A stretch of DNA of 64,000 nt from Paenibacillus sp. FSL H8-0537 (lineage in GTDB: Bacteria; Bacillota; Bacilli; Paenibacillales; Paenibacillaceae): positions 5,989,001 through 6,053,000 of the forward strand of contig NZ_CP150290.1 in the NCBI RefSeq assembly GCF_038051995.1, read 5' to 3'. Shown here piece by piece: positions 1 through 64,000 of the stretch. Numbering within the stretch: position 1 is the first letter of the stretch; each line of letters starts with the position of its first letter. Under the pieces are notes generated by a model. It saw only the letters and a list, made by a program, of their open reading frames with translations, was not told where the DNA came from and searched no databases. The translations under genes were made by a program, and so were the position numbers.

Positions 1-76
1 ATTGATTCAGCTGCTCATAAATAAACGTTTCCGATGCAGGCAAAAAGGTATTTCTCAGTACGCCAATCCTCATCAT
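1..76 (-). CDS. Glycosyltransferase, N-terminal fragment (cut by window start)
   Basis: Only the first 25 codons lie in the window, beginning MMRIGVLRNTFLPASETFIY. A start of this form (MRIGVL, then a stretch like PxxSETFI) is typical of GT4 glycosyltransferases of the WcaL type that act in exopolysaccharide assembly. The ATG at 76 overlaps the TGA of the polymerase gene upstream (ATGA), and a GGAGGG sits just before it. A second ATG at 73 is equally possible. Tight coupling to the preceding genes supports membership of the same operon. Function beyond 'glycosyltransferase' cannot be judged from the fragment. Confidence 0.6.
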   Translation of the reverse strand, partial: MMRIGVLRNTFLPASETFIYEQLNQ

Positions 77-1572
77 TTCCCTCCAACTTCTGCCGTCTGC
101 GGCGTCAAAGCCCGCTCCTGAACCGCTTGGCCATTGCCGCTCCCCGCCTGTTTTCCGCTCTGGCTTCTAATATCGTTGCTGCTTCGCGCTTCATCGCTAT
201 CCTCCCGCTGCTCATACAAAATAAGCCCCGCAAGAAAGAAAAACACGGAAGCGACCCGCAGATCATGCAGGAAAAAGTTATCAAACATTCCTTGCACGAT
301 AACGAACAGTGCTGCTCCTACTACACAGCTGTCGAGTGCCGAGCCCGTGCGATAATAACGGCGGATGCCGCGCCACAAAATGCCGAAAAGCAGCAAAATG
401 AGGGCAATCAGTCCGAACAAGCCGCTCCAAGTCCACATAATGACAAACAAATTATGCGGCGGATATTTGCTGCTGAAGCCGACTGTCGCTGCGTAAAAAG
501 GAAAAATCCGCTCCCAGCCGCCATAGCCAAGGCCCAGCAGCGGATGCTCGGCAAAGTTTTGGAAGGTGAATTTCCAAATGTAGGTCCGGGGATCGCCTTC
601 GATCGCATCGGCATTCAGCCTGCTCGTCAAGTTCGTAATAATGTCGCCTGTAACGATAAAAGGTATGATTGCTGCGGGTATAACAAGCAGCAGCGACAGC
701 TTGAACAGCTTTTGCACACGGAACCGGATGCACACATAAGCCAGCACCACAATGCCAAGCGCGAGCACGCCGGCTCGTGATTGCGTCGCCAGCATAGCGC
801 CTAAATAAATGAAGCAGATGCCGAGCTGCAGCAGGCCGCCCTTGCGAAGCAGCAGCGACAGCGCAATACAAAGCATCATGCCGAAAAAAACCGAAGCCAC
901 ATTCGTATTAACGAACAAGGTTCCCGCTTTAAAGGGGTCCAATATATTAGCTTTAATATCTACATTAATCAACGCCGCCAGCGTATTCGGCTCGATCAGG
1001 AAGCTCGCGATCTTCGACCTTAAAAATTGCAGCTCCTGGTCAGGCGCAATAATAAAATAAATGTTCAGCAAGCCAATCGGCAAATACACATGCTGAATAC
1101 CGCGCAGCGTCTGCTCAACGGAGAGCCCGCGAGCCCGGTAATAGTAGCCCGCAAGCATTGCGAGCAGACCTATGATGGAATAGGCAATCAGCTTAAAGCC
1201 GAGTACCCGGTCCGGGGCATAAATAATGCCCACCGCCATCGCGATTAGCAGGGCGACATAATATTTAACAAGCCGCTGTGTGCGAAAATAATGCATCAGC
1301 TTTCCTTGCGACGCCGAGCGCAGCAGAAGCATAACCAGCACGAGACTCGACAGCGTTACCGAAACCGCAAGCGGCAAATACAACTGGTAGGCCAGCAGCG
1401 CCGGGATGACGACATAATAAACGGCGTCTTTCCTAATCGCGACATAAGCGAGCGCTCCAGCAGCAACGAACAGCAGCACGTAAATATGCTGCACGGAAGC
1501 GAGGCATATAACGCCCAGTGACAGCAGCATTGCGGCATAAAGCGCCAGCTTGTTCGGCAAACGGGCAAGCAT
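73..1572 (-). CDS. O-antigen ligase / Wzy-type polysaccharide polymerase
   Basis: This 499-residue protein is mostly hydrophobic, with about ten to twelve predicted membrane helices and a larger outside loop between roughly residues 330 and 380 that contains HPLLGLGYGGW and later YPPHNLF. An H-x-LLGxG-G-W element followed by HN is characteristic of the Wzy/WaaL (O-antigen ligase) superfamily. Such proteins polymerise lipid-linked repeat units on the outer face of the membrane. It starts 4 bp after the upstream GT4 gene and overlaps the next gene by 4 bp, so it is translated as part of the exopolysaccharide operon. The C-terminal 45 residues are polar and low complexity. Polymerase is more likely than ligase in a Gram-positive organism, but this is inference. 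Confidence 0.8.
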   Translation of the reverse strand: MLARLPNKLALYAAMLLSLGVICLASVQHIYVLLFVAAGALAYVAIRKDAVYYVVIPALLAYQLYLPLAVSVTLSSLVLVMLLLRSASQGKLMHYFRTQRLVKYYVALLIAMAVGIIYAPDRVLGFKLIAYSIIGLLAMLAGYYYRARGLSVEQTLRGIQHVYLPIGLLNIYFIIAPDQELQFLRSKIASFLIEPNTLAALINVDIKANILDPFKAGTLFVNTNVASVFFGMMLCIALSLLLRKGGLLQLGICFIYLGAMLATQSRAGVLALGIVVLAYVCIRFRVQKLFKLSLLLVIPAAIIPFIVTGDIITNLTSRLNADAIEGDPRTYIWKFTFQNFAEHPLLGLGYGGWERIFPFYAATVGFSSKYPPHNLFVIMWTWSGLFGLIALILLLFGILWRGIRRYYRTGSALDSCVVGAALFVIVQGMFDNFFLHDLRVASVFFFLAGLILYEQREDSDEARSSNDIRSQSGKQAGSGNGQAVQERALTPQTAEVGGK

Positions 1573-1576
1573 CGAG

Positions 1577-2716
1577 CTAGGCCTGCACTTTCATCGGATT
1601 AAACCGTTCATTAAAGCTGCCGCTGACAATGCTGGAAATGTGGTACAAAAACGCCTCCACCGAAAACTGCTGGGCGTTCTGGCGGCAGTTGGCATCCGTA
1701 ATCATCCAGGACAGCAGCTCAAACTGCCGTACCGCGTCAATAACCGATTCCGCATCCTGCTTCTCAAAAAACAAGCCGGTAGGATTGTTTTCGCCCAGTC
1801 CTTTGACGATATCCTGAGCACCGCCCTTGCCGTAGGCAATAACTGGCGTTCCCGCTGCCTGAGCCTCGACCATGCTAATGCCGAAGTCCTCTTCACCTGC
1901 GAAAATAAAAGCTTTGGCCTGCTGCATATGCTTAAGCAGCACAGCATTCGGCTGGTAGCCAAGCAGCTTGACGTTCGGCGTTGCCAGCTGCTTCAGCGTC
2001 TTCATCTCCGGACCGTCGCCAATGACGATCAGCTCCTTGTCCGGCATTTTGGCGAAGGCCTCGACGACCAGATCAATCCGCTTATACGGTACAAGACGCG
2101 AGGCGGTAAAATAATATTCCTTCCGATCGTGATTAGAATGATTGCCGAACGCCTTCACTTCAACCGGCGGATATACAACCTGTGCCTGGCGTCGATAAAT
2201 TTTGTGAATGCGCCGGGCGATATAAGACGAGTTCGCGAGAAACACGTCCACTCCGTTCGCTGTCCGCACATCCCACATGCGAATTTGATGCAGCAGCAGC
2301 TTGGATACGAGCTGCTTCAGCTTGCCCAGCTCGCTTAAATATTGATGCTGCAAATCCCAGGCATAACGGATCGGCGTATGCACATAGGAAATATGAATTT
2401 GATCAGGCCCCGTAATAATGCCTTTCGCAACCGCATGCGAGCTGGAAATGATGACATCATAGCCGGATAAGTCAAACTGCTCGACCGCTAGCGGCATAAA
2501 AGGAAGATAGGTTTTGTACATTTTTTTCGCAAAAGGCAGCTGCTGAATAAAAGTTGTAATTGGCTTTTTTCCCTTCAGCATATGGCGGTCCTTCTCTTCC
2601 AGAAAATCAATTACACAGAACAGGTCCGCATCAGGGTAAATATTCAGCAGTTGTTCCACTACCTTCTCTGAACCTGCATAGGTTACCAGCCATTCATGAA
2701 CGATAGCCACTCTCAT
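1577..2716 (-). CDS. Glycosyltransferase family 4
   Basis: The 379-residue protein has the GT-B layout. The N-terminal acceptor domain starts MRVAIVHEWLVTYAGSEKVV, typical of GT4 enzymes. The C-terminal nucleotide-sugar domain carries FxASRLVPYKRIDL and the family signature EEDFGISMVEAQAAGTPVIA with its E-x7-E pattern. It should transfer a sugar from a nucleotide donor to the growing lipid-linked repeat unit on the cytoplasmic side. AAGGAG precedes the ATG at good spacing. An 86-bp gap separates it from the sugar transferase gene upstream, and it runs directly into the polymerase gene. Donor and linkage cannot be read from sequence. Confidence 0.88.
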   Translation of the reverse strand: MRVAIVHEWLVTYAGSEKVVEQLLNIYPDADLFCVIDFLEEKDRHMLKGKKPITTFIQQLPFAKKMYKTYLPFMPLAVEQFDLSGYDVIISSSHAVAKGIITGPDQIHISYVHTPIRYAWDLQHQYLSELGKLKQLVSKLLLHQIRMWDVRTANGVDVFLANSSYIARRIHKIYRRQAQVVYPPVEVKAFGNHSNHDRKEYYFTASRLVPYKRIDLVVEAFAKMPDKELIVIGDGPEMKTLKQLATPNVKLLGYQPNAVLLKHMQQAKAFIFAGEEDFGISMVEAQAAGTPVIAYGKGGAQDIVKGLGENNPTGLFFEKQDAESVIDAVRQFELLSWMITDANCRQNAQQFSVEAFLYHISSIVSGSFNERFNPMKVQA

Positions 2717-2802
2717 AGGGCAACTCCTTTGTCTTATGGCATATAGGGGAAAGCTGCGTGAAAAGGTTGGTCTCCGCTAATCCTTTTTGCCATTTTTTAA
2801 TT

Positions 2803-3468
2803 TCAATAAGCGCCTTTACGCAGCAGCACAATAATGACTGTGCGATATAATATTTTCAGATCCAGCCATACGGACTGGTTGTAGACGTAAAAAAGCTCCA
2901 GATCGACGCGCTCAGGATACCCAACGTCGCTGCGTCCGCTTACCTGCCAATAGCCGGTTACTCCCGGCTTGACCGATAGGAAGGGGACCGCCTTCTCTCC
3001 GTATTCCTTCAGCTCGTCACGCACGATCGGGCGCGGTCCTACCAGACTCATCTCGCCCTTCAGCACATTGATGAGCTGGGGAAGCTCGTCCAGGCTCGTT
3101 TTGCGCAGGATGCTGCCGATTTTGGTTACGCGTGGATCTTCGGAGGGATCAAGCTTGTAGCTGTTGTCGATATATTTTTTGTACAATACCGGGTCGGCGC
3201 GCAGCCGCTGCTCGGCATCATGCAGCATGGAACGAAACTTGATGATGCTGAACGTATTTCCCTTATGTCCAATCCGCTTCTGCTTGAAAAATACCGTGCC
3301 TTTCGGATCGCTGATCTTAATGAGCAACGCGACGAGCATGAACACCGGAAGCAGAAAGACAATTCCCGCAATCGAGCAAACGACATCAATAATCCGCTTC
3401 GCTGCGGCTTGCAGCGAGAGAGTCAGCGTGCGGGTTTCCGACTTGTATTGTGGCCGATTTACACTCAT
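2803..3468 (-). CDS. Priming sugar-phosphate transferase (undecaprenyl-phosphate)
   Basis: This is a short (221 residue) bacterial sugar transferase of the WcaJ/PglC type. It has one hydrophobic segment near residues 30-52, then [28 protein letters not shown] and [13 protein letters not shown], the three conserved blocks of the catalytic domain. Enzymes with this core move a sugar phosphate from a UDP-sugar to undecaprenyl phosphate, the first step in building a repeat unit. It lacks the four extra N-terminal helices of the long WcaJ form. The ATG at 3468 overlaps the GalU stop as ATGA, so the two are translationally coupled. Confidence 0.88.
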
Positions 3469-4385
3469 ACGCTATCCCTCCTCAGTGCTTGGAGCTGGCT
3501 GGCCTGCTGCTGCTCGACAATTTCCTCAAGCGCCGTCATCAGCGGAAGCTTAAGCTCCTTATTGCGCAGAGCGAAGTCGATCGTCGTTAAAATAAAGCCA
3601 AGCTTTTCTCCGACATCATAACGTTTGCCTTCAAAATCATATGCAAAAACGCCTTCGCTTTCATTCAGCTTTTGAATCGCGTCTGTTAATTGAATTTCAT
3701 CGCCGGCACCCTTCTCCTGAAGCTCCAGAAAATCAAAAATTTCCGGCGTCAGCACATAACGGCCCATAATCGCCAAATTGGACGGGGCATGTCCTGGCTT
3801 CGGCTTCTCGACGAAACGGTTGACCTGCACGAGCCGGCTGCCTTCTACTTCCATCCCTACCGGATCGACAATTCCATATCGCTGCGTCTGATCGACAGCT
3901 ACGGTCTGAACACCGATGACCGATTTGCCCGTCGCATCATATTGTTCAATGAGCTGCCTTGTGCAAGGCACCTCGGATTCGACAATATCATCGCCAAGCA
4001 GAACGGCGAATGGTTCATTGCCAATAAATTTGCGGGCGCACCATACAGCATGGCCGAGCCCTTTTGCTTCTTTTTGACGAATATAATGGATCGTTACATT
4101 GGAGGAACGCTGTACCGCTTGCAGCAGCTCCAGCTTTCCTTTCTCAATCAACGTATGCTCGAGCTCAAATGCGATATCAAAATGGTCCTCAATGGCCCGC
4201 TTCCCTTTGCCTGTTACGATAATAATGTCTTCGATACCGGATGCGATGGCTTCTTCGACGATGTATTGAATCGTCGGCTTGTCGACAATCGGCAGCATCT
4301 CCTTCGGCATTGCTTTCGTTGCAGGCAAGAAGCGCGTTCCAAGTCCAGCTGCAGGAATAATTGCTTTTGTCACTTTTTTCATCAT
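3465..4385 (-). CDS. galU: UTP-glucose-1-phosphate uridylyltransferase
   Basis: The protein is 306 residues, the usual size for GalU/GtaB. It opens with [31 protein letters not shown], the nucleotide-binding loop of this family (written here as the motif A-x-GxGTRxLPxTK-x-PKEMLPxxDKP), and later has VEKPKP and YDVGEKLG. It makes UDP-glucose from UTP and glucose-1-phosphate, supplying the donor for the polysaccharide locus and for glycolipids. It is the first gene after the 1.1-kb repeat region and may be transcribed from its own promoter or by read-through from the cpsD side. Start is ATG at 4385, with another in-frame ATG one codon later. Confidence 0.93.
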
Positions 4386-4552
4386 CCATCACCCTATCCT
4401 TCTTCGATTTTTTTATTTAATTTGGAAGCAGTTCATGGGAGTTAAAAGTTCCAGCTATACTCTCGTGTGTCTGGCTCCTCTCCTATACATGATCGTATAG
4501 CTCGAACTTCTAAATGCTTTCACTCCTTTTCGCCCGTTTTTCTGCACGTAAT

Positions 4553-4737
4553 AGTGGGGAGGAGTTCGGTGAAAGGGAATCGGCGCTGCGTGAAAGGTTT
4601 GGATTACGATCGCCATTGCCCTTTGATTTCTTTGAATTAAACCGCTCAGCGGTAGAAATCAAAGGACAAAAGCGAACGCTACGCTTCTCCATTCCAAACC
4701 TTTCACTCCGCTTGCCCCTTTCACCTAAACTCCTCAC
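4553..4737. repeat. Hairpin element, copy 1 (with extra outer arms)
   Basis: An imperfect inverted repeat. The core is 4589-4705, from GTGAAAGGTTTGG to CCAAACCTTTCAC. It has an inner stem CCCTTTGATTTCT / AGAAATCAAAGG around a loop. Outer arms GGAGTTCGGTGAAAGGG and CCCCTTTCACCTAAACTCC extend the fold. The arms carry CGATCGCCATT on one side and CGAACGCTACGCTTCTCC on the other; both blocks recur in the element at 5329-5444 in the opposite orientation. Confidence 0.8.
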
Positions 4738-4858
4738 TAAATTAAAGGGCATCTAACCCCTCCTCACCCCACACCACCGACGCTCAACGTCTAAGGCCGT
4801 TCGCGGCCCACAGCATGATCGAGTGCCTCCAGTGATATAGGTGCAGGAGACATTACCC

Positions 4859-5252
4859 AAGGTGAAACGGCTGTCGCCATCCTTTGGCGGCGCGGCGCGT
4901 TTCATTCCGAGAAATATAGAGAAAGGATGAGGAAATCATATACTTTCCTATATTTCAAGGTGAAACGGCTGTCGCCGTCCTTTGGCGGCGCGGCGCGTTT
5001 CATTCCGAGAAATATAGAGAAAGGATGAAAAATCATATTCTTTCCTATATTTCAAGGTGAAACGGCTGTCGCCGTCCTTTGGCGGCGCGGCGCGTTTCAT
5101 TCCGAGAAATATAGAGAAAGGATGAAAAATCATATTCTTTCCTATATTTCAAGGTGAAACGGCTGAAGCCGTCCTTTGGCAGCAAAGCTACCGTTTCGCG
5201 ATGAAATATAAGCCCATTAATAACCGTGAAACTTATTAATTCTTATATTTTC
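4859..5252. repeat. 97-bp composite hairpin repeat, four tandem units
   Basis: Units start at 4859, 4957, 5054 and 5151. Each begins AAGGTGAAACGGCTGTCGCC and contains two palindromes: GAAACGG...CCGTTTC (or its GCGTTTC variant) around CGCC/GGCG, then GAAATATAGAGAAAGGAT paired with a downstream copy ending CTATATTTC. Units 2 and 3 are nearly identical. Unit 4 is a variant with AAAGCTACCGTTTCGCGATGA and a second palindrome built on GAAATATAAG/CTTATATTTT, the same subtype as the copy at 31161. There are no unique spacers, so this is not a CRISPR. Confidence 0.9.
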
Positions 5253-5328
5253 AAAAAAACAAATGGCTAGCAGTTGTTGAATCACTTCAATTTCGGTTTA
5301 AAAATAGTGATGAAAATGGCGGAACGGA

Positions 5329-5444
5329 ATGAAAGGCTTGAGCTGGAGAAGCGTAGCGTTCGTTTTTACCCTTGCATTCCCCCCTATTAGGGGGCTCATT
5401 CGAGGAATGCAAGGGTAATGGCGATCGGAGGCCAAGCCTTTCAT
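5329..5444. repeat. Hairpin element, copy 2
   Basis: A 116-bp inverted repeat from ATGAAAGGCTTG to CAAGCCTTTCAT. The inner stem is ACCCTTGCATTCC / GGAATGCAAGGGT, with a further CCCCCTATTAGGGGG top. Read on the minus strand it aligns with the core at 4589-4705 in the blocks CGATCGCCATT and CGAACGCTACGCTTCTCC. The inner stems differ in sequence, yet each pairs with itself. Confidence 0.8.
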
Positions 5445-5520
5445 GCAGTGGAGCCTTTTTCATTCACGCTTTTAAAATAACAATTAAGAGATTAAAAATA
5501 CTTAAAACGAAGCCTCAAAC

Positions 5521-6198
5521 TCACTGATAGTAATATAAATACCCTTCCGAGCTGCTCCGCTTGATTTTATTGAGCACTACCCCTAAAATCCTCGCTTTCA
5601 CATGCTCCAGGCTCGCCTTCGCTTTAATCGCGGCTTCCTTCTTCACTGTGCCGGAATCGATGACGAGGACGACGCCGTCGGACTTGGATGCTACGATTTG
5701 CGCATCCGTCACGACCATGATCGGCGGGGTGTCGACAATGATAATGTCGTAATGCTCCTTCATTTTTTCCAGCAGTTGGTCCATTCGCTTGGATGCCAGC
5801 ATCTCCGAAGGATTCGGCGGAACCGGACCTGCTGGTAAAATGCTGAGCCCGCTCACCGAGGTGGTCTGAATCGCGGCCTCCCATTCCTTCTGATTGCTCA
5901 GCACCGAGGTTAATCCAACCTGATTGGATACTCGGAACAGCTGATGCTGCGTCGGCTTGCGCATATCGGCATCAATCAGCAGCACCTTCTTGTTCGACTG
6001 GGCATAGGTGACGGCAATGTTCGCCGAGGTTGTGCTTTTTCCTTCATTCATCTTCGTGGAGGTCACCATCAGGGTGCGAATTTCTTCCTCCAAATTGGAG
6101 AAATCAATATTCGTTCTAAGGATGCGGTAAGCCTCCGATATCGGCGACTTGGGGTTCGTTTCCGTAATGAGCGGCCAATTAGGCTTCGAACGTGACAT
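5521..6198 (-). CDS. CpsD/CapB-type tyrosine-protein kinase (exopolysaccharide)
   Basis: A 225-residue cytoplasmic bacterial tyrosine kinase. The Walker A-like motif TSTKMNEGKSTTSAN, Walker A' LLIDADMRKP and Walker B IIVDTPPIMVVTDA are all present in the order typical of BY-kinases. The C-terminus ends EGYLYYYQ, a short tyrosine cluster that would be the autophosphorylation site. These kinases work with a membrane Wzz-type partner to control chain length and export. That partner is the gene directly upstream, which overlaps it by 20 bp. After the stop lie 76 bp and then the hairpin element at 5329-5444, which may end transcription. Confidence 0.92.
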   Translation of the reverse strand: MSRSKPNWPLITETNPKSPISEAYRILRTNIDFSNLEEEIRTLMVTSTKMNEGKSTTSANIAVTYAQSNKKVLLIDADMRKPTQHQLFRVSNQVGLTSVLSNQKEWEAAIQTTSVSGLSILPAGPVPPNPSEMLASKRMDQLLEKMKEHYDIIIVDTPPIMVVTDAQIVASKSDGVVLVIDSGTVKKEAAIKAKASLEHVKARILGVVLNKIKRSSSEGYLYYYQ

Positions 6199-6931
6199 TA
6201 TTTTTCCCCCTCATCGGTTGGTCTATCGAATTGTCCTTGTGCTTGCCTAGATCAACCTCGCGGATTTTCGGAATGAGCGACAGCGTCGGCAAGCCAAGCA
6301 CCGCCTGAATGTCTTCCTCCGTCTTAATCGTATCGTCGAGATAATCGAGCAGCAGTGCGAATCCAATGCCTACCAGCATAGAGAGTGCAATCGCAATCGC
6401 AATATTCACCGTCGGCTTAGGCGACACAGGAGGAGGAGTGAGCGTATGATCGGCTTCGTATAAAATCGACACATTATCAACCTGCATCAAGCTTGGCAGC
6501 TCCTGCATGAACACCTCCGATACCGCATTCGCAATGTTCGCGGCCCGGCTATAAGAGGAATCCTTAGCCGTGACCGACATCACCTGCGTGTCGTTGACCG
6601 AGGTTACGCTAATCCGTTCAATCAGCTCGCCTGCCGTAAGGCCAAGCTCAGGATGCTTCTGGGCAACCTTGTCCATCACCCTCGGCGTTCTTATAATCTC
6701 CTTGTACGTCTTCACCAGTTGAATGTTGGAATTGATCGTGCTTAAATCCAGCTTGGCGATAATATCGTTTTGACTGCCTGTCTGATTAACGATCAGCTTG
6801 GTCGACGCCTCAAATTCCGGCTGTTGAAAAAAATAAGAATAGATGCCTGTCGCCACTCCTGCTATGCAGACGAGTACTGCTATCAACCAAATTCTTTTTT
6901 TCACAACATGCCAATATTGTTTTAATTCCAA
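6179..6931 (-). CDS. Wzz/YveK-type polysaccharide co-polymerase, kinase activator
   Basis: About 250 residues. One membrane helix lies near the N-terminus (IWLIAVLVCIAGVATGIYSY) and another near residues 178-200 (VNIAIAIALSMLVGIGFALLL), preceded by the proline-rich TPPPVSPKPT, the standard Wzz plan. It spans the membrane, controls chain length and activates the CpsD kinase. I place the start at the TTG at 6931, because GGAGG lies 8 bp upstream and the product then begins MELKQYWHVVKKRIW, the usual start of this family. An in-frame ATG at 6961 would add ten residues but has only AAAGG at long spacing. Confidence 0.88.
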   Translation of the reverse strand: MELKQYWHVVKKRIWLIAVLVCIAGVATGIYSYFFQQPEFEASTKLIVNQTGSQNDIIAKLDLSTINSNIQLVKTYKEIIRTPRVMDKVAQKHPELGLTAGELIERISVTSVNDTQVMSVTAKDSSYSRAANIANAVSEVFMQELPSLMQVDNVSILYEADHTLTPPPVSPKPTVNIAIAIALSMLVGIGFALLLDYLDDTIKTEEDIQAVLGLPTLSLIPKIREVDLGKHKDNSIDQPMRGKNNVTFEA

Positions 6932-7131
6932 TGCATTTACCTCCATTTGAAAATTATTCAAAACGCGACCTTTTTGATAAAAAAAAGAGGTGTCTACTAC
7001 TTTCGCCGCCCAGCCGCCCGGCCCTTATAAGCAACTTTCAGCATCGGGCGAGCAGCCATTTTGCACCTTTCTCTATCCTTCGACAGTTTTATCCCTTCGC
7101 GAAATTACTCGATATGAGCTTTTTCGACTTG

Positions 7132-7160
7132 ATTATATTCATAAAGAATAACTTTTTCAA
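7132..7160 (-). promoter_or_regulatory. Sigma-A promoter for wzz-cpsD
   Basis: On the minus strand TTGAAA (7155-7160), 17 bp, TATAAT (7132-7137). Transcription would start near 7125, giving a leader of about 190 nt before the TTG at 6931. An AGTCGAAAAA sequence (7119-7128, one mismatch from a Spo0A box) covers the start point and an exact TGTCGAA lies at 7079-7085 inside the leader. A run of eight T residues occurs at 6981-6988 late in the leader. Confidence 0.65.
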
Positions 7161-7209
7161 GCTGTTTTGAAAATTAGTTTTCTGAGTTTTCAAAACATTC
7201 ATTTAAAAT

Positions 7210-7308
7210 ATTTGGAAAGGATATGAATTCCCCTCCATCCTTTCTCTATATTTCTACGCGAAACGGTAGCTTTGCCACCAGAGGACGGCTTTCGGCTGTT
7301 TACGCTTG
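7210..7308 (-). repeat. 97-bp repeat unit overlapping the end of a gene
   Basis: An inverted-orientation copy of the family at 4859, in the AAGCGTAAACGGC subtype that recurs at 23567. It contains ATCCTTTCTCTATATTTC and GCGAAACGGTAGC. The gene at 7300-7746 ends inside it: the last codons and the TAA stop come from the repeat's own AAGCGTAAACG. Confidence 0.8.
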
Positions 7309-7746
7309 CATAGTGGCCCTTTTCGCCAGCCTGCGCTCCGACAAAAACTGTTGGAACGAACCGCCTTCAAGGACATAGTCCATCATATCTTCAAACGTGC
7401 CATTAATTCCTTTTTTACGCAGCAGCAGCGTCAACAATTCGGCTAAATCAATACGAGGCCTCGCCTCAGAAGGCACATAACGCTGCTCTTCATAATCGAA
7501 TACCCGCTCCTGCTTAATCGGATATTGCGCCATAAGCAGCCATTCTGTCAGGCTTTTCCCTGAGGTTCTCCCTAATTCGGGTGCAAACAAGGGATCGTCA
7601 GCAAGCTTTTTGAAAAAGGCCTTCGTCTTTAGGGCTCGCTGCTTTCGCTGCACAAGCCCGTGAAGATCATCAGTGATTTGATCGAACTGCTCGCCCACAA
7701 CGCCGTAATCATCCACCCGTCTGAGTGATTGTTGATTCGTTATCAT
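7300..7746 (-). CDS. Hypothetical protein
   Basis: Unrecognised, 148 residues, soluble, rich in charged residues, no signal peptide or membrane helix. The N-terminal third is probably helical (VVGEQFDQITDDLHGLVQRKQRALKTKAFFKKL). The middle has a Pro/Tyr-rich stretch EEQRYVPSEARPRIDLAEL, and the end is FQQFLSERRLAKRATMQA. I choose the ATG at 7746 because AGGTGGAGGG lies 7 bp upstream; a start at 7797 lacks one. It is transcribed alone. Its stop codon lies in the 97-bp repeat. A TGTCGAA sequence at 7876-7882, 130 bp upstream, resembles a Spo0A box but could be chance. Confidence 0.7.
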   Translation of the reverse strand: MITNQQSLRRVDDYGVVGEQFDQITDDLHGLVQRKQRALKTKAFFKKLADDPLFAPELGRTSGKSLTEWLLMAQYPIKQERVFDYEEQRYVPSEARPRIDLAELLTLLLRKKGINGTFEDMMDYVLEGGSFQQFLSERRLAKRATMQA

Positions 7747-8275
7747 CCTAAATCCCTCCACCTCTTTTTTGAAAATATAAGCGGGCAACCTATCCAATGC
7801 GCTCTTTTTAGTGTGTCGTATATTACGCGTATTGAATAATTATAAAAGAAGAAAAGCGAAAAGAGTGTCAGTTTGTGTCGAATTAAATAAATTGATCATT
7901 TAGCCCATTAACTGCCCCACGCGTCCTATATCCAATTTCAGTAAATGGTTGAGGTATTGTATAACCGTGCTTTATTGTCTACAAAAGGGCATTTTCAACA
8001 TAGGTACAGCGGTTAAGCTGCATGACGCAAAATGAGAACTTTATTGCGTCTTATTGACGCAATATACAGCTATTGCTTCGCTGCCTTTTGCCAGCGAAGC
8101 ATGTCAGTTTATTTTATAGGCGCCGTGCGGCATGACGGTGTTTTTGACCTTTGCTTTATTTTCAGGAAAATGAACAAAAAAACGCTTGCGCTCTGAACCA
8201 ATGTTCTGAGCTTTGCAAGCGTTCTAATGTTTCAATACTCTATCCCGAATTGCCTGATTCAATAGCCACATAAGG
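7747..8275. other. Intergenic, no gene seen; two hairpins
   Basis: Between the two unknown minus-strand genes. ATTGCGTC-ttatt-GACGCAAT (about 8042-8064) is preceded by another GACGCAA. It is followed by GCTTCGCTG-ccttttgc-CAGCGAAGC (about 8075-8101). Neither has a clear T tract. The terminator at 8175-8223 belongs to the small gene at 8276. Confidence 0.5.
8175..8223 (-). terminator. Intrinsic terminator of the small membrane-protein gene
   Basis: Stem AACGCTTGC (8181-8189) / GCAAGCGTT (8215-8223), extended inward by CTCTGAAC/GTTCTGAG with one mismatch. On the minus strand it is followed by a T run (A6 at 8175-8180 on plus). Confidence 0.75.
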
Positions 8276-8383
8276 CTAGTTAATTAGTTTGAATAATAAC
8301 CAAATTAAGAGGATCCAGAAGGGCAGCGCGAGAAGAATACCGTTTAATATGCCGACTTTTAGGCTTCCTTTGCGAAAGATCAT
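8276..8383 (-). CDS. Small single-helix membrane protein, 35 residues
   Basis: The frame reads MIFRKGSLKVGILNGILLAL and continues into a hydrophobic LPFWILLIWLLF stretch, ending FKLIN-stop (TAG at 8276). It is a short basic N-terminus followed by one transmembrane helix. Support comes from a near-perfect AAGGAGG 9 bp before the ATG at 8383 and from the terminator 50 bp after the stop. I know no family for it. It could be a small membrane regulator or subunit, or a toxin-like peptide; nothing in the sequence decides. No antisense RNA or partner gene is evident beside it. Confidence 0.65.
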   Translation of the reverse strand: MIFRKGSLKVGILNGILLALPFWILLIWLLFKLIN

Positions 8384-8854
8384 TGTATGCCGCCTCCTTC
8401 TATTATACTGTATAGTTTTATTATACCCCATTCCTTTCCTCCTATACCGATCCAATAAGCATGCGTGACTATTTGGAAACTTTAGGTAGTCGCGAAGGGT
8501 ATAGGTGTATGGGCCGCATGACTCATTATTTTAAAATGGCTCTTTCTTGTCACCAAATTAGTGAGAAACCGCACCGAAAAGTTTGACCTCTATGCTGTAA
8601 ACTATCTATTATAAATGTCTGCTTGCTATGCATATATATTAGTCTGCCCATGCTCCACTTTGCCAGCGAAATTATACTGGGGATAAATCGGCGCTTCTCT
8701 ACGACTATGGATGTTTGAAAGATAGAGATTTAGGGTATAAGCTTATGGGTCATATGGCTCATTATGCTATAAATATTGGAATTGCATGTATGGAAAATAG
8801 TAGAATAGTTAGGACGATGTAAACTAAAACCCTTCTATAATAAAGGAGAATCCG
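8384..8854. other. Leader and control region of the HSP90 operon
   Basis: No gene. It holds a promoter at 8583-8612 and two imperfect direct copies of a segment of about 75 bp (8467-8540 and 8701-8775). These share AGGGTATA-x-G, TATGGG-x-C, ATG-x-CTCATTAT and a following AAAT. One copy lies upstream of the promoter, the other in the transcribed leader. Confidence 0.55.
8583..8612 (+). promoter_or_regulatory. Candidate sigma-A promoter for the HSP90 operon
   Basis: TTGACC (8583-8588), 18 bp, TATTAT (8607-8612), each one base from consensus. The leader would be about 235 nt. A TATAAT at 8836-8841 abuts the ribosome site and is too close to the start codon to be the -10. Confidence 0.5.
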
Positions 8855-10669
8855 ATGAGCAACGAACAGGAGTATCGCTTTCAGGTTAATTTAAGCGGAA
8901 TGATCAATATACTTTCCAACCATTTATATAGTAGTCCTAATGTTTATTTGCGTGAGCTTCTGCAAAACGCGACGGACGCTATTACAGCACGTGGACAGCT
9001 TGAGCCTGGTTTCACCGGAAATGTGACGGTAGAAATTGCAGGCAGCGGCAGCCAAATGACGATGACGGTTGAAGACAACGGCGTAGGACTGACCGAGGAG
9101 GATATTCATCAGTTTCTAGCAATGATTGGACACTCCTCCAAGGTCGGTCAGGATTTTATCGCAAAAGAAACCTCATTCATCGGCCGCTTCGGCATCGGTC
9201 TGCTGTCCTGCTTTATGGTCAGCGACGAAATCGTCGTTCTGACCCAATCGGTGAAGGGCGGACCATCCATGGAATGGCGCGGCAAACCGGACGGAACGTA
9301 TACGATTCGCCAGCTAAGCACCAAGCTATCGCCGGGAACGAAAATTTATTTGCGCTGTAAGCCAGATAGCGAGCCTTATTACGAGCCGCAAATGGTTGAA
9401 GATTTACTCTTCTATTATGGCGCCTTGCTGCCCTATCCGGTTAGGCTGCATGCAAATGGAGTCGCGAAGACGATTAATGAATCGCGGCCAGACTGGATTA
9501 TGCAGCCGGAGCTGGCGCGCGGTCGTCGCCGTGAAGTGCTTGCCTTCGGTGAAAAGCTGCTAGGGGAGCCGATGCAGGATTTCATCCCGCTCCAAACAGC
9601 GAATGGCCGAACGGGCGGTATCGCTTTTATTTTGCCGCATAGTGTGAACCTGAATACCCGCCGTTCCCACAAAGTGTATTTGAAGCAAATGCTCGTCTCG
9701 GACAAAGCGGAAAACATTTTACCGGAATGGGCATTTTTCGTCAAATGCCTCATTTGGACGGATGAGCTGCAGCCGACGGCCTCCCGCGAGCATTTTTATG
9801 AGGATGAACGGCTGGAAACGGTGCGCGAGGAGCTTGGACAATCGATTCGCAATGAGCTTATGCGCATAGGCGAGTATGAGCCGGATCGATTGAAACGCAT
9901 CATTGAGCTGCATGCTTTGTCGATGAAGGCACTCGCTGCGCAGGATGAGGATTTCCTGCAAACGATTTATCGTTGGCTAACTTTCGAAAGCACATACGGA
10001 GAACGAACATTTGGCGAGCTGCTGGCCGATAATAAGAAAATATTTTACACCTTATCTGTTGATGAATATCGTCAAATTACCCATGTTGCCGCAGCGCAAT
10101 CGATGCTCGTCCTTAATGGCGGCTATATTTATAACCATGAATTGCTTGAGCGCCTGTCGCTTCTTCTTCCTGAGCTGGATATGGAAAGGCTGCTGCCGGA
10201 AGATGTATCGCTGTCCTTCGAGGATTTAACGAACGAGGAGCGCAATCAATATTACGAGCGCATTCGCCTTGCGGATGGAGCTTTGCAGCGCTTCCGCTGC
10301 CAAATTCAGCTTAAACGGTTTGCTCCAGCAGAGCTTCCCGCCCTATATACGCTGTCAAAGGAATCATCATCGCTGCGCTCCTTGGAAAAAGCGAAGGAGA
10401 ACAGCTCCGATCTGCTCGCCTCCGTTCTTGGCAACCTTGGCACAAGTTTTACGGAGTCGGCGTATTCGACGCTTTATTTCAACTTAAACAATCCGCTCGT
10501 GCAGAAGATTTTCAACAGCGCCGACAACGAAATGTTCTCGACTGCTGCCCAAATGCTGTACACCAACGCCTTGCTGATGGGTCATTATCCAATGACGCGC
10601 CAGGAGCTTGGCGTACTCGGACAAGGCATGGTTAAATTTATCGACTGGGGACTTTCCTCGAATGCCTAA
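8855..10669 (+). CDS. HSP90-family ATPase (HtpG-like, divergent)
   Basis: A 604-residue protein with an N-terminal GHKL ATPase fold. E34, N38 and D41 in LRELLQNATDAI match the catalytic Glu, Mg-binding Asn and adenine-side helix of HSP90. DNGVGL (D74) and GRFGIGLLSCFM (110-121) are the ATP-lid and glycine motifs. The rest follows HSP90 order (middle domain with RRSHKVYLKQMLVSD, then ADELQPTASREHF-like) but is clearly not canonical HtpG: the C-terminal region carries no obvious HtpG dimer motif. AAGGAG precedes the ATG. It heads an operon with two paralogous helical-repeat proteins 27 bp and further downstream. Client proteins are unknown. I am confident of the ATPase family, less so of a chaperone role. 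Confidence 0.9.
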   Translation: MSNEQEYRFQVNLSGMINILSNHLYSSPNVYLRELLQNATDAITARGQLEPGFTGNVTVEIAGSGSQMTMTVEDNGVGLTEEDIHQFLAMIGHSSKVGQDFIAKETSFIGRFGIGLLSCFMVSDEIVVLTQSVKGGPSMEWRGKPDGTYTIRQLSTKLSPGTKIYLRCKPDSEPYYEPQMVEDLLFYYGALLPYPVRLHANGVAKTINESRPDWIMQPELARGRRREVLAFGEKLLGEPMQDFIPLQTANGRTGGIAFILPHSVNLNTRRSHKVYLKQMLVSDKAENILPEWAFFVKCLIWTDELQPTASREHFYEDERLETVREELGQSIRNELMRIGEYEPDRLKRIIELHALSMKALAAQDEDFLQTIYRWLTFESTYGERTFGELLADNKKIFYTLSVDEYRQITHVAAAQSMLVLNGGYIYNHELLERLSLLLPELDMERLLPEDVSLSFEDLTNEERNQYYERIRLADGALQRFRCQIQLKRFAPAELPALYTLSKESSSLRSLEKAKENSSDLLASVLGNLGTSFTESAYSTLYFNLNNPLVQKIFNSADNEMFSTAAQMLYTNALLMGHYPMTRQELGVLGQGMVKFIDWGLSSNA

Positions 10670-10696
10670 AAGCTTAATACACAAGGAGGAACATAA

Positions 10697-11764
10697 ATGG
10701 AGCTCGATTTTGAAGATTTAATGGATCAGGCCTATGATTTGCCCCCCGGCGCCGCTAAGCTTGAGGTGCTGGAGGCTGCCGTGAGAATCGCAGATGCAGA
10801 AGGCGATATCGATAACGCCTTTGAGGCGAGAGGCGAAATTGTACAGACGGCTATTTTTCACGGTTACCCGCTAAAAGCGATTATCGCTTTCTCTTGGCAG
10901 TTGGGACAATATGACCAAGACCCCGACAATTACGACAGCAGTGATTTAATGTGGTCCTACAAATGGATCGTCGGCAACATTTCGAATTTCCCGGAAATTC
11001 CGATGGCGCAAATTCAGGAGCTTGTCGAGGATTTGGGCAAACGCTATAAGGAGCACGGCTTCAGCCGCCGCACTTATTTATATTACCGCTCTCGCCTTGC
11101 CTTAAGCCATGGAAAGCTGGATGAAGCAAAGGATTTTCTCGAGCAGCTAATGAAGGTCGAACGGGACTATATGACCGATTGCATCGCCTGCGAGCAAAAT
11201 CATATCGTTGAGCTTTATGCGCAATTGGGCGAAGATGAACAGGCATTAAAGGCGGCAGAGCCGATTTTATCGGGCAAAATGAAATGCGCTGAGGTGCCTC
11301 ATATTACGCTGCCGCATTTGCTTTCACCTTTGCTGCGTCAAGGCTCTCCGGAGGAAGCCCAAAAGCTTCATACGAAAGGCTATCGACTGGTCAAAGGCAA
11401 GCGCGATCTGTTCGAAAGCGTCGCACAGCATATTAACTATTTGACGGATATCAATCCGGCGAAGGCGGTCGAGGTCGTCGAGCTGCATATGGCATTTAGC
11501 CTTGATCATGAGAATCCTTATGAGGTTATGCGATTTAATCTGTTCACAGCGCGGCTGCTGAAGAAGCTGCTTGAAGAAGGCTCCGAAACGAAGCTTCGTC
11601 TGCCAGCCTTCTTCCTCGCTGCGCATGAGGATACAAGTTTGCCCGCGCTTGCTGCGCACTTTGAAGCTCTCGCCCTATCGGCGGCACAACGTTTTGATGC
11701 TCGCAATGGCAATGATTATTATAGTAAAAATGCCGCTAGCTACTTACAAGTATTTAACAAATAG
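10697..11764 (+). CDS. Helical-repeat (TPR-like) protein, paralogue A, with Cys/His cluster
   Basis: A 355-residue soluble, probably all-helical protein. Helix pairs such as AKLEVLEAAVRIADAEGDID and KLDEAKDFLEQLM look like tetratricopeptide-type units. A C-x2-C at residues 162/165 (DCIACEQNH) is followed by C197 and H202 (KMKCAEVPH), which could bind zinc. The later part has YRLVKGKRDLFESVAQHI. From memory, similar sequences with the same CxxC and RL-x-GN/KRDL elements occur in actinobacterial TPR proteins; I could not check this. AAGGAGG lies before the ATG. It sits 27 bp after the HSP90 gene and 14 bp before its paralogue, so the three form one operon. Confidence 0.85.
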   Translation: MELDFEDLMDQAYDLPPGAAKLEVLEAAVRIADAEGDIDNAFEARGEIVQTAIFHGYPLKAIIAFSWQLGQYDQDPDNYDSSDLMWSYKWIVGNISNFPEIPMAQIQELVEDLGKRYKEHGFSRRTYLYYRSRLALSHGKLDEAKDFLEQLMKVERDYMTDCIACEQNHIVELYAQLGEDEQALKAAEPILSGKMKCAEVPHITLPHLLSPLLRQGSPEEAQKLHTKGYRLVKGKRDLFESVAQHINYLTDINPAKAVEVVELHMAFSLDHENPYEVMRFNLFTARLLKKLLEEGSETKLRLPAFFLAAHEDTSLPALAAHFEALALSAAQRFDARNGNDYYSKNAASYLQVFNK

Positions 11765-11778
11765 ACAGAGGAGCATCA

Positions 11779-12837
11779 TTGGAAATGGATTTTGATGACT
11801 TAATGAACCAGGCGCTTGATCTCCCTCCCGGTGCTGCCCAGCTGGAGGTACTGGAGGCTGCCGTTCGACTGGCTGATGCGGAGGGCGATATTGAAAATGG
11901 CTTTTATGCACGCCAGCACCTCGTGAAGACCGCTGCTTTTCACGGTTTTCCGCTGAAAGCGATTATCGCCTTCTCCTGGCAGCTAGGTCAATATGATCGA
12001 AACCCTGAGGAATACGATGGCAGCAGCTTGTTATGGCGATATAAGTGGATCGTCGGCACGATATCGAATTTTCCAGAAATTCCGATGTCGCAAATTCAAG
12101 AGCTGCTTGAGGATTTGGGCAAACGTTATAAAGAGCATGGCTACAGCAAACGCACCTATTTATATTTCCGCTCCCGTCTCGCCCTTGATCATGGCAAGCT
12201 CGATGAAGCCAAGGCTTATCTTCAACAGTTTACGAAAGAGGAACGGGATCATATGAGCGACTGCAACGCCTGTGAGCAGCATTGTATTGTTTGGCTTCAT
12301 GCTAGACTGGGCGAGGATGAGCAAGCATTAAAGGCGGCAGAGCCGATCTTATCAGGGAACATGAAATGTGCTGAGGTGCCTCATATTACGCTGCCAGAGC
12401 TGCTGTTGCCTATGCAGCGCTTGGGCCTTCACGAGGAAGCGAAAAAAGCGCAAACGAAAGGCTATCGCCTTGTCAAAGGCAAACGCGATCTGCTGGAAAG
12501 CGTCGCCCAGCATATTGAATATTTGACGATGACCAAGCCCGCGAAAGCGGTCGAGGTCGTAGAGCTGCATTTGCCGTTCACCCTCGACCATGAGAACCCT
12601 TATGAAATTATGCTGTTTCATCTAAATACGGCTCAGCTGCTGAAGAAGCTTATTCAAGAAGGATCGCAGGTTAAGCTCCGGCTTCCAGCGTCCTTCCTTG
12701 CAGCTCATGAAGATACCAGCCTTCCGGCGCTCGCCGCTCATTTTGAAGGTCTCGCCATAGCATCCGCACAACGTTATGATGCCCGCAACGGTAATGATTT
12801 TTATAGTAAAAAGGCAGCAGACAAGCTGCTCGTGTAG
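11779..12837 (+). CDS. Helical-repeat (TPR-like) protein, paralogue B, with Cys/His cluster
   Basis: A 352-residue tandem paralogue of the preceding gene, alike over its whole length and identical in many blocks (DLPPGAAxLEVLEAAVR, FHGFPLKAIIAFSWQLGQYD, CAEVPHITLP). The Cys/His cluster is kept at the same positions (C162, C165, C197, H202). The start is TTG at 11779: AGAGGAG lies 5 bp upstream, and the first residues MEMDFDDLMNQ then align with MELDFEDLMDQ of paralogue A. The in-frame ATG at 11785 would drop two conserved residues. Such close tandem copies point to a duplication that may allow a heterodimer or two client sets; this is inference. Confidence 0.85.
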   Translation: MEMDFDDLMNQALDLPPGAAQLEVLEAAVRLADAEGDIENGFYARQHLVKTAAFHGFPLKAIIAFSWQLGQYDRNPEEYDGSSLLWRYKWIVGTISNFPEIPMSQIQELLEDLGKRYKEHGYSKRTYLYFRSRLALDHGKLDEAKAYLQQFTKEERDHMSDCNACEQHCIVWLHARLGEDEQALKAAEPILSGNMKCAEVPHITLPELLLPMQRLGLHEEAKKAQTKGYRLVKGKRDLLESVAQHIEYLTMTKPAKAVEVVELHLPFTLDHENPYEIMLFHLNTAQLLKKLIQEGSQVKLRLPASFLAAHEDTSLPALAAHFEGLAIASAQRYDARNGNDFYSKKAADKLLV

Positions 12838-12885
12838 AAAGTCAGCTGTAACTGCCTTATGTTCAACACCTTGTTTTAGGCAAAA

Positions 12886-12934
12886 AAATCCCCGCAAGCG
12901 GACACTTTTTCAAGTGATCGGCTTGCGGGGATTT
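12886..12934. terminator. Bidirectional terminator
   Basis: Perfect 14-bp stem AAATCCCCGCAAGC / GCTTGCGGGGATTT. The A7 run at 12882-12888 gives a T run for minus-strand transcripts (stalk protein gene). On plus it ends the HSP90 operon with a weaker T-rich tail. Confidence 0.85.
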
Positions 12935-12954
12935 CGATTTGTAGACGTTTTGTC

Positions 12955-14583
12955 TTACATTGCTTTTGTCAACGTAATGGAATGATCGGCTTTGCCCCAT
13001 TGTACGTTCCAGCCAAGCAGTTCCGTAATGAAGCGAAGTGGAACGACCGTTCTGTTGTCGGAGTTGACAAATACATTAGCGCCAACGGATTTTTTCATCC
13101 CGTTTACTTCCATGAAGTCTTTGTTGATCCAAAATTTCAGCGTATCACTGCCTGCTTTAATCGTAACTTGCTGCGCTTTTTTATTCCATTTCACGTCAGC
13201 GCCAATGCCTTCGCTCAGGTAGCGAAGCGGAATATAAGTCATGCCGCTCCAGATGAATGGCTCTGTATCCATTTTTGTAACAATACCGTTAATGTTCAGG
13301 ACGTTGCTGCCTACTTGCATCCAAACCTTTACCATCGTGGCAGGATCAGTTGGTGTTGTCGGAGTTGTAGGTGTAGTTGCGTCTTGGAATTTGTCGTTAA
13401 ACTGCGTGACAATCGCATTGCCGAGCGCTTGACCAACACCGAACATCAGCTTGTAGCCTTCGCGGTTCGTTTTGTACGAAGCCGTGTAGTCGCCAGCTGC
13501 ATATTGCGTAAGCACTTGCTGTACTTGATTTTCATGTGCGGTCAGAGCGGCCTGGCCCGCCTCTTTAGGCAGATTGCCCGCTGTTGCAGAATCAAGGAAT
13601 GTCGCAAATTCAGTCGTGAAGCCAGCGATACGCGCTTCAACTGCTGCTTTTGCTGCCACATCATTATTTTTAACTGCCGTTACAAAATCAGCTTGGGCAT
13701 TTACATGGTTCGTTACCCAAATTTTCTCGAAAGCGGCTGCGCCTTCTGCCCCATAGATGGAGGCGATTGCTGCTTTGAAATCAGCTGTGTTCATCGCTTC
13801 TGCCCAGATCAGAGCGTCAGAAGCGGCTCTTCCATCGTATTGCTCTTGCATTTGCAGGGCAGACAGGGCAAAATGCTCGCCAGCCAATTGATTCAATGCG
13901 GATCTCAGATCAGCTGCTTTGGAGTCTGCTTTAGTGTTTTCGAATTTTGCCGGCATTTGGGCTGCGATTGCACTGGACAACACTTTGCTAATGCCGAACA
14001 TTTCGGCGTAGCCTTTACGGTAAGCCTCATATGCACCTTTGTAATCGCCAGCTGCATAATCCTCAAATACTTCTTGGACGTGATCCTCATGGCTGCGAAT
14101 CGCTTGCTTCGCTGCATCCGCTGGAAGCTTGCCCTCTGTTGCAGCGCCGAGGAAATTGCCGAACTCGTCTACAAACCCGCTTACTTTCTCTTCCGCTGTC
14201 TTAATTGCTGCTGCATCCTTTTTCTTCGTTGCTTTGACTAAATCGTCTGTGTACTGATTGTGTGCGCGGAAAATTCTTTCGAACTCAGCTGCGCCTGCAT
14301 CGCCGTAAAGCGAAGCAATCGCCGGCTGCATATCCCGTGCATTCTGGTCGAGCGCTTTGTAAGCAGCGTCTGCATCTTTAGTGCCGTCATAGGCCTTCGT
14401 CATCGCTGATACCGCAAGGGTGAAATGCTCGGAGAGCAAATAATCAAGTCCTGCTCTCAGCTCGGCTGCCGGTGTGTTCACCGATGCCTTCACCGCTGTA
14501 GCTGCTGGCGCTGCTGCACCTGCCATAGTCGGCATTAATAGGGTCAAGCTTAACATTGGAACGATTAATTTTTTCATCTTCAT
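12955..14583 (-). CDS. Secreted protein: two helical His-rich repeats plus copper-amine-oxidase-like stalk domain
   Basis: 542 residues with a signal peptide (MKMKKLIVPMLSLTLLMPTMAGA). Residues ~38-210 and ~225-395 are two copies of one helical domain. Both keep an E-H-F near the start (LLSEHFTLA, LAGEHFALS), an Asn/His pair in the middle (RAHNQY, TNHVNAQ), and H-E-x2-V (SHEDHVQEV, AHENQVQQV). The spacing suggests a four-helix metal-binding fold, but I do not recognise a named family. After a Thr/Pro linker (PTTPTTPTDP) comes a C-terminal copper-amine-oxidase N-terminal-like domain (VNGIVTKMDTEPFIW, YIPLRYLSEGIG, VVPLRFITELLGW), common in Paenibacillus exported proteins. AAGGAG lies 9 bp before the ATG at 14583. 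It is transcribed alone. Confidence 0.85.
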   Translation of the reverse strand: MKMKKLIVPMLSLTLLMPTMAGAAAPAATAVKASVNTPAAELRAGLDYLLSEHFTLAVSAMTKAYDGTKDADAAYKALDQNARDMQPAIASLYGDAGAAEFERIFRAHNQYTDDLVKATKKKDAAAIKTAEEKVSGFVDEFGNFLGAATEGKLPADAAKQAIRSHEDHVQEVFEDYAAGDYKGAYEAYRKGYAEMFGISKVLSSAIAAQMPAKFENTKADSKAADLRSALNQLAGEHFALSALQMQEQYDGRAASDALIWAEAMNTADFKAAIASIYGAEGAAAFEKIWVTNHVNAQADFVTAVKNNDVAAKAAVEARIAGFTTEFATFLDSATAGNLPKEAGQAALTAHENQVQQVLTQYAAGDYTASYKTNREGYKLMFGVGQALGNAIVTQFNDKFQDATTPTTPTTPTDPATMVKVWMQVGSNVLNINGIVTKMDTEPFIWSGMTYIPLRYLSEGIGADVKWNKKAQQVTIKAGSDTLKFWINKDFMEVNGMKKSVGANVFVNSDNRTVVPLRFITELLGWNVQWGKADHSITLTKAM

Positions 14584-14723
14584 CTTGCTTCACTCCTTAG
14601 AATCGTTTTATGTGTTTTCGTTGTCCGCTTGTTCTTTACATACACTAACACGCAGGCTGTTTACGTTTGGATCACTATTGGATCAAAAAAGTTTCAAAAA
14701 ATTTTTCGAGGCGTCTATTGAAG

Positions 14724-15088
14724 CTAGGATATGTATGCAAACGTAAGCGATTTAGATGCTTGTTGAATTTAGATTTAGATTCAGTGTCAAACGTATTCCT
14801 GCTACTGCGGGGAATGCTACCCCTCTTGAATGTGATCTTACGTACTGTAAGGCGGCTCCACTTCATTCTCTTCACTTTTAGGAGCTTCACCCTGCACAAT
14901 GATATGTTTGGCGGACACAGCAGCAGCTATTTCAAAAGATTCACGGTTTTCGCACAGGCTGCGGACTCAGGAGCCGCTAATGCGCTGTAAATGACCATTT
15001 TGACGGGATATGGAGGGCAATAGCGGCTCTCCTGTCCGCTTAAGGCCTGAAAGCACAGTAAAAGCCAGAATAGCGGAATCTGTGTCCT
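14724..15088. mobile_element. Partial copy of the 543-bp MITE-like element
   Basis: It starts CTAGGATATGTATGCAAAC, close to the terminal repeat of the element at 35965-36517. It then follows that element's right half read in reverse, sharing GATTCAG/TTTAG...GTGTCAAAC, GCGGACTCAGGAGCCGCTAA, CATTTTGACGG and TAAAAGCCAGAATAGCGGAA. Similarity stops at the A run at 15090, so the other terminus is missing. Confidence 0.7.
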
Positions 15089-15090
15089 CA

Positions 15091-15137
15091 AAAAAAAAGC
15101 ATCCCCTCCTGCTGTTATACAGCAAGAAGGAATGCTC
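15091..15137 (-). terminator. Terminator of the large SLH protein gene
   Basis: Imperfect stem GCATCCCCTCCTGCTGT / ACAGCAAGAAGGAATGC with loop TAT; on the minus strand it is followed by eight to nine T residues. Confidence 0.8.
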
Positions 15138-15228
15138 TAAATAAGTGTTAGGCTCTGCCATGCCGCGGTGGGCGGCATATGCCTATATTAATATAGAAGA
15201 AAGATATGGCTTTGTAGATTTTAAAGCA

Positions 15229-18200
15229 TTAGATTAAACCGGATGTTTTCAATAGGCGCTCGATGATTGCTGCTACCTCTGCGCGCGTCATATTCGCCTT
15301 TGGAGCCAGCTGCGTGTCGCTTCTGCCTGTAACAATTTCGGCTTGCAGCACATCAGCAATACCCGCAGTTGCCCAAGCGGACGTTTTTGCAGCATCATTA
15401 TAGCGGCCTAGCAACTCTCCTGACTCTACCGCCGGGAGTGTGTCCTTCAATCCTGTGATCTTCATTGCTTTGGCGATAATCGCCATCGCCTGCTCACGGG
15501 TGATTTTGTCGTTCGGACGGAACGAGCCGTCCTCAAACCCATTAATTAAACCAGAAGCGCTCGCTGTTTGAACAGCAGAGCCATACCAATCAGCTGATTG
15601 GACATCGGTAAATGAGGCCGCACTATTTTCAAGCTTAAGCCCCAGCCCCCTCACGATAATCGCCGCAAACTCTGCACGCGTAATATCTTTGTTTGGACTG
15701 AATAGCTCATTGCCCGTTCCATTGATGACAAGACGTGAGCCCATATTATTGACCGACTCCTTGGCCCAGTGATTGGCAACATCCTTAAATTCAAGCGGGT
15801 GCCAGACAATCGAATAAGCACTATTGGTCAAGCTGTTGATTTTGGCAAAATATTGACCCTTATCCTCTAAAACCTTAGTTGGAACGTGGCGAACCGTACC
15901 GTCCGGCTCGACTACGATACCGGTTGTAATTTTATTCGGATCAATGCCAGCAGGCAAGGCGACAGTCCGTTCTACATATGCACTAAACTTGGTAATAGGG
16001 ATGATCTGATTGTTGTATACCGCGCTCACTGCAAAATCAAGTGAAGGTGCCGCCAACGTAAATCCACCTTTGTCTGCTGATCCCTGTACAATTTTCATCA
16101 TATTATCCGTTAAAGTACCGATCTCAAGCCGAAGCGTAATATCGTTCAGCGAAACTGCTTGACCCAACTGTTTGGAGATTGCATCAATGTTGATTTGCTG
16201 AGCAGGCACCGTATAGGTTGCCCGATCGGTTTTGAGCTCAAGAACAGCTTGCTTTTGCTCCATATTTTTAATCATTTGACCTGTCAGCTCGCCAATTACG
16301 GCGTTTGAGCTGTTGCCAAGAAGCGGAATAGTAATAATCGCACCTTGACCTTCTGCAGTCAGCTTCTGTTCCAGCAAGGCTTGATCGACTGTAATCGTAG
16401 TCGTAGTGCTGCCATTTACATTAGATGTAGCTGAACTTCCGATTCTCTCCTGACGCCCATTAATCCAGATGTCTACGCCTGTACCAGATGTTCCTGAGGA
16501 TGAGGAAGACGAAGAACCTGGCTGTGTCGTTTCACCGCCGCTTGTAGGCGCTGATGGCGTAACGGTATTGGACGATACGGATGCTTCACTAGAGCCTGCA
16601 CCATTAATCGCTTTTACCGTGAAGGAATAGCTCGTCCCGTTCGTGAGATCTGTAACGGTAATCGGACTAACGAGTCCCGTTGCTACTGTATGTCCCTCTG
16701 CATCTACAACCTCATAGCCAGTAATGATACTTCCGCCGTTATCTGTTGGTGCTGTGAATGAGACCGTTGCTTGACCATTTCCAGCTGCGGCGGATACCGC
16801 TGTCGGTGCTTCCGCAACCGTTATTGGCGTCACCGACCGCTCATTGGAAGCATCGCTCAGGTCGCTTGCAAAAACGGCTTTTACTACAAAATAGTAGGTT
16901 GTGCCATTCGTTAAGCCAGTTGCTTCATAGCTGTATACTGACTGGCCAACAGTGGTTACCTCTGTATTGTAGGCCCCAGATTGGAGAGCCATATACACTT
17001 TGTAGCCATCTGCTCCATCTACTGGATTCCATTGCAGATTCGCCTTGGCATTATCAGAGTTAATAGCTTGCAGGACAGGTGCCTCGTAATTGGCAGGCGT
17101 CGTATCGCTAATGGTGACCGCCAACGTCTGCGCTGCTCCCGCGTTAAAGTTAAATGAGAGATTTGTTGTACCTTCCGCTTGTTGTGCCAAATATGATTTG
17201 CTGATTGTCACTACGTTGCCAGTAATCGTATAGTCTACCATTGGTGTCAGAGCTGACATACCGTTTGTGATACCGCTCAATGTGTTTCCGTTCAGTGTTA
17301 GAGTGACGGACACATCTGCTTGCGCCGATATTTCTTTATCGAAGCTCGCTGTCGTCTGGCTCAGGCTGCTATCCTGTGGTGCCGGAATGGTAGAGTCACT
17401 GATCGAAACTGCCAGTATCTGCGCTGTGCCTCCACTGAAGTTGAATGACAAATTCGATGTGCCTATAGCTTGTTGTGCCAAATACGTTTTGCTTATGGTC
17501 ACTACGTTACCCACAAGCGTATAATCTGTCATTGGCGTTAGAGCTGACATACCATTCGTGATACCGCTCAATGTATTGCCGTTCAGTGTCAACGTTACAG
17601 CTACATCCGCTTGCGCTGATGTTTCTTTATCGAAGCTCGCTGTCGTCTGGCTGAGTTGGCTGTTCTGCGGCGTCGTATCGCTCACCGTTACCGCCAACGT
17701 CTGTGCTGCTCCTGCGCTGAAATTAAACGCGAGGTTCGTCGTGCCTACTGACTGCTGAGCCAAATATGCTTTGTTGATCGTCACTACATTGCCCACAACC
17801 GTGTAGTCCGTTCCCGCTGTTAGCGTTGCTACACCATTCGTGATGCTGCTCAACGTATTGCCGTTCAGCGTCAACGTTACAGCTACATCCGCTTGCGCTG
17901 ATGTTTCTTTATCGAAGCTCGCTGTTGTCTGGCTTAATTGGCTGTTTTGCGGCGTTGTATCGCTCACCGTTACTGCCAACGTCTGCGCTGCTCCTGCACT
18001 GAAATTAAACGCTAGGTTCGTCGTGCCTACTGACTGTTGCGACAAATATGCTTTGCTGATCGTCACTACATTGCCCACAACCGTGTAATCTGTTCCCGCC
18101 GTTAGCGTTGCTACGCCATTCGTGATGCTGCTCAGCGTATTGCCGTTCAGCGTCAACGTTACAGCTACATCCGCTTGCGACGAGGTTTCTTTATCAAAGC

Positions 18201-21200
18201 TCGCTGTTGTCTGGCTCAATTGGCTGTTTTGCGGCGTTGTGTCACTTACCGTTACCGCCAACGTTTGCGCTGCTCCTGCACTGAAATTAAACGCGAGGTT
18301 CGTCGTGCCTACTGCTTGCTGCGCCAAATATGCTTTGTCGATCGTCACTACGTTACCCACAACCGTGTAGTCTGTTCCCGCTGTTAGCGTTGCTACACCA
18401 TTCGTGATGCTGCTTAGCGTATTGCCGTTCAGCGTCAACGTTACAGCTACATCCGCTTGCGACGAGGTTTCTTTATCAAAGCTCGCTGTCGTCTGGCTCA
18501 ATTGGCTGTTCTGCGGCGTCGTGTCGCTCACCGTTACCGCCAATGTCTGCGCTGCTCCTGCACTGAAATTAAACGCGAGGTTCGTTGTGCCTACTGCTTG
18601 CTGCGCCAAATATGCTTTGTTGATCGTCACTACGTTGCCCACAACCGTGTAGTCCGTTCCCGCTGTTAGCGTTACTACACCATTCGTGATGCTGCTCAGC
18701 GTATTGCCGTTCAGCGTCAAAGTTACAGCTACATCCGCTTGCGCTGATGTTTCTTTATCAAAGCTTGCTGTTGTCTGGCTAAGCTGGCTATTTTGCGGCG
18801 TTGTGTCGCTCACCGTTACTGCCAACGTCTGCGCTGCTCCTCCGCTGAAATTAAACGCGAGGTTCGTCGTGCCTACTGCTTGCTGAGCCAAATATGCTTT
18901 GTTGATCGTCACTACGTTACCCACAACCATGTAGTCCGTTCCCGCTGTTAGCGTTGCTACGCCATTCGTGATGCTGCTCAGCGTATTGCCGTTCAGCGTC
19001 AAGGTTACAGCTACATCCGCTTGCGCTGATGTTTCTTTATCGAAGCTCGCTGTTGTCTGGCTCAATTGGCTGTTTTGCGGCGTCGTATCGCTCACCGTTA
19101 CCGCCAACGTCTGCGCTGCTCCTTCGCTGAAATTAAACGCGAGGTTCGTCGTGCCTACAGACTGCTGCGCCAAATACGACTTTTTAATCGTTACCGTGTT
19201 GCCCGCAACTGTGTAATCGGTTCCCGCTGTCAGCGTCACTCCGCCATTCGTGATGCTGCTCAGCGTATTGCCGTTCAGCGTCATCGTTACTGCTACATCC
19301 ACCTGCGCCGATGTTTCTTTATCAAAGCTTGCCGTACCAGGGGTAATTGCCGATGAAGAAACTACCGCTTCCGAGGTCATAACCAGTTTGTTAGGACCGG
19401 ATATAACAATTTCGTTATTGACGGTCATTAATGCAGATGCTCTCTTGGTAGCATCTAAAGTAGAAGTTGCTTGCCAAGTAGCACCGTCATCATTTGAATA
19501 AAAAATGTCCTCTGATTCATAACTGCTATCTGTAAAAAGTCCATAAAGCATATTGCCTTTTTTCCCTATAAATGTCGAACCACCATATGCTGAATATCCT
19601 CCTGTTAAACCAGGAGAAGACCATGTCACAAGATCCGCACTCGTACGGGTAAACATTTCATAGGTTAATGAATCGTACCCAAGCAAAATATATTTGCTTC
19701 CATCAAAAATTATATTGGTTACAAAATCGGTTGAATTAGGATAACTGCTAGAGTGATTTACCCAATTTATCCCATCAGTTGAAGTCAAAATTGCTAATTC
19801 AATCACATTTCCAAAATTATCATTAGCATTTCCTAACGCTACAAATTGATTATTAATATAAGCAACCGAGGCTAAATAGTTCAACGTATTGGTAGGCAAA
19901 GTCTGCTCAGTCCAAGTTACACCGTCCACCGATGTCTCGATCACAGCCTTATTGGTATAACCTGTAGCCACAAATATCCCACTGCCATAAGCAACATCAT
20001 TAAAAAATTCATTGCCAAGTAAGCTCCCTTGCAGGCTCCAACTTGTACCGTTACTGGAGGTAGCCAATTTTGTTGCGCCGTGATAAGGTCCGGCAACTGC
20101 CACGTACTTGCCATTTCCGTGCGCCACTGATGTAAAAGCATCTGCTTGTCCCGAAATACTTTGCTTCGTCCACGCAGACAGGTCATTCGAAGTCCAAATT
20201 GTTCCTTCTTTTCCCAGCTGCCCAACGGCTATATATTTGGTACCGTCATAAATAATTTCATTAAAATTCCCGCCCCATTTATAGCTCCAATTCGAGCCCG
20301 TATCTGAGACGCTCATCCCTTCATTGCCAAACAAGAAATATTTTCCATTTATAAAGGAAGCGTTTTGATCAACAAACTCTCGTTCAAAAGGCTGCAGCGT
20401 CCAAGTTGTCGCATCTGTTGACGTATAAACAGACCCATATTTGCTTCCCTCGCTGCCAAACAAATAATAATGCGTTCCATCATAAAAGCCTTTTCTCATT
20501 TGGCCGGTTGGATTTGACCCAACTTGTAAAGACGGGGCACCCATTAAGGTAAAAGTGGCGAGATCGGTAGAGGTCCAGATATAGCCGCTAATATCTGCCA
20601 TAAAATAACGGTCATTCATCCATTCCAGAAAATTGGCTCCATTAGCGGGGAGTGAGGCTGGGGTCACTGGCTGAACGAAAGTCCAAGTCGTGCCATTAGT
20701 CGTCGAATAAATTTTGCCTTCCTCACTCGACACACCGAGGCGCGCCCCATTGTTTCCCACTGTAACTTGAGTGATGGATTTGTCAGAAGGCAATCCAGTA
20801 GGTACAACCGTTGTCCAAGTAGTACCATTGGTAGAGGTAACATACTTCCCTTTCGAGAGTGCATAAAAGGCTCCAGCTCCATTAAAGGTAAAATATTCGA
20901 CATTAGAAATCTGGGTAGAAATCCCCGAGGTTCGCTGTGTCCAATTCACGCCATCCGTGGAGCTTAAAATAACCCCTTCAGAACCAACGGCAACAAAGAC
21001 GCCATTGCCATAAGCAACGCCATAAAAAATAAAGCTTGCTGGAGCAATTACTCCACTATAATTAGAATCGGCCTTTGTTTTTACGTTTTCCCAATGCTCG
21101 GCATCTGTAGATTTAATAATTGCCCCATCATATCCAACCGCGATGTATAGTCCATTACCATAGGCTCCAGCTGTCATAGATTTCGTAGGCAACGTCTCTC

Positions 21201-21333
21201 CGCTTTTTTTTGTAAAGGTGTCCGGCGTAGGAGCTGCATAAATGGAAGGGATACAAACTTGAAGCATGATGATAAAAGCGAGCATAAAAATTCCTATTCG
21301 TGGCCATATCGATGCGTGATGCCTTTTTGTCAT
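15229..21333 (-). CDS. Giant SLH-anchored protein: beta-propeller, eight X2-type repeats, two FnIII, three SLH
   Basis: 2034 residues, exported and held on the cell wall. After a signal peptide (IGIFMLAFIIMLQVCIPSIYA) residues ~40-660 are repeats of the form TSTDG-x-x-W-T, as in BNR/Ycf48-like propellers. Residues ~664-1415 are eight copies of a ~94-residue module with FDK, LNGNTL, ITNG, L-x-x-x-x-DYT, YLAQQ and F-x-F, which I read as carbohydrate-binding domain X2. Then come two fibronectin III domains (~1420-1600), a Ser-rich linker, a domain of unknown function, and three SLH domains (from ~1850) that bind wall polymer. I take the ATG at 21333, with GGAGG 9 bp before it; a TTG at 21381 has no ribosome site. 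No catalytic domain is visible, so adhesion or substrate binding is the likely role. Confidence 0.88.
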   Translation of the reverse strand: MTKRHHASIWPRIGIFMLAFIIMLQVCIPSIYAAPTPDTFTKKSGETLPTKSMTAGAYGNGLYIAVGYDGAIIKSTDAEHWENVKTKADSNYSGVIAPASFIFYGVAYGNGVFVAVGSEGVILSSTDGVNWTQRTSGISTQISNVEYFTFNGAGAFYALSKGKYVTSTNGTTWTTVVPTGLPSDKSITQVTVGNNGARLGVSSEEGKIYSTTNGTTWTFVQPVTPASLPANGANFLEWMNDRYFMADISGYIWTSTDLATFTLMGAPSLQVGSNPTGQMRKGFYDGTHYYLFGSEGSKYGSVYTSTDATTWTLQPFEREFVDQNASFINGKYFLFGNEGMSVSDTGSNWSYKWGGNFNEIIYDGTKYIAVGQLGKEGTIWTSNDLSAWTKQSISGQADAFTSVAHGNGKYVAVAGPYHGATKLATSSNGTSWSLQGSLLGNEFFNDVAYGSGIFVATGYTNKAVIETSVDGVTWTEQTLPTNTLNYLASVAYINNQFVALGNANDNFGNVIELAILTSTDGINWVNHSSSYPNSTDFVTNIIFDGSKYILLGYDSLTYEMFTRTSADLVTWSSPGLTGGYSAYGGSTFIGKKGNMLYGLFTDSSYESEDIFYSNDDGATWQATSTLDATKRASALMTVNNEIVISGPNKLVMTSEAVVSSSAITPGTASFDKETSAQVDVAVTMTLNGNTLSSITNGGVTLTAGTDYTVAGNTVTIKKSYLAQQSVGTTNLAFNFSEGAAQTLAVTVSDTTPQNSQLSQTTASFDKETSAQADVAVTLTLNGNTLSSITNGVATLTAGTDYMVVGNVVTINKAYLAQQAVGTTNLAFNFSGGAAQTLAVTVSDTTPQNSQLSQTTASFDKETSAQADVAVTLTLNGNTLSSITNGVVTLTAGTDYTVVGNVVTINKAYLAQQAVGTTNLAFNFSAGAAQTLAVTVSDTTPQNSQLSQTTASFDKETSSQADVAVTLTLNGNTLSSITNGVATLTAGTDYTVVGNVVTIDKAYLAQQAVGTTNLAFNFSAGAAQTLAVTVSDTTPQNSQLSQTTASFDKETSSQADVAVTLTLNGNTLSSITNGVATLTAGTDYTVVGNVVTISKAYLSQQSVGTTNLAFNFSAGAAQTLAVTVSDTTPQNSQLSQTTASFDKETSAQADVAVTLTLNGNTLSSITNGVATLTAGTDYTVVGNVVTINKAYLAQQSVGTTNLAFNFSAGAAQTLAVTVSDTTPQNSQLSQTTASFDKETSAQADVAVTLTLNGNTLSGITNGMSALTPMTDYTLVGNVVTISKTYLAQQAIGTSNLSFNFSGGTAQILAVSISDSTIPAPQDSSLSQTTASFDKEISAQADVSVTLTLNGNTLSGITNGMSALTPMVDYTITGNVVTISKSYLAQQAEGTTNLSFNFNAGAAQTLAVTISDTTPANYEAPVLQAINSDNAKANLQWNPVDGADGYKVYMALQSGAYNTEVTTVGQSVYSYEATGLTNGTTYYFVVKAVFASDLSDASNERSVTPITVAEAPTAVSAAAGNGQATVSFTAPTDNGGSIITGYEVVDAEGHTVATGLVSPITVTDLTNGTSYSFTVKAINGAGSSEASVSSNTVTPSAPTSGGETTQPGSSSSSSSGTSGTGVDIWINGRQERIGSSATSNVNGSTTTTITVDQALLEQKLTAEGQGAIITIPLLGNSSNAVIGELTGQMIKNMEQKQAVLELKTDRATYTVPAQQINIDAISKQLGQAVSLNDITLRLEIGTLTDNMMKIVQGSADKGGFTLAAPSLDFAVSAVYNNQIIPITKFSAYVERTVALPAGIDPNKITTGIVVEPDGTVRHVPTKVLEDKGQYFAKINSLTNSAYSIVWHPLEFKDVANHWAKESVNNMGSRLVINGTGNELFSPNKDITRAEFAAIIVRGLGLKLENSAASFTDVQSADWYGSAVQTASASGLINGFEDGSFRPNDKITREQAMAIIAKAMKITGLKDTLPAVESGELLGRYNDAAKTSAWATAGIADVLQAEIVTGRSDTQLAPKANMTRAEVAAIIERLLKTSGLI
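17095..19345 (-). repeat. Tandem 282-bp coding repeats (X2-type modules)
   Basis: Eight units. The six central ones keep an exact 282-bp period and are nearly identical at DNA level. The first unit (near 19340) and the last two (near 17100-17640) are more diverged, as expected from recent expansion of the centre by unequal crossing over. Assemblies may collapse or miscount this array. Confidence 0.9.
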
Positions 21334-21798
21334 AGCTGAGTGCCTCCAGAATTTTAATAAGTTGCTGTCTATGTCTTGCAAGCTCTTTCAAAAACCCGAT
21401 TCCTAATATATGCAGGCTCGTACATCCCGCCGGACTCACCCTCCTCTATGCTTCATTTATACTCTCTCTGATGACGCCACCCAATAGCTTCTGTGTCATA
21501 ATTAAGTCAGGAAATTTCTAGCTATGAATAAATTCGACAAATTACAGCATATTCCTCCCAAAAAAAGAGGGATTCAGGCCTGAATTTTTATCGAAATGTG
21601 TCGAATTTTCAATCGAGCATAAACCGCGACTGGCAAGGCTTTATCCAAGAAAATAGCCTAGCATTTTCCCCACCTTTTTTCACCATACAGCTTCGACATA
21701 ATTATTTTAAAAACACTTCATAAAATTGTTACGGAAAACGTGATTTTCACCGATATATACTTTGTTAGATTTACTTTTAGAAAAGAGGGCGGGATTTT
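21334..21798. promoter_or_regulatory. Divergent control region of the SLH protein and the chemoreceptor, with Spo0A-like boxes
   Basis: Three exact TGTCGAA or TTCGACA heptamers lie at 21533-21539, 21599-21605 and 21692-21698. The first two sit in the inverted repeat AAATTCGACA / TGTCGAATTT. A perfect 14-bp palindrome ATTCAGGCCTGAAT is at 21572-21585. ACCGATAT at 21749-21756 resembles the -10 of sigma-D (GCCGATAT), which drives chemotaxis genes, but the -35 TACG 15 bp upstream is poor. Confidence 0.45.
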
Positions 21799-23529
21799 AT
21801 GTTAAAACTATCTTTACGCTGGCGTCTTGCTCTGCTTGCTGCAATTCCGCTTATTGCGTATGTGGTATCGAGCTTTTATTACCTGAACGGCCAGCAGCAA
21901 ATTGTGCATACGATGACAAAGGAGATTTACAACACATCCTATCAGGTCAATTCACTTATTTTGAATGCAGACCGCGACATGTATCAAGCTTATCAAGCGT
22001 ATTTAAAAGTGGAGTCTGGTACGTTAAACGCGGCTGAAGCGGAGGAAGCGCGCAAAGAGTTGTCCGAGAATATCGCGCAGGTATTCGAACGTGTCGGAAA
22101 AGCAAACGCTATTATTGTAGAGCAATCTTTACAAAAATTGGCATATGGTGAATCTGGCCGCACGATTGAGGAGATTCTAGGCCAATTCCAGCCAAAATTT
22201 GAATTGTGGTCCTCTGCTGCCGTACAGGCTGCTGCCGTGGATCAGCACCAGTTCCGCAATGCCGAAATTGACGACGCTTTTAAATCCAGCCGCTCCGGCC
22301 TTGACGAGATTGGAGAAAGCATAGACAAGTATTCGGAGCTGACGATTGCGACCACTAACAAGCAAGTGGATCAAAATGAACTTGTAGCAATCCTAGCAAC
22401 TACTATTTTCAGCCTTCTTTTAGTCGTCGTTGTTATCATCACCGTTCGTCAAATTATGCGGACAGTTCGCATAATCGTCGCCAAATCCAATCAAGTGGCA
22501 GCGGGAGATTTGACGGTGCAGCGCGATGAAAGTCCTGGAGGGGACGAGCTTGGCCGCATTTCAGCAGCCGTCGATCATATGATAGACACGATGCGCAAGC
22601 TGATTGCCGGCATTTCGGAGTCTTCGGTCGAGGTAAGCGCAGCTTCCTCCCAGCTGACAGCTGCGTCGCAGGAATCGACCGAGGCCGCTGAGCATACCGC
22701 GATCCGGACTCAGGAGGTCGCTCAAAGCTCAATGGTTCAAGCTAGAATAGCGCAGGAAACATCCCGTGCCATTGAAGAAATGGCGGTTGGCATTCAGCGT
22801 ATTGCCGAAAATACAACCTCCATTGCCATGCATTCCTCTGAAACGTCAGAGCAAACCGAGCAAAGCCAGCAGGCGCTCGCTGCGCTCATCGCCCAGATGG
22901 AGGATGTTCGTTCCGTAATTACGAAGCTGTCGGAAAGCATTCAGTCTCTTGAGCATCGCTCGCAGCAAATCGGCAAAATCGCTCAAAATATTACCGCATT
23001 CGCCGGTCAAACGAATATTTTGTCACTGAACGCCTCAATTGAGGCAGCACGGGCAGGAGAACAAGGCAAAGGCTTCGCCGTAGTTGCGGAGGAAATCCGC
23101 AAGCTGGCGGCGGCCTCGCTGGAGTCAGCGGAAGGCATCAATACGCTCGTAGCTGGCACACGCAGTGAAATCGGCAGTGCATCCAGCTATATGGCGACAA
23201 CCGTTCAAGAGGTCGAAAATGGCGGCGATCAGCTGAAAGTTGTGCAGGAGCGGCTTGATGCTATCTCTATCGCTATTGAGCAAATTGCGAATCAGCTCCA
23301 TGATAATTCGGCCATTGCTGAGCAATTGTCCGCAGGCTCGCAGCAAATTAGTGCTTCGACAGAATCAGCTGCAGCTGGCGCTGCCTCCAATTTAGAGAAA
23401 ACAGATGACGTGGCGGCGGCAACGGAGGAACAGCTTGCGCAGATGGAGCATATCGCAGCATCAGCACAAGCACTGAATCGCATTGTTAGCGATTTGGAAA
23501 CAGCTATTTCCAGCTTTAAAGTGAACTGA
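21799..23529 (+). CDS. Methyl-accepting chemotaxis protein
   Basis: 576 residues. Membrane helix 1 is near residues 8-28. An extracellular four-helix-type sensing domain follows to about 190, then helix 2 ([22 protein letters not shown], ~193-215) and a HAMP segment ([15 protein letters not shown]). The long coiled signalling domain has the conserved hairpin tip [23 protein letters not shown]...[13 protein letters not shown], which contacts CheA and CheW. Glu/Gln-rich methylation stretches flank it. It should sense a small ligand and bias flagellar rotation. The nearest chemotaxis partner here is the orphan CheW-like gene at 42759. A 97-bp repeat begins 37 bp after the stop. Confidence 0.95.
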
Positions 23530-23566
23530 CGAAGGCATCTGCCAACGGAACAGTTGAAAAACAAAC

Positions 23567-23720
23567 AAGCGTAAACGGCTGTCGCCTTCCTCTGGTGGCA
23601 AAGCTGACGTTTCGCGTAGAAATAGAGAGAATGGATCAAAACATCATATCCTTTCCTATATTTCAAGCGTAAACGGCTGTCGCCTTCCTCTGGCGGCAAA
23701 GTCACCGTTTCGAGGGTAAA
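23567..23720 (+). repeat. 97-bp repeat, one full and one truncated unit
   Basis: Units start at 23567 and 23665, each with AAGCGTAAACGGCTGTCGCC. The first carries the second palindrome (GAAATAGAGAGAATGGAT / ATCCTTTCCTATATTTC). The second stops after ACCGTTTCGAGGG and abuts the terminator at 23726. Confidence 0.85.
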
Positions 23721-23725
23721 ATAAA

Positions 23726-23765
23726 AGAGCAAGGTTTCCAAGGCGATCCCGGGAAACCTTGCTCT
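23726..23765. terminator. Bidirectional terminator between chemoreceptor and GH43 genes
   Basis: Perfect 14-bp stem AGAGCAAGGTTTCC / GGAAACCTTGCTCT. The minus-strand tail is TTTTATTTT, so it mainly serves the GH43 gene, whose stop is 10 bp away. Confidence 0.85.
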
Positions 23766-23774
23766 TCTCATTTT

Positions 23775-26700
23775 CTACTTCTCTTGCAAAAGCTTGGCGA
23801 CAATCGTAGCTATTTCAGCACGATTGATCGATTGCTCCGGTTTGATAGAACCATCCTTATAACCGCTGATCAGACCATGCTCTGCCAGAGCTTGAACCGC
23901 TTCCGCTGCCCAAGCAGAGATGCTGTCGCCATCCTTAAAGCTGCCTTCGCCACTCGCCGTGCCAGCAGCAAGCTGCCCCTTAATCGCACGGTACAAAATC
24001 ACAAAAGCTTCCTCGCGGGTAATTTCCTGATTCGGCTTAAAGCTGCCATCAGCAAATCCGCTAACAATTCCTTCATTGACCAACGCATTTACCGAGCCTG
24101 CATACCAAGATCCTTCCGACACATCGCTAAATTTCGATGAACCGGCAGCCGTGTCCAGCTTCAACAAGCGGAAAATAATCGTCATAAACTCGGCGCGATT
24201 CATCTTTTTATCCGGCTGGAACGTGCCGTCGGGATATCCTTGCATAATACCCTGAGCCGTCAGCTTGCCAATTGCCGCTCCTGCCCAATGACTGCTTACA
24301 TCCGGGAATGCCGGCGGATTCGTTCCTGTTCCTGGATCTGTTCCTGGATTCGTTCCCGGATCCGTACCAGTTCCCGGCGTAGTCCCTGGATTCGACCCAT
24401 TGCCTGAGCTGCTTCCCGAGCCTGACCCTGGATTGCTGCCGGACCCCGAGCCAGGATTCGTCTCTGGGTTTGTTCCCGGGTTAGTTCCAGGATTCGTGCC
24501 TGGGTCTGTCCCTGGGTCTGTACCGCCACCGCTGCTTGCTTTGGCAGGAACGATAACCGAACGAACGATAACAGCGCTGGTCTGATCCGATAGCCGCGTC
24601 ACTTCCAGCTCCAATTGAACGGTTGTTGCTTGCTCTGGCGGCGTAATCGTACCATCGGTACCAATTACCGCACTGTTGGAGGATTTGATCGCCACTGTGA
24701 AGCCTTCTGGGGCTTCCGGAAGCGCCAGTTGTACCGCCCCTTGTGCTGGTGCTGCTATTTCGCCTAGACGATTTGCCGCCTGAACGGCTGTCTGCTCCTT
24801 AGCAACAATCATAATCCAGCTGATTTGCGGATCGGGAGCGCCACTAACCGCCCGGCGAACCGTCAGCGCAAGCTTCCCATCAGATACATTAACGTCTTCA
24901 TATCCCAGTACATCTCGCGAAGCGCTGAATGTATAGCTGCTCGTTTTAATTTCATCATTGATAACGATATGAGCTTTACGAGTACCAGGGTTATATTGCG
25001 ACCATGGGTCGAACAGGCCTACATATACATCGTATTCGCCATTTGCGATATCAAAACGGTACGGCAAATCATCGCCAGTACCAGACTTTAAATAACGCAG
25101 TGAGGCGAACAAATCGCCACTAGCCGTACCCGAGGTCAAGGTATTGTCACCAACATAACCCCAATTTTGACCATTGTCCGGATCATATTTCTGATCGATC
25201 GCTTCTTTATTAATAAGCGTATCTTCCATGTAGGAAATCATGTCGTTATAATCGGCTGTCGCCGCACCTCCGGCATGAACGAAATAAGCGCTGCGATCCG
25301 GCACCACATAAATTTTCTGTTCAATCGTTTTGCTGCTCGCCCCGCTAAGCGTACCCTTCAGCGTAACAATTCCAGGCTTAGCAAACAGCTCCGGCGTTGC
25401 ATTCCAAGCAATTGCAGCCGTCGTTTGCGAACCGCCAGACAATGTAATTTGCACCGTATCTGGCAGCACAGGCACTTTGCCAATCGAGGTTTGCGAAGGC
25501 AAAGGCGTATTAATCGTAATACGTCCCATAGCGTTCAGCTCATCCAGCGTCCATTCATCGCGCCAGCGCAGCGCGATTTCATCATTTTGGCCAAATTCGA
25601 TCGGCAGCCAAATGTAACGCGAATTTTTCAAATCATTTTTGTCCCAGCGATCGCCCATATAGAGGAATTTGCCCGCTGCTGGATCAATCGGAAGAACATG
25701 CGTGCTTTGCGAGCCGAACGTCGTACCGCTGCCTGGCGCTACATCGCGCATCGGCTTCCACTCACCGAAAATATCATCGGCAACCGTGTATTTCCCAAGG
25801 TTCGGGTCCCATCCGGTGGCGCCTGATGTGATCATATAATATTTGCCCTGATATTTGAACAAGGCAGGAGCTTCCCGCTGTCCTCCCGGAAATACCCGAA
25901 CGTAATCGACACCATATTCGGCTTTATATACGGTATCGCGCTCGATATTGCCGTCTTTATGCCAGCCGACAATATCGGTATATTCCTCGTTTAGCTTGGA
26001 AATGTACATCGTCATATTTTCCTCGCTGGAATAGACGAGGTAAGCTGTACCATCATCATCCTTGAACAGCGTCATGTCCCGCGCCATTCCCGGCTGGTTA
26101 GGCTGCCCATTGTAGGTGGCATCCGCAGGAGCACGGTCCATCCGGTGGCTTTCGCCGTAGACGAATGGTCCTGTTGGCGAATCGCTCAGCGCGTAGCCAG
26201 CCTCCGCCTTTGCATAGTTGGCTGTCGACGTTTCCGACGGGCCATCCGTATGCATCCACATCACGTATTTTCCGGTTGCATCATTGTAAATAACCTTTGG
26301 ACGCTCGATAATGCGATCCGTCCCAATATCGTTCAAAATGCTGGCTTGATCCGTTCTGCCTGCATACAGCTGAGAGATAAGCGGATCATTCGTAAAATCA
26401 TTCATCGACCCAATCGCAGTCAATGCCAGACCATGATCCTCCCAATTGTATAAGTCGGTTGAGGAGTATACCCGAACGCCGCGGGCTGGCAAATAGCCAT
26501 TGGTTTTATCCTCGCCATACCAATAATATTTTTGCGTATGCTCATCGTAGATGATGCCGCCGCCATGTGCCTGAATAAGCGCACCGGTCGTATCATTCCA
26601 AACCGTGCCCGGCTTAAACGACGTATTCGGCACATCCAGCGAAAGCTGGGCAAGCGCGACATTCAATAAAGCGATAGCCGAGCGAATCTGCTCCTGCACC

Positions 26701-27545
26701 GCAGGGTCTTGAATGTCTGTTCCATTTGCAGACAGTGCATCGAATGTACTAGCAGCATCGGCAATTGCATCATTTAGCACCTGTACGCTGTAGCGTGTGT
26801 ACTTCACATCAGTTGCCTCGCTTCTTGCCTCATCCAGCTTATTTCCCAAGTCGGACAAAGGAACCGTGACATTCAAACGAACAATAATATAGCTAAGCAT
26901 TGGATCATTATAATTGCTTAATGCTGCAGTTGCTGGCCCTTGAACGCGAACCTGCATTTCATTTCCTGTCAGCCTTAAATTGCGGTAAGTTACCTCCTTT
27001 ACGGCATCATATTCTCCAATAGCAGTTTCACCGAAGAGATTCGTCCCGTTCACAACCATATTGACGCTGCGGCCGCTCCATGGATTTTTGAACCCAAACG
27101 TAATATCATAGCTGTCTTCCGGCAGCTCAAATTTGTATTCAATCGCCTTATCCCTTACTTGCGAGCCGTTATAATAACGCAGCGTACCCAGCTTCGTTGA
27201 AGCATCGCCTGTTCTTGCAGCTGATGTAGTCGTTACTAACCCCCATTTTTTTCCGGTTGCAGCATCCGCCCCATAGACCTGCTCGGTTACGGAGGAATAC
27301 AGTCCAAACTTATCAGTGCCTTCTACTGTAGATGGCGTTGCATCCCCTGCATTCACAAAATAAAGAATATAGTCATTATCCTTCAATTCCTGCTCGGTAA
27401 AATCATCACGTACCGCTGCGCTCACATTAGAAGAATTGTCCCCGTTTTGCAGCCCCTCTGCCGCATAGGCAGGAAAAGCAGATACAAGCATGGACAGCAC
27501 CAATAGACAGGAGCATGCGGCCGAAAGCCATTTTCGCTTATTCAA
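23775..27545 (-). CDS. SLH-anchored GH43 glycoside hydrolase with malectin-like domains
   Basis: 1256 residues. Order: signal peptide (LSAACSCLLVLSMLVSAFPAYA), malectin-like carbohydrate-binding domain (~40-200), FIVAR-type helices (~205-275), GH43 five-bladed propeller (~310-660), Ig-like domain (~690-755), second malectin-like domain (~755-920), Gly/Pro/Asn/Thr linker and three SLH domains (~1080-1256). IQAHGGGIIYDE and YYWYGEDKTNG resemble GH43 members of the exo-beta-1,3-galactanase group (subfamily 24 or near), so galactan or arabinogalactan side chains are a likely substrate. I place the start at the TTG at 27545: GAGGGG lies upstream and the signal peptide begins there. The promoter and cre site at 27586-27653 lie inside any longer frame, ruling out the ATG at 27704. 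Confidence 0.88.
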   Translation of the reverse strand: MNKRKWLSAACSCLLVLSMLVSAFPAYAAEGLQNGDNSSNVSAAVRDDFTEQELKDNDYILYFVNAGDATPSTVEGTDKFGLYSSVTEQVYGADAATGKKWGLVTTTSAARTGDASTKLGTLRYYNGSQVRDKAIEYKFELPEDSYDITFGFKNPWSGRSVNMVVNGTNLFGETAIGEYDAVKEVTYRNLRLTGNEMQVRVQGPATAALSNYNDPMLSYIIVRLNVTVPLSDLGNKLDEARSEATDVKYTRYSVQVLNDAIADAASTFDALSANGTDIQDPAVQEQIRSAIALLNVALAQLSLDVPNTSFKPGTVWNDTTGALIQAHGGGIIYDEHTQKYYWYGEDKTNGYLPARGVRVYSSTDLYNWEDHGLALTAIGSMNDFTNDPLISQLYAGRTDQASILNDIGTDRIIERPKVIYNDATGKYVMWMHTDGPSETSTANYAKAEAGYALSDSPTGPFVYGESHRMDRAPADATYNGQPNQPGMARDMTLFKDDDGTAYLVYSSEENMTMYISKLNEEYTDIVGWHKDGNIERDTVYKAEYGVDYVRVFPGGQREAPALFKYQGKYYMITSGATGWDPNLGKYTVADDIFGEWKPMRDVAPGSGTTFGSQSTHVLPIDPAAGKFLYMGDRWDKNDLKNSRYIWLPIEFGQNDEIALRWRDEWTLDELNAMGRITINTPLPSQTSIGKVPVLPDTVQITLSGGSQTTAAIAWNATPELFAKPGIVTLKGTLSGASSKTIEQKIYVVPDRSAYFVHAGGAATADYNDMISYMEDTLINKEAIDQKYDPDNGQNWGYVGDNTLTSGTASGDLFASLRYLKSGTGDDLPYRFDIANGEYDVYVGLFDPWSQYNPGTRKAHIVINDEIKTSSYTFSASRDVLGYEDVNVSDGKLALTVRRAVSGAPDPQISWIMIVAKEQTAVQAANRLGEIAAPAQGAVQLALPEAPEGFTVAIKSSNSAVIGTDGTITPPEQATTVQLELEVTRLSDQTSAVIVRSVIVPAKASSGGGTDPGTDPGTNPGTNPGTNPETNPGSGSGSNPGSGSGSSSGNGSNPGTTPGTGTDPGTNPGTDPGTGTNPPAFPDVSSHWAGAAIGKLTAQGIMQGYPDGTFQPDKKMNRAEFMTIIFRLLKLDTAAGSSKFSDVSEGSWYAGSVNALVNEGIVSGFADGSFKPNQEITREEAFVILYRAIKGQLAAGTASGEGSFKDGDSISAWAAEAVQALAEHGLISGYKDGSIKPEQSINRAEIATIVAKLLQEK

Positions 27546-27585
27546 TACGATGAATCCCCTCTCTGTATATAGATCACCCCAGGCA

Positions 27586-27600
27586 TGTATGCGTTTGCAA
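27586..27600 (-). promoter_or_regulatory. cre site (CcpA operator) of the GH43 gene
   Basis: On the minus strand TTGCAAACGCATACA fits the Bacillus cre consensus WTGNAANCGNWNNCW at every defined position. It is centred about 25 bp downstream of the predicted start point, where CcpA acts as a block. This implies repression by preferred sugars. Confidence 0.7.
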
Positions 27601-27624
27601 AAAAATGCTGGAGCGTCACAATGA

Positions 27625-27659
27625 ATTGTAACCAACCACTGGCTATCGTTCAATTGAAC
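27625..27659 (-). promoter_or_regulatory. Sigma-A promoter of the GH43 gene, with palindrome over the -35
   Basis: TTGAAC (27648-27653), 17 bp, TACAAT (27625-27630) on the minus strand. The -35 lies in the perfect 12-bp palindrome GTTCAATTGAAC (27648-27659). Two direct copies of TTGTTCAC, 19 bp apart, lie further upstream at 27697-27704 and 27716-27723. Both are candidate regulator sites. Confidence 0.6.
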
Positions 27660-27788
27660 AATTCGGAGCAGGCTGAACCGCTGCTGTTCCCACAAATTGT
27701 TCACCCAGGTTTCATTTGTTCACACTGCGCCATTTACTTGATAAAACTGCACAAATACTGGATCCCTTCTATTTATAAATGAAAAAGA

Positions 27789-27870
27789 GAATGCCCGTTC
27801 ACAGCCGCTAATTGCACATGTGAACGGGCATTCCCTCATCAAAAAGCCAGCTGTTGTAGAGCAGCTGGCT
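27789..27870 (-). terminator. Two terminator hairpins after the siderophore-binding protein gene
   Basis: First reached is AGCCAGCTG / CAGCTGGCT (27845-27870) followed on minus by five T residues. Next is the 15-bp perfect stem GAATGCCCGTTCACA / TGTGAACGGGCATTC (27789-27833) with a TCTTTTTC tail. Confidence 0.8.
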
Positions 27871-27897
27871 AGCTTTGGTATAAAGATAAAACAGGTG

Positions 27898-28920
27898 CTA
27901 TGCCTTTGGTGCACCCTCCAGCAGCTTCTCCACGATAAAATCAAGCTGCTTGTCCAGCGAATAAATATCGCTGTAATACGCAAGTCCAAATTCGATTTCG
28001 ACCAAGCGGCCTTCTTTTACAGCCGGGATGCTGTTCCAAATCGAGTTGTCGGATAAATCATCCATACCCGTCCATGAGGAGCGGAAAATATAATCGCCCA
28101 TATATTCCGGCAGAACCTCCAGCGATACGTTTTCGCCATCGCCAACTGTTGCGACATCGATTTTATCCTGAATCACCTTCGGAGCCTTCATTCCCAAGTA
28201 TTCATAAATAATTTGCGACCCGCGGCCATACTGCTTGCTGGCGATGACCGACATTTGCTTTTTGCCGCCTTCAATAATAGAAACCGTTTTGTCATAAACG
28301 CCTGCTGCTTTCAGCTTTTCCTTGCTCTCTTCCACTTTCTTGTTAAAGTTTTCCATCAGCGTATTTACTTCCTGCTCCTTGCCGAACACCTTGCCCAGCA
28401 TTTTCATTCGCTCATCCGTCGTCATTTTGTCAAACGGAATGTACACCGTCGGAGCAATATCACGTAGCTTGTTATACGTATCCTCAGAAGGGGCAATAAT
28501 CAAGTCTGGATCAAGAGCTAGTACCGCCTCCTGATTCGGCTCAAACCATTCGCCGAGCGTTGCAATACCCGTAAGCTCCTGCTCAAACGCAGCTCCCTCA
28601 TACACATCGGAAATACCGACCGGCTTCACGCCCATCGCCACCACATCGCCAAGCATATATAGCGCAACGACGCGCTTCGGCTCGGCAGGCACTTCCACAT
28701 CGCCTTTCTCTGTGCTGATGATGCGAGTTGCTGCTTCCGTTGGCGATGCTTGGCCGCTGTCATTTTGCGCGGGCGACGCTGATTCCGTCGCAGTGGTTGG
28801 GGAAGCAGAAGCTCCGGTGTTCGTACTCGTATTCGCAGTACCTGATGAGCAGGCACCTAGCAATAGCGTTAACGTAAGCAACAAGCTAATAGCGAGACCA
28901 GATGTTGTATTTCTTTTCAT
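27898..28920 (-). CDS. Iron-siderophore ABC transporter substrate-binding lipoprotein (internal start)
   Basis: If translated separately this is a 340-residue protein starting MKRNTTSGLAISLLLTLTLL, with lipobox LLLGACSS (Cys ~24) and a Ser/Thr linker. The mature part is a FepB/FhuD-type (Peripla_BP_2) domain: KRVVALYMLGDVVAMGVKPVG, LALDPDLIIAP, ending DKQLDFIVEKLLEG. It captures ferric siderophore outside the cell for a permease not in this window. GTGGAGGG lies 10 bp before the ATG at 28920, and a promoter with a perfect Fur box lies just upstream. These support independent expression under iron control, whatever happens to the longer frame. Confidence 0.75.
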   Translation of the reverse strand: MKRNTTSGLAISLLLTLTLLLGACSSGTANTSTNTGASASPTTATESASPAQNDSGQASPTEAATRIISTEKGDVEVPAEPKRVVALYMLGDVVAMGVKPVGISDVYEGAAFEQELTGIATLGEWFEPNQEAVLALDPDLIIAPSEDTYNKLRDIAPTVYIPFDKMTTDERMKMLGKVFGKEQEVNTLMENFNKKVEESKEKLKAAGVYDKTVSIIEGGKKQMSVIASKQYGRGSQIIYEYLGMKAPKVIQDKIDVATVGDGENVSLEVLPEYMGDYIFRSSWTGMDDLSDNSIWNSIPAVKEGRLVEIEFGLAYYSDIYSLDKQLDFIVEKLLEGAPKA

Positions 28921-29874
28921 TCGTACAGACCCTCCACGTTTATATTGATAATGATTATCATAATTACCAATATAACGCCGCAGCTTGCCCGTTCCAATGG
29001 ATATTTCAGATAAGATGAATGGACGATCTTCTGAAAGCCGCTTCTTACGTTCCCGCTCTTGAAAACGAACGGGGGATAAGCCGGTATGTTTTTTGAAAAT
29101 TCGGCTGAAATAATAGACATCCGCATAGCCAACCTCAAGCGCGATTTCATTCAGTGCCGCATCCGTGCCAATGAGCAGCTCGGCCGCACGCTTCACCCGA
29201 ATTTTAATCAAATAATGGATCGGACTTGCTCCCGTATGCTCTTTAAAGCGCATCGACAGGTGCCGGGTACTGTAATTCAGCTTTTCCCCCAGCGACTCCA
29301 GCGTAATAGCCTCCTGAAAATGATCCTCTATATAACGGATGGCCTGCGTAACGAGGTCCGGCTTGCTTACTTTAATGCCCTGTGTCTTCATTTGCCGAAG
29401 CAGCTCATGGATAAATTGATAAAACAATCCCTTGATTTGGATGCGATCCAAATCATCTGCGTTTTGCCATGCTTCGCGAATATGGTCCAGCGGACGAAGC
29501 AATGGCAGCGGCTCCTGCGGCTGAAAACCATATTGCAGCGCAAACGGCTGATGTCGATCCATGAGCCGAGCCAGCTCTTTATTGCCCGGCAAAACATACA
29601 CCGCCCGGTACAAAAGCAAATAATATTCGAACTCTTCCTCCGCCCACACGTCCAGCCGCATGCCCTTGCCGCCATGCAGGACATGAAACCGCTGAGCCTC
29701 ATGCTCGTCGCCGTCCAGCTTCAAATACCCAGCACCACGCACACTGTAAATGAAGCCGCTTGATGGCAGCAAATAATCCTCCAGCAGCTCGCCTGGCTGC
29801 ATGACGACATGGCGAATATCCCATATTTTAATAGCCGCCTGGTTCCATAGTTTTATATGTTCATCCAGCTTCAA
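27898..29874 (-). CDS. AraC-family regulator reading in frame into a siderophore-binding lipoprotein
   Basis: One uninterrupted 658-codon frame. Residues 1-~285 are an AraC/XylS regulator: a cupin-like sensor region, then two helix-turn-helix motifs (ITLESLGEKLNYSTRHLSMRFKEHTG and LNEIALEVGYADVYYFSRIFKKHTG, each quoted to show the AraC pattern L-x-x-x-A-x-x-x-x-x-x-x-x-x-F). Residues ~286-318 are read from what looks like intergenic DNA, including a Fur box. From residue 319 the frame is a complete lipoprotein with its own signal peptide. Bacillus YbbB/Btr also joins AraC and binding-protein domains, but without an internal signal peptide. The most likely reading is two genes, the first having lost its stop; a fused product or a sequence error remains possible. 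Confidence 0.65.
   Translation of the reverse strand: MKLDEHIKLWNQAAIKIWDIRHVVMQPGELLEDYLLPSSGFIYSVRGAGYLKLDGDEHEAQRFHVLHGGKGMRLDVWAEEEFEYYLLLYRAVYVLPGNKELARLMDRHQPFALQYGFQPQEPLPLLRPLDHIREAWQNADDLDRIQIKGLFYQFIHELLRQMKTQGIKVSKPDLVTQAIRYIEDHFQEAITLESLGEKLNYSTRHLSMRFKEHTGASPIHYLIKIRVKRAAELLIGTDAALNEIALEVGYADVYYFSRIFKKHTGLSPVRFQERERKKRLSEDRPFILSEISIGTGKLRRYIGNYDNHYQYKRGGSVRMKRNTTSGLAISLLLTLTLLLGACSSGTANTSTNTGASASPTTATESASPAQNDSGQASPTEAATRIISTEKGDVEVPAEPKRVVALYMLGDVVAMGVKPVGISDVYEGAAFEQELTGIATLGEWFEPNQEAVLALDPDLIIAPSEDTYNKLRDIAPTVYIPFDKMTTDERMKMLGKVFGKEQEVNTLMENFNKKVEESKEKLKAAGVYDKTVSIIEGGKKQMSVIASKQYGRGSQIIYEYLGMKAPKVIQDKIDVATVGDGENVSLEVLPEYMGDYIFRSSWTGMDDLSDNSIWNSIPAVKEGRLVEIEFGLAYYSDIYSLDKQLDFIVEKLLEGAPKA
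28946..28997 (-). promoter_or_regulatory. Fur-controlled promoter of the siderophore-binding protein gene
   Basis: Minus strand TTGGAA (28992-28997), 17 bp, TATATT (28969-28974), then TGATAATCATTATCA (28946-28960), a perfect 7-1-7 Fur box over the start point. All of it lies inside the open frame of the AraC gene. Confidence 0.8.
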
Positions 29875-29935
29875 TTCCTCAACCTCCCCACTCCCTGCCT
29901 TAAATGAACCGATCGAGCTATCCCTTAGTTCCTTT

Positions 29936-29965
29936 ATTATAATTGATAAGACTTCTCATTTACAA
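29936..29965 (-). promoter_or_regulatory. Promoter of the AraC regulator with a Fur-like box
   Basis: TTGTAA (29960-29965), 18 bp, TATAAT (29936-29941) on the minus strand. In the spacer TGATAAGACTTCTCA (29944-29958) matches 11 of 14 defined Fur-box positions. Weak iron control of the regulator is plausible. Confidence 0.5.
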
Positions 29966-29994
29966 TGAAAATAACGCCTGGCTCTATTAAAATG

Positions 29995-30041
29995 CAAAAA
30001 AAGCCCGCAGCTTCGGCTGGGCCGAATATTGCTGCGAGCTT
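29995..30041 (-). terminator. Terminator of the sugar-oxidoreductase operon
   Basis: Stem AAGCCCGCAGC / GCTGCGAGCTT with one mismatch, followed on the minus strand by a run of seven T residues. It lies just past the end of the gene at 30054. Confidence 0.8.
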
Positions 30042-30053
30042 CTTTGTATGCTT

Positions 30054-31145
30054 TTACAAATAAATCTCCTTGCCGGTCGCTGCCGATTCATAGATGGCTT
30101 CCAAAATTTGCGTCACCACGAAAGCCTGTTCCGGCTTAACGAGCGGCTCCGTATCATGGATAACCGCCTCGAGCCATTGCCGGGCTTCCTTCGTGCCCGG
30201 ATCATTCGAGCCGGGGCCAAAATACGCGATGCCGGGACCGGCAGCCGCCTTCGTTTCCATCAGCTTGCCGAATTGGACATTGTTGAAGATCAGTTCTCCA
30301 GCATAATCTGCGCCCTGCTTCATCTCTGCGCCGCCGTTTGTGCCATAAAGTGATGCCTTCGCTTCCTTCACATCCGTCGTATTCAATGCCCAGGAGCTTT
30401 CAAGAAAAATCGTTGCGCCATTTTCCATCTTAATGAGGCCGAAGGCGGAATCCTCGACTTCCAGCTCCTCCGGCTTCCACGGACCGAACATATTGCCCTC
30501 CGGCTTATCCCGCAGCTTGTAGAACACCGAGCCGCTAACGGACTTCGGTTTGTAATTGTCCATAAACCATAATGCCAAATCAAGTGCATGCGTGCCAATA
30601 TCAATCAGGCAGCCGCCACCTTGCTGCTCCTTATCGGCAAATACGCCCCATGTTGGAAGCGCCCGCCTGCGGATCGCATGGGCTTTCGCCATATACACCT
30701 CGCCGAGCGCGCCTTCCTGGCAAGCTTGATGCAGCGTTTGGGAATCATCATTCCAACGGTTTTGGTAGCCGATTGTCAGCTTTTTGCCTGTCCGCTCTGC
30801 GGCATCCAGCATTTTACGCGCCTCTGCCGAGTTAATCGCCATCGGCTTCTCACACATCACATGCTTGCCCGCCTCCAGCGCATCTACGGTAATAAATGAA
30901 TGCTGCAGGTTTGGCGTCAGCACATGGATAATATCAATTGAGCTATCTTCTAACATCTGCTTATAGTCGGTATACGTCTTGGCATCCTCTGTACCGAACT
31001 GCTGCGCCGCTTTCTCCGCCTGCTCCGGGATGATATCGCAGAACGCAACCATATCAACCAAATCGCTATTATTTTTAAGTGACGGCATATGCTTCTGAAA
31101 GGCGATGCCTCCACAGCCTATAATGCCTGCTTTCAATTTCCCCAT
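30054..31145 (-). CDS. Gfo/Idh/MocA-family NAD(P)-dependent sugar oxidoreductase
   Basis: 363 residues. The N-terminal Rossmann fold has KAGIIGCGGIAFQKHMP (GxGGxA nucleotide loop). The conserved CEKPMA at about residue 94 carries the catalytic-site Lys of the family. The C-terminal alpha/beta domain has GGCLIDIGTHALDLALWFM, the usual G-x-x-x-D-x-G-x-H motif. It should oxidise or epimerise a sugar or inositol-like compound using NAD(P). It is the last gene of a five-gene operon (two permeases, binding protein, isomerase, oxidoreductase), so the substrate is probably what the transporter brings in. TAGGAGG precedes the ATG. A 97-bp repeat fills the gap to the isomerase gene. Confidence 0.92.
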   Translation of the reverse strand: MGKLKAGIIGCGGIAFQKHMPSLKNNSDLVDMVAFCDIIPEQAEKAAQQFGTEDAKTYTDYKQMLEDSSIDIIHVLTPNLQHSFITVDALEAGKHVMCEKPMAINSAEARKMLDAAERTGKKLTIGYQNRWNDDSQTLHQACQEGALGEVYMAKAHAIRRRALPTWGVFADKEQQGGGCLIDIGTHALDLALWFMDNYKPKSVSGSVFYKLRDKPEGNMFGPWKPEELEVEDSAFGLIKMENGATIFLESSWALNTTDVKEAKASLYGTNGGAEMKQGADYAGELIFNNVQFGKLMETKAAAGPGIAYFGPGSNDPGTKEARQWLEAVIHDTEPLVKPEQAFVVTQILEAIYESAATGKEIYL

Positions 31146-31160
31146 CGTTTGCAGCCTCCT

Positions 31161-31260
31161 AAGGTGAAACGGCTGTCGCCGTCTTTTGGCGGCAAAGCAA
31201 CCGTTTCGCGATGAAATATAAGCATAGTTATAGATATGAGCATATAAATGCTTATATTTT
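31161..31260 (+). repeat. 97-bp repeat inside the sugar operon
   Basis: A single unit of the GCGATGAAATATAAGC subtype, filling nearly the whole gap between the isomerase and oxidoreductase genes. Its last T residues form part of the isomerase's TAA stop codon (31259-31261). Both genes are read on the minus strand, so the unit is transcribed within the operon and can fold into two stem-loops. Confidence 0.85.
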
Positions 31261-32128
31261 AAATGTATGTGCGCAAATATGCCAGATCGTTGCGGACGCT
31301 GGCAAGCTTGTCCGCTGATTTTCCTTCATTTTCAACCAACGCATATTTCACATGTCCGAGTTCCTTGATCTTTCCATACACATGGGCAAAATCGAAGGCG
31401 CCTGTACCGAGATCAACAAAGTCCGAAGGCACGATATATTTGCGGTATACATCCATCAGCCCAAGCCCTTCGTCGCCGTTCGCACGCATCGACTCGAATA
31501 AATTAAGCGGGCCAGACAGCTGCTTGCTGTAATCCTTCTGATGAATCATATCGCAGCGGTCGCCTACACGCTCCATTACCGCAATCGGATCAACCCCAGC
31601 CCGCATCACCCACACGAGATCCAGCTCAAATTTCAAATGCTTGGGATCGGTATGGGCGGCGAGGATATCAAACAATGTTGTATCGCCATCCGACTTGAAT
31701 TCATGAGCATGATTATGGAGATAAAGCTGGAAGCCGCGCTGCGCAAGCTTGCCGCCAAGCTGCTCCAACTGCTCGGCGAGACGCAGCGTGCTGTCACGGT
31801 CATCCATCCAGACGGATGGGAGCACCAGTGACGTACAGCCTAGCTGTTCGTAATAATCCATCAGCTCATCCCAGCGATGGGCCAGCAAATCCTCGCCCGG
31901 CATCGGCCCTTCATGGGCTGCGATAGCCTTAAGGCCGGAAGCCGCCAGCTCGGCGGCAACCTCCTTGGCTGGAAACTCATCGCTGAACCGCGACATTTTC
32001 ACCATATTGAAGCCTAGCATTTCCAGATGGGTATAGCCTGCTTCCGCGAGCTGGCGCAAAGTGCCGTAATAATCTTGAGCTAGCTGCTCATGGACGGAAT
32101 AAATGTTAATGCCTGCTTGAATGCTCAT
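31259..32128 (-). CDS. Sugar phosphate isomerase/epimerase (xylose-isomerase-like TIM barrel)
   Basis: 289 residues of the AP-endonuclease-2/IolE-like TIM barrel family. Visible metal-site residues are E-x-x-G-FNM region near the start, LHNHAHEF (His cluster near 145-152), FELDLVW (Asp/Glu ~176), HQKDY (~200) and LVENEG near the end. Members isomerise or epimerise keto sugars or act on inositol derivatives. It is co-transcribed with a Gfo/Idh/MocA oxidoreductase, a pairing common in sugar and inositol catabolism. AAGGAG lies 12 bp before the ATG, a rather long gap. The stop codon is shared with the edge of the 97-bp repeat. Confidence 0.9.
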   Translation of the reverse strand: MSIQAGINIYSVHEQLAQDYYGTLRQLAEAGYTHLEMLGFNMVKMSRFSDEFPAKEVAAELAASGLKAIAAHEGPMPGEDLLAHRWDELMDYYEQLGCTSLVLPSVWMDDRDSTLRLAEQLEQLGGKLAQRGFQLYLHNHAHEFKSDGDTTLFDILAAHTDPKHLKFELDLVWVMRAGVDPIAVMERVGDRCDMIHQKDYSKQLSGPLNLFESMRANGDEGLGLMDVYRKYIVPSDFVDLGTGAFDFAHVYGKIKELGHVKYALVENEGKSADKLASVRNDLAYLRTYI

Positions 32129-32152
32129 GCCAGACCATCACTCCTTCGAATA

Positions 32153-33688
32153 TTATTTATTGGCTGCAGCCCACTCATCAAGCTGCTTTTGTTTTTCGGC
32201 TACGATTTTCTCCATGCCGGCCGATTTCAGCTTCGCAATATATTCCGGCAAATATTTATCCGGTTCAAGCGTGCCATTTTCCAGACCAATCTTGAATTGC
32301 TCCTTCACGTTCTGTACAGCCGCCACTTCTGTTTTCACAGGGTCCGCTGTAAAGCTGAAGCCAAGCGCTTTCGATTTCACTGCCGATTTGTTGAACTCAT
32401 CAAGCTTCGTCCACAGATCCGCGCTGTCCCCTTCCCAAATATGGGAAAGCAATTGATTGCCCCACATCCAGCCATGTGTCGGGTTGTAAGTCGAGCTGGA
32501 AGAATCTACGCCCGCCGGGAAGCCTACGATATTGCCTTCCTTCACTTCATAGTGCTTGCCTTTAATGCCATAGTCGATCAGGTTAACGAGGTCTGCATCC
32601 GAATAAAGCAGGTTCAGAAACATCATAGCGCGCTCAGGGTCCTCGGAGTTTCTTGCAATGCCGAACATAATGTTAGCGATTGAAGAAGTCGTCGAAATCG
32701 CTGGAGAAATACGTGCTGCAACGAGCGGCGTACCTGCAAGCAGCGACTCCTTGCTTTCATAGCCAGGCTTCATGTGCGCCATGAAGGCAAACGCTTTGTT
32801 AGCTTTGATCAACTGCTCGGAAGTCGTTTGGTTCGTCGAAACATCTTTAGGGATAAAGCCTGCGTTGTACCATTCTCTTGCTTTTTTCACCAAGCTCGCA
32901 TATTCAGGCGTTTCGTACCAGTTTACTACTTTCAGCTCGCCATCAAAGCCAACGAGTACACCATTCTCGTCGCCAAGCGGGTCGATGACGCTGCCCACCA
33001 TGGATTGGATAACCGAGAAGCTTGGGCCCTCTGGCAGAACGGCCGCCATGCCCGGCTCATTAGCTTTAATCGTTTGGAAAACAGCCGTCAAATCGTCCAG
33101 CGTCTTGATCGCACTGACATCGATTTTGTGTTTGTCTACAATATCCTGGCGCATAACGAGGCCATAATCTGCTGCCCAGTCACGTACGCTTGGAAGAGCG
33201 TAAATTTTTCCATTCGAGGAGCCGGCTTTAATCACATCTTCCCCGACAACCTTTTGAATATCTTGTCCGTATTTCGCTAGAAGTTCATCCATCTCTACCA
33301 GTTGGCCCTTAGCAGCCTGTGTGCCAAAGTTAAGCCCTGTGCCGGTTACGAGAATATCCAGCGGCTCATTGCCTGCAAGCATTAGATTCATCTGCTGCTG
33401 CCATGCTCCGATATCGATTGGCAGGAATTTAACCGTTGCATTGATTTTAGCTTGTGTAATTTTATTGACCTCAGCTTGAACCTCAGCCAAATCCTTCGTA
33501 TTGCCGATGCTTAAGAAAGCCACCGTCATTTCATAAGGCTTGAGTTCAGACGCTCCGCCTGTTTCTCCACCTGCAGCATTCGTTGCTCCGGCATTCGATG
33601 TTGAACTGCCGCTGTTGCCACCACATGCTGCAAGCACCAGCATAACGCTCAGCAGCATCGCTGCTATTCCAATTGTCCGTTTTCTCAT
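32153..33688 (-). CDS. Extracellular solute-binding lipoprotein (CUT1-type sugar transporter)
   Basis: 511 residues. A signal peptide with lipobox VLAACGGN (Cys ~22) is followed by a Ser/Gly/Ala linker and a family-1 solute-binding domain of the LplA type, with IGNTKDLAEVQAEVNKI and QQQMNLMLAGNEPLDILVTG. LplA-type proteins are longer than most binding proteins, and this one fits. It is attached to the outer leaflet and delivers an oligosaccharide or uronide to the two permeases encoded upstream. No ATPase gene is present; such systems usually borrow a shared MsmX-type ATPase. GGGAGG precedes the ATG. Confidence 0.92.
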   Translation of the reverse strand: MRKRTIGIAAMLLSVMLVLAACGGNSGSSTSNAGATNAAGGETGGASELKPYEMTVAFLSIGNTKDLAEVQAEVNKITQAKINATVKFLPIDIGAWQQQMNLMLAGNEPLDILVTGTGLNFGTQAAKGQLVEMDELLAKYGQDIQKVVGEDVIKAGSSNGKIYALPSVRDWAADYGLVMRQDIVDKHKIDVSAIKTLDDLTAVFQTIKANEPGMAAVLPEGPSFSVIQSMVGSVIDPLGDENGVLVGFDGELKVVNWYETPEYASLVKKAREWYNAGFIPKDVSTNQTTSEQLIKANKAFAFMAHMKPGYESKESLLAGTPLVAARISPAISTTSSIANIMFGIARNSEDPERAMMFLNLLYSDADLVNLIDYGIKGKHYEVKEGNIVGFPAGVDSSSSTYNPTHGWMWGNQLLSHIWEGDSADLWTKLDEFNKSAVKSKALGFSFTADPVKTEVAAVQNVKEQFKIGLENGTLEPDKYLPEYIAKLKSAGMEKIVAEKQKQLDEWAAANK

Positions 33689-33763
33689 CTCTGCAACCTC
33701 CCTGTATGTTCAAGCTTGTATGCTAACCGGCCGAGAGCCGTGTGTAGCCGAACGTTAATCTCC

Positions 33764-34657
33764 TTAACCTTTAACAGCACCAATAACCAGCCCTTTAACG
33801 AAATACTTTTGGAAAAAAGGGTATGCGCATAGCAGCGGCACTACACCGATAACCGCCATTGCCATCCTTACCGTTTCCAGCGGAATTTGCGCATTGGCTA
33901 CTTCCCCCGCATTAAGCGTCGCTGCGTTGTTTTGGATAAACTGGGCGTTGAGCAAAATCCGGTTCAGCAGGTTTTGCAAGCTGAACAGCTTGCTGTCGGT
34001 AATATAGATGAGCCCGTTAAACCAGTCATTCCAGTAGCCAATCGTCTGCATGAGCCCAATCGTTGCCAGAATCGGCAGCGACAGCGGCAAAATCATCTTG
34101 AAGAAAATTCTGAATTCTCCAGCGCCGTCAATGGAAGCGGATTCAATAATCGCATGCGGAATCGAATTTTGGAAGAATGTCCGCATAATGAGGACGAAGA
34201 AGCCATTCGTCAGCAAGCCTGGAATAATAAGCGCCAGCAGAGAGTTTTTCATATCAAATACTTGAGTGTAAATGATATAGGTCGGAACGAGTCCACCGTT
34301 GAACAGCATCGTGAAAAAGACGTAAAAGGCGAGCTGCTTCTTCATTGGCATATCGCTGCGCGACATCGGATAAGAGAGCAGCGCCGATATGGACAATCCG
34401 ACGAAGGTTCCGATTAGCGTGACGAATATGGTAATGCCATAAGAGCGGGTAATATTTTCAGCATCACTCCACAAAAACTTGTAAGCATCGAGGCTCCATT
34501 CACTCGGAACTAAGGAGTACCCTTCCTTGACAATGGACGCTTCACTCGTAAAGGAAGTCGTCAGCAGCAGCACGAATGGCATGAGGCACATGATCACAAC
34601 AGCGATAAAGAACACATGAATCGCAACTTGAAAAATTTTATCCTTCGTATTTACCAT
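33764..34657 (-). CDS. Carbohydrate ABC transporter permease (LplC/YtcP-type)
   Basis: 297 residues, six membrane helices. The cytoplasmic coupling loop IIESASIDGAGEFRIFFKMILPLS is the EAA motif that contacts the ATPase. The N-terminus (KIFQVAIHVFFIAVVIMCLMPFVLLLTTSF) and the end (FFQKYFVKGLVIGAVKG) are typical of the LplC side of CUT1 importers. It pairs with the permease encoded 12 bp upstream. AGGAGG lies 9 bp before the ATG. Confidence 0.93.
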   Translation of the reverse strand: MVNTKDKIFQVAIHVFFIAVVIMCLMPFVLLLTTSFTSEASIVKEGYSLVPSEWSLDAYKFLWSDAENITRSYGITIFVTLIGTFVGLSISALLSYPMSRSDMPMKKQLAFYVFFTMLFNGGLVPTYIIYTQVFDMKNSLLALIIPGLLTNGFFVLIMRTFFQNSIPHAIIESASIDGAGEFRIFFKMILPLSLPILATIGLMQTIGYWNDWFNGLIYITDSKLFSLQNLLNRILLNAQFIQNNAATLNAGEVANAQIPLETVRMAMAVIGVVPLLCAYPFFQKYFVKGLVIGAVKG

Positions 34658-34669
34658 GACTATAACCTC

Positions 34670-35653
34670 CTAGAACAGCGCATTGTCGCGGTTTCGTTTA
34701 CTTACAATATAGTTGGACAGCAGCACGAGCACAAAGCCGACAACGGATTGGTACAAGCCAGCAGCGGAGGACATTCCGATATCGCCGAGATTGATGAGTG
34801 CCCGATATACATACGTATCTACTACGTTCGTCGTTGAGAGCAGCTCGCCCGTATTCAGCGGTACTTGATAGAATAAACCAAAATCCGAGTAGAAAATCCG
34901 GCCAATTTGCAGCAGTGTCATAATGGTAATAACCGGCGCAATGAGCGGAATCGTAATTTGCGTAATTTGACGCCATTTGCCTGCTCCATCGATCGTTGCC
35001 GCTTCGTAATATTCCGGATCAATGCCGATAATAGCTGCAAGATAAATGATACAGAGATAGCCGACATTTTTCCAAACGTTAACGATAACTAAGATGAAGG
35101 GCCAATATTTAGGCTCGCTGTACCAAGAGATCGGATCAATTCCGAAGAGCGGAAGGATCTGTTTGTTTATGAATCCGGTTTCACCACTTAGCATGGCAAG
35201 CACCAAGTAACCAACGATAACCATTGAGATCAAATAAGGAATGAGTACAATGCTTTGATAAAAACGGGCGGCCACTTTTTTCTTTACTTCATTGAGCAAG
35301 ATGGCGATGCCCACTGCTATAATCAGGTTTAATATGATAAAAGATATGTTGTAGAGCAGCGTATTGCGGGTAATGATCCAAGCATCCTCGGTTTTGAATA
35401 AGTATTCAAAGTTTTTAAAGCCGATCCAATCGCTGGCTAGAATGCCTTTTGCAAAGTTAACATCCTTGAAGGCGATAATCAGACCCAGCATCGGCAAATA
35501 GTTGTTGATGAACAAATAGATGACTCCGGGAATAATCATAATGAATAATGGTGCGTAACGCTTCAGCCTTTTCAATACGGGATTTTGTGCCCGTCTTACT
35601 TCCGTCTGCTGCTCCGCTGGTTTTGATGTAGCTGTGCTTGCCGTCGTCGCCAT
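34670..35653 (-). CDS. Sugar ABC transporter permease (LplB/YtcP-type), first gene of operon
   Basis: 327 residues, six membrane helices after a polar ~30-residue N-terminus. The EAA loop is YYEAATIDGAGKWRQITQITIPLI, and the start KRYAPLFIMIIPGVIYLFINNYLP with GLIIAFKDVNF is characteristic of LplB. It forms the transport channel with the second permease. AAGGGGG precedes the ATG at 35653. No clear sigma-A promoter was found in the ~110 bp before the 97-bp repeat at 35766. Confidence 0.93.
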   Translation of the reverse strand: MATTASTATSKPAEQQTEVRRAQNPVLKRLKRYAPLFIMIIPGVIYLFINNYLPMLGLIIAFKDVNFAKGILASDWIGFKNFEYLFKTEDAWIITRNTLLYNISFIILNLIIAVGIAILLNEVKKKVAARFYQSIVLIPYLISMVIVGYLVLAMLSGETGFINKQILPLFGIDPISWYSEPKYWPFILVIVNVWKNVGYLCIIYLAAIIGIDPEYYEAATIDGAGKWRQITQITIPLIAPVITIMTLLQIGRIFYSDFGLFYQVPLNTGELLSTTNVVDTYVYRALINLGDIGMSSAAGLYQSVVGFVLVLLSNYIVSKRNRDNALF

Positions 35654-35765
35654 CGCGGTTCCCCCTTCACTTCTTCTACCTCTATCTTAGTTTTTCGCGG
35701 GCAAGCACACTACGACTAAACCGACTTCTTCGTTGTCATCTTCCGACATCTTGAGGAAGGGAACC

Positions 35766-35859
35766 AAGGTGAAACGGCTGTCGCCTTCCTTTGGCGGCGC
35801 GTTTCAGTCCGAGAAATATAGAGAATGGATCGCCTTAGGACATCCTTTCTCTATATTTG
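35766..35859 (+). repeat. 97-bp repeat, single unit
   Basis: AAGGTGAAACGGCTGTCGCC, a shortened GGCGGCGCGTTTC arm, then GAGAAATATAGAGAATGGAT and CATCCTTTCTCTATATTTG. It belongs to the same subtype as the units at 4859-5150. Confidence 0.85.
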
Positions 35860-35964
35860 AAAAAAGACATGTCCTTTATCAAATAGCTAAATAGCCTGCC
35901 CCGTACGATTGCGCGTACAGAGCAGGCTTCTACTAGGTCACTATATAGTCTTATAATAAGGTTG

Positions 35965-36517
35965 CTAGGGTGTGTATGCAAACTGGAGTAGCCCTGCCAT
36001 TCCTTGCCCAGAACTTTATCAAGGCTGGAGAATCGATGCCAATCTTATCTGACGATTCAAGGCATGAGAACCGGAGCCCCCGATTGTTGCTAAGCCTCCG
36101 GTGGCTAAGCCGCATTGCCGAGATCGTGCATTTCCGGACGCTCACTCTTTTTTTGACGGACTGAGATTCCGCTATTCTGGCTTTTAATGCGGTTTCTGGT
36201 CGTAGGCGGACAGGAAATCCGTTATGGCCCTGAATATTCCGTCAAAATGGCTATTTGCAGCGCATTAGCGGCTCCTGAGTCCGCCACCTGTGCCTTTCTC
36301 GGTGATTCTGTTGAAATAGCGGCTGCTCTGTCCACCCAGTCTATTTTTGCGCAGGGAGTGGCCCACTGAAACGATGGATATGAAGCTGACTTTCGGTACA
36401 TATGTTTACCTTCATGAGGTGTAACATTCCCGGTAGGAGAGGCAAATTGTTTGACACTAAATTCGATCTGAATCCGGATCTGGATCTGGCTTGCTTAAGT
36501 TTGCATACACACTCTAA
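35965..36517. mobile_element. MITE-like element with terminal inverted repeats
   Basis: The left end is CTAGGGTGTGTATGCAAACT (35965-35984). The right end, read in reverse, is TTAGAGTGTGTATGCAAACT (36498-36517), giving 18 of 20 matches with a perfect 14-bp core. The ~510-bp interior has no credible gene. Its right half recurs in reverse at 14724-15088, showing the sequence has spread. A target duplication is not clear. Confidence 0.75.
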
Positions 36518-36580
36518 TTACTTTGATCATATAGTCGTTTTTGCTGGGCTTCTTCTGTGACTAAGAAAATAACCGGGCCA

Positions 36581-38206
36581 TCAGCTTCCCTTAGCCTGCC
36601 CGCTTTGCTGAAGCTTGCGATATTCCTGCGGGCCGACTGATGTCGCTTTTTTGAACATTTTTGAAAAATGCGAATAGTTGCCATAGCCCAGCTCGTAGGC
36701 AATGCTCGTAATCGCCAGCTCTGTCTTCGCCAGCATTTGCTTGGCGAGCGCTACCCGCTCCTGCAGCACATATTCCGAAATCGTCAGTCCCGTGTCCTTC
36801 TTGAACAGCCGGGCCAAATAATCTGGATGCAAGCACACATGGCCGGCAATATCCTCACGCGATAAATCCTCGCTCATATGCTTGGCAATATAATGCTTCA
36901 CCTTGTCTACAACGGTCTGTGTCTCGTCCACAACATTCAGATTGCCGCTGACCTCCTTGATCAGCACCCCTACCCACTCCGACAAGTCGGTGATGGAACG
37001 GGTGACGGCATCCGCCCGCTTCATCAGCACCATGGCGGAGAACACCTGATGCGCCCGGAGTCCCTTCGCATGCAGCACCTGATGCACCATTTGCAGAAAA
37101 TCCTCATAGAAGCTGCGCAGCCAGCGGGCATCGGCCTGACCCGTATGCTTGACGCTGTCCAAATACTTTTCGATTTCCTCAAGCATTTCTTTTCCGCAGC
37201 CGAGCTTGAGCATCTCTGCCCAGCCGCTCATTACCGGAAGCGGCGCGACATCTGGGCTAACGCTGCAATTAGTTAGGCTAAGCCGTTCATTTGACCGAGT
37301 CACATTATGCGACTCCAGCTCGGCAAGCTGCTCGTACATCTCGCATATTTCCTCCACGGGCACCGCGCTGCCCATATAACAGCACAAGTCGCAGAAAAAA
37401 TAACGATTGCATGCCTCGATGTACGAATCGATCTGTTCATGCAGCTGCTCTCCATCCTCCTGGCGAATAGGCAGCAGCGCAAGCAGCGCCCCGCTGCGCA
37501 CTTGTATGATTCGGCCAAGCCCGGACTTCGCTAGAATCATCTCTTCAAAGGAATTGCGCAGCGCATATTCCATAATCTTCTCTTCGCGCAGCGTCAGCTC
37601 CTTATGCCAGCGCTGGACGCTAATGAGCACCGGCTTATAGTGCGGCAGCTCCTCGTAGGCAATGTTATGCTTCGCCAGTGCTTCGCGAACGCCCTCCTTG
37701 GTTGAAGGAATCGAGCGGCTTAGCAGGTCCTGCCAGAAGCGCTCCATAAACATCGGCTGGTACGATTCCCATAGCTGGTAATAATGCTCGTACATGTCTG
37801 CGAAGTGCAGCTTCTCGCGGTCGAGATCGGCTTTCGTAAGCTTGTCCAGCGCGCGCTTGACCGTGCTCGCCAGCTCGGGGTAACGAACGGGCTTGAGCAT
37901 GTAATCGCAGCTGCCAAGCTGAATCGCCTTTTGCGCATAGGAGAAATCCGCATGGCAGGTAAGGAACATCGCCTCCGTCTGGGGAAAATGAATTTTCACC
38001 CAGTCCAGCAGCTCGAAGCCATTGCCCTGCGGCATTTCGATATCACAAATTAGCACATCGATTTTGCTGTCGCTCATGATTTCCTTGGCGGTTCGGATAT
38101 TGTACGCCTCATGCACGACCGAAATGCCGAGCGACTCCCATTCGACGCCTGCTTTAATGCCCCGCACCGCATGCCGCTCATCATCGACAATCAACAGCTG
38201 TCTCAT
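36581..38206 (-). CDS. Response regulator, CheY-like receiver plus AraC-type DNA-binding domain (YesN-type)
   Basis: 541 residues. The receiver occupies ~1-120 (MRQLLIVDDERHAVRGI, with the phosphoryl-acceptor Asp in VLICDIEMPQGNG). A long middle region of unknown fold follows, and the C-terminal two helix-turn-helix AraC domain has LSREDIAGHVCLHPDYLARLF and ELGYGNYSHFSKMF. I start at the ATG at 38206, which overlaps the kinase stop as ATGA and has AGGGGG 9 bp upstream. It is the cytoplasmic partner of the sensor kinase upstream and probably activates the adjacent LplBC operon, as YesN-type regulators usually control a neighbouring sugar transporter. Confidence 0.92.
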   Translation of the reverse strand: MRQLLIVDDERHAVRGIKAGVEWESLGISVVHEAYNIRTAKEIMSDSKIDVLICDIEMPQGNGFELLDWVKIHFPQTEAMFLTCHADFSYAQKAIQLGSCDYMLKPVRYPELASTVKRALDKLTKADLDREKLHFADMYEHYYQLWESYQPMFMERFWQDLLSRSIPSTKEGVREALAKHNIAYEELPHYKPVLISVQRWHKELTLREEKIMEYALRNSFEEMILAKSGLGRIIQVRSGALLALLPIRQEDGEQLHEQIDSYIEACNRYFFCDLCCYMGSAVPVEEICEMYEQLAELESHNVTRSNERLSLTNCSVSPDVAPLPVMSGWAEMLKLGCGKEMLEEIEKYLDSVKHTGQADARWLRSFYEDFLQMVHQVLHAKGLRAHQVFSAMVLMKRADAVTRSITDLSEWVGVLIKEVSGNLNVVDETQTVVDKVKHYIAKHMSEDLSREDIAGHVCLHPDYLARLFKKDTGLTISEYVLQERVALAKQMLAKTELAITSIAYELGYGNYSHFSKMFKKATSVGPQEYRKLQQSGQAKGS

Positions 38207-39948
38207 TCTCGTCGTCCCCCTGTCTCTTCTGGTTGCATCGGCAGCCACAGCTCCACGACTGCTCCAAGCCCGGAGCTGCCGCTAAGCGCCATGCGGGCTG
38301 CATCATGATACAGCAGCCCCAGCCGCTGCTTCACATTTTGAATCCCGATATGATCGCCTTCTTCATTGCTCAGCTCCATATCGCGCTGGAGCAGCGCCAG
38401 CACCTGCGGCGGAAAACCTTCCCCCGTATCCTCAATGCGGACATATAGCGTATCATCATTAAGCGCTTGGGCGGTAACAGCAATATGAACCTGTGTATCC
38501 GTATTTACCGCATGCTTAATCGTATTCTCCACGAACGATTGAATGACTAGTGGTGGAATCGGTATTTTTCCGAGACTCTCATCTGTATGGAAAGCAAAGG
38601 TCAGATCGCCCGGAAAGCGCATTTCCTGAATGCGTAAATAATTCATCGTATGGGCAAGCTCATCAGACAGAGACACGAATGACAGGTTGCTGCGGAACAT
38701 AAACCGGAAATATTGCACCAGGCAATGGGTCATTTCCTGAATGAGATGATAGTCCTTCACCTGCGCCAAATTATAAACAATGTTAAGTGAGTTAAGAAAA
38801 AAATGCGGATTGATTTGCAGCTGCAAATGCTTAAGCTGCGCTTTTTTGTAATTCAGCTGCTCCTCCAGCACATTAACCTTGAGCTCCTGAATTTGCGTAA
38901 TCATGCGGTTGAACGATTCGTTCATCACCTCAAATTCAAATGTCGAGGACGGCTTCGTGAGCCGCATATCCAGATTGCCGGCTTCGATGCGGCGCATCGC
39001 CATAATAATGCGATTGACCGGGACAAGCACCAGCTTGCGCAGCAGCAGCAAAATGATCGGCAAAATGATAATGGCCCCAAAGGAGATGAGCGAGACGATG
39101 CTGCGCAAAAAGGGAAGCTTCTCCAGCACGACGCTGTCGGGAATGAGGGCGACCAGTCCGAAGCGGCCTCGCGAGGAGCGCTCGCCGACTGCGATAAATT
39201 GGTCGTTGCTTCCCGTAAGCTGGTAGCCTTCATTGTCGCTGCTGCTTGGCTCAATCGAGATGCCGTCATCCAGCGGCGTATCTATAATGGGCTTCATACG
39301 GTCATCCGTCAGAAAGGCCCGGCCATTTTCACCCAAATCAATTAAATGCAGTGGAACCATCAACTGATCGACATTGCCCATTGCGCCTATATAAATGTCG
39401 CCGTATTGAATGACATAGGCTAAATAATCACCGCCTGCCATATGCTGAACGAACCAATCCTTTTGCAGCGGCTTCTTGGCAAGCTTGATATTATCTACAA
39501 TATCCTGCTCCATCACGGAGCGGCTGGCATAATCCGGGGCAACGCCGAATACGCTCATCAAATCATCGTTCTCCGGCGAATAAATGAAGAACATGTCCAT
39601 CGACTTATAATTGGGCAATTCATTCCTCAACTGGTTGCTCAGCTGGATCTTCTCGAACGAATAGCTGTCGGGATTTTGCTCACGCGGCTGCTCCAGCACA
39701 AGCAGGCCTGTCTCCATCGCCGCAATATTAAACAGATATTTCTCCACATCCTCCAAATTGCGGTCAATTTGGCCCATATAGAGGCTGATCAAATTTTTAT
39801 TGGACTGGGCTACCTGGTTGCGTACGACATTAATCGCATACAAATTGTTGTAAATCATGAAGGAAACAATCGGAATGACGAGCAGCAGAAAGCCAAATAA
39901 CAGCTTAAAGCGGAGCGTTCGATAAAAAAACGGATGCCGGAACCTCAT
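38203..39948 (-). CDS. Sensor histidine kinase (YesM-type)
   Basis: 581 residues. Helix 1 is near 13-33, an extracellular sensing domain of ~250 residues follows, helix 2 is ~285-308, then HAMP (RKLVLVPVNRIIMAMRRIEAGNLDMRL). The histidine is in LQLQINPHFFLNSLNIV (H in NPHFxxNxL), the LytS/YesM-type site. The ATPase domain has PPLVIQSFVENTIKHAV and DTGEGFPP. It senses an extracellular sugar, probably through a binding protein, and phosphorylates the response regulator translated 4 bp later. The promoter just upstream overlaps a perfect cre site. GAGAGGGG precedes the ATG. Confidence 0.93.
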   Translation of the reverse strand: MRFRHPFFYRTLRFKLLFGFLLLVIPIVSFMIYNNLYAINVVRNQVAQSNKNLISLYMGQIDRNLEDVEKYLFNIAAMETGLLVLEQPREQNPDSYSFEKIQLSNQLRNELPNYKSMDMFFIYSPENDDLMSVFGVAPDYASRSVMEQDIVDNIKLAKKPLQKDWFVQHMAGGDYLAYVIQYGDIYIGAMGNVDQLMVPLHLIDLGENGRAFLTDDRMKPIIDTPLDDGISIEPSSSDNEGYQLTGSNDQFIAVGERSSRGRFGLVALIPDSVVLEKLPFLRSIVSLISFGAIIILPIILLLLRKLVLVPVNRIIMAMRRIEAGNLDMRLTKPSSTFEFEVMNESFNRMITQIQELKVNVLEEQLNYKKAQLKHLQLQINPHFFLNSLNIVYNLAQVKDYHLIQEMTHCLVQYFRFMFRSNLSFVSLSDELAHTMNYLRIQEMRFPGDLTFAFHTDESLGKIPIPPLVIQSFVENTIKHAVNTDTQVHIAVTAQALNDDTLYVRIEDTGEGFPPQVLALLQRDMELSNEEGDHIGIQNVKQRLGLLYHDAARMALSGSSGLGAVVELWLPMQPEETGGRRE

Positions 39949-39981
39949 GCCTTACCCCTCTCTCTTCTGCCGCTTTATCAA

Positions 39982-40010
39982 AGTATAGTATTATTTGCAA
40001 GCGTTTTCAA
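39982..40010 (-). promoter_or_regulatory. Sigma-A promoter with embedded cre site (two-component system)
   Basis: Minus strand TTGAAA (40005-40010), 17 bp, TATACT (39982-39987). The plus strand 39995-40009, TTGCAAGCGTTTTCA, matches cre consensus WTGNAANCGNWNNCW exactly and covers the spacer and part of the -35, so CcpA binding should block RNA polymerase. Confidence 0.8.
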
Positions 40011-40057
40011 TAATATCGTTTTTCCCTGCTTGCCCACGGCTGACCCGCAACAAATAA

Positions 40058-40112
40058 AAGGGGTTATCCGCAGGGTCGCCTTATTTAATCGCGACCTTGC
40101 GGATAACCCCTT
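40058..40112. terminator. Terminator after the small two-helix protein gene
   Basis: Stem AAGGGGTTATCCGCA / TGCGGATAACCCCTT, extended by GGTCGC/GCGACC. On the minus strand the tail is CTTTTATTTG. It lies 13 bp past the stop at 40126. Confidence 0.85.
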
Positions 40113-40125
40113 ACTGTTTCAATAT

Positions 40126-40350
40126 TCAATGTCCCATCTGATGCACTTCCTCGGCGTTATAGGACAATAAGCCGAACACGATCAGCAGCGTTGTGAAGAT
40201 CACGATGCAGGCACCGATGCGCCGCAGCGTTTTTCGACGCTCGCTCATGTGCACATCTTGGCCATAGCGCTTCTTCGACGAAGCGATAAACAGCAGGCCC
40301 ACCCCTAGCAGCAGTGCGATAACGACGCTCGCCTTCAAATAAACATCCAA
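40126..40350 (-). CDS. Small membrane protein with two helices, unknown function
   Basis: 74 residues from the TTG at 40350, which has AGGAAG 7 bp upstream, or 89 from an ATG at 40395 that lacks a ribosome site. Two membrane helices (ASVVIALLLGVGLLFIAS and IGACIVIFTTLLIVFGLLSY) are joined by a basic loop KKRYGQDVHMSERRKTLRR. The C-terminus is NAEEVHQMGH. I know no family. It is transcribed alone, ending at the terminator at 40058. Confidence 0.6.
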   Translation of the reverse strand: MDVYLKASVVIALLLGVGLLFIASSKKRYGQDVHMSERRKTLRRIGACIVIFTTLLIVFGLLSYNAEEVHQMGH

Positions 40351-40578
40351 ACCATCACTTCCTGTCCGCCCATTTATGCTATAGACGATAATCATTTGGA
40401 AAAAGTTGTACCTGCTGCGAGATTAATAGCCTGCGCTTCATTTCGCTTGAGTTGCCGCCTGTTCGGGTAAGCATAAGCAATGACATAGGCCACTGTGAGT
40501 GCTGCGGATGAACCAGACTAGATGACCATATATGAATAACTTAGTTAAAAAATAGATCCTGAATGGAGGCAGCTGCTC

Positions 40579-41463
40579 ATGGCCCCTAAATCAAAGACGA
40601 TGCGATTTTTCCTCGATATGTATGTCCGTTTCCGTGATGATGATGTGCCGGGCGTCGCGGCGCAGCTGACTTTTTATTTGATTTTGTCCTTTTTCCCCTT
40701 TCTGCTGTTTGTTGTCAGCCTGCTTGGCTTCGTGCAGTTATCGGGGGACAGCCTCGCTCCTGAGCTCATTCGCCTGCTCCCTGCCGAGACGGGCGCAGTG
40801 ATCAGCCAGGTGCTTGAAGAAATTACGCAGGGCAGCAATGGGGCACTGCTGTCGTTCGGGATGCTCGCGACGATCTGGTCGGCGTCCAATGGCATGAATG
40901 CGATTATTAAAGGTCTGAATACCGCCTATGAGGAGCAGGAAAGCCGCCCCTTCTGGAAAATCCGCGGCATTGCGCTGATCGCCACGCTCGTGCTTGGCCT
41001 TGTCATTACGCTCGTCATGCTTATGCTTGTATTCGGCAAGACGATCAGCAGCTACTTATTCGACCTGCTTCATGTGCCGAGTGAAAGCGAGTGGGTATGG
41101 AATTTGCTGAAATATGCGATTCCGCTCACTGCTATGCTTCTCGTATTTACCATCCTGTATTGGATCGCCCCTAACCGCAAGCTGCGGCTGCGGGAGGTGA
41201 TCCCTGGTGTCCTGTTTACAACCTTCGGCTGGGTCGCAGCCTCGATGCTGTTTCAGTTTTACATTAATAATTTCGGCAGCTACTCCAAAACCTACGGAAG
41301 TATTGGCGGCATTATTATTTTGCTGGTCTGGTTATTCATTACGTCTCATATCATTATATTAGGCGGGGAAATGAATGCTTCGCTGGCCCGTCCACGCCCA
41401 GCTAAGCCCAGTGTGCAAGAGCGCCCGCCGCACAACCGGACAGGCTCCTTTTTCGTCAAATAA
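40579..41463 (+). CDS. YihY/virulence factor BrkB family membrane protein
   Basis: 294 residues, six or so membrane helices. Family features are RFRDDDVPGVAAQLTFYLILSFFPFLLF at the start, a W-S-A-S-x-G-x-N/M-A-I motif (IWSASNGMNAIIKGLNTAYEE), and the end LLVWLFITSHIIILGGEMNA. These proteins were once called ribonuclease BN by mistake; their function is unresolved and may be transport or envelope upkeep. The last ~25 residues are polar and basic. GGAGG lies before the ATG. No strong terminator was seen before the next small gene. Confidence 0.92.
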   Translation: MAPKSKTMRFFLDMYVRFRDDDVPGVAAQLTFYLILSFFPFLLFVVSLLGFVQLSGDSLAPELIRLLPAETGAVISQVLEEITQGSNGALLSFGMLATIWSASNGMNAIIKGLNTAYEEQESRPFWKIRGIALIATLVLGLVITLVMLMLVFGKTISSYLFDLLHVPSESEWVWNLLKYAIPLTAMLLVFTILYWIAPNRKLRLREVIPGVLFTTFGWVAASMLFQFYINNFGSYSKTYGSIGGIIILLVWLFITSHIIILGGEMNASLARPRPAKPSVQERPPHNRTGSFFVK

Positions 41464-41574
41464 AAAAAGTGCTTGTTCCTATCTAAATAGTCAATGGCAC
41501 GAAATGCCTGTTTCATATCTGTTTGCTCGGGTAAATAAAAGTAATTCGATATACATTTCGAGGAGGAATATAGG

Positions 41575-41811
41575 ATGGAATATATTATAAACAAACGCTT
41601 TGATGGGGAAGAAATACTTTTAGACGGCAACCACTACATTGGCTGCACTTTCAACAACTGCACCATTACAATATCGTCCCTGCATTTCAACTATGATCGC
41701 TGCACGTTCAAAGGCTCCAGCTTCAAGCTTAGCCCAAGCGTTTTTTTCCTGCAAAACGTTTATTCGCTGCTGCCTTCATCGACGAATGGCAAACGAGTTC
41801 AGCTTGCTTAG
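41575..41811 (+). CDS. Small protein, possible short pentapeptide-repeat fold
   Basis: 78 residues. The middle holds a loose five-residue pattern of small and aromatic positions (YIGCTFNNCTI, DRCTFKGSSFKL), as in pentapeptide-repeat right-handed helices, but too short for a full domain. Three Cys occur in C-T-F or C-T-I contexts. GAGGAGG lies before the ATG, and a terminator follows at 41854, so I take it as a real gene. Function is unknown. Confidence 0.65.
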   Translation: MEYIINKRFDGEEILLDGNHYIGCTFNNCTITISSLHFNYDRCTFKGSSFKLSPSVFFLQNVYSLLPSSTNGKRVQLA

Positions 41812-41853
41812 TGCATCGACAGAACACCCCACCTGCAGGCCACTAGAACGTTA

Positions 41854-41893
41854 ACAAGGGCAAGATTCATGATGAGATGAATCTTGCCCTTGT
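41854..41893. terminator. Bidirectional terminator
   Basis: Perfect 17-bp stem ACAAGGGCAAGATTCAT / ATGAATCTTGCCCTTGT with loop GATGAG, followed on plus by GGTTGTTTTTG. It serves the small gene at 41575 and the oxidoreductase at 41923. Confidence 0.85.
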
Positions 41894-41922
41894 CGGTTGT
41901 TTTTGACTATAACCCCTCTTGC

Positions 41923-42564
41923 TTACTCCGCTTCCGCTACGACTGCGAAACGCTCATTCACATGGTTAGCTTGCTCCGCCTCGTCCACAATGGCAATGGC
42001 ATAGTCGGCGTAGCTGATGTAGCTGTCGCCTTTTGCGTTAAAGAAGAAATTGTCTTTGCCTTTCGTGTAAGAGCCTGTACGTTTGCCGTCTGGGTTGAAA
42101 AAGGCAGCCGGGCTAACGAAGGTCCATTTGATGCCAGTCGAGCCTTGAAGGTCATTCAAGTTGCTGCCTTGGTTGAAGGCTGTTGCATAATATTCTTTAG
42201 GGAAATGCTCCGTTTCGAACAAACGCGTCGTCTTCGCTTCATCCACAAAGAGGCTGCCTGCTCCGCCGACTACAATCAAACGAGTTTCCGGTGCGCCTTG
42301 GAGCGCTTCAATCAGCACTTTGCCTAGCTCCACATGCTTCGTTTCCTCGCCTTGCGGTGCGCCGAATGCGTTGACTACGATGTCAAAGGCTTTCAAATCC
42401 TCAGCTGTAAGCTTGAATGCATCCTTCTCCAATACAGCTGCATTAGATTGTGCAAACTTCGATGCCGTTCTGACGATCGCCGTCACCTCATGGCCTCTTG
42501 CTGCAGCCTCCTGAATGATCAAGCTACCTGCTTTACCTGTCGCGCCAATAACTGCTATTTTCAT
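41923..42564 (-). CDS. NAD(P)H-binding oxidoreductase (YwnB-like, atypical short-chain)
   Basis: 213 residues, single Rossmann domain. MKIAVIGATGKAGSLIIQEAAARGHEVTAIVR shows the GxTGxxG nucleotide loop of the NmrA/YwnB group. VVNAFGAP and IVVGGAGSL follow in the usual order. Such proteins bind NAD(P) and act as quinone or flavin reductases or as redox sensors. It is transcribed alone from a consensus promoter covered by a palindrome (42621-42639), pointing to control by a repressor, perhaps of the redox-sensing HxlR or MarR type, whose gene is not adjacent. Confidence 0.88.
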   Translation of the reverse strand: MKIAVIGATGKAGSLIIQEAAARGHEVTAIVRTASKFAQSNAAVLEKDAFKLTAEDLKAFDIVVNAFGAPQGEETKHVELGKVLIEALQGAPETRLIVVGGAGSLFVDEAKTTRLFETEHFPKEYYATAFNQGSNLNDLQGSTGIKWTFVSPAAFFNPDGKRTGSYTKGKDNFFFNAKGDSYISYADYAIAIVDEAEQANHVNERFAVVAEAE

Positions 42565-42620
42565 TGTCTATTCCTCCTGAGTATAAATAAGGTTTGTTAG
42601 TAGAAAAGCGACCTACTTAA

Positions 42621-42657
42621 TGTAACTATTATAGTTACAAGTTGCTTGCAATGTCAA
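42621..42657 (-). promoter_or_regulatory. Consensus promoter with operator palindrome for the oxidoreductase
   Basis: Minus strand TTGACA (42652-42657), 18 bp, TATAAT (42628-42633), both hexamers perfect. The -10 is the centre of TGTAACTA-TTA-TAGTTACA (42621-42639), an 8-3-8 inverted repeat. Confidence 0.8.
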
Positions 42658-42758
42658 ATCATTATTTTGAAAGCTATATGCAGCGTGTCGAACGATATAA
42701 TATAATGGAGATAGGAATTGCTCGAAGCATACCAAACACGGCAAGGAGACCATCTCTA

Positions 42759-43172
42759 ATGAGCGACTTTATTATTTTCAACGTGGCCAACAAACCTTTT
42801 GCTGTCCATTTTTCGGAAATTGATGAGATTCAAGCAGCCGTAGAAGGAACACCACTTCCTTTCGCCGAGCCGTGGCATGGTGGCGTGGCCAACATTCGTG
42901 GCGGCCTCTACACCATTATTAACTTGCGCAAAAAATTTAATCTGTTTGGACAGGCCCAAGGCAGCTATCAAAAAATTATTTTGCTCAGGCAAGCCAAAGT
43001 AGCACTGCTCGTCGATGATATCGAAAATACGGCCTCCATTGAAGAAACAGACATTGAGCGTGTGCCGGATTCTTCAGAGAAGGACATTTTCCACCAAGCT
43101 TTCAGGCTGGATAACCGGGTAATTCCGATCCTGCATGTAACGCTGTTCCTCGCTTCTACCAAAACCATATAG
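42759..43172 (+). CDS. CheW-like chemotaxis coupling protein (orphan)
   Basis: 137 residues, the size of a single CheW domain. FIIFNVANKPFAVHFSEIDEI, then GGVANIRGGLYTIINLRKKF (the CheW G-x-x-x-x-RG-x-x-x-x-I/V-x-x-L pattern) and LLVDDIENTASIEETDIERVP. It would link chemoreceptors to CheA. No cheA or other che gene is nearby; the only receptor here is at 21799. I start at the ATG at 42759, with AAGGAG 10 bp upstream; a frame from 42642 has no ribosome site and crosses the divergent promoter. Confidence 0.85.
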   Translation: MSDFIIFNVANKPFAVHFSEIDEIQAAVEGTPLPFAEPWHGGVANIRGGLYTIINLRKKFNLFGQAQGSYQKIILLRQAKVALLVDDIENTASIEETDIERVPDSSEKDIFHQAFRLDNRVIPILHVTLFLASTKTI

Positions 43173-43180
43173 TGAAACGA

Positions 43181-43229
43181 CACAAGGCAGTTTCCATGCA
43201 GCTTCTACGCTGACGGGAACTGCCTTGTG
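43181..43229. terminator. Hairpin between convergent genes
   Basis: Stem CACAAGGCAGTTTCC / GGGAACTGCCTTGTG with one mismatch. There is no strong T tract on either side, so termination is less certain. Confidence 0.55.
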
Positions 43230-43297
43230 CTGTGTATGATCGTTGATGGATGAGAGATGGGGGATGCAAGGTGATTCTTTCACCATCAAAGCTGCAC

Positions 43298-44383
43298 TTA
43301 GTACTTCCGAAACGGGATTTCCTTCTTCGCCATTTGCTCCGTATAGACGCTTTCCTGCGGCACGATTCGTTTCGGCAGCGTGCGCCCGGCAACGAGCTCC
43401 TGCACCGCCTGCATGATATTCGGGCCAAGCAGCGGGTTGCATTCGACAATGCAGTTGATTTTGCCTTCCGCCAGCTTCATGAACGCCCGCCGCGTCCCAT
43501 CCACTGAAATAATGACAATATCCACGCCCGGCCGCAGTCCATATTCCTCAATCGCTTCAATTGCGCCAAGCGCCATATCGTCGTTTTGGGCAAACAGCAC
43601 ATCCATTTCATCGCCATATTGTTCAAGCAGTGTGCCCATCACTTCCTTGCCCCGTTCAAAAGTAAAATCAGCGTCGACGCTGGCCATGATTTTATAATTT
43701 GGCTGCTTCAGCACAATATCCCGAAACCCTTGTCCACGCTGGATCGAGGGGGATGAGCCTTCCGTTCCTCGCAGCTCGACGATTTGGATTGTCTCCACAG
43801 CATCCCGCATTTTATCGACCAAATATTTGCCCGCCTTGCGCCCCTCCTCATATAAGTCCGCCCCAATATGCGTCACATAAAGCGAGGAATCGCCCACATC
43901 GACTGAACGGTCGGCTATAATGAGCGGAATACCCGCCTGCTTCACCTCGGTTAAAATCTCATCCCAGCCCGAATGCACAACCGGAGCAACGGCAATGACG
44001 TCGACCTTCTGCCTAATGAAGGATCGGATCGCCTCAAACTGCTTTTCCTGTGATTGCTCCGCATTTTCGAACAAGAGCTCGATTCCGGCCTCTTTTGCCG
44101 CCTCTTTGACCGAATTGGTGTTGGCCATTCGCCATTCGCTCTCTGAACCGAGCTGAGAGAAACCAAGAACAATCGGCCTCACTGGCTGCAGCAGCTCGAT
44201 TCCTGTTGCCTCGGGCAGCGTTCCGTCTCCTGCTATCTTGCCCTTACCTACACCCGATTCGTTGTGCAGAGCTTGGTCTATTCCCGATGATGAAGGAGCA
44301 GGGGCCGTAAGCTGGCAGCTGCTCAGAAGCATCAAGAAAGCGATTGCATAAATTATTTTCACAAATACAGCTTGTCTTCGCAT
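43298..44383 (-). CDS. Sugar-binding lipoprotein, YtfQ-like (second of the operon)
   Basis: 361 residues, LacI/RbsB-type binding fold. Signal peptide with lipobox LLSSCQL (Cys ~23). The mature part has LGFSQLGSESEWRMANTNSVKEAA, VDVIAVAPVVHSGWDEIL, and NDDMALGAIEAIEEYG, blocks of the YtfQ galactofuranose-binding group. It closes an operon that already starts with another YtfQ-like gene (48189), which resembles it throughout but has longer linkers. A 40-bp stem-loop lies between the last permease and this gene. The two copies may differ in ligand, or one may feed a sensor. CGGAGGG precedes the ATG. Confidence 0.9.
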   Translation of the reverse strand: MRRQAVFVKIIYAIAFLMLLSSCQLTAPAPSSSGIDQALHNESGVGKGKIAGDGTLPEATGIELLQPVRPIVLGFSQLGSESEWRMANTNSVKEAAKEAGIELLFENAEQSQEKQFEAIRSFIRQKVDVIAVAPVVHSGWDEILTEVKQAGIPLIIADRSVDVGDSSLYVTHIGADLYEEGRKAGKYLVDKMRDAVETIQIVELRGTEGSSPSIQRGQGFRDIVLKQPNYKIMASVDADFTFERGKEVMGTLLEQYGDEMDVLFAQNDDMALGAIEAIEEYGLRPGVDIVIISVDGTRRAFMKLAEGKINCIVECNPLLGPNIMQAVQELVAGRTLPKRIVPQESVYTEQMAKKEIPFRKY

Positions 44384-44487
44384 AGGGCTACCCTCCGGTT
44401 CAGCCAGTAAAAGCGTCTATGCCCTTCCAGCTTACTGATCGTATTGTAATGGATACGGAGCACTTTGTCATCGTCGTAACGACTCAT

Positions 44488-44527
44488 GGGGTGCCGCGAA
44501 CAACGTCGAATCGTTGCGCTGCACCCC
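44488..44527 (-). promoter_or_regulatory. Intercistronic stem-loop within the sugar operon
   Basis: GGGGTGC-x-GCG-x-ACAACG / CGTTG-x-GC-x-GCACCCC without a T tract, between the last permease and the second binding-protein gene. It is more likely an RNA-stability or processing element than a terminator. Confidence 0.5.
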
Positions 44528-44541
44528 TGAACCGCAATCTA

Positions 44542-45507
44542 TTAAGCTTTTTGCATTTGCCGCCTTGCACTGAGCAGACGCTGCAGGACGATGAACAGCA
44601 GCAGCAGCAGGCCGATGACAATCTTGGTCCACCAGGAGCTGAGCGTGCCTTCAAAGCTGATAATCGTTTGGATAACCCCTTGAATCAATACGCCGAAAAA
44701 GGTTCCGAGAATATAGCCGACGCCGCCTGTCAGCAGTGTACCGCCAATGACGACCGCAGCGATGGCATCCAGTTCCAGTCCGACCGCATGCAAGCCGTAG
44801 CCTGACAGCATATAGAACGTAAAGACGACGCCTGCAAGGGCAGAGCAAAGTCCGCTAAAGGTATAGACGAGAATTTTCGTGCGGGCTACGGGCAGCCCCA
44901 TTAACAGCGCGGAGGATTCGCTGCCGCCAAGCGCATACGTATTGCGTCCGAAGCGGGTATAATGGGCCAAATAAATCGCTGCGGCTACCACAACCAATGC
45001 GATAATGACGCTGATGGAGATGAAAAAGCCGCCCGGCAGATTGATTTTCGTCTGCGCCATGCTCGTATAAAATGGGTGATCAATCGTAATCGTATTGATG
45101 CTAATGACGTAGCACAGCCCCCGGGCCAGAAACATGCCGGCGAGCGTGACGATGAACGGCTGGATTTTAAAATAATGGATGATCGCTCCCATCAGCCAGC
45201 CGAAGGCTGCGCCCAGCACGAGCACAAGCGGAATGACGACGGCAGGCGGCCAGCCTTGCTGCTGGACGAGGCTCGCCGAAATCATCGTCGTCAGCGCAAT
45301 GACCGAGCCGACCGACAGGTCAATGCCGCCGGAAACGATGACGAAGGTCATGCCGACCGCAACGATAATCAGAAAGGCGTTGTCAATGAGCAGATTGAGC
45401 AGCACCTGCAGCGAGAAAAAGCCGGTGTAGCGGAACGAGCCTGCCGCAAACATCAAAGCAAGCAGCGCGGCTGTCACCACGATTGGGATATACTGCCTTT
45501 TAAGCAT
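44542..45507 (-). CDS. Sugar ABC transporter permease, YjfF-like
   Basis: 321 residues from the ATG at 45507, about nine membrane helices. Motifs of the BPD_transp_2 family are present: VGMTFVIVSGGIDLSVGSVIAL near the start, SSALLMGLPVARTKILVYTFSGL (EAA-like loop), and AVVIGGTLLTGGVGYILGTFFG near the end. I prefer 45507 over a start at 45612, because translation then begins MLKRQYIPIVV and overlaps the upstream permease by 8 bp, as expected for YtfT-YjfF pairs. It forms the channel together with that permease. Confidence 0.92.
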   Translation of the reverse strand: MLKRQYIPIVVTAALLALMFAAGSFRYTGFFSLQVLLNLLIDNAFLIIVAVGMTFVIVSGGIDLSVGSVIALTTMISASLVQQQGWPPAVVIPLVLVLGAAFGWLMGAIIHYFKIQPFIVTLAGMFLARGLCYVISINTITIDHPFYTSMAQTKINLPGGFFISISVIIALVVVAAAIYLAHYTRFGRNTYALGGSESSALLMGLPVARTKILVYTFSGLCSALAGVVFTFYMLSGYGLHAVGLELDAIAAVVIGGTLLTGGVGYILGTFFGVLIQGVIQTIISFEGTLSSWWTKIVIGLLLLLFIVLQRLLSARRQMQKA

Positions 45508-46528
45508 GGCGTTTAACCTCACTCTCTGCCGGATAGCGGCGTGTCTTGAAGCGATGTGCCAGCGTCTTGCGGAACGTCTCCGACTGAATAAGGCAGACGA
45601 GCAGCACGACAAACGCTTTGACTACAAGCGTTATTTCCGGCGGAACGCCGATCATGTAGATCGTCGTCGTCAGCGTCTGAATAATGAGCGCGCCAACAAC
45701 CGTGCCGAGTAAATAAAAGCGTCCGCCGTTGAGCGAGGTGCCCCCGATGACGACGGCAAGAATCGCGTCAAGCTCATACCACAGCCCGGCGTTGTTGCCG
45801 TCGGCGCTGGATACATTGGCGCTGAGCAGCAAACCGGCTATGCCCGCACATAAGCCGCAAAACATATAAACGGCGATCATGACGACTCGGGAGCGAATGC
45901 CGGCCAGGCGGCTCGCTTCGGGGTTGCAGCCAACGGACTCGATGAACAGGCCGAGGGCGGTTTTGCGCGTCAGCAGCGCTGCAATCAGCAGCACTCCGCC
46001 AGCGATAAAGATGGAGAAGGGCAGCGTGAGCAGCGAGCCTGCGCCGATGAACTTATAGGAGCTGCTTGATACGGTAATAATCTGCCCGCCTGTAATGAGC
46101 TGGGCAACTCCGCGCCCAGCAACCATTAAAATGAGCGTGGCAATAATCGGCTGAATGCCGAAGACTGCCACAAGCATGCCGTTCCATAAGCCCAGCACTA
46201 GCGCCAGCACTAGAGCAATGCCGATCGCGCTGAGCACGAGGCCCAACATGTTCTGATCCGTGCCTTGGCTGAGCATCATGCAGGCCATGGCGCCTGCGAT
46301 AGCCACGATCGAGCCGACCGATAGGTCGATGCCCTTCGTGGCAATAACGAGCGTCATGCCGATAGCGACGAGAATAAGCGGCGCGCCAAAATTCAAAATA
46401 TCAATCAAGCTGCCGTACAGCTTGCCTGCCCGCATTTGCACGGAGAAAAATTCCGGCTCATAAATCAAATTAAATAATAACAGCGCCCCCAGCATGACCA
46501 GCGGCCAAAATAAATGATGTTTCACCAT
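45500..46528 (-). CDS. Sugar ABC transporter permease, YtfT-like
   Basis: 342 residues, BPD_transp_2 family. LVAIGMTLVIATKGIDLSVGSIVAIAGA and AVVIGGTSLNGGRFYLLGTVVGALI are the family motifs, and EASRLAGIRSRVVMIAVYMFCGL is the coupling loop. It is the partner of the YjfF-like permease. GGGGAG lies before the ATG at 46528. Only 6 bp separate it from the ATPase gene. Confidence 0.92.
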   Translation of the reverse strand: MVKHHLFWPLVMLGALLLFNLIYEPEFFSVQMRAGKLYGSLIDILNFGAPLILVAIGMTLVIATKGIDLSVGSIVAIAGAMACMMLSQGTDQNMLGLVLSAIGIALVLALVLGLWNGMLVAVFGIQPIIATLILMVAGRGVAQLITGGQIITVSSSSYKFIGAGSLLTLPFSIFIAGGVLLIAALLTRKTALGLFIESVGCNPEASRLAGIRSRVVMIAVYMFCGLCAGIAGLLLSANVSSADGNNAGLWYELDAILAVVIGGTSLNGGRFYLLGTVVGALIIQTLTTTIYMIGVPPEITLVVKAFVVLLVCLIQSETFRKTLAHRFKTRRYPAESEVKRHA

Positions 46529-46534
46529 GCTTGC

Positions 46535-48055
46535 TCACTCCCCTGCCATGGCCTGCATAAGCTGCTGCTGGCTCATTTCATCTTCTGCTATTTCCTTGAC
46601 TACTACATGGTCTCGCAGCACCGCGATCCTGTCGCTGACCCGCAGCACCTCCTCCAGCTCCGAGGAGACGAACAGCACCGACATGCCTTCACCCGACAGC
46701 TTCAGCACAAGCTTCTGGATTTCCGCCTTTGCGCCAACATCAATACCGCGCGTCGGCTCATCAAGGATGAGCAGCTTCGGCTGCGTCAGCAGCCAGCGTC
46801 CAAGAATGACCTTCTGCTGATTGCCGCCGCTAAGGTTCTTAATCAGCTGCTCCGGGTTAGGCGGATTAATATTGAGCGCCTTGATATATTCGTCAGCAAA
46901 CTCATCCTGGCGCTTGCGGGGAATGGCGCGAAACCAGCCGCGCGTCGCCTGCAGGGCGAGAATCATATTTTCACGAACCGTCAGCTCGTCGATAATGCCT
47001 TCTGTTTTGCGGTTTTCCGGGCAGAAGGCAATTCCCTGATCAATCGCCTCGCGAGGAGAAGCGATGCCTTCCTTCACTCCATTCACCCGCAGCGCGCCAT
47101 TATCAGGCCGATCTGCGCCAAAGAATAGCCGCGCAAGCTCCGTCCTTCCTGAGCCGAGCAGGCCTGCAAGACCAACAACCTCGCCCTTGCGAATAGTCAG
47201 GTCGAACGGCTCAATGGCCCCTTTGCGGCCCAGAGCCTTCGCTTCGATAACCAGATCCTTCGAATGCTCAGCAGCGGGTGCCGCCTCTTTCTCACGCGGC
47301 AGCGCATCGAGCTGCTCCAGCTCCTTGCCGATCATTTTCGATACGAGCTCTATCCGGGGAAGCTCCTTCGCCAAATACTCCCCTACAAATTCTCCGCCAC
47401 GGAGAATGGTTATTCGATCGGACACCTCATACACCTGATCCAGAAAATGCGTGACGAACAAAATGGCCAGCCCTTCTGCCTTCAACTTGTTCATCACCTC
47501 GAACAGCTGCTTCACTTCATTGCGGTCAAGGCTTGACGTCGGCTCATCCAAAATGAGCACCTTCGCCGAAATATTCAGCGCCCGCCCAATAGCAACAAGC
47601 TGCTGAATCGCGACAGAATAGGCCGATAACGGCAGCTTTACATCCAAACGAATTTGCAAGCGGGTAAGCAGCAGCTCCTCGGCTGCCGCATTCATCTCTT
47701 TCCACAAAATACGGCCAAAACGCCGCGGCTCGCGGCCGATAAAAATATTTTCAGCAACTGTCAAATTCGGACATAGATTCACTTCCTGATAAACCGTACT
47801 AATGCCAGCCGTTTGCGCCGACTGAGGGCTGTCGATGGCCATACGCTGACGCGCAAGCTCTACCGTGCCTTGATCAATGGAGTAAACACCTGTCAGCACT
47901 TTAATCAAGGTAGACTTTCCTGCACCATTTTCGCCCATCAGCGCATGGATCTCGCCGGGAAAGAGGCGAAAGCTGACGCCGGATAAAGCTTTTACGCCTG
48001 GAAAGCCTTTATGGATATTGCTCATTTGCAGGATAGGTTCGCGTTCCCGCTCCAT
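46535..48055 (-). CDS. Sugar ABC transporter ATPase with two nucleotide-binding domains, YtfR-like
   Basis: 506 residues in two ABC halves. The first has Walker A GENGAGKSTL, a degenerate signature (SAYSVAIQQLVAIGRAL) and Walker B LILDEPTSSLD. The second has a weak Walker A (GLLGSGRTELARLFFG), signature LSGGNQQKVILGRWL and LLILDEPTRGIDVG. This lopsided pair is normal for RbsA/YtfR-type importers of ribose, galactofuranose and similar sugars. It powers the two permeases downstream. AAAGGGGAG precedes the ATG. Confidence 0.95.
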   Translation of the reverse strand: MEREREPILQMSNIHKGFPGVKALSGVSFRLFPGEIHALMGENGAGKSTLIKVLTGVYSIDQGTVELARQRMAIDSPQSAQTAGISTVYQEVNLCPNLTVAENIFIGREPRRFGRILWKEMNAAAEELLLTRLQIRLDVKLPLSAYSVAIQQLVAIGRALNISAKVLILDEPTSSLDRNEVKQLFEVMNKLKAEGLAILFVTHFLDQVYEVSDRITILRGGEFVGEYLAKELPRIELVSKMIGKELEQLDALPREKEAAPAAEHSKDLVIEAKALGRKGAIEPFDLTIRKGEVVGLAGLLGSGRTELARLFFGADRPDNGALRVNGVKEGIASPREAIDQGIAFCPENRKTEGIIDELTVRENMILALQATRGWFRAIPRKRQDEFADEYIKALNINPPNPEQLIKNLSGGNQQKVILGRWLLTQPKLLILDEPTRGIDVGAKAEIQKLVLKLSGEGMSVLFVSSELEEVLRVSDRIAVLRDHVVVKEIAEDEMSQQQLMQAMAGE

Positions 48056-48114
48056 CTTCTTCTCCCCTTTGGTTTTGAATTTTGCCTATGCTCCTATTCG
48101 CTTATGTGTAAGCG

Positions 48115-48168
48115 ATAAAAAAGGAAGCCGTCCGCCTGGTACGTAGACCAGCCTTACGCGGCTTCCTT
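48115..48168 (-). terminator. Partial terminator after the first binding-protein gene
   Basis: Stem AAGGAAGCCG / CGGCTTCCTT with an inner CTGGT/ACCAG. The minus-strand tail is T6. Placed between the binding protein and the ATPase, it would let the binding protein be made in excess, as is usual for such operons. Confidence 0.75.
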
Positions 48169-48188
48169 CGCTGGCTTCTGTGCTGCTT

Positions 48189-49232
48189 CTAGTATTTCCG
48201 GTCAGGCAGGGCAGCCTTCGCTTGCTCCGAAGTAAAGACGCCTTCCTCGGTTACGATACGCTTCTCAATCGTCTTGCCGTCAAGCACATCCTGTACCGCC
48301 TGCATCAATTGCGGTCCGAGCAGTGGATTGCATTCGACGATAAAGTTGATTTTGCCTTCGCTTGCTGCAACGAAACCGTCTTTGACGCCATCGATGGATA
48401 TGATGATAATGTCCTCGCCCGGCTTAAGGCCTGCTGCTTCAATCGCTTGAATCGCGCCCAGCGCCATGTCATCATTGTGAGCATAGAGAACATCGATTTT
48501 TTTATTCGCTTTTAAGAACGATTGCATAACCTCATTGCCCTTCGCACGAGTGAAATCACCCGTTTGTGAAGCGATAACCTTCAGGTTGGCATTGCCCTTG
48601 ATGATTTCCTCAAAGCCTGTTTTGCGATCGATCGCTGGTGCCGAGCCTGTTGTGCCTTGCAGCTCAACAATGTTGATTTCTTCAGTCGAATCCTTGTATT
48701 TATCAACGAGCCATTGTCCAGCACGGCGGCCCTCTTCAACGAAGTCGGAGCCAATAAACGTTTGGTACAGCGAAGTATCTGCCGAATCAACAGCGCGGTC
48801 TGTCAAGATGACCGGAATACCCGCATCCTTCGCTTCTTTTAATACCGTATCCCAGCCAGATTCTACGACTGGAGAAAATGCGATAACGTCTACCTTTTGC
48901 TGAATGTAGGAACGGATCGCTTTAATTTGATTTTCTTGTTTTTGCTGAGCATCGGAAAACTTCAAATCGTAACCCGCTGCTGTAGCCGATTCCTTAATGG
49001 AATTCGTATTCGCTGTACGCCAGCCGCTTTCAGCACCAACCTGTGCGAAGCCGAGCGTTACTTTTTTGTCTGCTGGCGCTGCCGCTGGCTCACTGCTCGC
49101 CGCTGCCGGAGCACTTGTCCCTCCAGTATTGCCTGCACCTGCCGTATTCGTTCCACTATTGCCGCAAGCGGATGTGACGAGCAACATCGTCGCCATCAGA
49201 AGCGACATGCCTAGTTTTCCTGCTTTTTTCAT
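48189..49232 (-). CDS. Sugar-binding lipoprotein, YtfQ-like (first gene of the operon)
   Basis: 347 residues from the ATG at 49232, where GGGAGGT sits 9 bp upstream; frames starting earlier cross the promoter. Signal peptide with lipobox VTSACGNS (Cys ~22), Gly/Ala/Pro/Ser linker, then a RbsB/YtfQ-type domain: LGFAQVGAESGWRTANTNSIKESA, KVDVIAFSPVVESGWDTVL, HNDDMALGAIQAIEAAG and ISIDGVKDGF. It binds a pyranose or furanose sugar outside the cell for the YtfRT/YjfF-like importer downstream. The promoter region carries a near-consensus cre. Confidence 0.93.
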   Translation of the reverse strand: MKKAGKLGMSLLMATMLLVTSACGNSGTNTAGAGNTGGTSAPAAASSEPAAAPADKKVTLGFAQVGAESGWRTANTNSIKESATAAGYDLKFSDAQQKQENQIKAIRSYIQQKVDVIAFSPVVESGWDTVLKEAKDAGIPVILTDRAVDSADTSLYQTFIGSDFVEEGRRAGQWLVDKYKDSTEEINIVELQGTTGSAPAIDRKTGFEEIIKGNANLKVIASQTGDFTRAKGNEVMQSFLKANKKIDVLYAHNDDMALGAIQAIEAAGLKPGEDIIIISIDGVKDGFVAASEGKINFIVECNPLLGPQLMQAVQDVLDGKTIEKRIVTEEGVFTSEQAKAALPDRKY

Positions 49233-49278
49233 CTTTGTATTACCTCCCCTGTCATTCACCAACGTTTGGCGTGCCCTC

Positions 49279-49296
49279 ATTATAGAACGCTTACAA
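49279..49296 (-). promoter_or_regulatory. -10 and near-consensus cre of the YtfQ-like operon
   Basis: Minus strand TATAAT (49279-49284) overlaps TTGTAAGCGTTCTAT (49282-49296), which matches cre consensus at all but one defined position. No good -35 was found, so activation may be needed, in keeping with the divergent two-component system. Confidence 0.6.
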
Positions 49297-49441
49297 AAGG
49301 TCAGGATACGGAGTTCGATAGCCTTTCGATTTGATTTTTTGGGTAATTTTTCAGCAAGATCGGCAAATGGTTTGATTTTTTGTGCGAAAGGTGGAAATTT
49401 AGTCAATCGAACATCTGTGCGTAGCGAGGTTAACGACAATT

Positions 49442-49450
49442 TGGTATAGT
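49442..49450 (+). promoter_or_regulatory. Extended -10 promoter of the kinase operon
   Basis: TGGTATAGT (TG-N-TATAGT). Transcription would begin near 49457, so the TTG at 49456 cannot be the start codon. Confidence 0.5.
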
Positions 49451-49509
49451 GAAGGTTGGACAGTATTGAAATCGCATTCATTTCCAATTTGAAAGGTTCC
49501 TATAAACCT

Positions 49510-51339
49510 ATGAAGCTGATGCGCTGGATTTTCTCAAGCCTTCGGGCCAAGCTGCTGATGATGTTCATTATTTTGACCTCCGTTCCGCTGATCGCGGTTG
49601 GCCTGATATCCTATCAGAAATCGTACAATGCGGTATCTGATCACAGCAAAGCGGCGACGATGCTCGTTGTAGGCCAACTTGGCAATGACATTGATGCGCT
49701 GCTGGAGGATACGGGCAGGCTGCTGGAGCTGGAAAACAATCCGCAGGTGCTGCATTATTTATTTTCGCAAACGGATACGTATGAGGATGCCAAAGCCATT
49801 ATTCAAACGATGAATTTGTATCGGGAAACGTATAAATATGAAAGCGTACTCAACATTACGGTCGTCAATCTGTATGGACGGGGCTTAAGCGAGCGCAAAG
49901 GCGTGTTCCAGCTGGACAGGAATCCGCTGCGAAACCCGCATTTTCAATATTTGCTTAACCATCCGGATGAGGTATTGAACATTCCCCCGCCGGATGCCTC
50001 GCCGCTTGACCGTCTCGACGGCTTTCATTATTCGCAGCATAACGTCATCTCTATCATGGCAACGGTCAAGCAGCAAATTACCCACGAGGTAATCGGCTTT
50101 ATCGTCATCGATTTAGATGATTCGATCATTGAGCGTTACTGTGAAAATATTACGCTTGGCGAAAGCGGCTACGTGTATGTGCTCGACCAAGCAGGCAATC
50201 CCATCTTCCTCCCCTCGGCCATGACGAGTGTAGCGAAGGCCCAGCCGCCTGCTGATCTCAGCGCACAGCTCGCTTTAGAGCATAACAGCTATGTGGATTA
50301 CAGCAACGGCAGGCCGAAGTTCGTCGCCTTCACAACCTCGTCCACCACAGGCTGGAAAATCGTCGGCTCCGTGCCGCTGCAGGAGATTGTCGCCGAGGCG
50401 AATGAAATTCGCCAACTGATCATTATTAGCGTGCTGCTCAGCATCGTGTTTGCGATTACGCTGCATTATTTCATTACAGCCCGCCTGACGCGGCCGATCC
50501 AACTGCTGAAGAGCAAGATGCGGCTGGCAGCCGGCGGTTTTCTCGAGGTCAAGGTGCAGCCAAGCGGCCATGACGAAATTGCCGATTTAGGCAACAGCTT
50601 CAACATTATGCTGGAGAAAATCAAGAGGCTGCTCATGCAAAGCATTGAGGAGCAGGAGCATCTGCAGAAGGCCGAGCTGCGGACGCTGCAAGCGCAAATT
50701 AATCCGCATTTTCTCTATAATACGCTCGATTCCATCGTGTGGATGGCGGAAGCCGGACGCAGCGGGCAGGTTATCCAGCTGGTGCAGGCGCTGTCCCGCT
50801 TTTTCCGCATCAGCCTCAATCGGGGGCGGGACTGGATTGCCCTCAAGGATGAGCTGGAGCATGTGCAAAGCTATTTGATCATCCAGCAGATGCGCTACCG
50901 CGACATTTTGGACTATGAGCTGGATGTGCCGGAGGAGCTGAAGGATTTGCCGATTTTGAAAATGACGCTCCAGCCCATCGTTGAAAATGCCTTATATCAC
51001 GGCATTAAAAATAAACGCGGTAAAGGTTTAATCCGCATAAATGCTTATGCCAGCCAAGATTCGGACTTATATTTAATAATTGAAGACAATGGCATCGGCA
51101 TGAAGCCGGAGCGTCTTGCCGAGCTGCGTGAGGCGCTCCGCATGCAGCATATTCCCGAGGAAACGGGCTCGGAGGTATCCGGCGGCTTCGGCCTCCATAA
51201 TGTCCAGCAGCGGCTGCGCCTCTATTATGGGGAAGCCTATACCGTTATCGTAGAAAGCGAAGACCAGCTTGGAACAAAGGTTACGATCCGCATTCCAATG
51301 GAGAGGATGAAGCCGAATGAAAAAGGTTATGCTCGTTGA
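49510..51339 (+). CDS. Sensor histidine kinase (YesM/LytS-type) of the sugar operon
   Basis: 609 residues from the ATG at 49510. Helix 1 is ~15-35, a large extracellular Cache-like domain follows to ~300, helix 2 is ~305-325, then HAMP. The phosphorylated His is in LRTLQAQINPHFLYNTLDSIVW, and the ATPase domain has LQPIVENALYHGIK and GGFGLHNVQQRLRLYYG. It senses the sugar, probably via the binding protein encoded two genes on, and signals to the next gene, which overlaps it by 23 bp. An upstream in-frame TTG at 49456 coincides with the predicted transcription start. AAAGG lies 13 bp before the ATG, a poor spacing. Confidence 0.9.
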   Translation: MKLMRWIFSSLRAKLLMMFIILTSVPLIAVGLISYQKSYNAVSDHSKAATMLVVGQLGNDIDALLEDTGRLLELENNPQVLHYLFSQTDTYEDAKAIIQTMNLYRETYKYESVLNITVVNLYGRGLSERKGVFQLDRNPLRNPHFQYLLNHPDEVLNIPPPDASPLDRLDGFHYSQHNVISIMATVKQQITHEVIGFIVIDLDDSIIERYCENITLGESGYVYVLDQAGNPIFLPSAMTSVAKAQPPADLSAQLALEHNSYVDYSNGRPKFVAFTTSSTTGWKIVGSVPLQEIVAEANEIRQLIIISVLLSIVFAITLHYFITARLTRPIQLLKSKMRLAAGGFLEVKVQPSGHDEIADLGNSFNIMLEKIKRLLMQSIEEQEHLQKAELRTLQAQINPHFLYNTLDSIVWMAEAGRSGQVIQLVQALSRFFRISLNRGRDWIALKDELEHVQSYLIIQQMRYRDILDYELDVPEELKDLPILKMTLQPIVENALYHGIKNKRGKGLIRINAYASQDSDLYLIIEDNGIGMKPERLAELREALRMQHIPEETGSEVSGGFGLHNVQQRLRLYYGEAYTVIVESEDQLGTKVTIRIPMERMKPNEKGYAR

Positions 51340-52975
51340 CGACGAAATTCTAGTCAGGGAAAGCATTCGGGACTGTATCAATTGGGAGCAAGAGGGCTTT
51401 ATATTTTGCGGGGACGCCTCTGATGGCGAGCTGGCGCTGCCGCTTATTGAGCAGCGCCAGCCAGATATCCTCATTACCGATATCAAGATGCCGTTTATGG
51501 ATGGCTTGGAGCTGAGCGCCATCGTCCGCGAACGGATGCCGGATATCAAAATCATTATTCTCAGCGGGCATGACGAATTTGAATATGCCCGCGCGGCACT
51601 GCGAGTCGGCGTAGAAGAATATTGCCTCAAGCCGGTCAGTGCTGCCGATATCGTGCGGACGCTGAATGACGTCAGCCGCAGCATTGACCGCGAGCGCTAT
51701 GAGCGTGAGCTGCTGGAGAAGAAGCAGCTCGCTCAGGGCGGAAGCGCAGAACAGATGCGGCATAAGCTGCTCAGCGATTTATGCAGCGGCTTTATTACAA
51801 CAGCGGAAGCCATCCATCAGGCCGGCTCGCTTTCGATTGGACTGACGGCAAGCTATTACGCAGCCGCCATCTCGGACATTCGCTGCTCGGAAGGCTCCGT
51901 CAGCGTTGATTTAGCGACCCAGCAGCAGACGGAGCTGCTGCTGCACGAAGCGATCAGCTCCCTCCTGCCGGGAGCGCTCTCCTATAAGCGCAGCCAGACG
52001 GAGACGATCTGGCTGCTCAAGAGCGATTCGCTGCCGCAGCTGCAAGAGGTGCTGGCGCGCTTCGCCTCCAGCTGGAAGGAGCAGGCGGAGCGAAGTGCCA
52101 GCTGCACGATAGCCGTCGGCATCGGCAGCATTCAGGATCGCCTGCAAGGTATCCACTCCTCCTATTTGGAGGCGGAGGATGACAAGCATTGGCGCAGGCT
52201 CTCCGGGCAAAACCGCAAGGCGCTGCGCGATGCCGCCTCCGGCTTATCCGAGCAATCGGTGGTCGCCCAGCGCCAGCGCTTCATCGACTTTCTCAAGCTC
52301 GGCACGCCCGCCAAGACGGAGGCTTTCGTCGCCAGCTTCGCGGCAGGACTTCAGCAGCTGGACTGGCGCGGTGCCTTTTACGGCTATTATTTGCTTAATG
52401 ATCTGACGATTGAAGCTGTTCATATTGCCAAATCCATTCAGCGGAATCCGGATATGCCGAAGGAGCAGCTGGATAAGCTGCAGCTGGCAATGAGCGAGGT
52501 CCGCAGCCAAGAGGATGCCTGCTGCTATCTCCAAACGCTGCTGGCGCAGTTCTGGCAATGGCGCGCTGGCGCCGCGGATAAGTACGCCGAGATGCTGAGC
52601 CAGGTAAAGGACTATATTTTGAAGCATTATGGCGATGATCATTTGTCGCTGAATGATGCGGCGGAGCATGTGCGCGTCAGCCCCAGCCATCTTAGCAAAG
52701 TGTTCAGCCAAGAGACGGGCCAGACCTTTATTGAATTTCTAACCCACACGCGCATCCGCAAAGCGATGGAGCTGCTGCAGGCGTCGAATGCAAAGTCGTA
52801 TGAAATCGCCCATCAGGTCGGCTATAATGATGCACATTATTTTTCTAATTTGTTCAAGCGGGTAACCGGCATGACGACAACGCAGTTTCGCAAGCAGCAA
52901 GAACAAGGTGGCAGCTCGCCCGCTGCAGGAGGAGTGTATCACCATGCAAGCACTAGCGGCATTGTTCTTCCATAG
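51317..52975 (+). CDS. Response regulator, receiver plus AraC-type DNA-binding domain (YesN-type)
   Basis: 552 residues. Receiver: MKKVMLVDDEILVRESI, phospho-Asp in ILITDIKMPFMDG, and Lys in YCLKPVSA. A ~280-residue middle region follows. The C-terminal AraC domain has LSLNDAAEHVRVSPSHLSKVF and VGYNDAHYFSNLFKRVTG. It is read 23 bp inside the kinase gene and itself overlaps the following binding-protein gene by 32 bp, so the three are made together. The divergent YtfQ-like operon is its likely target. The last ~30 residues are low complexity. Confidence 0.93.
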   Translation: MKKVMLVDDEILVRESIRDCINWEQEGFIFCGDASDGELALPLIEQRQPDILITDIKMPFMDGLELSAIVRERMPDIKIIILSGHDEFEYARAALRVGVEEYCLKPVSAADIVRTLNDVSRSIDRERYERELLEKKQLAQGGSAEQMRHKLLSDLCSGFITTAEAIHQAGSLSIGLTASYYAAAISDIRCSEGSVSVDLATQQQTELLLHEAISSLLPGALSYKRSQTETIWLLKSDSLPQLQEVLARFASSWKEQAERSASCTIAVGIGSIQDRLQGIHSSYLEAEDDKHWRRLSGQNRKALRDAASGLSEQSVVAQRQRFIDFLKLGTPAKTEAFVASFAAGLQQLDWRGAFYGYYLLNDLTIEAVHIAKSIQRNPDMPKEQLDKLQLAMSEVRSQEDACCYLQTLLAQFWQWRAGAADKYAEMLSQVKDYILKHYGDDHLSLNDAAEHVRVSPSHLSKVFSQETGQTFIEFLTHTRIRKAMELLQASNAKSYEIAHQVGYNDAHYFSNLFKRVTGMTTTQFRKQQEQGGSSPAAGGVYHHASTSGIVLP

Positions 52976-54017
52976 ACGGGCTGCTTTACGAAGAAGGGCC
53001 TTGCTCGCTGCTTTGCTTACAGCCCTGCTGGTGCTCACCTTGCTAATGACAGGCTGTACAAATGATGAAGCAGCGGAAGATATCCGCAGCGTCTCATCGA
53101 GCAACTGGGATAGCGGCTCGCCATCATCCACCCCTTTTGCATCAACCGCATCAACTGCTTCAACAGCAGCACCCGACATCGCCACCTTTGGCATTATATA
53201 TCCGATGGCGCATCCGTATTATGAGACGGTGACGGAATCCGCTAAAGCAGCAGCAGCTCTGCGCGGCGTGCAGCTTATTGTGAAAGCGCCGGATGAAGCG
53301 AATCTGGAGCAGCAGATCCGCATGATGGAGACGATGATTGCCTCGCAGGTAGACGGCATAGCGCTTGATCCGATTGATGCGGAAGCGCTCGTGCCTGTCA
53401 TTAACAAAGCCGTACAGGCGGGCATTACGGTCATTTGCTTTGAATCCGATTCACCAAGCAGCAAGCGCGCTGCGTTCATCGGAACGGATCATGCTGCTGC
53501 GGGTGCCCAGATGGGGCATATGCTGTCCGAGCTGCTAGGCGGGCGGGGAATGGTTATTGTCGAGAACGGGATGACGCGGATGAAAAGCTTAAGCGAGCGC
53601 CTAGAAGGCATGCTGACCTATATTAACGAGCAGACCGACATTCAAGTGCTCGAAGTGCAGTATAACGAAGGCAACGAAACCCGCGCTTTGGCGCAGCTGG
53701 AAAAAATGATCGACGACCACCCACATTTTGACGCGCTCGTATCGATGGATGCCCTCTCCGGCTCCGCCTCGGTGCTCGTCTGGAAAGCGCAGGGTCTAAA
53801 CCGCTATTCCCTAACCTTCGGCATGATGCCGGAAATCCAAGAAGCCATTCACAATGGGCAAATTACAGCGTCGCTATCGCAAAATGAACAATTGTGGGGC
53901 ACACGCATTATCGAGCGGCTGCTGCAAGCGTTCGCAGGCGAGACGCTTCCTCTATTTGACGATACAGGTACGCTAGAGATTACGCAGGAAGACATCCCCC
54001 TTTTAAATGCCCCCTAG
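52944..54017 (+). CDS. Third LacI/RbsB-type sugar-binding lipoprotein, linked to the two-component system
   Basis: 357 residues from the ATG at 52944, which has AGGAGGAG about 8 bp upstream. The N-terminus is arginine-rich (RRAALRRRALLAALLTALL), followed by lipobox LLMTGCTN (Cys ~36). The binding domain has FGIIYPMAHPYYETVTESAKAAA, QVDGIALDPIDAEALVPVINKA and IGTDHAAAGAQMGHML. It is more distant from the two YtfQ-like proteins. Being co-transcribed with the kinase and regulator rather than with permeases suggests a sensing role, as described for XylFII with its LytS-type kinase in Clostridium beijerinckii; this is inference. Confidence 0.85.
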   Translation: MQALAALFFHRRAALRRRALLAALLTALLVLTLLMTGCTNDEAAEDIRSVSSSNWDSGSPSSTPFASTASTASTAAPDIATFGIIYPMAHPYYETVTESAKAAAALRGVQLIVKAPDEANLEQQIRMMETMIASQVDGIALDPIDAEALVPVINKAVQAGITVICFESDSPSSKRAAFIGTDHAAAGAQMGHMLSELLGGRGMVIVENGMTRMKSLSERLEGMLTYINEQTDIQVLEVQYNEGNETRALAQLEKMIDDHPHFDALVSMDALSGSASVLVWKAQGLNRYSLTFGMMPEIQEAIHNGQITASLSQNEQLWGTRIIERLLQAFAGETLPLFDDTGTLEITQEDIPLLNAP

Positions 54018-54025
54018 AAAATAGC

Positions 54026-54054
54026 ACTGGTGAGCCTTCATAGGTCTCCAATGC
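54026..54054 (+). terminator. Weak terminator candidate
   Basis: AGCACTGG / CCAATGCT with one mismatch and a CTTTCT tail, just after the binding-protein stop. Confidence 0.4.
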
Positions 54055-54145
54055 TCTTTCTAAGGGGCGTTGTTTATTTTCGCGCACACTGAGTTCTTCC
54101 CCTCTTTTCCCTCTAGCAGCCAAGTAAGAGAATGGCGACCTCCTG

Positions 54146-54154
54146 TGCTATAAT
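54146..54154 (+). promoter_or_regulatory. Extended -10 promoter of the dual-kinase gene
   Basis: TGCTATAAT, a perfect TG-N-TATAAT. The start point would be near 54161, which excludes the upstream ATG at 54132 as start codon. Confidence 0.6.
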
Positions 54155-54200
54155 GTGTAGGAATAACAATATAGAGCGATCAAAGAGGTTCTATTCATTT

Positions 54201-57200
54201 ATGACAAAATTGATGAACATCATGCAGACAAAACCTATCACACGTTTTAAATATATAACGATCATACTATTGATTTTTGCTGTATTAGTTGGCATGAGAT
54301 GGGCGTGGTCTGTCGTTTTTCCCATGTCTGATCAGCAACCGCGTGCCGTTGGCGGCGTGCTTGACCTTCGCGGTATCGATTTAAAAAATTCTTCTGTGCT
54401 CAATTTGAATGGAGAATGGCAGTTCTATTCTGAAAAATTCTTAACGGGCAGCGAGCTTTCGGAGACGGAATCCGATGCAAGTCACGTTGTCGTTCCAGGC
54501 GATTGGAGCAGCGTGCTGCCGCATCATTCAAGCAACTCGTACGGGTATGGAACGTATCGTCTTCGCCTTTTGATCGATCCGCTTCAGACTCCTGTTTCAT
54601 TCTGGTTTAAAACCATTCAGGCGGCATCAGAAATTGAAATTAACGGAAAAAAGGATGGGGGCAAGGGCAAGCTTGCCGACTCTGCCTATGAATATACGCC
54701 GAAAAGCGCCTCTTTCACCTCTATGTATGGCATCGAAGGAACGACAGAGATCGAATTGGTCATTCGTGCAGCCAATTTTGACAGCCCCTATAAGGGCGGA
54801 ATTGTAACGCCGATTCGCTTTGGCAGTACCGCCACTATTGATTTTGTACGCTGGTACTCGATTGGGTTTCAAATGCTCATTTTTCTTATTCTGCTGCTTC
54901 ATTGCGCATATGCTTGCATTCTCTACCTATTAAGTCCGCAAGAGAAGACCTTGTTGTTCGCAGCGCTATTAACGTTATCCGTTGGCATTACCATTCTAAT
55001 TGGTCACGACAATATACTTTTATTATGGCTACCGATCAACTATACTTGGGCGTTCAAGATTAGACTGATCGCTCTGCTGTGGCAAAATGTGTTCCTGCTG
55101 CTGCTATTCAATAGCTTCAACACCGCCCCACTGAAAGAGAACTGGTTCCGCACATACCATGCGGCCGTCGTTGTTCTTACCGTCATTTTTCTAGTTTCGC
55201 CAGTCTCAATCGTTTATAGACTTATCCATTTCAATGTATTGAATACGATAAATTTCATCTCATTCGTTTGGTTTATCTACATAGTAGGAACGATGATTTT
55301 GCAAAAAAATAAAGATAATGACATCATTTTCTTGCTGTTATCTGCAGCAGGCATTCTTTCCAACTTATTATGGAGTATGGCTGAAAATATAAGAGATGCT
55401 ACCACCGTCTACTATCCCCTCGACATTATTTTTGCCATTATTGGCTTTTCGGCCTATTGGTTTAAAAAATATTTTCGAAATGCGATAGAAAACAGAGATT
55501 TGAACAAGCAGCTGCAAAAAGCGGATAAAATTAAAGACCAGTTTTTGGCTAATACGTCTCATGAGCTCCGTACCCCACTGCATGGCATTATGAATATTGC
55601 TTATAATGTTGTCACCAAAGAGAAGACTAGGCTTGCGAAAAGCAGTCTTGAGGATATGCAGCTCCTCATTACGATCAGCAGGCGAATGTCGCATCTGCTT
55701 GGCGATCTTCTTGATATTGCTCGGCTTCAGGAACAACGCATTGTTTTGCAGCGGGAGCCCTTGAGCATTCAGGCTATCGCACCCGGTGTTATCGCGATGC
55801 TGCAATTCATGAAGGAGCACAAGCCAATTAACCTGCATATGGATATATCCGAATCACTGCCCTTCGTTATGGCTGATGAGAAAAGGCTCGTTCAAATTTT
55901 ATATAACCTGCTGCATAATGCGCTCAAGTATACGGAGGAAGGAAGCATTGTCATCTCAGCCGAAATAAGAGACACGCAAGCGATTATTCATATTTCCGAT
56001 ACAGGACTCGGTATAGATAAAGAAACGCAGGAGAAGATTTTTCTCCCTTATGAGCAAGGTTCTTTTGGAACAAGCGACGGGCAAGGCATTGGACTGGGCT
56101 TAAGCATTTGCAAGCAGCTTGTCGAGCTGCACGGCGGAGCATTGACGGTTCGCTCTGAATTGGGCAAGGGCTCTGTATTCAGCTTTAATTTGCCTTTGGC
56201 AGATGAGGCTAAGCTTCTGCTAGCGCAGTTCCCGAAAACTTCTGGACAAGTGCCAGCAATTATGGAGGAGACGCCCGCTGGCTTCCTGCTCCCGCATCAT
56301 TTCCCAGGAGAAATAGAGGCTGCTGCCACACTTGCGCCGCTGCTCAAGGAAGAGTACACCCATATTCTTGCCGTTGATGACGATCCGATCAATCTGAATG
56401 TTCTCGCGAGCATTCTTTCGACCGAACCGTACACCATTACAACCGCCCGTTCCGGACGTGAAGCGCTGCAATTGCTTGGGACAAGGCAGTGGGATTTGCT
56501 TATCGCTGACGTCATGATGCCACAAATGTCCGGCTATGAATTAACACAGAAAGTAAGAGAGAAGTTTTCCATGTCGGAGCTGCCCGTATTGCTTCTTACC
56601 GCACGCAGCCAGCGAGCTGACATTTACACCGGATTTTCAGCGGGAGCAAGCGACTACGTGACGAAGCCCGTAGATGCTCTGGAGTTAAAATATCGGATCA
56701 GAGCATTGATAGCGCTGAAGCAATCCATTAATGAGCGTCTCCGTATGGAGGCCGCCTATTTGCAAGCGCAAATCCAGCCCCACTTCCTATTCAACACCCT
56801 TAATTCATTAATGGCATTAAGTGATATTGATACGGAGAGCATGCGCAAGCTGGGTGAGGCTTTCTCGTCCTTTTTACGGATTAGCTTTGATTATCTGAAT
56901 ACAGGAGAGTTAGTAGAGCTGTCTCATGAGCTCGCGCTCGTCGAAGCCTATCTATATATTGAAAAAACGCGGTTCGGGAATCGGCTGTCGATTGAATGGG
57001 AGGTGGAGCCGGGCATCCGCCTGCTGCTGCCCCCGCTCTCTATTCAGCCGCTGATCGAAAATGCCGTCAAGCACGGACTCCTCAGCCGAAAAGCGGGAGG
57101 TACGATTCAGCTTTCCATCACTCGCCGGGAGGGCTTTACCCTTATTGAAGTAAAAGATAATGGCAAGGGGATGGATCAGGAGAAGGTGGTTCAATTGCAA

Positions 57201-57341
57201 AATGCTGCTTTGAGTGAAAAAGCTGGAATTGGCATCCCTAATACGAATCGACGATTGCAGCAGCTATACGGCCAGGGCTTGTCAATTGTGAGCAGCATTA
57301 ATGAAGGAACAACGGTGTCGTTTGTTATACCGGATCGATAG
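54201..57341 (+). CDS. 7TM-type hybrid sensor with two histidine-kinase modules
   Basis: 1046 residues from the ATG at 54201 (AAAGAGG upstream). N-terminal helix, extracellular jelly-roll domain of the 7TMR-DISM kind ([35 protein letters not shown]), then seven membrane helices (~220-425). The first kinase module is HisKA with H454 ([12 protein letters not shown]), an ATPase domain ([25 protein letters not shown]), followed by a receiver with D770 ([11 protein letters not shown]). After it comes a second, LytS-type module: H861 in [14 protein letters not shown], then [11 protein letters not shown] and [16 protein letters not shown]. It detects an extracellular, probably carbohydrate, ligand. 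No DNA-binding partner is adjacent. Alternative starts (54213, 54222) are possible. Confidence 0.9.
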
Positions 57342-57359
57342 GCCCAGCCCAGCAGTGCT

Positions 57360-57644
57360 GTAGCTGAAAAAATTGGAAAAGCTCCAGATAGCGTGTTCAA
57401 AACGGCCGGAGAGAAGAAGCTTGAAATGCTTCCAGTGAAGGATTTGCAAAAGTGGACGGGCTACATACGCGGCGGCTGTTCTCCAATCGGTATAAAAAAA
57501 CGGTATCCTACCTTTATCGACAGCAGCGCTGAATGACAGGGGACGATCGTCGTCAGCGCCGGGAAGATTGGCCTGCAACTGGAGCTTTCCCCTGAACAGC
57601 TCACTGCTACTGTCGCTGCATCATTTACTGAGGCCATAAAATAA
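57360..57644 (+). pseudogene. ybaK: Remnant of a YbaK-type Cys-tRNA(Pro) deacylase gene
   Basis: Reading from 57360 gives [15 protein letters not shown], then [40 protein letters not shown], a TGA stop (in SSAE-stop), then GTIVVSAGKIGLQLELSPEQ and ASFTEAIK-stop. These blocks match YbaK in order. The N-terminus is missing, the central part after FKT (about 30 residues in functional YbaK) is deleted, and the frame is interrupted by TGA. There is no start or ribosome site, so no protein is expected. YbaK normally removes Cys mischarged on tRNA-Pro. Confidence 0.8.
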
Positions 57645-57650
57645 GCAGCT

Positions 57651-57684
57651 AGGGGCTGCTAATTTAATTAGCATTTGCCCCTAA
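57651..57684. terminator. Hairpin after the DinB-like gene
   Basis: CTAGGGGCTGCTAATT / AATTAGCATTTGCCCCTAG-type imperfect stem (TAGGGGC with GCCCCTA, inner GCTAATT with AATTAGC). The minus-strand sequence beyond it is TTATTTTA. Confidence 0.5.
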
Positions 57685-57710
57685 GCAACTGTAAAAGGTA
57701 CTTCTACCCG

Positions 57711-58208
57711 TTACGCCGGGAATCCGCCCCCTGGTGGCGGCCATGCACCATAAAAGCGGCGCAGCAGCACAATTTCACCCAGATGGTACGAATTGTGGGA
57801 TGCAATATTGCGCAGCAGACCCGCCTTTGTCTCACCCGGAAAATAAAGAAGCGGCTCATCCAGCTGTGCGGTTTCGGCCATAGCTACTGCTTGATCAACC
57901 CCGGCCAGAAAGGCCTGAATATCCGCCTGCCAAGATACCTCATCTTGCGGAGCGGTCTCTTCAGGCCAGCTCTCCATGACGTTTGCGGGAAGCTGCGGCT
58001 TACGTCCTTCCAAATGCTCCAGCATGAAATGCTGCCAGTAATGCATGTGTTTTAGCAGCTGGTAGATGCTGTAAGGCATATTTTGATGTACGCGCCCAGC
58101 TAACTCAGCATTAATGTCAGGTAAAGCACGGGCAATACGGATATGACCGCGTTCCCCTACCAGCGATTTGACAAGGGCTTGGCCAAATAAATGATTTGCA
58201 TTGGACAT
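57711..58208 (-). CDS. DinB-like metal-dependent hydrolase superfamily protein
   Basis: 165 residues, four-helix DinB/YfiT fold. The His residues expected at the metal site are visible: LLKHMHYWQHFMLEHLEG (~50-65) and ASHNSYHLGEIVLLRRFYGAWPPPGGG near the end (HNSYHxGEI). DinB-superfamily proteins include thiol transferases and hydrolases using bacillithiol or mycothiol; the reaction here is unknown. It is transcribed alone. GAGAGGATG lies upstream of the ATG at 58208. Confidence 0.88.
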   Translation of the reverse strand: MSNANHLFGQALVKSLVGERGHIRIARALPDINAELAGRVHQNMPYSIYQLLKHMHYWQHFMLEHLEGRKPQLPANVMESWPEETAPQDEVSWQADIQAFLAGVDQAVAMAETAQLDEPLLYFPGETKAGLLRNIASHNSYHLGEIVLLRRFYGAWPPPGGGFPA

Positions 58209-58390
58209 GTATCTTCATCCTCTCTTGTAGACCCTTCTGCCACAGGCATGAATGATCTGTATTAGATTGTACCTCTTCGTGAAAAGCGATGTCCAGTTTG
58301 CTCTCCTATGCTCATAACCAGCTAACTCTGCTTCTCCTAGCACTTTCGACTAAAGCTATCGCTGAGGAGCTTTTAGCCATACGTATTTCT

Positions 58391-58441
58391 GAAAATAAAA
58401 CGGCGGCAGCTCCCGAGCATAATTTCGGGAGCCTCCGCCGT
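58391..58441 (-). terminator. Terminator of the double-GH43 gene
   Basis: Stem ACGGCGG-x2-GCTCCCGA / TCGGGAGC-x2-CCGCCGT; the minus-strand tail is TTTTATTTT. Confidence 0.85.
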
Positions 58442-58479
58442 ATTTTTATTTCGCTGATTTTTCAGCTGGTTTCTATTGC

Positions 58480-61400
58480 TTATTCTACGAATGCGGCCAA
58501 AATCGTTGCGACTTCAGCTCGGGTAATGCTGCCCTGTGGTTTGAGCGTACCATCGTCGTAGCCATTCAGTACATTTGCTGTGGACAAGGCGGCTATCGCC
58601 TCCTTCGCCCACTCTGAAATCGCTGCATCATCAGTAAATGTAAGCTCATTACTATCCCCACTGAGCGCAAGCTTTTCTTTCATAATGCGGTATACAAGCA
58701 CAAAAGCTTCCTCTCGTGTAATGGCATCGCCAGGCCTGAACATGCCAGAGGCATCGCCGCTAACAATTCCTGCTTCACGCAAAGCATGAACCGCCTCACT
58801 GTACCAAGCATCTGCCGATACATCGCTGAAGCTTGCCGTTGATCCAGCAGCAGCAGTAGAGTCGAGACCAAGCATGCGATAGGCGACCGTCACAAATTCA
58901 GAACGACTCATCGCGGCATTTGGCTTGAAGCTGCCGCCTGGATAACCCTTCATTAATCCTTTTTCCGTCAGCTTTGTAATCGAAGCGCTTGCCCAATGGT
59001 TCGCTGTATCGTTAAAAGCGCTAGTCGGCGGTGTGCTAGGTGCCACACTCGGTTTTGGACTAGGTGTTGCTGGCGTCGAACTTGGCTGGGTTCCCGTTGA
59101 ACCCGAGCTTGGTGTCGTCGGTGTTGGTGTTGGACTAGGTGTCGGTGTCGGTGTCGGTGTCGGTGTTGGTGTCGGTGTTGGTGTCGGTGTTCCACCACCG
59201 TTATCTTCCCCTGCGGTTACCGTCACTGCCGATACGGCGATAAATCCACCATCTACCGTGGCAACGCTAATATTGGCTGTACCTTCTCCAATTGCCTGCA
59301 CACGGCCTGCTGCATCCACCACTGCCACCGCCGAATTACTGCTCGACCAAACAACAGATTTATTCGTCGCAGCCGCAGGCGCAACATTTGCTGTAAGCTG
59401 CGCTCCTTCCCCTGCTTTCAGTGCAAGCGCTGAAGGCGTTAGCTGTACACCTGTTACTTTTGTTCCTGAATCGGACTGTCCGGCCTTCGGTACACTTACA
59501 AGCAGGCGATCATATTCCGCTTGTGTTACAGGAATAACGGTACCGTGGCGCGGCCTTGACGGCAGGTCATAATTCGTTGATAGCTTCCATTCCCCTGAAT
59601 CGAGGTCTGTTGTCTCAAACGGCACATAGCCGCGGCCGCCAAATTCATCAATGAACATATACCATTTTTCCTCGGTATTGGACTTGAATATAGTTGGACC
59701 TTCCCCTTGACCAATTTGTCCGCGCCCAATGCCCTCCTTGATCAGCTTAAAGCTGCTGTCAAAGACACTGCTGCCTGACTCCTGAAAAATAAACTTCCCA
59801 TTCGGCGTTGCGTTGCTAGTGCTGCGCTCATCCTTGGTAAAACGATATACTTTGCCATCATGCCCAATCATCGTCGTATCAATAATCGAATAACCATCAT
59901 TCATATACTCGATCGGCTCCGAGAACGTATAGAAATCACGTGTCTTAGCTACCATCATGCGCTGATGCGTACCTACGCTGTGACTTTCATCTTCATACAT
60001 TTTCGATGCCCAAAATACGGCGTATTCTCCTGTCTTCTCGTCGTAAAATGCTTCAGGAGCCCAAGTATTTCCGGCTTCTGGCGGTGATACCTCTACCATT
60101 CGCTGGTTCGACCAATTCACAAGATCCGTCGATTCCCAAACCATAATCGAACGGCTTCCGCTCGTTTGGGAGGCACCCCAATCACCATTGCCGTAAATTT
60201 TCAAATCGGTTGCAATCAGATAAAACTTATCGCCCTCTGGGGAACGAATAATAAACGGATCACGTAATCCTTTTTCACCCAAATTTGAAGTGATTGCTGG
60301 AAGTCCGTCATTCAGCTCCTGCCAATGCAGCGCGTCATTGCCTTTGCTTAGTGCAAAATAAATTTGCTCACCGCTTGCCGAGCCTTCACCTGTAAAATAA
60401 GTGAATGCATAGCCTTTATAATCAACTGGCGCAGGCAGCGGCTTCACCGTTGCTATAAACGCCTTCGAAATAGAGGTTGTGCCATTCGAGATGATGGCGG
60501 TCAGCTTAACGGTTACAGCCTCTGCGCCATGCGCGGGACGTGTAACCTCGCCTGTTGCCGTGATAACAGCAGGCTGCTCGCTGACCCATGCAATGGTAGA
60601 CCCGTTCGCTCCCTTGACAGGCAGCGTCAAATGACCGCGCACATCAGCCAGGTTATGGACCACTAGAGTTTGCGCGTCCAGCAGCGCTTTTTCCATGAGG
60701 CTCGCATCCTTCTCCACGGTAACTGTGAAGCTGCGAATCACTGATTTGGCGCCATCTGTTATTGTCGCCGTTAGCGTCACGCTCTGATTGCCCGCCTCAT
60801 AGGCAGGACGAGTCACGATGCCCGTTCTTGAAATCACGCTCGGTGTGCCCGAAGCCCAAGTGATTGTCGTGCCATGTCCAGCGCTTGCTGGAAGCTTCAA
60901 ATTCGTGCGAACGCTATCCTTGCTCGTATTGCCGTTCAGGAAAGCGCTGTAATCCAATTGGTTCGCCGCATATTCCAGCGTAAGTCCATCTAGCGCGGCA
61001 ATCTTCGCTGTTGCCTCCTGCTGAAGCACTCCGATTTGCGCTCCGCTCAAGGCGCCATTGAACAGCTTGAAATCAGCAATCATGCCGCCGAAATACGGAT
61101 CCAATGAATAAAAGGATTTGCCGATATAACCGCTGATGCCGCCTGCATTTTGAATTTGGGCCATAGTCTTGCCGCCCGTTGGTGTTGCTCCTACCATAAC
61201 GCCATCAATATAGAGCGTTAGCGTCTGCTCCTCTTCAGATAAAACCGCCGTGACCAGCTTCCACTGATTACTCGGCAGTCCAACGGTATGCTGCGCCGCA
61301 ACCTCGTTGTTCCATGAATTTGTCGCAATGCCCGCACGCGCATTCGCGGATGACGTATTATAACGCGGTGTAAAATACATATATTTGGTGCTGTTCTGCC

Positions 61401-64000
61401 CCAATGCGAAGGCCCATTCCGCCCCAGCCTTGCCGCTCCAGTTCATCAGCATGGATACCGTCGTATCGGTCAGGCCATCGGTCGCTCCTTTTGGCAGTTC
61501 AATATAGGAGTTGGCCGTGCCGCCTGCGAAGCTGATAACACCATTTTGCCCCGCATGAATCCACTCTGCCTTTTGCGAGTTGACCCAAGTGCCATTAAAG
61601 CTTCCAGCCAAATCCTTTACCGTCGTGCCATCTACTTGACCCATATCATAATGGACGATCGCCTTAGGCGCCTCCGGCTGCCCGCCGCCTCCCGGTGTTT
61701 CCGGCATGTCTGCTGCAAGCGCAGCAACCTGCTCCTTCGTCAGCGCCCGATTGTAAATACGGAAATCATCGAGCTTGCCGTCGAACAAGCTGTGACTCGC
61801 ATTACGGGATTTTCCGATGTAGTTCATCGTCGTCTGCAACAGCATGCGCGGCTCTACGTTGAAGGTGCTGCTGCGCGATACTTCTTTCCCGTCCACATAC
61901 ATGACCGCCTCGAAGCCATCAATGGATACCGCCACATGATGCCAAGCACTTGCCGCTGGCTTCGCCGAGCGAAGCGCATATTTATAGCCTGCGCCAAGCA
62001 GTGTCGAGTCATTGGCAAACTTCTCTGTGAATGGTGTCACGATCGCAAACTCAAGGCCTCCATTATCGCCTGTCGTGCTCAAATACATCGTATTGCGGTT
62101 AGCGGCTCTGCCCGTGTCTGAGGCAAAGTCAAAAATCCGCTGGTTGAGCTTGTTCTGATCCGCCCTCACCCAAGTCGCAATAGTCGTCTTCTCCAAATTC
62201 AAATCGCGAACAAGATTGTCTGGCAGCTTGACATAGCCCGTTGTGCCGTTCAGCTCCACCGAGCTGCCGGAGTCGCCGATTTTATCTGTCTCGTTTATGG
62301 CGGCTCCGCCAACGAGCTCCGCATCATGTCCTTGACCGGACATATCCTTCACAAGCGTGCCCGTTACGCTGCTGCTGTCGAACGTGTAATGCACGACAGG
62401 CTGCTCCTTTTCCACTGGACCAGATACGCCGTATTTCGCTTGCAGCGCATCATATTCCGCCCGCGTCACCGGAATGACCGTGCCGTGGCGCGGCCCTGGC
62501 GGCAGTGCATATTGATCCTCAGCGAGCAGATTATCCCTGAACTGCGCTCCGTCCTCCAGATTGTTCGAGACGCGCACATGATAGGGCCAGGAATCGAGGA
62601 ACATATACCATTTATTGTCCCGAATACCCTTGAATACGGTAGGCCCTTCGTTATTGCCTCCATGACCAATTCGTCCCTGGTTGCCATTTTTCGTACCGGC
62701 AATCGCCGGGAACTGATAGCCATTGGCCGCAATGCCATCCACATCGTCAAAGACGTTTGCTGCCTTCTCGTAATACACCTTGTAGCCGATTTCCGATTTC
62801 GTAAAACGATACAGGCTATTGCCCTCCTGTACCATCGTCGTATCAATCGTCGGGAACGCTTCATCCATATACACCTTTGGCTCGGAGAAGGTATAGAAAT
62901 CCCGCGTTGTCGCGTAATACATGACATTGTATTGCCCCGATGGGCGGCCGCCCGTATACTTACCATACGTATCAGCAACCTTCATCGAGGAAGCCCAGAA
63001 TACGACGTATTGACCTGTCTTCTCGTCGTAAATGGCCTCTGGCGCCCAAGTGTTGCCCCCGTTTTTCGGCGCGATATCGACCATGCGCTGCTCGCTCCAA
63101 TTGACGAGATCCTCAGATTCCCAAATCATAATGGAATGGCTGCCCGTTATTTGCGCTTGGTCAAAGTTCGTGCTTTCGCCCATGTGCAAATCCGTCGCCA
63201 GCAAATAAAACTTATCGCCTTCATGGGAGCGCATAATGAATGGATCGCGCAGCCCCTTCTCGCCAAGTGTCGATTGAATAATCGACTTGCCGTTATTCAG
63301 CGCCCGCCACTTGAGCGGGTCCTCGGCTGTCGCAAAGGAAATTTCCTCTCCGCCCTCATATTCCCCGGTAAAATAAGCAAAGAAATACGCGTCATAATCA
63401 AGGCTCGGCGGAGCCTGCTTCACGGTCAGTTGGAACAGCCGCTCCACGCTTGCACTGCCTTTTTTCACCGTGGCCTTCAGTGTAACAGCGGCATCCCTGT
63501 CCGCAGGACGCAGCACTCTGCCGAGCTGCGTCACATCGCTCGCCGCCTGTACCGAGCCTTTTACGATCGCCGGATCGCTTGATTCCCACTCGATGCTTGC
63601 GCCATTGACTCCAAGCTGCGGCAGCGTCAAATTGCCCTTAACCTGATCGAGATGAGGAATATTCAGAGCGTCCGCATCTGCTTGAGCAATAGCGCTTTCA
63701 GAATATTCCTTCAGTACTTTAAAGCTCAGCACTCGCTGCACGGAAAGCCCCTGATAGGTCAGGCTCGCCGTTAACTGTACCGACTTATCCGCTCCTGATG
63801 CCGCTGGACGTGTCACCTTTCCATCTGCGGCGATGACCGATGCATCGCTGGAGCTCCATGCAATCGCTACGCCATTGCGTCCAGTTGCTGGCAGCGTCAG
63901 ATTTTTCGTAACCGCATCAGCGCTCACATCGCCTGAGGCAAGCATCGCCGCTGGAGCTAGTGCATCCGCTGCTGCTGTCAGCACAAGCTGCTTGAGATCC
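58480..64000 (-). CDS. SLH-anchored protein with two GH43 domains (N-terminus outside window)
   Basis: The frame stays open to 64000, so the start and signal peptide lie beyond. The visible 1839 residues run: two atrophied Ig-like domains, GH43 copy 1 (~195-530), two LamG/concanavalin-like domains (~540-1000), two more Ig-like domains, GH43 copy 2 (~1190-1500), a Big_2 domain, a Thr/Pro repeat linker and three SLH domains (~1660-end). The GH43 copies share GEKGLRDPFI-x-RS-x-EGDKFYL-x-ATDL and NTWAPEA-x-YDEKTG. They most resemble arabinan-degrading or arabinofuranosidase-type GH43 enzymes; the substrate is inferred. LamG domains probably bind polysaccharide. Like the gene at 23775 it would act on the cell surface. 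Confidence 0.88.
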   Translation of the reverse strand, partial: DLKQLVLTAAADALAPAAMLASGDVSADAVTKNLTLPATGRNGVAIAWSSSDASVIAADGKVTRPAASGADKSVQLTASLTYQGLSVQRVLSFKVLKEYSESAIAQADADALNIPHLDQVKGNLTLPQLGVNGASIEWESSDPAIVKGSVQAASDVTQLGRVLRPADRDAAVTLKATVKKGSASVERLFQLTVKQAPPSLDYDAYFFAYFTGEYEGGEEISFATAEDPLKWRALNNGKSIIQSTLGEKGLRDPFIMRSHEGDKFYLLATDLHMGESTNFDQAQITGSHSIMIWESEDLVNWSEQRMVDIAPKNGGNTWAPEAIYDEKTGQYVVFWASSMKVADTYGKYTGGRPSGQYNVMYYATTRDFYTFSEPKVYMDEAFPTIDTTMVQEGNSLYRFTKSEIGYKVYYEKAANVFDDVDGIAANGYQFPAIAGTKNGNQGRIGHGGNNEGPTVFKGIRDNKWYMFLDSWPYHVRVSNNLEDGAQFRDNLLAEDQYALPPGPRHGTVIPVTRAEYDALQAKYGVSGPVEKEQPVVHYTFDSSSVTGTLVKDMSGQGHDAELVGGAAINETDKIGDSGSSVELNGTTGYVKLPDNLVRDLNLEKTTIATWVRADQNKLNQRIFDFASDTGRAANRNTMYLSTTGDNGGLEFAIVTPFTEKFANDSTLLGAGYKYALRSAKPAASAWHHVAVSIDGFEAVMYVDGKEVSRSSTFNVEPRMLLQTTMNYIGKSRNASHSLFDGKLDDFRIYNRALTKEQVAALAADMPETPGGGGQPEAPKAIVHYDMGQVDGTTVKDLAGSFNGTWVNSQKAEWIHAGQNGVISFAGGTANSYIELPKGATDGLTDTTVSMLMNWSGKAGAEWAFALGQNSTKYMYFTPRYNTSSANARAGIATNSWNNEVAAQHTVGLPSNQWKLVTAVLSEEEQTLTLYIDGVMVGATPTGGKTMAQIQNAGGISGYIGKSFYSLDPYFGGMIADFKLFNGALSGAQIGVLQQEATAKIAALDGLTLEYAANQLDYSAFLNGNTSKDSVRTNLKLPASAGHGTTITWASGTPSVISRTGIVTRPAYEAGNQSVTLTATITDGAKSVIRSFTVTVEKDASLMEKALLDAQTLVVHNLADVRGHLTLPVKGANGSTIAWVSEQPAVITATGEVTRPAHGAEAVTVKLTAIISNGTTSISKAFIATVKPLPAPVDYKGYAFTYFTGEGSASGEQIYFALSKGNDALHWQELNDGLPAITSNLGEKGLRDPFIIRSPEGDKFYLIATDLKIYGNGDWGASQTSGSRSIMVWESTDLVNWSNQRMVEVSPPEAGNTWAPEAFYDEKTGEYAVFWASKMYEDESHSVGTHQRMMVAKTRDFYTFSEPIEYMNDGYSIIDTTMIGHDGKVYRFTKDERSTSNATPNGKFIFQESGSSVFDSSFKLIKEGIGRGQIGQGEGPTIFKSNTEEKWYMFIDEFGGRGYVPFETTDLDSGEWKLSTNYDLPSRPRHGTVIPVTQAEYDRLLVSVPKAGQSDSGTKVTGVQLTPSALALKAGEGAQLTANVAPAAATNKSVVWSSSNSAVAVVDAAGRVQAIGEGTANISVATVDGGFIAVSAVTVTAGEDNGGGTPTPTPTPTPTPTPTPTPSPTPTPTTPSSGSTGTQPSSTPATPSPKPSVAPSTPPTSAFNDTANHWASASITKLTEKGLMKGYPGGSFKPNAAMSRSEFVTVAYRMLGLDSTAAAGSTASFSDVSADAWYSEAVHALREAGIVSGDASGMFRPGDAITREEAFVLVYRIMKEKLALSGDSNELTFTDDAAISEWAKEAIAALSTANVLNGYDDGTLKPQGSITRAEVATILAAFVE
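59108..59192 (-). repeat. Hexanucleotide repeats coding a Thr/Pro linker
   Basis: Runs of GGTGTC/GGTGTT on the plus strand encode alternating Pro-Thr between the Big_2 and SLH domains. Such a tract can change length by slippage in steps of two residues without breaking the frame. Confidence 0.8.

What the first reader, a model, noticed from the sequence alone, without database searches (positions are those of the whole stretch)
8855..12837. HSP90-like ATPase in an operon with two paralogous helical-repeat proteins carrying a conserved Cys/His cluster
In eukaryotes HSP90 works with TPR co-chaperones; bacterial HtpG has no dedicated ones. Here a divergent HSP90-family gene is followed, at operon spacing, by two TPR-like paralogues whose C-x2-C (162/165), C197 and H202 are kept in both. 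The sequence shows the linkage, the ATPase motifs and the conserved cluster. From memory, related TPR-like sequences with the same CxxC and RL-x-KRDL blocks exist in actinobacteria, some near an HSP90-family gene, but I could not verify that. If it holds, this would be a portable chaperone/co-chaperone module.
Basis: partly seen in the sequence, partly recalled or inferred. Interest (0 to 1): 0.72.

Follow-up and report, generated by a model that had tools for sequence, protein, structure and literature searches.

The report
Bacterial Hsp90 with dedicated TPR partner
A little-studied branch of bacterial Hsp90 chaperones almost always comes with its own helical-repeat partner protein carrying three conserved cysteines, which looks like a dedicated helper of a kind so far known mainly from eukaryotes.

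Summary
Gene 1 (8855-10669) is a three-domain HSP90 of NCBIfam NF010683 (720.8 bits, cut-off 455), separate from the genome's HtpG-type gene. Genes 2 and 3 (10697-11764, 11779-12837) are TPR-superhelix paralogues, the only two copies found in the genome. In three surveys (198 genomes of the window's order, 42 of the Laceyella order, 199 Planctomycetota) 77 genomes carry this HSP90 over its cut-off. All 77 also carry the TPR family, adjacent in 74. Of 139 genomes of the window's order with only sub-cut-off HSP90 matches, 136 have no TPR match. Named records extend the pair to Listeria and Streptomyces. Across 40 neighbourhoods only these two families recur broadly, and their trees agree (r = 0.90). 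C162, C165 and C197 are kept or lost together (106 of 110 have all); H202 is not conserved (77 of 110). None of 40 such HSP90s ends in EEVD, so docking cannot be the eukaryotic tail-clamp way. Best reading: an ATP-driven HSP90 with a dedicated TPR co-chaperone or client adaptor holding a metal site. Linkage, co-occurrence and conservation are shown; binding, metal and function are inferred.

The parts
8855..10669 (+). HSP90-family ATPase (NF010683/PRK14083), 604 aa, with N, middle and C-terminal domains
8954..8956 (+). codon of E34, aligned to the N-domain Glu of TRAP1 (catalytic role recalled); same in 40 of 40 family members aligned
9785..9787 (+). codon of R311 in 'SRE', aligned to the SRE of TRAP1 (catalytic role recalled); same in 40 of 40
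10683..10689 (+). AAGGAGG, Shine-Dalgarno-like, before TPR1
   Evidence: by eye
10697..11764 (+). TPR1, helical-repeat partner, 355 aa
11180..11191 (+). TPR1 C162-x2-C165 at the N-terminal end of helix 163-177
11285..11302 (+). TPR1 C197 to H202, in the loop between helices 180-191 and 205-214; C197 and P201 conserved, H202 variable
11693..11713 (+). TPR1 F-D-x-R-N-G-N motif; R336 in 110 of 110, N337 in 108 of 110
11779..12837 (+). TPR2, tandem paralogue, 352 aa, 76% identical to TPR1, same three Cys and His

Best explanation
The three genes form one operon encoding a dedicated chaperone pair: a full HSP90-family ATPase of the NF010683 branch, and a partner made for it, a rod of 18 helices with the TPR superhelix fold, here present as two tandem copies. 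SHOWN: near-obligate co-occurrence, gene adjacency with frequent stop-start overlap, tree agreement, intact ATPase residues, three cysteines kept or lost together, and a C-terminal R-N motif that is nearly invariant. INFERRED: HSP90 binds and hydrolyses ATP and cycles as a dimer; the TPR protein docks on it without the eukaryotic EEVD tail, which is absent, and either brings clients or sets the ATPase cycle; the three cysteines hold a metal, probably zinc, that fixes the loops around helices 163-191.
Against: No physical or functional evidence. TPR folds bind many things, and the top fold matches (MalT, APC5, NprR/Rap) are not Hsp90 co-chaperones; the Hsp70-tail-binding Tom71 appears only at rank 49. 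No EEVD tail in 40 of 40 HSP90s. Exceptions: HSP90 pieces without TPR in G401 and G728; TPR without HSP90 in G726 (a 1.4 Mb genome) and in the Actinomyces plasmid record L082; TPR pieces alone in G051 and G118. Among 14 genomes found through the TPR, 3 have the two genes on different contigs (G198, G206, G207), and several genomes hold extra TPR copies far from HSP90. Tree agreement is partly expected from shared ancestry. No heat-shock CIRCE site in the window.
Confidence: 0.62

Rival explanations
1. The TPR protein is the dedicated client, not the helper: HSP90 is kept to fold or activate this one helical-repeat protein, which has its own job (signalling, scaffolding).
For: TPR is rarely found without the HSP90 (exceptions G726, L082 and degraded pieces), as expected if it cannot fold alone; it is duplicated in 6 of 40 neighbourhoods and is 1000 aa or longer in the actinobacterial records, as clients may diversify; extra unlinked copies exist.
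Against: The HSP90 is not found without the TPR in 77 of 77 over-cut-off genomes, and a full HSP90 with one client would be unusual; the TPR model is a confidently predicted compact fold. Co-occurrence cannot separate client from co-chaperone.
Confidence: 0.18
2. A stress- or redox-sensing switch: the three cysteines release metal on oxidation, and the TPR then frees or recruits the HSP90, in the way Hsp33 uses a zinc-cysteine switch (recalled).
For: Three cysteines kept or lost together; fourth position variable, so the site may be labile.
Against: No redox data; such cysteines fit a plain structural zinc site just as well.
Confidence: 0.1
3. Part of an anti-phage or other conflict system.
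For: Patchy distribution and apparent transfer as a pair; a distant HSP90-like protein on a Pseudanabaena plasmid sits beside TIR and TPR genes.
Against: PADLOC gives only ATPase-domain-sized matches for HSP90 and none for the TPRs; neighbours change from locus to locus and no third partner recurs.
Confidence: 0.05

Closest known systems
HtpG (NF003555), canonical bacterial Hsp90
   Same: three-domain HSP90 fold and ATPase residues
   Different: window protein scores 204.5 bits against a 371 cut-off for HtpG; the genome has a separate HtpG-type gene, and genomes with only such genes lack the TPR (136 of 139)
NF010683/PRK14083 'HSP90 family protein'; possibly one of the hsp90B/hsp90C paralogues of Chen 2006 and Press 2013
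   Same: window protein is over the curated cut-off; Chen 2006 lists a second, 615-aa HTPG in S. coelicolor (PMC1525184, passages)
   Different: the passages read name no partner protein; assignment to group B or C was not tested
Eukaryotic TPR co-chaperones of Hsp90 (Hop/Sti1, FKBP51/52, PP5)
   Same: TPR fold beside an HSP90 machine
   Different: no EEVD tail for a carboxylate clamp; a three-cysteine site; gene-linked; a single-sequence search of the PDB with TPR1 gave no co-chaperone
MalT domain III / RRNPP (NprR, Rap) TPR superhelices
   Different: 11-12% identity; TPR1 has no further domain; three-cysteine site
Second HSP90-like/TPR pair of gamma-proteobacteria (Xanthomonas plasmid, P. 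aeruginosa record, Salmonella record)
   Same: HSP90-like gene followed by a TPR-type gene, with CxxC in all three of these partners
   Different: the three HSP90-like proteins score 277-293 bits, under the NF010683 cut-off of 455; partners are about 770 aa, and profile comparison with our family gives 6.9% probability

Membership tests
HSP90 superfamily | GHKL N-domain with catalytic Glu and nucleotide-site Asn/Asp/Gly residues | tested here: met
   E34, N38, D41, D74, G76, G78, G113, G115, T162 identical in 40 of 40; aligned to TRAP1
HSP90 superfamily | middle domain with catalytic Arg | tested here: met
   R311 in 40 of 40 and opposite SRE of TRAP1; role recalled
HSP90 superfamily | C-terminal dimerisation domain | tested here: met
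NF010683 (PRK14083) | score over curated cut-off 455 | tested here: met
   720.8 bits
HtpG (NF003555) | score over curated cut-off 371 | tested here: not met
   204.5 bits
TPR superhelix proteins | tandem helix pairs forming a superhelix | tested here: met
Eukaryotic-type TPR co-chaperone of Hsp90 | binds MEEVD tail of Hsp90 | tested here: not met
   no EEVD within the last 12 residues of 40 of 40 NF010683-type proteins
Hsp90 co-chaperone (functional sense) | binds HSP90 and alters its cycle or client loading | not testable with these tools
   single-chain structure prediction only; no binding data
Zinc-binding protein | four-ligand metal site | tested here: inconclusive
   three Cys kept or lost together (106 of 110), fourth position H/E/Q/A/D; no coordinates to measure

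The most novel reading that the evidence does not exclude
One whole branch of bacterial Hsp90, present in at least three phyla, runs with an obligate, dedicated TPR co-chaperone that arose independently of the eukaryotic EEVD-TPR system, docks by a different surface, and is built round a three-cysteine metal site that may let it sense zinc or oxidative stress.
Probability: 0.45. Interest if true: 0.88.

Novelty: new variant of a known kind. Interest (0 to 1): 0.76.

Why it matters
Press et al. 2013 (PMC3708813, passages read) state that no obligate Hsp90 co-chaperones are identified in bacteria, and set the hsp90B and hsp90C paralogues aside. Here one uncharacterised HSP90 branch has a partner so tightly tied to it that presence of one predicts the other in nearly every genome surveyed. 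This gives a small, genetically simple system (two gene families) in which to ask what a TPR partner does for an Hsp90, and a test of whether TPR co-chaperoning evolved more than once. It also turns genes mostly annotated 'hypothetical protein' into named candidates: the Listeria locus with the same layout appears to be lmo0942-lmo0941-lmo0940 (inferred from gene order and from lmo0942 lying next to fri in PMC3534079, passage). lmo0942 is listed among heat-shock genes (PMC10393277, passage), while lmo0941 is called a hypothetical protein of unknown function (PMC6901971, passages).

Tried and rejected
Defence system: PADLOC matches are only to the shared ATPase domain; put last. Third conserved gene: clustering of ORFs in 40 neighbourhoods gave HSP90 in 39 and TPR in 40; the clusters of 32, 16 and 10 loci are shadow ORFs inside these genes (68 of 70, 16 of 17 and 12 of 12 members); the next two families are in 8 loci each, one an ABC-transporter ATPase by eye, the other not identified. 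Heat-shock control: no CIRCE operator with up to 3 mismatches; promoter scan uninformative. Homology of the gamma-proteobacterial TPR partners with our family: not detected (only 4 sequences in that profile). Orphan TPR copies as a clue to function: the neighbours scanned are unrelated to each other. Downstream genes of unlinked Planctomycetota HSP90s: unrelated families. Actinobacterial whole-genome survey: not possible, no genome handle could be had; evidence there is 3 Streptomyces plasmid records, one high-GC 'bacteriophage' scaffold with the pair and one Actinomyces record with TPR alone. Named rows dropped before counts: two 43-54 residue matches at E about 6e-4 (G222, G234) and two weak ones (G708, G731). 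The 299-genome phylum survey found both families in the same 4 genomes, but these 4 are already among the 55, so I do not add them. In Foldseek and VIA lists no eukaryotic Hsp90 co-chaperone stood at the top; this does not exclude one.
Full report
WHAT IS THERE. Three co-directional genes lie at 8855-10669, 10697-11764 and 11779-12837 with gaps of 27 and 14 bases and Shine-Dalgarno-like stretches before each by eye. The first product is NF010683/PRK14083 'HSP90 family protein' at 720.8 bits (cut-off 455), against 204.5 bits for HtpG (cut-off 371). The genome has a separate HSP90 gene of HtpG type at C1:1340959 (27% identity). The second and third are 76% identical paralogues and the only two copies found in the 7.0 Mb genome. 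The source is a Paenibacillus by its nearest proteins (92% to P. algorifonticola).

HOW TIGHT IS THE LINK. Window's order: HSP90 over cut-off in 55 of 198 genomes; TPR in 58 of 198; all 55 shared, TPR downstream on the same strand in 55 of 55 with 9-61 bases between model matches (Fisher p about 8e-46, which ignores relatedness). The 3 TPR-only genomes: G101, whose HSP90 is split in two frames beside the TPR; G051, a piece with two stops; G118, a 56-residue piece. Laceyella order: HSP90 in 15 of 42, TPR in all 15 and adjacent in all 15, one of them (G712) with TPR pieces between HSP90 and an intact copy; TPR alone in G726 (1.4 Mb genome); a partial HSP90 alone in G728; weak TPR matches in G708 and G731. 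Planctomycetota: HSP90 over cut-off in 7 of 199 and TPR in exactly those 7, leaving out weak 43-54 residue matches in G222 and G234; adjacent in G199, G201, G257 and, with TPR upstream, G289; apart in G229, G317 and G374. G401 has HSP90 pieces at contig ends and no TPR found. Total 77 of 77 over-cut-off genomes with TPR among 439 examined, 74 adjacent. In 14 genome loci found by TPR alone, HSP90 lies directly upstream in 10 of 14 loci, is over cut-off somewhere in 14 of 14 genomes and is next to some TPR copy in 11 of 14.

SPECIFICITY. In the window's order 139 genomes have only sub-cut-off HSP90 matches (presumably HtpG; not scanned one by one); 136 of these have no TPR match. The TPR therefore follows the NF010683 branch, not HSP90s in general.

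BREADTH. Named carriers of the TPR: Paenibacillus, Gorillibacterium and Saccharibacillus, Gemmataceae and Isosphaeraceae, Laceyella, Seinonella and other Planctomycetota. Listeria monocytogenes has HSP90-TPR-TPR between fri and an SMI1 gene; Streptomyces globosus has a TPR protein of 1033 aa next to HSP90. The 6 plasmid-record hits of 36-40% identity and full length all have the TPR adjacent. Five of the six were scanned and score 713-853 bits on NF010683; the second Listeria record was not. A high-GC 'bacteriophage' scaffold (L186, 645 bits) carries the pair too. A search with the Streptomyces protein gave 1922 matches, which may include unrelated TPR proteins; the 120 listed are Streptomyces wherever a name is given.

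MODULE. Clustering ORFs of 40 neighbourhoods, TPR recurs in 40 and HSP90 in 39 (Actinomyces L082 lacks it); apart from shadow ORFs no other family exceeds 8 loci. In 12 of 39 loci with both genes the longest-start ORFs overlap by 4 bases. HSP90 and TPR tree distances correlate at 0.90, 0 of 2000 permutations reaching it (part of this is common ancestry). Two deep pair lineages exist within the window's order, one grouping with Laceyella and Seinonella in both trees and found even in G191 of the window's own genus, which suggests transfer of the intact pair. Tandem TPR copies occur in 6 of 40 neighbourhoods and, on a tree without support values shown, arose separately in about five lineages.

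MECHANISM. I read it as an ATP-driven HSP90 with a dedicated TPR co-chaperone or client adaptor. Steps shown: gene coupling, co-occurrence, folds by prediction, residue conservation. Steps inferred: binding, effect on the ATPase cycle or client choice, metal. The main rival, that TPR is the sole client, makes nearly the same genomic prediction and needs the bench.

LITERATURE. Press 2013 (PMC3708813, passages): bacterial paralogues hsp90A, B and C; no identified obligate co-chaperone in bacteria; B and C ignored. Chen 2006 (PMC1525184, section 10 and passages): three HTPG groups, two copies in S. coelicolor. A 2021 study (PMC8082187, passages): no apparent Hop, Aha1 or p23 orthologues in eubacteria. 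PMC3603443 (passages): no evidence for a specific function of HtpG in a streptomycete. Ten searches of the held library listed no paper on a bacterial HSP90-TPR operon among the titles and abstract openings shown; several lists were capped, and subscription journals and preprints are not held, so this is not proof of absence.

Searches were added; they confirmed the shadow ORFs, scanned four more HSP90-type proteins and confirmed Sel1 repeats in Laceyella.

Noticed in passing
L189 (7965-12188), L190 (3054-7295), L187 (7983-12130): A second, more distant HSP90-like gene in Xanthomonas vasicola, Pseudomonas aeruginosa and Salmonella records is also followed at 2-36 bases by a TPR-type gene of about 770 aa with CxxC and CPQSxC motifs; a Nonomuraea relative, with no HSP90 found in 5 kb either side, lacks most of these cysteines. 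The P. aeruginosa locus looks like PA1068/PA1069 (recalled).
   Followed up: partly
L188 (5225-10807): Pseudanabaena plasmid: an 877-aa HSP90-like protein whose C-terminal part weakly matches a TIR effector domain (E 0.001, under cut-off), beside a TIR gene and a TPR gene; could be a conflict system.
   Followed up: partly
L186: INPHARED record MT837560.1 'Bacteriophage sp.' carries an HSP90-TPR pair and, by eye, a sigma-factor-like ORF; it looks like a bacterial, probably actinobacterial, fragment.
   Followed up: partly
L070 (6579-12122): Planctomycetota locus with four tandem TPR copies behind HSP90; copies 3 and 4 have lost all three cysteines together.
   Followed up: partly
L077 (7983-10127), L072: In Laceyella the TPR protein is 714 aa; the L077 copy carries Sel1 repeats in its C-terminal half (Pfam Sel1 1.6e-32).
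   Followed up: partly
P0129; L082 (4220-4660): A relative of unnamed source fuses the TPR core to a YbjN domain (PF10722), and the Actinomyces TPR gene in L082 has a separate YbjN-domain gene upstream.
   Followed up: no
window 15229-21381: A 2050-aa ORF on the minus strand with near-identical tandem repeats and an SLH-like C-terminus, both by eye.
   Followed up: no
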